DNA of 24,138 nt from positions 1-24,138 of IMG/VR virus record IMGVR_UViG_3300050821_010867; one strand, 5' to 3'. Every line of letters starts with the position of its first letter. Position 1 is the first letter of the stretch. The position numbers and the translations under genes were made by a program. The stretch is from a virus. Below the pieces are notes generated by a model. It was not told the DNA's origin. It saw nothing but the letters and a program-made list of their open reading frames with translations, and searched no databases. Shown piece after piece: positions 1 to 24,138 of the stretch.

Positions 1-1349
1 CGACATCGGCCCTTACTCTGCAATCTGGATCTGGTGGCATTACTTATAGCACTGGAAACGGAGCGATCACTATCAACAGTGGTACTGGCACAATCGGTAT
101 CTCTACCGATGCTACTAACACCACAGTCAACATATCGACTGGAGCCGGTGTAAAAGCTCTAACTCTGGGATCAACTAACACTACATCCTCAACCACTCTA
201 CAGTCTGGATCTGGAACTCTTGCGATTACAGCCACTAACGGCGCGATCACAATGAACTCTGGAACCGGTACAGTCGGTATCTCTACGGATGCTACTAACA
301 ACACTCTGAACGTGGGTACAGGAGCTGGGGTAAAAGCGGTAACCGTTGGTTCTACCAACACAACCTCTTCTACTACCCTGCAATCTGGTTCAGGTGCATT
401 AGCAGTAACCTCTACAAATGGAACTCTGACCATCAACTCAGGTACAGGTGCTCTTGGTATCTCCACAGATGCAGCGGCAACTACCGTTTCATTTGCTACG
501 GGAGCTGCTGTTAAAGGCGTCACTTTGGGAAGCACAAATAGCACCTCTTCTACCACTGTTCAGTCAGGTAGTGGAGCTCTTGCGGTTACGGCTACAGGTG
601 GTACTCTGACCGTCAATTCAGGAGTGGGCGCTCTTGGCATTTCTACAGATGCGTCGGTCACAACTATTTCTATCGGTACGGGTGGTGCTGTCAAAACGAT
701 CTCTATCGGCGGTACTTCTGCTAACGTGATCACGATCGGTAATACTCAGACAGCAGGAAGTGTAGCGATAGGAACTGCTATGACTGGAGGCACGATCTCC
801 ATCGGCGGTACAGGACTACAAACTGGTAACTTCGACCTGGCCCCAGGAACTGGCGCTCAGACTGTGACATTGGCTAACGGCGGAACAGGAGTTAAGACCC
901 TGAACATCGCCACAGCGGCAGTTGCCAACGTGGTAACGATCGGCTCAACCACAGCCTCTGCGACATTGACTCTGCAAGCGGGTTCTGGAACGACAGGATT
1001 GAAGCTAAGCGCAGCCGGGAACGTGCAGATGGTTCCTGCTACAAGTTCAACAGCCGCAGCCACAAGCTCTGTCACAATGAATAACCGCGTAGGGGTTGCT
1101 ACATTTACAGGATTCACAACTGCTTCTGCGGCATCCCAGGACTTTACAATTACAAATAGTACGGTTCTTACAACATCTGGGATCATGTGCACAGTTTCTA
1201 ATCTTAACGCCTCTACCAACAACGCTCAGATGGGCATCTTGGGAGTAACGACAGCAGCAGGATCGTTCATCGTTCATACAAAGAACAATGGTGCAGGACC
1301 TCTTGGTGCTGGCGATAACGTGCTGATTACGTTTTGGGTCATCTCTTAA
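1..1349 (+). CDS. Repetitive beta-rich tail-fibre/adhesin protein, 5' truncated
   Basis: The frame is open from base 3, so the gene starts upstream of the window; the first internal ATG (252) is not its start. It is very rich in Gly, Thr, Ser and Ala. The N-terminal visible part is a tandem repeat with an exact 180-bp (60-residue) period: the motif Q-S-G-S-G recurs at bases 21, 201, 381 and 561, each followed about 20 residues later by an I-N-S-G-x-G-x-x-G-I-S-T-D type segment. After about base 660 the repeat degenerates into shorter T-I-S-I-G-G strands. The last ~110 residues are a non-repetitive beta-rich domain ending F-W-V-I-S, possibly a receptor-contact or trimerisation tip. Such repeats are usual in phage fibres and bacterial adhesins. 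The role as a virion surface fibre is inferred from composition and from the neighbouring C1q-tipped genes; receptor and exact family are unknown. Confidence 0.8.
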   Translation, partial: TSALTLQSGSGGITYSTGNGAITINSGTGTIGISTDATNTTVNISTGAGVKALTLGSTNTTSSTTLQSGSGTLAITATNGAITMNSGTGTVGISTDATNNTLNVGTGAGVKAVTVGSTNTTSSTTLQSGSGALAVTSTNGTLTINSGTGALGISTDAAATTVSFATGAAVKGVTLGSTNSTSSTTVQSGSGALAVTATGGTLTVNSGVGALGISTDASVTTISIGTGGAVKTISIGGTSANVITIGNTQTAGSVAIGTAMTGGTISIGGTGLQTGNFDLAPGTGAQTVTLANGGTGVKTLNIATAAVANVVTIGSTTASATLTLQAGSGTTGLKLSAAGNVQMVPATSSTAAATSSVTMNNRVGVATFTGFTTASAASQDFTITNSTVLTTSGIMCTVSNLNASTNNAQMGILGVTTAAGSFIVHTKNNGAGPLGAGDNVLITFWVIS

Positions 1350-1419
1350 AAAAATGTTGACTAAGTTAACGAATTTTTTTAAAAGGAAGGCGGTAAACCC
1401 AAAACCAAAAGGAAAACCG

Positions 1420-1623
1420 ATGATTAAGAACCTGACGACACTAGAAATCAAAGCCGGAGAGAGAGTTTATAAGCTGCTATGCGAAGTGGACGCTCCTCTT
1501 GGAGAAGTCCATGACGTAATCACCCAGATGAAGGCTTTTGTGGTGAATAAAATTAATGAAGCGCATGCAGCAAGCCTGCCTCCCGCTGCTCCAGAAACCC
1601 CTATCGAGGAACCATGTCAATAA
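1420..1623 (+). CDS. Small hypothetical protein between fibre genes
   Basis: A 67-residue reading frame that I do not recognise. It begins M-I-K-N-L-T-T-L-E-I and has a central amphipathic helical stretch (E-V-H-D-V-I-T-Q-M-K-A-F-V) and a proline/glutamate-rich tail. The frame is open from an upstream ATG at 1354, but that start has no Shine-Dalgarno and would add a Lys/Pro-rich 22-residue leader. ATG 1420 has AAAGGA about seven bases upstream, so I prefer it. The end overlaps the next gene by 10 bases, implying translational coupling. Position between fibre genes suggests a structural accessory or fibre chaperone, but this is inference only. Confidence 0.65.
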   Translation: MIKNLTTLEIKAGERVYKLLCEVDAPLGEVHDVITQMKAFVVNKINEAHAASLPPAAPETPIEEPCQ

Positions 1624-1940
1624 ATCTGAGTCCATACTGTTTAGCAGCGCCTGAGTTGGCTACCTCCATGAGTGGTAGCTTTAAGACAATCGGTACGCTG
1701 TTGTTTCAGCCTGTGATTCTCATTTTTGACAACCAAGGAACCGTTGCAGTCGCCATCTCAACAGATGGCGGCGCTACCACTTGGCGCACATTCCCAGCAG
1801 GAGAGGCCCTCGTTCTGGATCTTCGGGGTAATCATGGTACTGCGGTTAACTTCTCGTTCCCGGCAGGTACTGTATTTTCAGGTAATGGAGCTTCAGGAAC
1901 ATTTTCGATCTCTTATGTTTATGCAAAGGCGAATCCATAA
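1614..1940 (+). CDS. Small beta-rich virion-associated protein, hypothetical
   Basis: A 108-residue protein with alternating hydrophobic/polar strands (V-I-L-I-F-D-N-Q-G-T-V-A-V-A-I-S) and a Gly/Ser-rich C-terminal half. It has no signal peptide and no membrane segment. GAGG lies just upstream of the ATG inside the preceding gene, which it overlaps by 10 bases, and the next gene starts directly after its stop. The look is that of a small decoration or fibre-head beta-sandwich protein. No family recognised; the structural role is inferred from composition and operon position. Confidence 0.7.
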   Translation: MSINLSPYCLAAPELATSMSGSFKTIGTLLFQPVILIFDNQGTVAVAISTDGGATTWRTFPAGEALVLDLRGNHGTAVNFSFPAGTVFSGNGASGTFSISYVYAKANP

Positions 1941-2525
1941 ATGAGCCAAATTTATAAGAGTAATACAGGTGGAGGAGGAGTCATTCCTCCGAACGTAGCT
2001 ACTTCCTACGTCACCGATGTAAACTCTCCAGCGATCCCAGCTCTAAACATTCTCAACGTCCCCGGTGGCAGCGTAACCGTCAATAATCCCAATGGCATCC
2101 AAACAGACGGCAGCTCCGGTGGAAACACTCTAACAGTTGAGTTGACTAATCGAGCTACCGGTAGCGTCACAACGACAGGAGCTGCTACTTCTTCTTTGAT
2201 AACTCTAGCTTTGGGAGCAACCCCCGGCGTTTACACATTCGACATAGTGATAGCGGGGTTCGCCAAAACAGGCATAGGCGCTCCTCTGGGAGCAGGCTAT
2301 ACCATAGTAGGAGCCGTCAGGACCGATGGAGCCACAGCAACCCTTATCCCCACTCAGCAGGTTGACCACTTCGAAGAAGGAACTATAGGAAGCGTTCCCC
2401 AGGCCACAGCTTCGCTTGGAGTAAGCGGCAACAATGCCGTAGTTAGCGTAACAGGAAAGTCGGACGGAGCAGCGGGATTTGTCATGGATTGGGTAGGAAC
2501 ATTAATTTACACGTTTGCAGGATAA
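1941..2525 (+). CDS. Beta-rich fibre-like structural protein
   Basis: A 194-residue protein starting one base after the preceding stop. The N-terminus has a G-G-G-G hinge, then a strand-turn segment (S-V-T-V-N-N-P-N-G-I-Q-T-D-G) of the kind found in phage tail-fibre and baseplate-attached proteins. The C-terminal ~110 residues form a compact beta domain (P-G-V-Y-T-F-D-I-V-I-A-G-F) ending in T-L-I-Y-T-F. That jelly-roll-like pattern loosely resembles the C1q-like tips of the two larger genes downstream, but the C1q core motif itself is not seen. Probable virion fibre or fibre-tip component; the exact class is not determined. Confidence 0.7.
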   Translation: MSQIYKSNTGGGGVIPPNVATSYVTDVNSPAIPALNILNVPGGSVTVNNPNGIQTDGSSGGNTLTVELTNRATGSVTTTGAATSSLITLALGATPGVYTFDIVIAGFAKTGIGAPLGAGYTIVGAVRTDGATATLIPTQQVDHFEEGTIGSVPQATASLGVSGNNAVVSVTGKSDGAAGFVMDWVGTLIYTFAG

Positions 2526-2528
2526 AAT

Positions 2529-4313
2529 ATGCCAGGCTTTGATACCGGTTCTGTAATGTACGCTCTGAACGTGGACTTCACTGGCAACTCTTTGACTGCG
2601 GGAACGGCACAAGTTACCTCTAACGGTCAGCTAATGATCGGGTCCACCGCTCTTCCAAACATCAAGATAGGAACGCTGACATCTCCAGATGGCTCAATCA
2701 CCATAGGATACTCTTCTCCCAACATCACCCTCCAGAATACAGGAGGTCAAGGGCTCACAAAGATAGGCGTAGACACGACCACAGGAGGGGGAACTAACCC
2801 CGTCCTTCCAACCGTGGGAGGTCTCATTACCTATACTGGAGGACAATATGCTACTGGCTCATTCGGAACTAGAGTCCTAACCATAAATAGTCCTGCACCA
2901 AATACGGTGGATGTAGAGGTACAGATTAGCTCGGCTGTTTCTGCCACTAATCTTAACAAAAACGGCGTCTCTCACTTTGATTCCGCAGCATTCTTGGTCG
3001 ATGCAAATGGATTTGTTCAGTCTAACTCAACCGCTTCAGCTCAACTTGTTGCTGCTGCTGATGGAACATATGTAATTGCAGCAAACAACACTTCAAATAC
3101 ATTTTCAGGAACTTTTTACCTAGAATTGAAAGAGACTGGAAGAACTCAAACAATGGTTCTAACAGCTGCCGGATCTCTTCTAGATAACTATGGAAATGTC
3201 TCTATATTGTCTAACCAAGCATTCTTAAATCAAGCCGTTATGACAAACTTGAGGATCGCTACAGACAATAATGGGGACACTGTTCTTCTGGTAGATGTAG
3301 GCAATAGAAATGGGCAGACCATACATATAAATATAGCGTGGGTGGGTGTTTCACAAGCATTACCGCGTCTAGTCCCAATTGCCGCTCCCCCTTATGTCAC
3401 CCAAACCTATGCCGGGCTTGACCAACTTAGTAGGCAAGAAGTAGTCGCGTCATACAGAGATACAGCAACAACTGCCGTTACTACGGCGTTATCCGTAGCC
3501 CACTATATGGCGACAGGAAATTCCGCAGGAAACAACATCGGCGTGCAGATGAACTTCGACACCATGGTCAACAACGGCACCGCGTTCATAGCCGCCAACA
3601 TGTACACCAAAACTCCCAACGCCTCAACCAACGTCCAGACTTCCAACTTCGCCATCCAGACTAATAACGCCGGATCATTAGCTGACTCGTTCACGCTTAC
3701 CGGAGCCGGTGTGCCCGCGTTCCCTCAGGCTCCCCTTGGCATTACATCAGGCGGAAGCAACGCCACCTCTTTTACCCAATCAAATGGGGTAGTCACATAT
3801 AACGGCACACGTCTTGTGAACTACGCTGGACCGCAGATAGCAAGCACGGGAGTAGCTACAAATACCGCACAACCAGCTTTCAATGCCTATAAGTCTGCCG
3901 TTACCACAAATGCTACAGGAGATGGAACACAATATGTTGTGATTTTTGATACGGTAATATTCGATCAGGCATCAAATTATAATTCTGGAACCGGATTATT
4001 TACAGCACCCGTGACTGGCAAATATCAGTTTAATGTAAATTTAACAATAAGCACTTTTTCAAGCTCTCATACAGATTACACGATATTCTTTATAACTAAT
4101 ACAGCATTTGGATCACCTGCGGTTTATTGGACTAATCCATACATAAGCCAGGGAGCAGCAGGTTTTGTTTCGGCTAGCGGTTCTGCTTTACTTGCCCTAA
4201 CTGCCGGACAGACAGTATCGGTTGTCGCTCAGGTTCAAAATGGCGCAAAAACAGTATCGGTTTATGGCGCAGCGAATTTGACATGCAATTTTTCTGGAAA
4301 CTTGGTTTGTTAA
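2529..4313 (+). CDS. Large tail-fibre/adhesin with C-terminal C1q-like domain
   Basis: A 594-residue protein. Residues 1-130 have shaft-like strand motifs (N-G-Q-L-M-I-G, S-I-T-I-G). A middle region of ~300 residues is Asn/Thr/Ala-rich, and residues ~448-594 form a C1q/TNF-like jelly roll. The signature F-D-Q-x-S-N-Y-N-S-G-T-G-L-F-T-A-P-V-T-G-K-Y matches the conserved C1q core in which beta strands flank F-T-A-P-x-x-G-x-Y. C1q-like tips form trimers and bind partners, so a host-receptor-binding fibre is the likely role. The same C-terminal domain recurs in the next gene, indicating duplication or domain shuffling. Starts three bases after the upstream gene. Confidence 0.8.
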   Translation: MPGFDTGSVMYALNVDFTGNSLTAGTAQVTSNGQLMIGSTALPNIKIGTLTSPDGSITIGYSSPNITLQNTGGQGLTKIGVDTTTGGGTNPVLPTVGGLITYTGGQYATGSFGTRVLTINSPAPNTVDVEVQISSAVSATNLNKNGVSHFDSAAFLVDANGFVQSNSTASAQLVAAADGTYVIAANNTSNTFSGTFYLELKETGRTQTMVLTAAGSLLDNYGNVSILSNQAFLNQAVMTNLRIATDNNGDTVLLVDVGNRNGQTIHINIAWVGVSQALPRLVPIAAPPYVTQTYAGLDQLSRQEVVASYRDTATTAVTTALSVAHYMATGNSAGNNIGVQMNFDTMVNNGTAFIAANMYTKTPNASTNVQTSNFAIQTNNAGSLADSFTLTGAGVPAFPQAPLGITSGGSNATSFTQSNGVVTYNGTRLVNYAGPQIASTGVATNTAQPAFNAYKSAVTTNATGDGTQYVVIFDTVIFDQASNYNSGTGLFTAPVTGKYQFNVNLTISTFSSSHTDYTIFFITNTAFGSPAVYWTNPYISQGAAGFVSASGSALLALTAGQTVSVVAQVQNGAKTVSVYGAANLTCNFSGNLVC

Positions 4314-4327
4314 AAAATAGGTAAAAA

Positions 4328-5599
4328 ATGGCTCTCACAGGAATTTTGACAGGAAACGCAGCATCTCCTATTAGCGCATCTACTGTTACTCAGCATGGGA
4401 TCTTGATAGGCGGCGCCTCGAATGCCGTATCATCGCTTTCCGTTGCAAGCACAGGACAAATACTGCAAGGAAACACTGGAGCAGATCCCTCTTTTAGCAC
4501 ATCAACTTTCCCATCAACTGCTACATCCACCGGAACTATTTTAAGAGCAGACGGCACTAATTGGGTAGCTACAACAAGCACCTATCCAAACACGAATGCC
4601 GTTAGCACCTTGCTCTATGCTTCTTCAGCTAACGTAATGGGAGCACTTGCAACAGCCAATAATGGGATGTTAGTAACTAGCGCCACGGGGGTTCCTTCTA
4701 TCTTAGCAGGTCCAGGAACCACGGGAAATATTTTACAGTCCAATTCCGCAGCTGCGCCTAGTTTTTCAACCGCAACATATCCCTCCACAGCCACTGGCAC
4801 AGGCACAATCTTACGAGCCGATGGAACTAACTGGTCGGCAACGACAAGCACATACCCCAATACAAACGCGGTTTCCACCCTACTTTACGCCTCCTCCGCT
4901 AACGTGATGGCAGCTCTTGCCACAGCAAATAACGGAACCCTTATTACAAGCGCGAGCGGAGTTCCTAGCTGGCTGGCAAACGGAACGACAGGACAGGTTC
5001 TAACTGCAACCACAGGTTCTCCTCCAAGTTGGGCAGCGGCGTCAGGAAACGTAGCTGGGCCAGGGTCTTCCACAGATCGAGCTATCTCCACTTGGAACGG
5101 AACTGGGGGAACAGCTCTTTTCAACAATAGCACTGTTAAAATCGACTCTACAGGAAGACAGACAAATACCACTCAACCCGCATTCTTTGCTTATCAAAAT
5201 GCTGCAACCACTAACAATACAGGGGACGGAACTGTATATACTTTGATATTTAATGCTACCAGGTTTGATCAAAATTCCAATTTCAACACTGGAACTGGCA
5301 CGTTTACAGCTCCTGTTACCGGCAGGTATATGCTTACTTTTTATATTTTAGGACAAGGTTTAGTTGCAGCTAATACAGTAATATTACAAATAGTTACAAC
5401 AGCAAACACATATAATTTTGGAAATACGGCATCATCTCTTATTGGAAACAACCCTTCTGGGTTTACCGTATTTGCTAGCATGACTGCCAATGACACTGCA
5501 ACATGCGCATATGTTGTATCAGGAGGAACGAAAACTGTGGGAGTTTTTGGAGATGCAACTGGTAGCAGGACGGCATTTCATGGTTATTTGGTATGTTAA
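4328..5599 (+). CDS. Tail-fibre/adhesin with 90-residue tandem repeat and C1q-like tip
   Basis: A 423-residue protein preceded by AGGT shortly before the ATG. Residues ~61-150 and ~151-240 are two copies of a 90-residue repeat; each begins near P-S-T-A-T-x-T-G-T-I-L-R-A-D-G and contains S-T-L-L-Y-A-S-S-A-N-V-M. A partial related unit precedes them. Residues ~283-423 are a C1q-like domain with F-D-Q-N-S-N-F-N-T-G-T-G-T-F-T-A-P-V-T-G-R-Y, clearly paralogous to the domain ending the previous gene (both start Q-P-A-F-x-A-Y and end in L-V-C). Likely a second receptor-binding fibre of the same particle. The repeats invite length change by homologous recombination. Confidence 0.8.
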   Translation: MALTGILTGNAASPISASTVTQHGILIGGASNAVSSLSVASTGQILQGNTGADPSFSTSTFPSTATSTGTILRADGTNWVATTSTYPNTNAVSTLLYASSANVMGALATANNGMLVTSATGVPSILAGPGTTGNILQSNSAAAPSFSTATYPSTATGTGTILRADGTNWSATTSTYPNTNAVSTLLYASSANVMAALATANNGTLITSASGVPSWLANGTTGQVLTATTGSPPSWAAASGNVAGPGSSTDRAISTWNGTGGTALFNNSTVKIDSTGRQTNTTQPAFFAYQNAATTNNTGDGTVYTLIFNATRFDQNSNFNTGTGTFTAPVTGRYMLTFYILGQGLVAANTVILQIVTTANTYNFGNTASSLIGNNPSGFTVFASMTANDTATCAYVVSGGTKTVGVFGDATGSRTAFHGYLVC

Positions 5600-5638
5600 A
5601 CAATAAAAAAATAGAACCATTAATTTAAGAGATGCCCA

Positions 5639-6109
5639 ATGGCACTAATATCAAACATCGTAATCGACCTTGCAGCCGCAACAGCGGTTCTAACTTGCAC
5701 CGATGGCGGAAGCAGCGTAGACGTATTAACTTATGCGAACTCAAACCAACAGGTGACGTTCTCGTCTAGGCCAACCCTAACCATACCAGCTGTGGATTTC
5801 ATTAATTTCGCCAATCAGATTCAGATATTTCAAACGGCCATATTATTCAATTTCCATGCAAACGTCGGAGCGATCTTGCCTTTTTCCCAGATGGATGTCA
5901 GCGAATCTCATCCATCAGGAGCGTGGAATTTGCTCATCACTCAAACCCCAGGAACGGACGTCTGCAACTACTCTGCAACACTTTCCGGCTCTACTGTGGC
6001 AATGAAAAACAGACCCTTGGCAAAGACCCTGGACTTCCCAGAATGGATGGTCTATCTAAACGGAATCACGCACTACGCCTACTCCGTTAAGAACTACTTC
6101 AATCTCTAA
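5639..6109 (+). CDS. Hypothetical protein closing the fibre gene block
   Basis: A 156-residue protein. The N-terminal third is Ala/Thr/Val-rich beta-like; the rest is less repetitive, with D-F-P-E-W-M-V-Y-L-N-G-I near the C-terminus. No signal peptide or membrane helix. It is the last gene of the rightward fibre block and its last 11 bases overlap the end of the convergent gene at 6099-6419. An out-of-frame ATG lies 7 bases upstream (5632); 5639 is the in-frame start, with AAGAG 8-12 bases before it. Function unknown; a fibre-associated or assembly role is inferred from position. Confidence 0.7.
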   Translation: MALISNIVIDLAAATAVLTCTDGGSSVDVLTYANSNQQVTFSSRPTLTIPAVDFINFANQIQIFQTAILFNFHANVGAILPFSQMDVSESHPSGAWNLLITQTPGTDVCNYSATLSGSTVAMKNRPLAKTLDFPEWMVYLNGITHYAYSVKNYFNL

Positions 6110-6419
6110 AAATCCCCAGGAACCACACAGCCATATTCATGGTTTTTTGTTCATCTTCTGCGACGCACTTTTGCAGTAGTCTTTGAGAATCATGAGAGTC
6201 CTTTTCATAAATGCACATGGCACTGATTCCTCTTCCCCATAGAGCTTCCAAGCGCTCTAGATCTGTCAGGTCTTCTTTGTTCCAAACCAAGATGGCGTTG
6301 TATTGATCAAGAGCCCGCACATAGTCTCCCTTGGCGAAACTTTTGTAAGTCTCGGGAAAGCGCAGCTCGGCGCAGATCAGGGCTGGAAACGCCAGAATTA
6401 TAAGCAGTAGTTTTTTCAT
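6099..6419 (-). CDS. Exported small hypothetical protein with Sec signal peptide
   Basis: A 106-residue protein starting at the M-K-K-L-L-L-I-I-L-A-F signal sequence, with a likely cleavage after I-C-A. The frame extends 12 codons further upstream, but that would bury the signal peptide, and AAGGAAAG lies directly before ATG 6419, so the shorter start is chosen. The mature part is helical, with a TPR-like look (Y-K-S-F-A-K-G-D-Y-V-R-A-L-D-Q-Y-N-A-I-L). The Cys near the cleavage site lacks a good lipobox, so lipoprotein status is doubtful. It lies 10 bases after the gene at 6430-6591. A secreted or periplasmic protein carried by a phage suggests host modification or lysis, but nothing identifies which. 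Confidence 0.7.
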   Translation of the reverse strand: MKKLLLIILAFPALICAELRFPETYKSFAKGDYVRALDQYNAILVWNKEDLTDLERLEALWGRGISAMCIYEKDSHDSQRLLQKCVAEDEQKTMNMAVWFLGIFRD

Positions 6420-6429
6420 CGTACTTTCC

Positions 6430-6591
6430 TTATTTGGCCTGTTTAAGCAAATCACACTTTTTTTCAGGATCGTCTACAAAAATCTTAAACTCTGTCTCAG
6501 TTTTTTCATATCTGACATTATTTTCTTTGCACCAAACTTCCCATTGCTCAACCGTGGTTTTGACGGAAACACTCATGTCTACGCCGCTCAT
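6430..6591 (-). CDS. Small hypothetical protein
   Basis: A 53-residue acidic/basic mixed protein beginning M-S-G-V-D-M-S-V. AGGGGG stands at good spacing before ATG 6591; the longer frame from 6624 would run into the inverted repeat at 6619-6689 and lacks such a site. It contains E-Q-W-E-V-W-C-K-E-N-N and a lysine-rich end. No motif recognised. It precedes the exported protein gene by 10 bases in the same direction, so the two are probably co-transcribed. Confidence 0.6.
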   Translation of the reverse strand: MSGVDMSVSVKTTVEQWEVWCKENNVRYEKTETEFKIFVDDPEKKCDLLKQAK

Positions 6592-6618
6592 ATAACACCC
6601 CCTATTTATGTTTAAACG

Positions 6619-6689
6619 GCCCAAATTCCGCTATCCGCATTCGCCCCGTTAGTTGGGTGAGGCCCTATAAGATTAAGCGGATTTTGGGC
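6619..6689. repeat. Imperfect 14-bp inverted repeat with 7-bp perfect outer stem
   Basis: Arms 6619-6632 and 6676-6689 pair with one mismatch. The outer seven bases (GCCCAAA / TTTGGGC) pair perfectly, and 6633-6638 can alternatively pair with 6677-6682. The span plus the following A is 72 bases, tRNA-like in length, but no T-loop or anticodon arm can be folded on either strand. It lies between two minus-strand genes, so an RNA processing or attenuation structure is possible. Confidence 0.5.
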
Positions 6690-6703
6690 ACTTAATAGCA
6701 TTT

Positions 6704-6910
6704 TTATCTAAGATTCAACGGTGATGGCAACGGAATCCAATGAGTCACTTCAATAGCAAAATTATCATGGGTTTTGGTGTCAAAAAGCCTAAAAACATCC
6801 CAATCTTTCATATAAACACAAATAAAACAATCCATAGAATTTTTTATATTCTGCACATAACAAACCTGGTCTGTATCTGGTTTTTTTTGAGCAACGTCAA
6901 TCCATTCCAT
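6704..6910 (-). CDS. DUF551-like small protein
   Basis: A 68-residue protein. The N-terminus (M-E-W-I-D-V-A-Q-K-K-P) and C-terminus (V-T-H-W-I-P-L-P) match the two conserved ends of the DUF551 family, which is common in phages and has no established function. The middle carries an aromatic-rich beta section. The start lies inside the end of the upstream gene (14-base overlap), so translation is probably coupled to it. A second DUF551-like protein is encoded at 18872-19219. Confidence 0.8.
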   Translation of the reverse strand: MEWIDVAQKKPDTDQVCYVQNIKNSMDCFICVYMKDWDVFRLFDTKTHDNFAIEVTHWIPLPSPLNLR

Positions 6911-7709
6911 TTTTAAGCCTATTTAAAATTTTATATTGATAGGGCATGTGCGCCATCAACCGGGAATCTACCCACCGATCCGGATATCGAGGGAGCTTCC
7001 CATATTTCAAGGCGAAATCATAATCCTTATTGATCTCCTGAGCAAGAAAAATACTCCCGAACCTATCAAATTTTATTTTATATTGGTCCGACAACCCTGG
7101 AACTCTTATCTCTTCCGAAGCCCTCTTTTTTGTTTGACGCGAGTCTGGCACGGGCTCCTGTTCTGTAGGTACCTTATTAGAAGGTTTCGAAGAAACCCTT
7201 AAGACTGTTGTGGGACATTTTAAGCGTGGTCCGCGGGACATTTGACTGTTCAAAACCCATGAATCATACCCGTATTTTGAGCGCGCATCCCATTCATTTT
7301 CAGTGAATTGAGAAGTTATGAACGCGCCCATTTTTTTCCAGTTTTTCCACCAACCCTTCTCTTTCAGAAAACACACCAGGTCAAAGAACTCGGCATCGTA
7401 TGTGTAGACGTTTGAGCCCCAAAGATTATGGCCCTTGGCTACCGTTTTTTTTTGCTGCCGTACACTTTCAAAACAAAATTTGTATTTTTCGATAAACCTG
7501 CTAACTGATTTAACGCTGCACTTGGCGGCCTTGGCTATCGTTTCTCGTCTTGGATGAGAGGTCTCGTGCTCTCCTGTTTTTTTAAGCTTATAGAACCACG
7601 CAAAAGCAGAGGATACGGCTTTTTCGGTATCGGACATCATGTCTATTAGGGCGATTTGAGAGGCCAAGCTGAGTTTGAAGCTTGACTGTTGAGTTGAAGC
7701 GGTGAACAT
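6897..7709 (-). CDS. HTH DNA-binding protein, replication-initiator/regulator-like
   Basis: A 270-residue protein. Residues ~50-74 (R-R-E-T-I-A-K-A-A-K-C-S-V-K-S-V-S-R-F-I) are a clear winged-helix or MarR/GntR-type helix-turn-helix, as found in phage and plasmid replication initiators. Residues 85-150 are Trp/Lys-rich; the middle (170-205) is a Ser/Pro/Lys/Glu-rich linker; the C-terminus is basic. ATG 7709 is preceded by AAGGAGAG, which lies inside a hairpin (see 7715-7730). Divergent from the membrane protein gene at 7859 across a palindrome-rich gap that could be its binding site or an origin. Replication versus regulation cannot be decided from sequence. Confidence 0.7.
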   Translation of the reverse strand: MFTASTQQSSFKLSLASQIALIDMMSDTEKAVSSAFAWFYKLKKTGEHETSHPRRETIAKAAKCSVKSVSRFIEKYKFCFESVRQQKKTVAKGHNLWGSNVYTYDAEFFDLVCFLKEKGWWKNWKKMGAFITSQFTENEWDARSKYGYDSWVLNSQMSRGPRLKCPTTVLRVSSKPSNKVPTEQEPVPDSRQTKKRASEEIRVPGLSDQYKIKFDRFGSIFLAQEINKDYDFALKYGKLPRYPDRWVDSRLMAHMPYQYKILNRLKNGMD

Positions 7710-7714
7710 TTTTT

Positions 7715-7730
7715 CTCTCCTTTTGGAGAG
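7715..7730 (-). promoter_or_regulatory. Hairpin sequestering the ribosome binding site of the HTH gene
   Basis: On the minus strand the leader reads CTCTCC, AAAA, GGAGAG just before ATG 7709. The six-base stem is perfect and contains the GGAG of the Shine-Dalgarno, so the folded mRNA would hide it. This suggests translational control of the HTH protein. Confidence 0.6.
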
Positions 7731-7740
7731 CGGACCGCAC
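7728..7740. repeat. 13-bp inverted repeat, left copy
   Basis: GAGCGGACCGCAC is the exact reverse complement of 7859-7871. Each copy contains its own GCGGxCCGC near-palindrome. The two copies frame the divergent control region at a distance of 118 bases. Confidence 0.7.
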
Positions 7741-7809
7741 CTAGAGAAGAGTTGATCTTTATCAACCTTTCATTTTACTATCGCATTTAATCGGCGATTC
7801 AGTAAGATC

Positions 7810-7838
7810 ACTAGCGTTCGCTGTCAATGAACACTAGT
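7810..7838. promoter_or_regulatory. Operator-like inverted repeat
   Basis: Arms ACTAGCGTTC (7810-7819) and GAACACTAGT (7829-7838) pair in nine of ten positions around a 9-base spacer. The spacer contains a leftward TTGACA -35-like box. The size and symmetry fit a dimeric repressor site. Confidence 0.55.
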
Positions 7839-7858
7839 ATTTCTAGGTTGAGCGGGCT

Positions 7859-7871
7859 GTGCGGTCCGCTC
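7859..7871. repeat. 13-bp inverted repeat, right copy
   Basis: GTGCGGTCCGCTC, the exact reverse complement of 7728-7740. It overlaps the possible GTG start of the membrane protein gene, which weakens that start. Confidence 0.7.
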
Positions 7872-8287
7872 AATTGTTTATACGGCCGAGATTAAAATTT
7901 AATCCCAAAAAAGTCACCAAGTTTCGGAAATACATGATCTTCGCCGACGTTCTTTTTTGGATTTTGATATCTCTGACAGTCATGAGCGTTCTAATTTTCT
8001 TCCTCATCCTCCTTTTTTTCCGACTTAACAAAAAAGTGGCTACTGAACTCAATCACCTAAGTTTGGATCACGGCACTCAAAAAATGCAGCTCGCGGACAT
8101 AAGCGATAAAATAGATAAGCTAGACCTCAGGTTGGATCTCATCACAGAAAAAGTATCTGACATAAACGTCCGCGTAATGATCACCGAAACGCGCTTAGAA
8201 GAAAGAGCGCACACGATAAACGTGCCTGCTCCTCGCACCATCACCCAACAGAAAAGAAAATACGTCAGAAAAAAGATGACACAATAA
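7859..8287 (+). CDS. Single-pass membrane protein with coiled-coil cytoplasmic/periplasmic tail
   Basis: The reading frame is 142 residues from a GTG at 7859. A strongly hydrophobic segment (residues ~27-52, F-A-D-V-L-F-W-I-L-I-S-L...) is followed by a heptad-like helix (L-A-D-I-S-D-K-I-D-K-L-D-L-R-L-D-L-I) of ~60 residues and a basic tail. The start is uncertain: GTG 7859 falls inside the 13-bp inverted repeat, while ATG 7934 would start right at the membrane segment; neither has a good Shine-Dalgarno. Architecture recalls spanin-like or membrane-anchored phage accessory proteins, but no family is recognised. It is the only rightward gene in this part. Confidence 0.6.
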   Translation: MRSAQLFIRPRLKFNPKKVTKFRKYMIFADVLFWILISLTVMSVLIFFLILLFFRLNKKVATELNHLSLDHGTQKMQLADISDKIDKLDLRLDLITEKVSDINVRVMITETRLEERAHTINVPAPRTITQQKRKYVRKKMTQ

Positions 8288-8322
8288 CGTGTCAACTCGA
8301 AGTTGACACAATATCGTGTCAA
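8277..8322. terminator. Palindromic repeat cluster between convergent genes
   Basis: A 19-base unit beginning TGACACAAT occurs twice (8277-8295 and 8304-8322) with one mismatch, and each unit is itself a palindrome (GACAC/GTGTC). The junction forms a further perfect 9-bp stem (8289-8297 with 8301-8309). It sits between the convergent ends of the membrane protein and YqaJ genes, where a bidirectional terminator would be expected, though there is no long T-run. Confidence 0.6.
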
Positions 8323-8327
8323 GATGT

Positions 8328-9206
8328 CTACTTGACCATAGTCAAGATCCACTTAGATTTAGGTTCACTGGTATACGGGCTTAGATCTACTCCCTGGAGC
8401 TCGGGAACCTTAGAGTAATCAACCGTCCCTTTCCCAAGAGACTTGGTTAACCTAACCCCGGCTCCAAGGGAGCTTTTGTTACCAGCTAGCATAATGAGCG
8501 CCTCGCGCAGCTCCTCCTTCCTCTTAGCCAACGGCTTCAGCTCGGCGTCCTTGGACTTGAGAACTCTATCGATCTCCAGGATCTCCTTAGCGATGAACTC
8601 CCAGTCCATGTCCTTTTCCCGGCAAATGAAGTCCTTTTCAGTCAAAGCCGGGGGCTCGCCCGTCTTCAGGCACTCCCACATCTTCGCCTCTTCAGCAACC
8701 ATTCTTTGGATGTAGTCCGCATCCCTTTCGACCTCGACAATTATCAAATCTTTTGTTACAGTCTCATAGCTCGCATAGAACATGCGTTCAGGTTTTGAAA
8801 CTTCAATAATGTGCTGGGTCTGTGGGAAATAAAACTCTGGTACCTGTCTATTTTTTCTTACCCATTCGTGTGTATCTGGATTTGAGCACTTTATCTCCAC
8901 GGCTGTTTTTCTGCCCTCATCTATACCATCGAGAGTGGCTGTCATGAAATCCAAAGTAGGATGCTCGAAACGCCCCGGCTCCAACTCCACGCCCATCTTC
9001 TTGCAGAAGAGAGCGCGCGCCTCGGGCTCGTAGTCATTGCCCCTCTTCATCGCGTTATTAACAAACGTATCCTCGCCGGAGCGCTTCTTCTCCCACCACT
9101 GGTAGGGAGTAAACGGCGCAAACTTACTCACCCCCATGATGGAGGGAGCATCGCTGCCCCCAATCTTTCTCCAAGCTAGCCACTCTTTTCTTTGTTCCGG
9201 TGTCAT
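8328..9206 (-). CDS. YqaJ-family viral recombinase/exonuclease
   Basis: A 292-residue protein of the YqaJ/lambda-exonuclease (PD-(D/E)XK) type, expected to resect double-stranded DNA ends for single-strand annealing recombination. Visible motifs: G-G-S-D at residues 16-19, G-N-D-Y-E-P-E at ~56-62, catalytic D93 in T-L-D-G, E104-x-K106 in V-E-I-K, and Q129/Q131 in P-Q-T-Q-H. The C-terminal third is helical and charged (residues ~205-250). Its start overlaps the upstream ssDNA-binding-like gene by four bases (ATGA), so the two are co-translated. No RecT/Beta annealing protein is adjacent; the neighbour may supply ssDNA binding instead. Confidence 0.9.
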   Translation of the reverse strand: MTPEQRKEWLAWRKIGGSDAPSIMGVSKFAPFTPYQWWEKKRSGEDTFVNNAMKRGNDYEPEARALFCKKMGVELEPGRFEHPTLDFMTATLDGIDEGRKTAVEIKCSNPDTHEWVRKNRQVPEFYFPQTQHIIEVSKPERMFYASYETVTKDLIIVEVERDADYIQRMVAEEAKMWECLKTGEPPALTEKDFICREKDMDWEFIAKEILEIDRVLKSKDAELKPLAKRKEELREALIMLAGNKSSLGAGVRLTKSLGKGTVDYSKVPELQGVDLSPYTSEPKSKWILTMVK

Positions 9207-9934
9207 GCTATGTTCCTCTTTTTTTCTAGGTTGTCTCGGTATTTTTCAGCGTAGTCACGCACCCGGTCAAAGTCCTTGGCAGGAGTCCGGTAGATGTTAT
9301 CTATCTTCAAATTCTCGCAGATCTTCTTTTCCAATGCTGCGTCCTTCAACGTAATCGCGTCCAGCTCGTCGCACTGCGCTTCTGTCAGGATGCCGGGATC
9401 AAGGACTTCTCCTGTCTCTTCATTAAAGGCCGTTAAATCGGTCCAAGGGTCGCCCCCCTCATACAGAGCCTCTAATCTCACGGGACACGCAGCAATGGCC
9501 TTTAAAACGCGTTCTGATAGAGGTTTGTGAGGCAGAGGGGTAATGGTATACCTGGTGTCCTTACCAGCTCCTTCCTTTTTTACCTTTAAGTCGTACTTGA
9601 GGAAGTCGCCCCAGTCCTCATCGTGACCGAGCGCGGTTAAAGTTTTAATTATACTGTTCTGGGTGATTTCTAATATAAATAACGCTTCACGCGCATAGTC
9701 CCACACATGCAAAGCCCAGAAAGGCTTGATAGGCTTGGACGCATCCACCGGAGCGCTAGGCTTATTGCTGGGCCTAAAACGCATCGGCTTATTGTCTTTC
9801 CAGTCCATCCACCCGGCAATGGGACGCATGACAATGCGGAAACGGTTCTCGCCCTCTTTCATCTGGGACATTTTCCAGTAAGGTTTTTCGATTTTAAGTG
9901 ATTCAAATTCTGATGGTAAAAATTCGTGTTTCAT
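9203..9934 (-). CDS. Putative phage ssDNA-binding protein (OB-fold-like)
   Basis: A 243-residue protein encoded immediately before YqaJ and coupled to it by an ATGA overlap. The N-terminal part (G-E-N-R-F-R-I-V-M-R-P-I-A-G-W, F-W-A-L-H-V-W-D-Y) is a beta-rich section with many aromatic and basic residues, as in gp32-like phage ssDNA-binding proteins. The middle (D-L-K-V-K-K-E-G-x-G-x-D-T-R-Y-T-I-T-P-L) continues the strands, and the C-terminus is an acidic/basic helical tail. AAAGGAAA precedes ATG 9934. The assignment rests on these features and the recombination operon. An annealase or another recombination mediator is the alternative. Confidence 0.65.
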   Translation of the reverse strand: MKHEFLPSEFESLKIEKPYWKMSQMKEGENRFRIVMRPIAGWMDWKDNKPMRFRPSNKPSAPVDASKPIKPFWALHVWDYAREALFILEITQNSIIKTLTALGHDEDWGDFLKYDLKVKKEGAGKDTRYTITPLPHKPLSERVLKAIAACPVRLEALYEGGDPWTDLTAFNEETGEVLDPGILTEAQCDELDAITLKDAALEKKICENLKIDNIYRTPAKDFDRVRDYAEKYRDNLEKKRNIA

Positions 9935-9956
9935 GGTTTTCCTTTAGTGTAAAAGT

Positions 9957-10130
9957 TTATTTTAAAAGTTCTCTTATTGAGTTTTTTAGCTTCCCCACGT
10001 CCTTTTGAGTTTCTCTCAAAGAGAAATCAAGGTAATCCAAATCCGAGAGGACCCTTTCAAGGTCACAGGCCCTCTCTTCTTCAATCTGCCTTAAAAACGT
10101 GGCTATCTTAGGTTTTTCTTTAATAGTCAT
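9957..10130 (-). CDS. Short helical protein, hypothetical
   Basis: A 57-residue, strongly helical protein starting M-T-I-K-E-K, with heptad-like pattern (D-L-D-Y-L-D-F-S-L-R-E-T-Q-K-D-V). The frame is open upstream to a GTG at 10226, but that extension reads across the real gene at 10120-10284 in another frame. ATG 10130 has GGAG six bases upstream, so the short form is chosen. It overlaps the upstream Cys4 gene by 11 bases and precedes the ssDNA-binding-like gene by 22. Role unknown. Confidence 0.6.
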   Translation of the reverse strand: MTIKEKPKIATFLRQIEEERACDLERVLSDLDYLDFSLRETQKDVGKLKNSIRELLK

Positions 10131-10284
10131 ACTCTTCTCCATCGCATGGTTCAGGTAAAGGTATACGCTCATCGCACCGGTAACAAATCCAACCGTTAAG
10201 GTCCAAATACAGGGAATCTTTCCCACATATCGGACAGCAACAATCAGGATCGGCTACATCAGGCTCTAAAAATCTTTCTATCAT
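10120..10284 (-). CDS. Cys4 zinc-ribbon mini-protein
   Basis: A 54-residue gene too short for usual cut-offs. It reads M-I-E-R-F-L-E-P-D-V and then C-C-C-P-I-C-G (residues 15-21), followed by W-I-C-Y-R-C-D at 32-38, a C-x-x-C pair on each side of a short loop, typical of zinc ribbons. The end is acidic. AAGGAG stands six bases before ATG 10284, the best ribosome site in the operon, and a promoter candidate lies at 10329-10357. It heads the leftward operon with the short helical, ssDNA-binding-like and YqaJ genes, so a small DNA- or protein-binding factor for recombination or early regulation is likely. Confidence 0.75.
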   Translation of the reverse strand: MIERFLEPDVADPDCCCPICGKDSLYLDLNGWICYRCDERIPLPEPCDGEEYDY

Positions 10285-10328
10285 AATGGCTCCTTGTCAT
10301 AAAATAAATTCTTTGACATCTTAAGTTC

Positions 10329-10357
10329 ATGATAGGAGTTTTTTGAATTGTCGACAA
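10329..10357 (-). promoter_or_regulatory. Leftward sigma70-type promoter of the recombination operon
   Basis: On the minus strand the -35 TTGTCG (10352-10357) and -10 TATCAT (10329-10334) are 17 bases apart. The predicted start near 10322 is ~38 bases upstream of the Cys4 gene. The -35 shares the palindrome TTGTCGACAA (10348-10357) with a rightward candidate. Confidence 0.5.
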
Positions 10358-10377
10358 AGGCAGCGGAATGCTACTAT
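10348..10377 (+). promoter_or_regulatory. Rightward promoter candidate for a short terminated RNA
   Basis: TTGTCG (10348-10353), 18 bases, then extended -10 TGC-TACTAT (10369-10377). A transcript starting near 10384 would end at the terminator 10421-10446, about 60 bases later, with no reading frame. This would be a small RNA; expression is untested. Confidence 0.35.
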
Positions 10378-10420
10378 CTAGACGCATCAAGCTTCATACT
10401 CCTGGTGCTTTTACTGTTTT

Positions 10421-10446
10421 CCCCGTAGCTCTAACTACGGGGTTTT
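10421..10446 (+). terminator. Intrinsic terminator
   Basis: Perfect 8-bp stem CCCCGTAG (10421-10428) / CTACGGGG (10435-10442), six-base loop, followed by TTTTCTCT. It is rightward only: on the other strand the stem is followed by purines. Confidence 0.8.
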
Positions 10447-10462
10447 CTCTAAACATACCCAT

Positions 10463-10492
10463 GTTATAACACGTTCGTGATTTTAGCAACAA
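10463..10492 (-). promoter_or_regulatory. Leftward promoter candidate overlapping the HTH operator
   Basis: Minus-strand -35 TTGTTG (10487-10492) and -10 TATAAC (10463-10468) spaced by 18. The -35 overlaps the palindrome at 10489-10502, so an operator-bound protein would block it. Confidence 0.4.
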
Positions 10493-10502
10493 CAAATGTT
10501 GT
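10489..10502. promoter_or_regulatory. Operator palindrome next to the HTH gene promoter
   Basis: ACAACA-AA-TGTTGT is a perfect 6+2+6 palindrome, typical in size of a Cro/CI-type half-site pair. It lies one base from the rightward -35 and over the leftward -35, and 60 bases before the Cro/CI-type gene it probably serves. Confidence 0.6.
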
Positions 10503-10503
10503 G

Positions 10504-10532
10504 TTGCCGTAAAAAATACCCTCTGCTAAGAT
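10504..10532 (+). promoter_or_regulatory. Promoter of the Cro/CI-type HTH operon
   Basis: -35 TTGCCG (10504-10509), 17-base spacer, extended -10 TGC-TAAGAT (10527-10532). The start near 10539 gives a short leader to ATG 10563. Confidence 0.65.
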
Positions 10533-10562
10533 CAACACCAATCGTTTACAATCAAGGTAAAA

Positions 10563-10772
10563 ATGCATTTGAAAGAGTACCTAGAATCTAGGGACCTTGC
10601 AGCTTCAGAGTTTGCGAAAATGCTGGGCGTCAGCCAAAATTGCATCTCCAATTACATCCTATACAAGCGCCTCCCTAACTTAGAAATAGGCCGGGCAATA
10701 GAGCTAGCGACGAAGGGAAAGGTAACCATAGACGAAATGATAGAAACTTACAGGAAGTTCCATGGCAGATAA
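10563..10772 (+). CDS. Cro/CI-type helix-turn-helix regulator
   Basis: A 69-residue protein that is nearly all HTH domain. L-A-A-S-E-F-A-K-M-L-G-V-S-Q-N-C-I-S-N-Y-I is the classic recognition unit (residues ~12-32), followed by L-P-N-L-E-I-G-R-A-I-E-L-A. Size and form fit the Cro or YdaS-like small phage regulators. AAGG lies before ATG 10563 and a promoter with an adjoining palindrome stands upstream, so autoregulation is likely. It overlaps the next gene by 11 bases and leads the rightward operon with RusA. Confidence 0.85.
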   Translation: MHLKEYLESRDLAASEFAKMLGVSQNCISNYILYKRLPNLEIGRAIELATKGKVTIDEMIETYRKFHGR

Positions 10773-11040
10773 AGAGGATATATTTTGCGTCTTGAAAAAA
10801 ATGGATGATGCCATAAACGGTATATCCTTATATCTAGATTCTCGATCCCTACTTCCAGAAGCTGAACTGGCAATTCTAATAGCCTGTATAGAAATTTCTT
10901 TGAAAAATGTAGAAAATATAGAGTTCGCCATCGATGATATAGAAAACATACTACAGAGAATCAAAAGAGAATTTCTAAGTGATAGAGATAGAAATAGAAG
11001 CAGACCCAACCCCATGGAGTCCTTCCCGGATACTCCGTAA
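10762..11040 (+). CDS. Hypothetical acidic helical protein
   Basis: A 92-residue protein, mostly helical and acidic (I-E-F-A-I-D-D-I-E-N-I-L-Q-R-I-K-R-E-F), with no membrane segment or motif I recognise. It begins inside the HTH gene (11-base overlap, with AGGAAG upstream) and runs 62 bases into the RusA gene. Translation of its basic tail (R-D-R-N-R-S-R-P) is therefore in the overlap. Probably an early phage protein of the RusA operon. Confidence 0.65.
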   Translation: MADKEDIFCVLKKMDDAINGISLYLDSRSLLPEAELAILIACIEISLKNVENIEFAIDDIENILQRIKREFLSDRDRNRSRPNPMESFPDTP

Positions 11041-11413
11041 CGGCTTCACCTACAACCCCAAGGCTAAACAAAAGTCGTGGACCCAATTAGCCGTCCGCGC
11101 GCTCTACCACGGACAACCCATCCCCGGCTACGTAGTAGTAGACATGCTGTTTCATGAGAAGATCCCCAAAGCCACCCCCAAGAAAACCATCCCCTCCATG
11201 CTCTCCGGCGAAATACGCCCCACACGCTGCGACACCTCCAACCTATGCAAGTTCTACGAAGACTGCATAAAAAATATTTTGTTCCAAGACGATCGTTTTG
11301 TTGTAAAAAATATTTCAGAAAAGGTATACGGGGAAAAAGGCAAGATAACCATTAAGGTTTATGCCCTGGACGAATACAGGCAGATAAATGAGAACTATCC
11401 TCGAGCAAGTTGA
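10979..11413 (+). CDS. RusA-type Holliday junction resolvase
   Basis: A 144-residue protein of the RusA endodeoxyribonuclease family, which cuts four-way DNA junctions as a dimer during phage replication and recombination. The N-terminus has the P-x-P-W-S-x-x-R entry; the catalytic core is R-C-D-T-S-N-L-C-K-F-Y-E-D-C-I-K-N-I-L-F, with acidic residues D85 and D95, then D104/D105 in Q-D-D-R-F-V. Start is GTG 10979, with an AAGAGA-like site upstream; no ATG lies nearby in frame. Acts with the YqaJ operon on the other side of the control region. Confidence 0.9.
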   Translation: MIEIEIEADPTPWSPSRILRNGFTYNPKAKQKSWTQLAVRALYHGQPIPGYVVVDMLFHEKIPKATPKKTIPSMLSGEIRPTRCDTSNLCKFYEDCIKNILFQDDRFVVKNISEKVYGEKGKITIKVYALDEYRQINENYPRAS

Positions 11414-11582
11414 CGGCGACTTTTACTATGATATCATCCTATCCGAGCGCGAAATCGACCAAATGAAAATCGGACGCATGATCCAGGGCACCTCATTCAT
11501 TGACCGCAAAAGATACCACGTAGGCATCACCATTGAAGGCGTCCCGATAGACGAAACATTTGAATTTCTAGAAGAGGAATAA
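11388..11582 (+). CDS. Small hypothetical protein downstream of RusA
   Basis: A 64-residue protein with two or three beta strands and an acidic end (F-E-F-L-E-E-E). The centre has S-E-R-E-I-D-Q-M-K-I-G-R-M-I-Q-G and then Y-H-V-G-I-T-I-E-G-V. It overlaps RusA by 26 bases and lies 3 bases before the DUF6496-like gene, so it belongs to the same operon. No function recognised. Confidence 0.65.
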   Translation: MRTILEQVDGDFYYDIILSEREIDQMKIGRMIQGTSFIDRKRYHVGITIEGVPIDETFEFLEEE

Positions 11583-11585
11583 TCA

Positions 11586-11735
11586 ATGCCACTAAATAAA
11601 GGCACGAGCCGTAAAGCCATATCAGAAAATATTTCAACGGAAATACATTCAGGCAAGAAAAAATCTCAAGCTGTTGCGATTGCTTTGAGTGAAGCAAGAC
11701 GCCACGGCGCAAAAATACCCAAGAAAAAGAAATAA
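11586..11735 (+). CDS. DUF6496-like small basic protein
   Basis: A 49-residue protein beginning M-P-L-N-K-G-T-S-R-K and containing I-S-E-N-I-S-T-E-I and Q-A-V-A-I-A-L-S-E-A-R, the pattern of the small DUF6496 proteins common in phages and metagenomes, whose function is unknown. It ends in a poly-lysine tail, suggesting nucleic-acid contact. Begins three bases after the upstream stop. Confidence 0.75.
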   Translation: MPLNKGTSRKAISENISTEIHSGKKKSQAVAIALSEARRHGAKIPKKKK

Positions 11736-11801
11736 AGTTGTAAGAAAAAACTTTAAATGGGAATCTGAAAAAGATTAAACCCCCAAACCAACAGGGACAC
11801 A

Positions 11802-11915
11802 ATGCACAAGAAAAAAGAAGAGAAACACCACAAGAAAGAAAAAGAGATGCACCACAAAGAAGAAAAGAAAATGCATCATAAAGAAGAAAAAAAGCCCCAC
11901 CACAAAAAGAAGTAG
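11802..11915 (+). CDS. His/Lys/Glu-rich repeat peptide
   Basis: A 37-residue peptide built almost only of His, Lys and Glu, with two nearly exact M-H-H-K-E-E-K-K units and further H-H-K variants. AGGGA precedes ATG 11802. The composition could bind metal ions or nucleic acid. Low-complexity A-rich DNA can produce such frames by chance, but the regular HH spacing, the start site and the terminator directly after the stop favour a real gene. Confidence 0.5.
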   Translation: MHKKKEEKHHKKEKEMHHKEEKKMHHKEEKKPHHKKK

Positions 11916-11922
11916 GGCAAAC

Positions 11923-11947
11923 GGGGCCCCTCACGGCCCCTTCTTTT
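11923..11947. terminator. Bidirectional terminator between convergent operons
   Basis: Stem GGGGCC (11923-11928) / GGCCCC (11935-11940), six-base loop, then TTCTTTT on the plus strand. It overlaps the stop of the leftward gene 11931-12098, so it ends the RusA operon. Confidence 0.65.
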
Positions 11948-12098
11948 CCTCACCGCCCATGATTATATCAACCAACTCCCTCATCAGTTGAGAAACCCCA
12001 ACGGCCTTGTTTCCAGCCTTCCTACAAAGAAAAGCCCACTGCTTTTCAGTCATGCAGATGCTTACGCGCTTCCATTTGGTTTTAGGTTTTTTGGTCAT
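11931..12098 (-). CDS. Ribbon-helix-helix-like small DNA-binding protein
   Basis: A 55-residue basic protein. The strand K-R-V-S-I-C-M-T-E is followed by two helices (K-Q-W-A-F-L-C-R-K-A, then S-Q-L-M-R-E-L-V-D-I-I), as in Arc/CopG ribbon-helix-helix regulators. A longer frame starts at 12164, but ATG 12098 has AGGGA upstream and is preferred; it overlaps the preceding gene by 17 bases. Last gene of the leftward small-gene operon. Likely a transcription regulator of this module. Confidence 0.65.
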   Translation of the reverse strand: MTKKPKTKWKRVSICMTEKQWAFLCRKAGNKAVGVSQLMRELVDIIMGGEEKKGP

Positions 12099-12255
12099 TC
12101 GATCCCTGCTCTTCTTTGACGAATTTATAAAAAGGTCCGTAAGCGTTTTTTTTATGATATTCATCTATCATTTTACGCAAACCTTTCTTGTGGGCTTTTT
12201 CTGATACTCCTAACGGCCTGATATGCATAGCCTTTAACAAATCTTCTCTATTCAT
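12082..12255 (-). CDS. Small basic hypothetical protein
   Basis: A 57-residue Lys-rich protein (M-N-R-E-D-L-L-K-A-M-H-I-R-P-L-G-V-S-E-K-A-H-K-K-G-L-R-K-M-I). The frame is open to an ATG four codons earlier, but ATG 12255 overlaps the upstream TGA (ATGA) and has GTGGGGTG before it, a typical coupled start. Possible nucleic-acid binding by charge; no motif recognised. Confidence 0.65.
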   Translation of the reverse strand: MNREDLLKAMHIRPLGVSEKAHKKGLRKMIDEYHKKNAYGPFYKFVKEEQGSNDQKT

Positions 12256-12515
12256 TGCACCCCACAATAGCGTTTAACGGCTTCAAACGGATTTGTTACT
12301 ACGAGTTCAGGATCAAGCGCCCATAGCTTGCCAAACAGCTCGTCCAAATCCACATATTTACCAAGCTCATGGCCTTCTTTACACACCAAATAGTGCTCGT
12401 GCCCTTCCAGAAAATGCTCATGTATGAGCATCTCAAGCTCGCTATCATCGTGACATAATTCATAGAAGCGCTCGCAGGCGCTTTCCATAAGTGCATCGTT
12501 TTGTGCGTTACTCAT
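12252..12515 (-). CDS. Hypothetical acidic protein with His/Cys cluster
   Basis: An 87-residue protein starting M-S-N-A-Q-N-D-A-L-M. The middle is rich in His, Glu and Cys (M-L-I-H-E-H-F-L-E-G-H-E-H-Y-L-V-C), which could bind metal, though no standard motif is seen. The frame continues upstream, but ATG 12515 has AAGAGGAG at good spacing and overlaps the preceding gene by 8 bases. Function unknown. Confidence 0.65.
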   Translation of the reverse strand: MSNAQNDALMESACERFYELCHDDSELEMLIHEHFLEGHEHYLVCKEGHELGKYVDLDELFGKLWALDPELVVTNPFEAVKRYCGVQ

Positions 12516-12948
12516 TAGCCGACTCCTCTTCCTTATTGGTTTCCAAAAAGTGATTAACGGCATGGTAAATATCAGTCATAGACATTTGCTGTGCACACGC
12601 GATAGTTTTGTAAATGTCCTTTCCATCGCAGTAGTCCTCTTCTACAGCCGAATCACAATAATCTCTGGCGAAATTCTCACCGAACCACTCATACAAGTCC
12701 CTATAATATGAATCCGGCTCTATGTTACAATCTTCTAGACAACCTCTTTCTAAGTCCTCGAAAGCATGCATAATGGTCCAATAAATCCAGTCATTGGGGA
12801 ACATACAGTGCGTCTCACGGTAAACCAAATCGTGTACGTGCTGAACCAAGTCGCAAAGCTTTCGAGGAGCTGTGTCTATTAAGTAGGCAAAACATTTTCC
12901 GTTGTCACGCTTTTTCGTTTCAAAATACTTTGAATAATTCATTTTCAT
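12508..12948 (-). CDS. Hypothetical Cys/Tyr-rich phage protein
   Basis: A 146-residue, mostly helical and acidic protein (W-I-Y-W-T-I-M-H-A-F-E-D-L-E, Y-Y-R-D-L-Y-E-W-F-G). It contains several isolated Cys but no paired zinc motif. AGGAG ends one base before ATG 12948; the second ATG, 12942, has better spacing and could be used instead. It follows the hairpin-leader module at 12949-12989. I recognise no family. Confidence 0.7.
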   Translation of the reverse strand: MKMNYSKYFETKKRDNGKCFAYLIDTAPRKLCDLVQHVHDLVYRETHCMFPNDWIYWTIMHAFEDLERGCLEDCNIEPDSYYRDLYEWFGENFARDYCDSAVEEDYCDGKDIYKTIACAQQMSMTDIYHAVNHFLETNKEEESANE

Positions 12949-12989
12949 ACTCCTATCGTTAAGAGGCCCTCTCTAAAGGGCCCCGGTGT
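12949..12989 (-). promoter_or_regulatory. Hairpin-leader module copy 1 (divergent copy)
   Basis: A 6-bp stem GGCCCT (12965-12970) / AGGGCC (12977-12982) stands between two genes, followed by TTAACGATAGGAGT and the next ATG. The layout is the same as in the copies at 13218, 13499 and 13748, but the leader sequence has drifted. Confidence 0.5.
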
Positions 12990-13217
12990 TTACTGTTTTT
13001 CCTGATAACTTTCTTTCATCCCTTGCTCTATTCCAGCCAAGAGCAACTTGTAAGCAACCCCCTCGTTAGGCGCCAGGTCAAAGGCCATTTTAGACACCAT
13101 TCGCGTCATAGCAAAAGCAAACTCAGCATCTGCGATCTTTCCAGCATACTTCTCGCAAAAGTCTAAATAATCACCCCACAAATCGTGGAGTTGTTGATCA
13201 AGATACTCTGTTTTCAT
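12990..13217 (-). CDS. Small helical hypothetical protein
   Basis: A 75-residue helical protein (L-W-G-D-Y-L-D-F-C-E-K-Y-A-G-K-I). No membrane segment or signal. The ATG 13217 is preceded by AGGAAAG inside the conserved leader shared with its neighbours. Probably an early host-takeover or regulatory protein, given its place in a cassette of small unrelated genes, but this is inference. Confidence 0.65.
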   Translation of the reverse strand: MKTEYLDQQLHDLWGDYLDFCEKYAGKIADAEFAFAMTRMVSKMAFDLAPNEGVAYKLLLAGIEQGMKESYQEKQ

Positions 13218-13264
13218 ACTCTCTTTCCTGTTTGTTAAAGGGGCGCGTGGCCCCCGGCTTTTAA
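13218..13264 (-). promoter_or_regulatory. Hairpin-leader module copy 2
   Basis: Stem GGGGC (13240-13244) / GCCCC (13250-13254), then TTTAACAAACAGGAAAGAGAGT and ATG. The leader is nearly identical to that of copy 3. A weak terminator or processing stem followed by a strong ribosome site. Confidence 0.6.
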
Positions 13265-13498
13265 TTATTGTTTTTCGTGTACAAATTCAGCTATAAATTC
13301 TCTTTTCACTCTTTCATCTTGATCTTGTAGTTCCATGCAATGAGGAACAGAGGCAAACACTCTATAATCGATCCCTTTATAATGAACCGTCCACTGACCC
13401 GATCTAAAACCAGAAGACCCCATTGGGCCCTTAATCACAAAAATCTCATTGAAAGCGATACCCATGTACTGCGACTCATTTACATCTAAATTGTCCAT
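13265..13498 (-). CDS. Small hypothetical protein
   Basis: A 77-residue protein with a beta-rich centre (F-N-E-I-F-V-I-K-G-P, Q-W-T-V-H-Y-K-G-I-D-Y-R-V-F) and a charged helical end. ATG 13498 follows the leader AGGAAAAAGAGT. No family recognised; third gene counting from the right in the hairpin-leader cassette order. Confidence 0.65.
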   Translation of the reverse strand: MDNLDVNESQYMGIAFNEIFVIKGPMGSSGFRSGQWTVHYKGIDYRVFASVPHCMELQDQDERVKREFIAEFVHEKQ

Positions 13499-13540
13499 AC
13501 TCTTTTTCCTGTTTGTTAAAGGGGGACGAATCCCCCGGGT
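13499..13540 (-). promoter_or_regulatory. Hairpin-leader module copy 3 with UUCG loop
   Basis: Stem GGGGGA (13521-13526) / TCCCCC (13531-13536); on the transcribed strand the loop is UUCG. It lies directly after one stop codon and is followed by TTTAACAAACAGG and the next ATG. Confidence 0.65.
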
Positions 13541-13747
13541 TTATTTGACTAAAGCCAATTGTCTATTTAATTCCGCATGAACGGGAATACACCTTCCTAA
13601 AAAATACAAGTCAACTTGGCCCAACTTCCATACCTCTTTTGCTGTAGGCAGTAGACTTTCATGAGAAACAGTTTTCAGAAATTGGCACGCGTGATACCCC
13701 ACACCGTGGTAAGTAAACTTGCCCTTTGATTTTGTGACAATTATCAT
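13541..13747 (-). CDS. Small hypothetical protein, first of the leader cassette
   Basis: A 68-residue protein of mixed strands and helices (M-I-I-V-T-K-S-K-G-K-F-T-Y-H-G-V-G-Y-H). ATG 13747 follows the same AGGAAAAAGAGT leader as its downstream neighbours, and a leftward promoter candidate lies at 13793-13821. It is the promoter-proximal gene of this operon. Function unknown. Confidence 0.65.
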   Translation of the reverse strand: MIIVTKSKGKFTYHGVGYHACQFLKTVSHESLLPTAKEVWKLGQVDLYFLGRCIPVHAELNRQLALVK

Positions 13748-13792
13748 ACTCTTTTTCCTGTTTTGTCAACGCGTCATTGCGTTATTCCGAAC
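13748..13792 (-). promoter_or_regulatory. Hairpin-leader module copy 4
   Basis: Stem AACGC (13768-13772) / GCGTT (13779-13783), then a leader with AAAACAGGAAAAAGAGT before ATG 13747. It forms the 5' leader of the whole operon. Confidence 0.5.
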
Positions 13793-13821
13793 ATATTACC
13801 CTACCAATCTATTAAATACAA
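13793..13821 (-). promoter_or_regulatory. Leftward promoter candidate of the small-gene operon
   Basis: Minus-strand TTGTAT (13816-13821) and TAATAT (13793-13798) with a 17-base spacer, ~46 bases before the first gene. The gap 13748-13871 is divergent. Confidence 0.45.
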
Positions 13822-13871
13822 TGCATAAAAATTCTTTTTCTGCTACACATTGGAATTAAGAGGTTAAAAAA

Positions 13872-14057
13872 ATGATTGAGATATCCATCACCGCACGCAA
13901 CGAGGAAAAGCGCCTCACGCACAAACACCTCGATTACAGCGGAAACACCGCAATCAACCGGGACAATCCCACGCTTCAAAAATACGTGGACTCAATCACA
14001 AGCGAATTTGTGGACGCAATCGACGACATAATCATTAAAATTAAGTTTATCTGGTGA
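13872..14057 (+). CDS. Small hypothetical protein before small terminase
   Basis: A 61-residue protein starting M-I-E-I-S-I-T-A-R-N-E-E-K-R with AAGAGG upstream of the ATG. Helical C-terminus (I-D-D-I-I-I-K-I-K-F-I-W). It overlaps the next gene by four bases (GTGA), implying coupling. Not recognised. Confidence 0.65.
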   Translation: MIEISITARNEEKRLTHKHLDYSGNTAINRDNPTLQKYVDSITSEFVDAIDDIIIKIKFIW

Positions 14058-14563
14058 ACATGGACGAGGCCCCAAAAGAAAGAGCTGATATCGCCACGCG
14101 CTTTCAAAAGGGAAACGACATCTGGAAGCTTGTTCAAAAGAACGGGCGCCCCGAATCATGGACACAGGAAGCTGTTGACGAGCTCTCCAGCAAACTCATT
14201 GAATGGATGGAGAAAGAAGACTCTATCATTATGTGCGGGTTTACTAGCGATAATTATATTACATTTGAAACTATATCTTGGCTTAATAGTCGTTATCCCG
14301 CTTTCGCTGATCTTTATAGAACGGCTAAACAAAAGATTGCAGGGCGAATGGCGCAAAAGCTTGGTAAACAAGTACATCCGGCGCACTATAATCGCTACCA
14401 AGCCGTTTATGACGCTGAATTAAAGTATCATGAGAAAGAGATGGCCAACGTCAAAGCCGAACAAATAAGCGAACAACAAAGGGAGGCCGAATCCCGGGCC
14501 CTTGAGATAAGCTCGAGGATCGCCGAACAGATGGCCAAGTATCTGGACAAGAGCAAAAGTTAA
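14054..14563 (+). CDS. Putative small terminase subunit (DNA-packaging)
   Basis: A 169-residue protein. The N-terminus R-F-Q-K-G-N-D-I-W-K-L resembles the G-N-x-F-W-K entry of a family of small packaging subunits. A helical middle and a long charged helix (K-Y-H-E-K-E-M-A-N-V-K-A-E-Q-I-S-E-Q-Q-R-E) follow, consistent with a multimerising DNA recognition protein. The start is GTG 14054 (overlapping the prior stop) or ATG 14060. TerL lies 1.6 kb downstream in the same direction, separated by minus-strand small genes, which is unusual. The call rests on layout and residue pattern, not on a decisive motif. Confidence 0.55.
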   Translation: MNMDEAPKERADIATRFQKGNDIWKLVQKNGRPESWTQEAVDELSSKLIEWMEKEDSIIMCGFTSDNYITFETISWLNSRYPAFADLYRTAKQKIAGRMAQKLGKQVHPAHYNRYQAVYDAELKYHEKEMANVKAEQISEQQREAESRALEISSRIAEQMAKYLDKSKS

Positions 14564-14928
14564 ATCTTTCCTTTAATCACATGATAAAGCGCCTCTACCA
14601 AGCAATACAGATCGTAGCTCGTCACTAGGCGCCGGGGATCTCTCTCCTTGTCCTCTGTAGCGCACTGGCGTATCATCTCAAGCGTAAACTCTACTGGTAG
14701 TTGCTCCTCTATTCCCTCTATACCGCCCTCTTGCCCTGCTTCTTTCACCTCTATTTCCTTGCCGTTGTCGTCTAGGCGTATGAAGCTTGAGATGTTGCGA
14801 TAGGCGCACTCAAAGGCGTGCTGACCGCCGGTTATTGATATCTCTCCACAAGAGCACTCTACGCGGTCATTGACGTGGAAGCTCTCTAAGATGTCGTTGC
14901 AAAGCTTGCACTTGGCCCTATTCCTCAT
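14560..14928 (-). CDS. Cys-rich zinc-binding protein, DUF7695-like
   Basis: A 122-residue protein beginning M-R-N-R-A-K-C-K-L-C-N-D-I-L-E-S-F-H, with a second C-S-C-G-E at ~25: the two-knuckle arrangement of DUF7695, small zinc proteins frequent in phages. It has a longer acidic C-terminal half than usual. ATG 14928 overlaps the upstream gene's end, so it is preferred to the start at 14955. It overlaps the convergent small terminase end by four bases. Function unknown. Confidence 0.7.
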   Translation of the reverse strand: MRNRAKCKLCNDILESFHVNDRVECSCGEISITGGQHAFECAYRNISSFIRLDDNGKEIEVKEAGQEGGIEGIEEQLPVEFTLEMIRQCATEDKERDPRRLVTSYDLYCLVEALYHVIKGKI

Positions 14929-15148
14929 CCCACACCCACTTATAGTGCTTGGCAATGGCTTCCATCTCTTGATGGTACTTTTCGTATGAAAAGCCAGAAT
15001 CCCTCATTCCTTTAGCTATCAGCGTATAGACGGCCGAATACCATAGTGTGGGCTCTATTTGAGGGTTTAATGCTGTTGTTTCAATTAGAATATCAATCGC
15101 CTCTTCAACTCTTTGTTGGTCATCTGGCTTTCGCTCTCTATTTCGCAC
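14918..15148 (-). CDS. Small helical hypothetical protein
   Basis: A 76-residue protein starting at GTG 15148, with AAGG at good spacing (AAGGTATTTAC-GTG). Helical throughout (V-E-E-A-I-D-I-L-I-E-T-T), ending W-V-W-D-E-E. It overlaps the next gene by 11 bases. No motif recognised. Confidence 0.65.
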   Translation of the reverse strand: MRNRERKPDDQQRVEEAIDILIETTALNPQIEPTLWYSAVYTLIAKGMRDSGFSYEKYHQEMEAIAKHYKWVWDEE

Positions 15149-15203
15149 GTAAATACCTTAGTATGAATACAACAACGGCAACGACTGCTATACAAACGAG
15201 CAT
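15138..15203 (-). CDS. Tiny single-pass membrane peptide (21 aa)
   Basis: The peptide M-L-V-C-I-A-V-V-A-V-V-V-F-I-L-R-Y-L-R-A-K is one hydrophobic helix with a basic end. It fills the gap between the exported-protein gene (12 bases upstream) and the gene starting at 15148 (11-base overlap). The ribosome site is poor and the leader forms GAGCCC/GGGCTC. It could be a lysis or membrane-associated micro-protein. Alternatively the gap may be untranslated. Confidence 0.4.
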   Translation of the reverse strand: MLVCIAVVAVVVFILRYLRAK

Positions 15204-15215
15204 GAGCCCGGGGCT

Positions 15216-15461
15216 CTAAAACTTGGTTTTCGCTTTTACCGTGACGTGTATGTTGGTGTCGCCGGGTAAGCCAGTCTTGACAATCCATTTGCCAGCTCTT
15301 GCGTTAGATGGATCGCCTTTTGGGGGTTTCTTGTGCTTGACTGCAGGAGGAGGCGCGCTGGCGTATTCCTCTGTGTGGATAGGCGCTTCTGGCGCTGGTT
15401 GTTCGTCGTCGGCGTATCCGAATACCATCGCGAATAGGGAAAGGGCTAAAAAGTAGTACAT
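15216..15461 (-). CDS. Exported Pro/Lys-rich small protein
   Basis: An 81-residue protein with an N-terminal signal peptide (M-Y-Y-F-L-A-L-S-L-F-A-M-V-F-G, cleavage near Y-A-D). A proline-rich spacer (P-A-P-E-A-P) and a lysine-rich section follow, then a short beta end (G-L-P-G-D-T-N-I-H-V-T-V-K-A). AAGGAGG lies before ATG 15461, a very strong site. The 15481-15495 palindrome stands in its leader. Secretion by a phage gene suggests a periplasmic or lysis role; unknown. Confidence 0.75.
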   Translation of the reverse strand: MYYFLALSLFAMVFGYADDEQPAPEAPIHTEEYASAPPPAVKHKKPPKGDPSNARAGKWIVKTGLPGDTNIHVTVKAKTKF

Positions 15462-15480
15462 AGGGCCTCCTTGTTGGTTA

Positions 15481-15495
15481 AGGCTTTTGAAGCCT
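15481..15495. promoter_or_regulatory. Palindrome in leader of exported-protein gene
   Basis: AGGCTT / AAGCCT with a 3-base centre, just upstream of the leftward gene and downstream of a weak leftward -10 (TATAAG). Operator candidate; the rest of 15462-15540 has no gene. Confidence 0.45.
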
Positions 15496-15540
15496 ATCTT
15501 ATATATTAAATCTTATCTATAGGTAATCTTTTCTTTAACC

Positions 15541-15569
15541 TTGCTTCTCCTGTGCGCTTTCGTTATACT
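15541..15569 (+). promoter_or_regulatory. Promoter of the TerL-region small-gene operon
   Basis: -35 TTGCTT (15541-15546), 17-base spacer, -10 TATACT (15564-15569). A start near 15576 places the promoter inside the frame's upstream extension, which confirms ATG 15594 rather than 15552. Confidence 0.6.
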
Positions 15570-15593
15570 CCTCCCCCATGTAGGAGGCTCTTT

Positions 15594-15758
15594 ATGATAC
15601 AGTTAGACTTTTTAGACGAGAATCAGTTAATGGCGCTGTTGCGCGAGATGAAAGAAGTTAAGGAGAGCGCTGAAAAGGCGCGCCGTAGCCTGTTCGCTAG
15701 GCACCGGGAATTAGAGGAAAGATTTGACGAGCTGGAAAAGAAGGTGAAGGCGCAATGA
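15594..15758 (+). CDS. Small coiled-coil protein
   Basis: A 54-residue protein M-I-Q-L-D-F-L followed by one long charged helix with heptads (R-H-R-E-L-E-E-R-F-D-E-L-E-K-K-V-K). AGGAGG is eight bases upstream. It overlaps the following membrane gene by four bases (ATGA). A coiled-coil beside a membrane peptide suggests a two-part complex, perhaps lysis-related; not proven. Confidence 0.75.
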   Translation: MIQLDFLDENQLMALLREMKEVKESAEKARRSLFARHRELEERFDELEKKVKAQ

Positions 15759-15862
15759 GCATTTGGACGCAGAACCTTTTGTTGTTTATGGCCGGTGTTG
15801 GCTTGGGATTTTTATGGCAAATTCTTAAATGTTTGTGGAGAATCGAGAGGAAGGTGCAATGA
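15755..15862 (+). CDS. Small single-pass membrane protein (35 aa)
   Basis: The protein starts M-S-I-W-T-Q-N-L-L-L-F-M-A-G-V-G-L-G-F-L, one hydrophobic helix, with a basic end (W-R-I-E-R-K-V-Q). It overlaps both neighbours by ATGA junctions (15755 and 15859), a strong sign of real coupled translation. Holin-like or a membrane anchor for the preceding coiled-coil protein are possibilities. Confidence 0.65.
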   Translation: MSIWTQNLLLFMAGVGLGFLWQILKCLWRIERKVQ

Positions 15863-16041
15863 GTGATAAACACGGTTATGATTTAGCCAGCTTGATTAAT
15901 ACGTTTCAAGAGCACGCAGCTACGTGCGAAAGGACCTCTAAATATTCGGATTATAACTTGCCCAAGGCTCTTCTAACCATTTGTCTTGAGATTAGGGGTA
16001 TAAAGGAGCGATTAGAGCCCCCTTATAAAGGAGACATGTAG
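15859..16041 (+). CDS. Small hypothetical protein
   Basis: A 60-residue protein starting M-S-D-K-H-G-Y-D-L-A-S-L-I-N-T-F-Q. GAGGAAGG precedes ATG 15859 and the four-base overlap with the membrane gene ties them together. The longer frame from 15829 would ignore this. It contains two isolated Cys and is helical. Unknown. Confidence 0.65.
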   Translation: MSDKHGYDLASLINTFQEHAATCERTSKYSDYNLPKALLTICLEIRGIKERLEPPYKGDM

Positions 16042-16253
16042 TGGTGAGCAAGGAGAAACGCCCCCGGTGTCCAGAGTGTAGGCGCTTTGTCAAGTTTGAG
16101 GAGATCGTGGAGGGATTTGGGTATTACCACCGTAAGAAAGATCGTGGCTATTTTGAAGTTTACAAATGCGCTCATTGTGATATTGTGGTCTTCAAAAAGC
16201 TAGGTGACATTTGCCCGACTCCCTCTCTCCCAAACAGCTTGAATTCATCCTAA
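16041..16253 (+). CDS. Zinc-ribbon protein adjoining TerL
   Basis: A 70-residue basic protein starting at GTG 16041 (overlapping the prior stop by one base; GGAG seven bases upstream). It has C-P-E-C (residues ~9-12) and C-A-H-C (~43-46), a classical two-knuckle zinc ribbon. Its 3' end overlaps TerL by 43 bases. May bind DNA or the terminase; function unknown. Confidence 0.7.
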   Translation: MVSKEKRPRCPECRRFVKFEEIVEGFGYYHRKKDRGYFEVYKCAHCDIVVFKKLGDICPTPSLPNSLNSS

Positions 16254-17497
16254 ACGCCCGGGCAAAGTGGAACCTGGCACACGGCTCTGTGCGCAGTGGC
16301 AAGACTGTGGGGACCCTGTTCGCATTTATGCAGTCGCTGATTGATTGCCCGGATTCGCAGATATGGATGATAGGCAAGACGTCCAAGACGATCTTTGACA
16401 ACGCTATTTCGCTTATCCTTAGTCCTAAGGGTTCCAACGATCCGCTCTCTGTATTTACGCCTAGCTGCACGTGGTCAGAGTACAAACGAGAGCTGCTCTT
16501 CATGGACAAGACGATTGGCACGATTGGCGCTAAGGATGAAGGGTCCATTGGCCTTATACAGGGTAAGACCATGTCACGCGTGTACTGCGACGAAATGACA
16601 TTGTACCCCGAAAGTATTATTGAGATGATCGACACCCGTTTGTCTAATCCCTACTCGATGGGCTTTGCTTCTATGAACCCGTCTTACCCGGCGCATAAGC
16701 TCAAGCAGTGGATAGATTTGGGTGACGCCGGCGACAAGAACTACTTCTCGATGCACTTCACACTAGACGATAACCCCTTCCTTGATGAAGATTACAAACA
16801 GAGGGTCAAGAACAGTGTGAGTGGCTTGTTCTACAAGCGCAACTACCTTGGCCTATGGTGTCTTGCAGAGGGGGCTATCTTTGACTTTTTTGACCGATCT
16901 CTTTATACGCGTGCTCGCGCTCCTGCTTGTGCCGAGTATTTTGTTGCTGGCGTGGATTACGGAACGTCTAACGCTTTTGCTTGTGTGCTTGTGGGAGTAT
17001 CTACTGGGAAGGCTACGCAAACGGGGAAGATGATGTGGGTAGAGGCCGAGTATTACTGGGACTCTTCCAAGACTCATAGGCAAAAGACTAATTCGGAGTA
17101 TGCGGAGGACCTTGAAAAGTTCCTTGAGCCTTATGGCGTGCGTAATATATATATAGATCCCAGCGCTGCTTCTTTTAAGACGGAGCTTAGAAGAAGGGGT
17201 ATGCACACGGTAGACGCCAACAATGACGTTGAGGACGGGATCATGATCATGACGAGCGAGATGAAGCGTGGCGCTCTGCTTGTGATGGACCGATGTACTA
17301 ATCTCATTAAGGAGATAGAGGGCTATGTTTGGGACCGCAAGAAGGGAGAGAGGGGCTGGGACGAGCCTGTTAAGAAAAATGACCATGCCGTTGATGCTTT
17401 GCGCTATGTTATGGCCACTCATAAAGTGGCTACATACAAACCTAAAGCTAAAGATCCTTATATGGAAGTGGAAGCACCAACGCCGGGGTTTAGATGA
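16211..17497 (+). CDS. Terminase large subunit (TerL), ATPase/nuclease
   Basis: A 428-residue packaging motor. Walker A G-S-V-R-S-G-K-T is at residues 25-32, and Walker B V-Y-C-D127-E128 follows. The RNase H-like nuclease domain has D249 (G-V-D-Y-G), D316 (Y-I-D-P-S) and D391/D395 (K-N-D-H-A-V-D-A-L). Length and order are those of a P22/PBSX-type TerL. Start is TTG 16211 (AGGTG upstream); the next in-frame ATG lies after Walker A, so it cannot be the start. The 3' end overlaps the next gene by a few bases. It cuts concatemers and drives DNA through the portal encoded 3.8 kb downstream. Confidence 0.95.
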   Translation: MPDSLSPKQLEFILNARAKWNLAHGSVRSGKTVGTLFAFMQSLIDCPDSQIWMIGKTSKTIFDNAISLILSPKGSNDPLSVFTPSCTWSEYKRELLFMDKTIGTIGAKDEGSIGLIQGKTMSRVYCDEMTLYPESIIEMIDTRLSNPYSMGFASMNPSYPAHKLKQWIDLGDAGDKNYFSMHFTLDDNPFLDEDYKQRVKNSVSGLFYKRNYLGLWCLAEGAIFDFFDRSLYTRARAPACAEYFVAGVDYGTSNAFACVLVGVSTGKATQTGKMMWVEAEYYWDSSKTHRQKTNSEYAEDLEKFLEPYGVRNIYIDPSAASFKTELRRRGMHTVDANNDVEDGIMIMTSEMKRGALLVMDRCTNLIKEIEGYVWDRKKGERGWDEPVKKNDHAVDALRYVMATHKVATYKPKAKDPYMEVEAPTPGFR

Positions 17498-17697
17498 TGG
17501 ATGAGGATGATGTTAAAGAGGAATGGGGCTCCATCACACCCATTCGTTTTTTGCCTCCCGAATGCACGTCTTTGCGTGACTCTGACGGAAACGTTATAGA
17601 AAATCCTAAGTGTAAGATTTGTGGGTTGTATAAATGCATGGTGATAGGCAAAGAGTGCTTTTCGTGGGTGTGTATGATGGGATGCAAGGATGGATGA
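17494..17697 (+). CDS. Cys-rich small protein
   Basis: A 67-residue protein starting M-M-D-E-D-D-V-K-E-E, overlapping the TerL stop by four bases. The second half contains C-K-I-C-G-L-Y-K-C and then C-F-S-W-V-C-M-M-G-C, six or more Cys suggesting a zinc or disulfide fold. The next gene starts in its stop codon (ATGA). Function unknown. Confidence 0.7.
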   Translation: MMDEDDVKEEWGSITPIRFLPPECTSLRDSDGNVIENPKCKICGLYKCMVIGKECFSWVCMMGCKDG

Positions 17698-17792
17698 CCA
17701 AGATGAGTGACTCTTCTGTCTTCTTTATCTGCTTGCTGGGATTCATGGGCCTTGTAATGATCTGTGCAACATTAGCTTACATTTTTGGGTGA
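17694..17792 (+). CDS. Small single-pass membrane protein (32 aa)
   Basis: The protein begins M-T-K-M-S-D-S-S-V-F-F-I-C-L-L-G-F-M-G-L and continues as one hydrophobic helix to A-Y-I-F-G. It has an ATGA overlap with the preceding gene; AAGG precedes the ATG. A later start at 17703 is possible. Like the 35-aa membrane protein upstream, it is too small for normal gene calling. Possible holin or membrane-associated regulator. Confidence 0.55.
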   Translation: MTKMSDSSVFFICLLGFMGLVMICATLAYIFG

Positions 17793-17794
17793 TT

Positions 17795-17956
17795 ATGGAC
17801 GATGAAGAGTTCTTATTGAGAGAGATTCGCAGGAAGTATGATACGTTGAATGGCTGCTCGTATGCGCCGGACGATGTAGATTTTGTGCAGGACAACTTTA
17901 ACAACCTAACCATGGCGCTAGCTGCCTTTGTACTGACGCTAGAGGAGGACGAGTGA
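17795..17956 (+). CDS. Small acidic hypothetical protein
   Basis: A 53-residue protein (M-D-D-E-E-F-L-L-R-E-I-R-R-K-Y-D) with two helices and an acidic end. It begins two bases after the membrane gene and overlaps the next by four bases (GTGA). The ribosome site is weak, so it probably relies on coupling. No motif recognised. Confidence 0.6.
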   Translation: MDDEEFLLREIRRKYDTLNGCSYAPDDVDFVQDNFNNLTMALAAFVLTLEEDE

Positions 17957-18123
17957 TAATCGACTGTGTTCCTGAATGTGATAGATACGCCTATGAGAGG
18001 GTTTGTGAGTGCGGAAAAAAACAGACGTTGCTTACTCAAAGCGGTCCAGGTGAATACGACACAGGGGTTTATTTGTTGTGTACTTGTGGTCAATACGTTG
18101 AATTTATACTTCCGGTGAACTGA
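17953..18123 (+). CDS. Zinc-ribbon mini-protein (56 aa)
   Basis: A 56-residue gene starting at GTG 17953, with AGAGGAGG upstream inside the preceding gene. Cys pairs C-E-C-G (~18-21) and C-T-C-G (~43-46) form a likely zinc ribbon, and an earlier C-V-P-E-C may join. It ends one base into the metallophosphoesterase start (TGATG). Confidence 0.6.
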   Translation: MIIDCVPECDRYAYERVCECGKKQTLLTQSGPGEYDTGVYLLCTCGQYVEFILPVN

Positions 18124-18875
18124 TGATAATTGACTGCATAGCCGACCTCCATGGTCACTATCCCGAATTAGAAGGCGGAGACTTGCTGATTGTGGCTGGT
18201 GACCTGACTGGTAGAGATAGATTCCAGGAATATATTTTCTTCGCAAATTGGCTGCGAGAGCAGGATTACGAGAAGAAAATATTTATAGGGGGTAATAACG
18301 ACAATCTATTGCAAAACACCGACATAAAGGATGACGTTCTCTATGAGTTCGATTATCTATGCGACTCGGGCACAGAATTCGTTTACTGGCAAGAGGAAGA
18401 CTACAATGATCCCCAAAGTAGCGTCTGCATAGATGTGATACTAAAAGTGCAAAAGAAGCTCAAAATCTGGGGTTCTCCGTGGACGCTCACTTTCCCTGGG
18501 ATGAATCCCCATTGCAAAGCGTTTACCGTCGATACGGAGGAAGAGCTGGCTGAAAAATGGGCGCTTATCCCCGATGATGTGGATATACTGGTTACTCATG
18601 GGCCTCCTTTTGGGATACTCGATTTGGTAGACTATGACCAGCACTGTGGCAATTACCACGTAGGAAGCAAATCATTGGCTCATAGAGTCGGTAAAATTGA
18701 TGATGACGGAGACGGTAGGAGGAGACTTCTTATTTTTGGGCACATTCACGAGGGATACGGCGCAGTAAGTGTTAGCAACGTCTTTCACGATAAATGTACA
18801 TGGAAAATGATTAACTGCTCCCACGTCAACGAACACTACGAACCCGTCAATACCCCCATTCGGATCATCCTATGA
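18123..18875 (+). CDS. Calcineurin-like metallophosphoesterase
   Basis: A 250-residue enzyme expected to hydrolyse phosphomono- or diesters with two metal ions. Motifs in order: D8-x-H10 (A-D-L-H), G26-D27 (A-G-D-L), G-N-N-D at 57-60 (the usual His of G-N-H-D is Asn), T-H159-G and G-H207-I-H209. These suggest a class III-like or MPPED-type fold. The changed G-N-N-D could alter the mechanism but the metal ligands remain. It overlaps genes on both sides (1 base and 4 bases). In a phage, candidate substrates include RNA, nucleotide signals or DNA ends; none is shown by sequence. Confidence 0.85.
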   Translation: MIIDCIADLHGHYPELEGGDLLIVAGDLTGRDRFQEYIFFANWLREQDYEKKIFIGGNNDNLLQNTDIKDDVLYEFDYLCDSGTEFVYWQEEDYNDPQSSVCIDVILKVQKKLKIWGSPWTLTFPGMNPHCKAFTVDTEEELAEKWALIPDDVDILVTHGPPFGILDLVDYDQHCGNYHVGSKSLAHRVGKIDDDGDGRRRLLIFGHIHEGYGAVSVSNVFHDKCTWKMINCSHVNEHYEPVNTPIRIIL

Positions 18876-19219
18876 AGAAAAAGACGCCCGTTAAACGCGC
18901 TTCAAAGGGCGGATGTCCTAAAAACATCAAAATGGCCGAGGTGATTGTTTCTCCCATCACCGCCGAGTGCATCATGAAAATGGCCAAGGAGATGGACGAC
19001 TCATTGCCACGTTGGGTTTCGGTAGAGGACGAACGGCCTAGGGCTGGCATTGACATCTTGTTCACCGATGGAAAGCAGATCTATTATGGCTGGCTGGATA
19101 CCTATGATGTAGGAGAGGAACTCTCATTCTTTGCTAGACGAGTGCGTCTACTGGACGATTGTTATCCAGAGGGCGTAACGCATTGGATGCGCCTGCCCCC
19201 GTTGCCTGTTATTGATTAG
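18872..19219 (+). CDS. DUF551-like protein, second copy
   Basis: A 115-residue protein. After a basic N-terminal 45 residues (M-K-K-K-T-P-V-K-R), the C-terminal part has W-V-S-V-E-D-E-R-P and V-T-H-W-M-R-L-P, the two ends of DUF551. It overlaps the metallophosphoesterase by ATGA and the convergent gene by four bases. The other DUF551 copy at 6704-6910 lacks the N-terminal extension. Confidence 0.75.
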   Translation: MKKKTPVKRASKGGCPKNIKMAEVIVSPITAECIMKMAKEMDDSLPRWVSVEDERPRAGIDILFTDGKQIYYGWLDTYDVGEELSFFARRVRLLDDCYPEGVTHWMRLPPLPVID

Positions 19220-19539
19220 TTGCTTTGCTTTTTCTTCCAGTGCTCTACGATCTCAGCAAGCATTTCGCTTATGGTAGTTGCGACGAGCTTTTCGCATTTT
19301 ACCAACTCCTGGGGAAGGTGCTCTCTTATGGAGTAGTCCAGATCTGAGAGCTTAAAACTCTCGCTCTTCAAATCCTGTGATATAGACACATAGGCCAGGG
19401 ACTTTTCCTCAAATGGGATGGTCTCTGTTTGCAAGTAATATCTTACGATGTCGTCTTTTTCGTCGTAAGTTCCGGGACGCCTTTCGTATCTGATCACTTT
19501 GCCGTTTTCTAGTTCTTTGAGCGCTTCTAAAATGTTCAT
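19216..19539 (-). CDS. Hypothetical protein next to ParB-like gene
   Basis: A 107-residue protein (M-N-I-L-E-A-L-K-E-L-E-N-G-K-V-I-R-Y-E) with a strand-rich centre and helical end. Its opening matches a common start of small phage regulators or DUF-type proteins, but I cannot name it. AGGAGG precedes ATG 19539. It lies seven bases after the ParB-like gene and is probably co-transcribed with it. Confidence 0.65.
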   Translation of the reverse strand: MNILEALKELENGKVIRYERRPGTYDEKDDIVRYYLQTETIPFEEKSLAYVSISQDLKSESFKLSDLDYSIREHLPQELVKCEKLVATTISEMLAEIVEHWKKKQSN

Positions 19540-19546
19540 GGGCCTC

Positions 19547-20272
19547 CTATGGGATGGGGTTTTCGTTTCTGTAGTTGTATATTTCCTTCAACAGTTGAAT
19601 GTATTGAGACATCATGGTGCATGGGTGCATTTTCGAGATATTGATTTGCAGCTTGCGCATGAAGGTCTCAAAGTCAAACTCCGGGTTCTCAAACAGAATG
19701 AACAGAGACCTTTTGAAGGTGATTTTGTTGGTGTACGCCTTTGCTTCAAAAGTTTTTAGCTTTATGAACTCTGCTACTTGGCTGTATTGCCACATTTTTT
19801 GTCTGATCTTTTCGTCGGCCTCTAGGAAGTCGAATTGAAGGTGTCCAGCCTTTAGGGTGTTGTTTTTCCTACCCCCCGCTCTCGTAGACATTGATAGAAT
19901 ATTAGCTGCTGTGCAATCGTATTTTTTGGCTAAATCTAGCACACGGATATAGTTTTCGTCACCTCTCGATGCGTAGAACTTAACATAATCATCTGTAGAC
20001 CAGCCCTTTTGCGCTGTGTTAAACAGGATCATATCCTCTATCGTGGAGTCTACGCTTATTTCATAATATACGGGCACTCCTAGTACTTTGGCAGCCTCTA
20101 GGCGGTGTTGGCCATCTATTACCTCCATCTTCTTGTTTACGATCAACGGACGCAGTTCCAGCATGTTGTTGATCTTGATGGAATTGACGATCTTTTTAAG
20201 ATTACCGGGGTCTATATCTCGGTTGCCTTCGGCTTTTTTGAATATGGATAGGTCTTCTGTTTTGATTTTCAC
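19547..20272 (-). CDS. ParB-like (ParB/Srx-fold) protein
   Basis: A 241-residue protein with the ParB N-terminal fold: P-L-I-V-N-K-K-M-E-V-I-D-G-Q-H-R-L-E-A-A-K (residues ~42-62), in which D-G-Q-H-R binds nucleotide in this superfamily. The following helical part (~85-130) includes a possible HTH around K-K-Y-D-C-T-A-A-N-I-L-S. The long C-terminus has no clear motif. ParB-fold proteins serve in partition, nuclease or CTP-switch roles, and in phages as regulators. No ParA is seen nearby. Start ATG 20272 overlaps the upstream IS30-like gene by four bases. Confidence 0.8.
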   Translation of the reverse strand: MKIKTEDLSIFKKAEGNRDIDPGNLKKIVNSIKINNMLELRPLIVNKKMEVIDGQHRLEAAKVLGVPVYYEISVDSTIEDMILFNTAQKGWSTDDYVKFYASRGDENYIRVLDLAKKYDCTAANILSMSTRAGGRKNNTLKAGHLQFDFLEADEKIRQKMWQYSQVAEFIKLKTFEAKAYTNKITFKRSLFILFENPEFDFETFMRKLQINISKMHPCTMMSQYIQLLKEIYNYRNENPIP

Positions 20273-20730
20273 TTTGTTAACTCCTTTATGGTTTCAAATA
20301 ATATCTTAACTTGTTCTTCTAATGAATCGACTCTAGATAGGAGACTCACGCTTCCCGATGTGTTTGTTAAATTTTTAGGGGAAATTCCCGTTATTTTTGA
20401 TACCCTTGTCGCAGAACAGCGGAATTTTTTGGCAATCTCGTATATGGAAATCCCTTGAGATGCGATGTGGATCATTTCTTGTATTTGGTCTTCAGAAAGT
20501 GGTCTCCTATAAAATGCCCCAATCTTTTGTCGCCTCTTTTCTGCCTCTTCTTGAGCATGTTTATGGTCATAACGCCCATTGATCGACCCGACTGAAACTT
20601 CTTTGCTGATTAAGGAAGGCGCTCTCCCTATTTGCAGTGCTATATAGTAATAGGTTTTTCCTTCTCCTAAGAATGCCTCTATTTGGGCTCTTTCTTCTAG
20701 GTTAAGTGGAGTTCTGTGTTTTCTGACCAC
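20269..20730 (-). CDS. IS30-like HTH DNA-binding protein, copy 2
   Basis: A 153-residue protein. N-terminal L-N-L-E-E-R-A-Q-I-E-A-F-L, then I-A-L-Q-I-G-R-A-P-S-L-I-S-K-E-V, is the IS30-transposase HTH (HTH_38). A second HTH follows at ~85-115 (I-Y-E-I-A-K-K-F-R-C-S-A-T-R-V-S-K-I). The C-terminus is a short coiled-coil (V-D-S-L-E-E-Q-V-K-I-L-F). No DDE catalytic core is present, so it is not an active transposase. Paralogous to the gene at 20732; the two lie one base apart. Confidence 0.8.
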   Translation of the reverse strand: MVRKHRTPLNLEERAQIEAFLGEGKTYYYIALQIGRAPSLISKEVSVGSINGRYDHKHAQEEAEKRRQKIGAFYRRPLSEDQIQEMIHIASQGISIYEIAKKFRCSATRVSKITGISPKNLTNTSGSVSLLSRVDSLEEQVKILFETIKELTK

Positions 20731-20731
20731 G

Positions 20732-21175
20732 CTATTTCTCCCTCAGCGCATCGAAAACGATCTTCATTTGCTCTTCTAGGGCCTCTAGTCTTTCCAAAAT
20801 TCCTGGTGAACTACAAGGTTTATGTATTTTATCTAGTCTGGTTGCTTTAAGGAAATTTCTAAGGGTTGCTTTTGCACATTTGATCGTCCGGACAATCTCA
20901 GAAATAGGCGCTTGACGCTCGACCATTTGCTTTATCAACTCAGCTTCTTGAAGATTAAATATTCTAAAACGCATGCGGTGGATAGTTTTCGAAAGTTTAT
21001 CGGCTTCTACAGCGTCATATTTTCCATTTACTGAGTTCCTTTGAATCTCTCTTTGTATGGTCGCATATGCTCTGCACATGATTTTAGAGATTCTAAACCT
21101 GCTGTGTTCCGATTCCAATAATTCTTGGATCTTTATCCTTTCTTCCAGATTCAGCCTTTCTGTTTCTCTCTTCAT
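20732..21175 (-). CDS. IS30-like HTH DNA-binding protein, copy 1
   Basis: A 147-residue protein with the same layout as its neighbour: L-N-L-E-E-R-I-K-I-Q-E-L-L, an HTH ending T-I-Q-R-E-I-Q-R-N, the shared S-V-N-G-K-Y-D motif, a second HTH (I-S-E-I-V-R-T-I-K-C-A-K-A-T-L-R-N-F), and a C-terminal L-E-R-L-E-A-L-E-E-Q-M-K-I-V-F coiled coil. ATG 21175 has AGGAT upstream. A strong leftward promoter and palindrome precede it, so autoregulation is likely. Transposase-derived regulator without the nuclease domain. Confidence 0.8.
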   Translation of the reverse strand: MKRETERLNLEERIKIQELLESEHSRFRISKIMCRAYATIQREIQRNSVNGKYDAVEADKLSKTIHRMRFRIFNLQEAELIKQMVERQAPISEIVRTIKCAKATLRNFLKATRLDKIHKPCSSPGILERLEALEEQMKIVFDALREK

Positions 21176-21178
21176 AAA

Positions 21179-21200
21179 TCCTGAATGTTTTCAATCAGGA
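21179..21200. promoter_or_regulatory. Operator palindrome of the IS30-HTH operon
   Basis: TCCTGAATG (21179-21187) and CAATCAGGA (21192-21200) pair in eight of nine positions around TTTT. It stands right after the -10 box, covering the expected start site and leader of the leftward transcript. Confidence 0.65.
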
Positions 21201-21201
21201 C

Positions 21202-21230
21202 ATTTTAAGATTTCCCCTCTATAGAGTCAA
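21202..21230 (-). promoter_or_regulatory. Leftward promoter of the IS30-HTH/ParB operon
   Basis: Minus-strand TTGACT (21225-21230), 17 bases, TAAAAT (21202-21207): a near-consensus sigma70 promoter. The 10-base palindrome CTCTATAGAG (21217-21226) lies across its -35 and spacer. Confidence 0.75.
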
Positions 21231-21241
21231 CACCTCTCTTG

Positions 21242-21271
21242 TTGATATAATAAAATATTTAATGCTACTCT
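21242..21271 (+). promoter_or_regulatory. Rightward promoter candidate of the portal operon
   Basis: TTGATA (21242-21247), 18 bases, TACTCT (21266-21271) with TGC before it. A perfect TATAAT (21246-21251) also exists, but no good -35 precedes it. Confidence 0.4.
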
Positions 21272-21296
21272 CCCATTTAACACACCTGGGAGTCCT

Positions 21297-23453
21297 ATGT
21301 CCTTTTACTATCCCCCTTGGAACAACGCGCTCGAACCCAATCAGGGGAACGTGAGACAGTGGCTAGACAATCTCTACTCCAAATTTCAGCCCATAGAGCA
21401 AGCAAGATGGAACCAATCCAACATAGACACTCTCTTTTACGCAGGTTCTCAGGAATACGTAAACCGATACTTTGGAATCAACCCTACCAGCTCGCAACAG
21501 AAGCTTTACTTCAACATTCTCCAGCAACCCGTAAACATGGTTACTGGCTATCAGAGACAGCACCGTAAGCAGATTCAGTATATTCCCTCCGAGGGGGCCG
21601 ACACACAGACTACAGATCAGTACAACAAACTAATCACACACGTATGTAACGCGGAAGGGATTCATGAACAATTTTCTAGAGCATGTGAGCAGGCTACCGT
21701 TAATGGCATGGTGCTCCTTCAGCCTTATTTGGATTATAGCGGTGATGACCAAGCACAGGGGTCTTTAAAGGTTAAGTTGTGGGAGTACAATTCGTTTCTG
21801 GTTGATCCGTACTTCCGCAATTACGACATGTCGGACGCGCAATTTGTGTGGTGTCAGGAGTACATATCAAAGAAAGAAGCCGAAGATCGCTTCCCCGATA
21901 AGCTCCAAAACATTGCTCCCATGGCAGGGACGCCTCAGCGTTATGGATCTTTCTATTTCCTTCCGGAGAACTACAACATGGCACGCAATGACCTAATGGT
22001 GTTGTCATATGTATGGTATAAGTGGAAGAAAAAAAAGAAAAGGCTCTACTCACGTTCCCGTAATCAGTTCTTCGACTTCTCCGGTGGAGAAGATCAACTA
22101 GAACAAATCCTTTATAACATACCAGACATGGAGCCTGTAGAGGTAGAAGTTCCGTGCTGGAAACTAGCGGTGGTGCTCAATGATCAACTCATGTACCAAG
22201 GAGATAATCCTCTCGGCTTTGACGATTGTCCTTTTATCCCTGTTTTTTGGAATTATGAACCTCATATCAATTATTACGACCTGAGGGTAAGGGGCCTGGT
22301 CCGCACTATGCGCGACTCTAATTGGCTCATGAATCGTAGAATTATTTTGAATCATGATATCAGTGAAGCGACGATCAACGCCGGGTGGAAGCGCAAGGTG
22401 GGCGCTGTCGCCAATGAGGACAACCTTAAGAAAGCTGGCCAGGGCTGGGACGTCATTATCAATGAAGGGTATGAGCTGGTGGACTGCGAGAAGATCCTGC
22501 CTTCCTCCGTTCCCGAATCAGACATGTTGCTCGCCGACCAGATGAAGAACTTGATATTCGCCACATCTGGCGTCGATTTAGAGAACTGGTCGGCGCAGAA
22601 CGACAAGCAAGCGTCATCTCTTACTACGCTGATTAAGCAGGCTGCTAACCTGATGGTGTTGCAAAAGTATTTCGATCAGTGGGACGGCTCTCTGAAGTTG
22701 CTTGGAGACAAGCTCTTGAAGATCGTCCTAAACAACTGGGAAGCCGCGAAAATCGCGCTCATGATCGGCGAAGAGCCGAGCCCGTTCTTTTACTCGAAGA
22801 TCTTCTCCAAGTTCCAAGTGATCGTGGAAGAGGGCGAGCTCACGCCTACGCAGCAGAACACCCAGGCGCAGCAGATGATGGAGATCAACGAGCGTTTCGG
22901 CCGGGAGGTATTCCCACCGTCTATGGTTGTGCCTAAACTCAACATCTCTGGCAAGGCTGAGGCGATCCAATTCTTACAACAACAAGAACAACAAGCACAG
23001 GCAGTACAAAATGAAGCACAAAACATCCAACACGCGTTCGAAGAGGCGAAACTCAAAGAGCTCATGTCGAAAGCGATGGCCAATCTGGCGACAGCTCGCG
23101 AACGGCATGGCCGTGCTGAAGCAGATATCGGCCTCTTTGAGGAAAGACTCAGTGAAATTACTAGGAACCGTGCCCTCGCGACTAGGGACAAAATGGAAGC
23201 GCTGGAGAAGATGGTTGATGTCATTGCCAAGTACGGCGAAGTCGAGACTATGCTCAAGATGGGTCAGATCGAAAGCTTCGACTACCGCCAAGAGCAGAAT
23301 GAGGACCGCGAGAAGCAGGACGCCAAGCAGACAGCGATGAGCAACGACTTTGTTAACCAACTGATGATGCAAAGTCAACAGGGCATGCAACAAGGTGGCC
23401 AGCAACAAGGACAGCAACCTATGCAACAGGGGCAAGAAGCCCAAGGTATGTGA
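21297..23453 (+). CDS. Portal protein (P22-like)
   Basis: A 718-residue protein, close to P22 portal length (725). The N-terminal and central part has the W-N-Q-S-N-I-D-T-L-F-Y-A-G and V-N-M-V-T-G-Y-Q-R-Q-H-R motifs expected of the P22-type portal, which forms the twelve-fold ring at the head vertex and docks TerL. The last ~200 residues are helical and charged, then a Gln-rich tail (G-Q-Q-P-M-Q-Q-G-Q-E). GGAG precedes ATG 21297. It overlaps the next gene by one base (TGATG). TerL lies upstream but is separated by regulatory genes. Confidence 0.92.
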   Translation: MSFYYPPWNNALEPNQGNVRQWLDNLYSKFQPIEQARWNQSNIDTLFYAGSQEYVNRYFGINPTSSQQKLYFNILQQPVNMVTGYQRQHRKQIQYIPSEGADTQTTDQYNKLITHVCNAEGIHEQFSRACEQATVNGMVLLQPYLDYSGDDQAQGSLKVKLWEYNSFLVDPYFRNYDMSDAQFVWCQEYISKKEAEDRFPDKLQNIAPMAGTPQRYGSFYFLPENYNMARNDLMVLSYVWYKWKKKKKRLYSRSRNQFFDFSGGEDQLEQILYNIPDMEPVEVEVPCWKLAVVLNDQLMYQGDNPLGFDDCPFIPVFWNYEPHINYYDLRVRGLVRTMRDSNWLMNRRIILNHDISEATINAGWKRKVGAVANEDNLKKAGQGWDVIINEGYELVDCEKILPSSVPESDMLLADQMKNLIFATSGVDLENWSAQNDKQASSLTTLIKQAANLMVLQKYFDQWDGSLKLLGDKLLKIVLNNWEAAKIALMIGEEPSPFFYSKIFSKFQVIVEEGELTPTQQNTQAQQMMEINERFGREVFPPSMVVPKLNISGKAEAIQFLQQQEQQAQAVQNEAQNIQHAFEEAKLKELMSKAMANLATARERHGRAEADIGLFEERLSEITRNRALATRDKMEALEKMVDVIAKYGEVETMLKMGQIESFDYRQEQNEDREKQDAKQTAMSNDFVNQLMMQSQQGMQQGGQQQGQQPMQQGQEAQGM

Positions 23454-23620
23454 TGGTGGACGAAAGGTATACGACCCAGTATATTGCCCGTGAGGCTGCT
23501 CTCATCATCCGTTACTTCTCTCCATATCTCAAGAGGGGGGGGTTTGGCAGGGCCCCCCAAAAGCTCACACCTCAAGATTTCCGCATCCTGGAGCGCTGGG
23601 GCATCACCCGTATGCGCTAA
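23453..23620 (+). CDS. Small hypothetical protein after portal
   Basis: A 55-residue gene starting in the portal stop (TGATG). It reads M-V-D-E-R-Y-T-T-Q-Y-I-A-R-E-A-A-L-I-I-R-Y-F and ends L-T-P-Q-D-F-R-I-L-E-R-W-G-I-T-R-M-R, a coherent helical basic protein. An eight-G run (23535-23542) and six-C run lie in the middle and could cause slippage or sequencing error. Likely head-related. Confidence 0.6.
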   Translation: MVDERYTTQYIAREAALIIRYFSPYLKRGGFGRAPQKLTPQDFRILERWGITRMR

Positions 23621-23628
23621 AAGAATTC

Positions 23629-23656
23629 TTGCAAATGATTTTTTGAATCGTATAAT
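23629..23656 (+). promoter_or_regulatory. Promoter before the 23685 gene
   Basis: -35 TTGCAA (23629-23634), 16 bases, perfect -10 TATAAT (23651-23656). It starts a new transcript about 23 bases before ATG 23685 inside the gap after the 55-aa gene. Confidence 0.65.
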
Positions 23657-23684
23657 GGAGAGAAAGCATCACCCCCGAGGTAAT

Positions 23685-23909
23685 ATGTCCGGCAGAAAAA
23701 TTGATGACCATAGCAGTTGGGTAGGCGCTCCTGGAAAAGGACACGTTTTCCCTGATGGCCCACACAAAGTTAAAATGGAATCCAGCGCAGAAGGCGCAGG
23801 TCATTTAGGTAGCAAATATCCTGACACTACAGAGCAGATCAAACAAGATCAGGAAATGGGCATCAGAAAAGCGGAAAAATACCCTATCAAAACGGGCTAC
23901 AGAAACTAG
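23685..23909 (+). CDS. Small hydrophilic hypothetical protein
   Basis: A 74-residue protein M-S-G-R-K-I-D-D-H-S-S-W-V-G, rich in Gly, Lys and Asp, likely flexible. GAGG precedes ATG 23685 and the promoter at 23629-23656 supports that start over the longer frame. A small scaffolding-type or head decoration protein would fit this place but is inference. Confidence 0.65.
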   Translation: MSGRKIDDHSSWVGAPGKGHVFPDGPHKVKMESSAEGAGHLGSKYPDTTEQIKQDQEMGIRKAEKYPIKTGYRN

Positions 23910-23952
23910 GAAGTAAGATCCCCTTGCGTCGTGGCGGTGGACGTTAATAAGC

Positions 23953-24007
23953 CGTTGGAGTTATCCCAACGTATATGCGGGGTTATACTCGGAAACGTGT
24001 ATAACCC
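23953..24007. promoter_or_regulatory. Two inverted repeats in the gap before the last gene
   Basis: CGTTGG / CCAACG (23953-23958 / 23966-23971) and GGGTTATAC / GTATAACCC (23980-23988 / 23999-24007, perfect nine-base arms, 10-base spacer). Another GTATAAC stands at 24010-24016. No gene is present in 23910-24034. Terminator or operator for the downstream gene. Confidence 0.5.
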
Positions 24008-24034
24008 AGTATAACTAGGTGTAAATAGGTACAT

Positions 24035-24138
24035 ATGAGCACAAAAAAGATCCTCGCTAGTCGCAATGCGGTAAAGACCAAGATAGACGGCGAATGGCCG
24101 TGGGCATATAATGCTCCTACGAAGGATCATGCGCATTC
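24035..24138 (+). CDS. Start of a further virion-region gene, 3' truncated
   Basis: ATG 24035 with AGGT eight bases before it. The reading frame (M-S-T-K-K-I-L-A-S-R-N-A-V-K-T-K) is open to the window end, 34 codons. It sits where a scaffolding or coat gene usually follows a portal, but too little is visible to assign it. Confidence 0.6.
   Translation, partial: MSTKKILASRNAVKTKIDGEWPWAYNAPTKDHAH

Follow-up and report, generated by a model that had tools for sequence, protein, structure and literature searches.

A recurrent gene pair encoding an HTH protein and a ParB-fold protein in uncultured phages with P22-type portals

In RK2, KorA locks KorB, a ParB-family CTP clamp (PMC11790492). Orphan ParB-fold proteins are also common in phages, where their function is mostly unknown; the accessible part of a 2025 survey documents domain fusions and NTP binding (PMC12704722). 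According to that part, ParB/Srx-fold proteins bind ATP, CTP, or GTP, with a specificity that is not predictable, and R-to-A changes in the P motif serve as negative controls for NTP binding; a ParB form partnered by an HTH protein is not described there (PMC12704722). Members of one such orphan family, phrog_12305, are known in Flavobacterium, Streptococcus, and Enterococcus phages. Those checked in isolates are found without an HTH partner, near SSB, DNA modification, or replication genes.

The locus described here lies in a 24,138-base viral contig of the linear record class, analysed over its whole length (hereafter "the window"). Its nearest isolate-phage terminases are ~37% identical. 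Between the genes for TerL (16211-17497; phrog_2, 2.9e-46) and a P22-type portal (21297-23453; PF16510, 8.5e-52), both on the plus strand, four genes run on the minus strand in the order HTH-B (20732-21175, 147 aa), HTH-A (20269-20730, 153 aa), a ParB/Srx-fold protein (19547-20272, 241 aa), and a 107-aa gene (19216-19539). HTH-B and HTH-A are separated by 1 base, and HTH-A overlaps the ParB-like gene by four bases. The initial annotation had correctly given the coordinates and strand of the first three genes, this overlap, and the location between TerL and portal. It overlooked the 107-aa gene, found in the ORF list, which starts 7 bases past the ParB-like stop and is probably the fourth gene of the operon, outside the conserved pair. 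This gene has no confident Pfam match and no tblastn match among 80 portal relatives. A Tad2-like identity, guessed from its N-terminus, was rejected, as no Tad2 match was obtained beyond a value of 0.052 for a gene of locus L005. Metallophosphoesterase and DUF551 genes, also overlooked, lie within the same TerL-portal interval. A calcineurin-like phosphoesterase gene occurs near the ParB-like gene at three loci (window 18123-18875, L021:7279-8022, and L051:18117-18806) and has matches in 17 of the 80 portal relatives.

HTH_38 is an IS30-type domain that occurs in several kinds of protein. It is matched in both HTH-B and HTH-A (PF13936, 2.2e-10 and 8.8e-12, respectively), two paralogues, as had been reported, which share 25% identity. 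The motif had been said to occur twice in each: this holds for HTH-A, where the model and a moderate HTH_7 match (4.8e-4) indicate a second HTH, and is weak for HTH-B, where the Pfam value is 0.085. The AlphaFold model of HTH-A (mean pLDDT 91.6) displays two three-helix units followed by a 35-residue C-terminal helix, in agreement with the coiled coil proposed at this end; HTH-B is likewise assigned a C-terminal helix. No DDE domain was matched in these proteins of 153 and 147 aa, which hit HTH families only, as anticipated. The core of the family consists of HTH_38 (19 of 20 members by Pfam) and the C-terminal helix, and about 10 of the 20 aligned relatives comprise these two elements alone. 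The second HTH is present in part of the family (the two window proteins, L004, L017, L058, and L094), and L156/L189 harbor two HTH_38-like segments within one protein. Residues 6-112 of HTH-A match the phrog_4646 transposase (4.1e-7), and its closest PHROG matches also include, at similar E-values, a DNA-binding protein and a T5 D5-like transcription regulator. A weak structural similarity links HTH-A to the bipartite Tc3 domain. A transposase origin is plausible but unproven, as is the description of the two genes as a domesticated transposase pair, because HTH_38 is not specific to transposases, the second HTH is patchy, and terminal inverted repeats were not detected.

The ParB-fold assignment of the third gene is upheld by profile, model, and fold comparison. 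The protein matches phrog_12305 ("ParB-like partition protein") at 5.3e-32 and Pfam ParB_N only at 0.14. Its AlphaFold model has a pLDDT of 92.7, and the Foldseek matches of this model in the PDB at E<=0.001 are ParB, KorB-KorA, and Noc, with a further link to sulfiredoxin. The TM-scores are low, at 0.31-0.47, owing to a different layout of the domains. The ParB/Srx N-domain is followed by helices, and the length of the protein aligns to C-terminally truncated ParB, KorB, and Noc. Judging from its length and model, the 241-aa protein seems too short to possess the canonical C-terminal dimerisation domain. Both hallmarks of the ParB/Srx superfamily are present, namely the N-domain fold and the GxxR P motif (Box II), which reads DGQHR at residues 53-57 (codons 20102-20116, minus strand). 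Across 66 relatives, D53, G54, and Q55 are invariant and H56 and R57 nearly so, the full DGQHR being kept in 63. GmrSD_N is matched by 43 of the 66 relatives at E<=0.01, compared with 7 for ParB_N, and the DGQHR model is matched by 22 at E<=0.1.

Upstream of HTH-B, a near-consensus promoter and an operator had been proposed. A candidate sigma-70-type promoter, TTGACT-17-TAAAAT (21230-21202, minus strand), is indeed present and might drive the operon; it is the best of 8 promoter-like sites, against 7.5 expected by chance. The 22-base imperfect inverted repeat TCCTGAATGTTTTCAATCAGGA (21179-21200) is unsupported as an operator: the best upstream inverted repeat is no better than shuffles (p ~0.33), and the TCCTGA..TCAGGA pair is missing from the other 194 loci, its two matches, L001 and L002, being copies of the window. 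No palindrome or parS-like site is shared among the regions upstream of 21 modules.

The portal search returned 356 relatives and a profile of the ParB-like family 506 viral ones, of which 80 each were fetched; the profile also found 17 relatives in bacterial genomes. The pairs were located via these two proteins and not via HTH queries. Scans of viral_contigs for close relatives with each HTH protein alone gave no matches, because the HTH proteins diverge fast, and their alignment offers no stretch conserved enough for scanning. Searches of isolate phages by tblastn with HTH-A and with the portal likewise gave no match. A quick maximum-likelihood tree was built from 66 ParB-like proteins. One of its clades (SH-aLRT 93, not starred) has 20 rows, of which 15 have an HTH gene immediately adjacent to the ParB-like gene and five are HTH-less (L021, L022, L093, L057, and L102). 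All 15 linked records are uncultured phages with a P22-type portal 25-90% identical to that of the window. The link is established by an HTH profile in 14 of the 15 and, in L115, by a C-terminal helix judged by eye, since its contig starts there. The HTH gene is directly attached in L088-L092, L095, L107, L112, L120, L143, L155, and L156, and it follows the ParB-like gene in L094; some loci are the same contigs under two labels (L091 = L058, L112 = L012). Most linked genes overlap by 4 to 29 bases. HTH and ParB-fold genes thus do co-occur elsewhere. What recurs of the trio first noticed is the HTH-ParB pair, and the tandem HTH arrangement is special to the window rather than a conserved trait.

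Both genes are under purifying selection, with dN/dS values of 0.27 and 0.06 in L088-L090, where changes are few, and pN/pS values of 0.26-0.41 elsewhere. The clade may have acquired the HTH gene once and lost it later in some members. HTH genes without ParB are also found (L036, L047, and L024; dN/dS 0.20 for L036/L047). Given these solo HTH genes and the solo ParB-like genes above, the coupling is not obligatory. In L020, both genes are damaged, and in L005 a 43-aa ORF (L005:737-868) with an HTH-like start and a ParB-like end is probably a deletion scar of the module. The joint damage and the fragment fit an accessory unit that is lost as a whole. Counts of absence carry little weight, because most records are fragments.

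The HTH-ParB unit is an accessory two-gene module found at several genomic sites, usually oriented against the capsid genes. The TerL-portal interval is a variable slot, as its length (58 to 4,859 bases) and its genes differ among the 74 loci having both anchors, window included. This slot holds the pair in the window, L004, and L017, a damaged pair beside the portal in L020, and the ParB-like gene alone in L021 and L022. Elsewhere, the linkage is kept between scaffold and coat genes, in the ejection region (with the order swapped), beside an integrase or a serine recombinase, and in an XRE-RusA operon. When the pair lies among virion genes, it is antisense to them in 10 of 10 cases, comprising five at TerL/portal (window, L004, L017, and, by the portal side, L020 and L095), four at scaffold/coat (L058, L190, L195, and L196), and one in the ejection region (L194). 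These ten are not all independent, since L195 and L196 are near relatives. ParB-only copies among virion genes are antisense as well. The pair follows a tyrosine integrase in L185 and L186, and precedes a serine recombinase in L187 and L188. In the latter two (L187:8294-9049 and L188:10012-10752), the recombinase gene overlaps the ParB-like gene by four bases, forming an HTH-ParB-resolvase operon. In L012, an XRE gene and RusA flank the pair; the window homologues of these genes (10563-10772 and 10979-11413; 46% and 44% identity) enclose a different 92-aa ORF, so that phages whose portals are 81% identical keep the unit in two different places. A 209-aa ORF of L016 (14980-15609), by eye a serine recombinase, lies antisense in the scaffold-coat interval, the site of the pair in L058. 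Homing endonuclease neighbours suspected by eye in L051 and L193 were unconfirmed by Pfam. The placement of the unit suggests expression alongside early genes or independently, and not as part of the late operon. The role in late gene regulation initially considered is unlikely for a member of that operon, because the unit is always antisense when it lies among virion genes.

The P motif shows a pattern related to the HTH linkage. The viral scan demanded DGQH and left the arginine free. Each of the 15 HTH-linked members carries DGQHR, and so does every one of the 46 members that fall outside the clade; the arginine is lost in three of the five HTH-less rows, L021 (DGQNT), L022 (DGQHT), and L093 (DGQHC). 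The chance that three losses all fall within 5 of 20 rows is 10/1140 = 0.009, or 6/171 = 0.035 when the sister pair L021/L022 is counted once. The pattern is only a lead, since it was spotted post hoc, HTH-less L057 and L102 retain the arginine, and the losses amount to two events.

ParB-like genes are also found in other settings. Another clade shows a recurring recombination cassette (L144:2321-4379; similar in L105, L108, L131, and L145), in which the ParB-like gene is flanked by the genes for ERF (PF04404, 7.6e-31 in L144) and for a YqaJ-like exonuclease, or adjoins SSB-like genes. Several relatives (L067:622-1116, L045:5570-6094, and L193:10607-11065) encode a second, shorter ParB_N protein (PF02195, 3.2e-10 in L067), whose gene immediately precedes a probable small terminase gene. 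On the minus strand of the window (8328-9934), the gene of a RecE-like exonuclease (phrog_434, 3.4e-48) overlaps a probable SSB gene.

Rather than a plasmid-style partition system, the pair probably constitutes a regulator bound to DNA. Our preferred, tentative reading is that an accessory HTH adaptor and a ParB-fold NTP switch operate on DNA, most likely as a KorA/KorB-like silencer. It is favoured because the most constant fact is the coupling of an HTH regulator to a ParB-type switch, with no other conserved gene in the unit. The persistence of this linkage at different sites, the antisense placement, purifying selection on both genes, the GxxR pattern, and the KorB-KorA fold match speak for it. 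The HTH protein would use its C-terminal helix to dimerise or form larger oligomers, and would bind sites on the phage DNA, where it would recruit or lock the co-translated ParB-fold protein. The latter would bind a nucleotide via its GxxR motif and would then spread on or clamp the DNA, thereby silencing promoters. Such a moron-like unit would be expressed early or from its own promoter, apart from the late genes. The duplicated HTH of the window would probably provide two DNA specificities or a hetero-oligomer. Superinfection control, one of the roles raised initially, is possible, as is a role in regulating genes. The solo HTH and ParB-like genes, the lack of a conserved operator or palindrome, and the low TM-scores count against a silencer. 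It is rather improbable, yet worth stating, that the pair represents a split ParB, with the NTP switch and an HTH-like middle on one protein, and oligomerisation and specific DNA binding on the co-translated HTH_38 coiled-coil protein.

Other explanations start from the ParB/Srx fold itself. ParB/Srx domains of Osa, GmrS, and ParB-methylase are reported as DNases or NTPases, and phage ParB domains have been proposed to act against rival elements (PMC5512222). The pair might accordingly be a conflict system, in which the ParB/Srx protein nicks or degrades rival, superinfecting, or host DNA, or degrades NTPs, while the HTH protein directs it to its target or holds it in check. The prevalence of GmrSD_N and DGQHR matches over ParB_N matches among the relatives, and an accessory antisense placement suiting a moron, agree with this idea. 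It stays doubtful, as no nuclease motif was identified, PADLOC gave no match, and the best PDB fold matches are partition and regulator ParBs. An accessory role in recombination or replication, the ParB-fold protein aiding annealing and exonuclease or site-specific recombination at a site to which the HTH protein brings it, is unlikely. The ERF-YqaJ and SSB-side cassette of the other clade is its strongest hint, joined by the single strand DNA binding protein gene adjoining the gene in the lillamy phage, by L008, where the ParB-like gene directly follows RecE, and by the integrase and serine recombinase neighbours within the HTH clade itself. In the window and most close relatives, however, the pair is isolated within the virion genes and distant from RecE and SSB, and phage early operons group such genes anyway.

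The partition or plasmid-like maintenance first envisaged is very improbable. The ParB fold, the HTH partner, and a serine resolvase in two relatives speak for it, but 26 related records, many of them partial, contain no AAA_31 ParA, the ATPase type to which the search was confined, in line with the original remark that ParA is missing. Moreover, integrases are few, no plasmid sign is seen, plasmids gave only two partial matches, and no conserved centromere-like site precedes the modules. Least probable of all is a mobile element that moves from site to site within phage genomes, its ends being bound by the HTH protein. The many insertion sites, the IS30-type HTH_38, and the resemblance of HTH-A to Tc3 would suit it. 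Yet in 16 modules no terminal inverted repeats rise above shuffles, virion slots devoid of the unit show no clean target-site boundary (flanks 64-84% alike), no transposase or nuclease domain was found, and homologous exchange at variable slots is enough to account for the moves.

If the split ParB arrangement were true, a phage could retarget a single NTP clamp by duplicating or swapping its adaptor, as the two adaptors of the window and the two HTH_38 of L189 would illustrate, and the unit would be a portable silencing module moving among genome slots. An adaptor-switch pair with a tree, solo variants, and natural GxxR losses is a tractable system for a ParB-type switch without ParA. Should the pair silence phage genes or block rivals, KorA/KorB-like control would extend to phages.

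Each of the known systems shares part of this architecture. HTH-A resembles the N-terminal domain of IS30-family transposases, with HTH_38, a second HTH, and the phrog_4646 match. HTH-A and HTH-B differ from these enzymes by a C-terminal helix in place of the DDE domain and by the lack of bounding terminal inverted repeats (16 modules). The ParB-like protein recalls the GmrS/DGQHR/SerK/SbnI branch of the ParB/Srx superfamily by its D-G-x-H/Q-R pocket motif and by weak profile matches, below curated cut-offs where shown, and departs from it in having neither an HNH domain nor a kinase context. To phrog_12305 and the orphan phage ParB-like proteins (PMC12704722) it is linked by a full-length profile match and the same DGQHR. 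The phage pair is unrelated to KorA-KorB at the family level in sequence, has no known operators and no ParA (IncC) partner, and its ParB-like protein seems, from length and model, to be devoid of the C-terminal dimerisation domain that KorB possesses. The two pairs nevertheless share the same design, a small HTH regulator and a ParB-family clamp from one element (PMC11790492), and the KorB-KorA complex (8qa9) is among the best Foldseek matches of the ParB-like protein.
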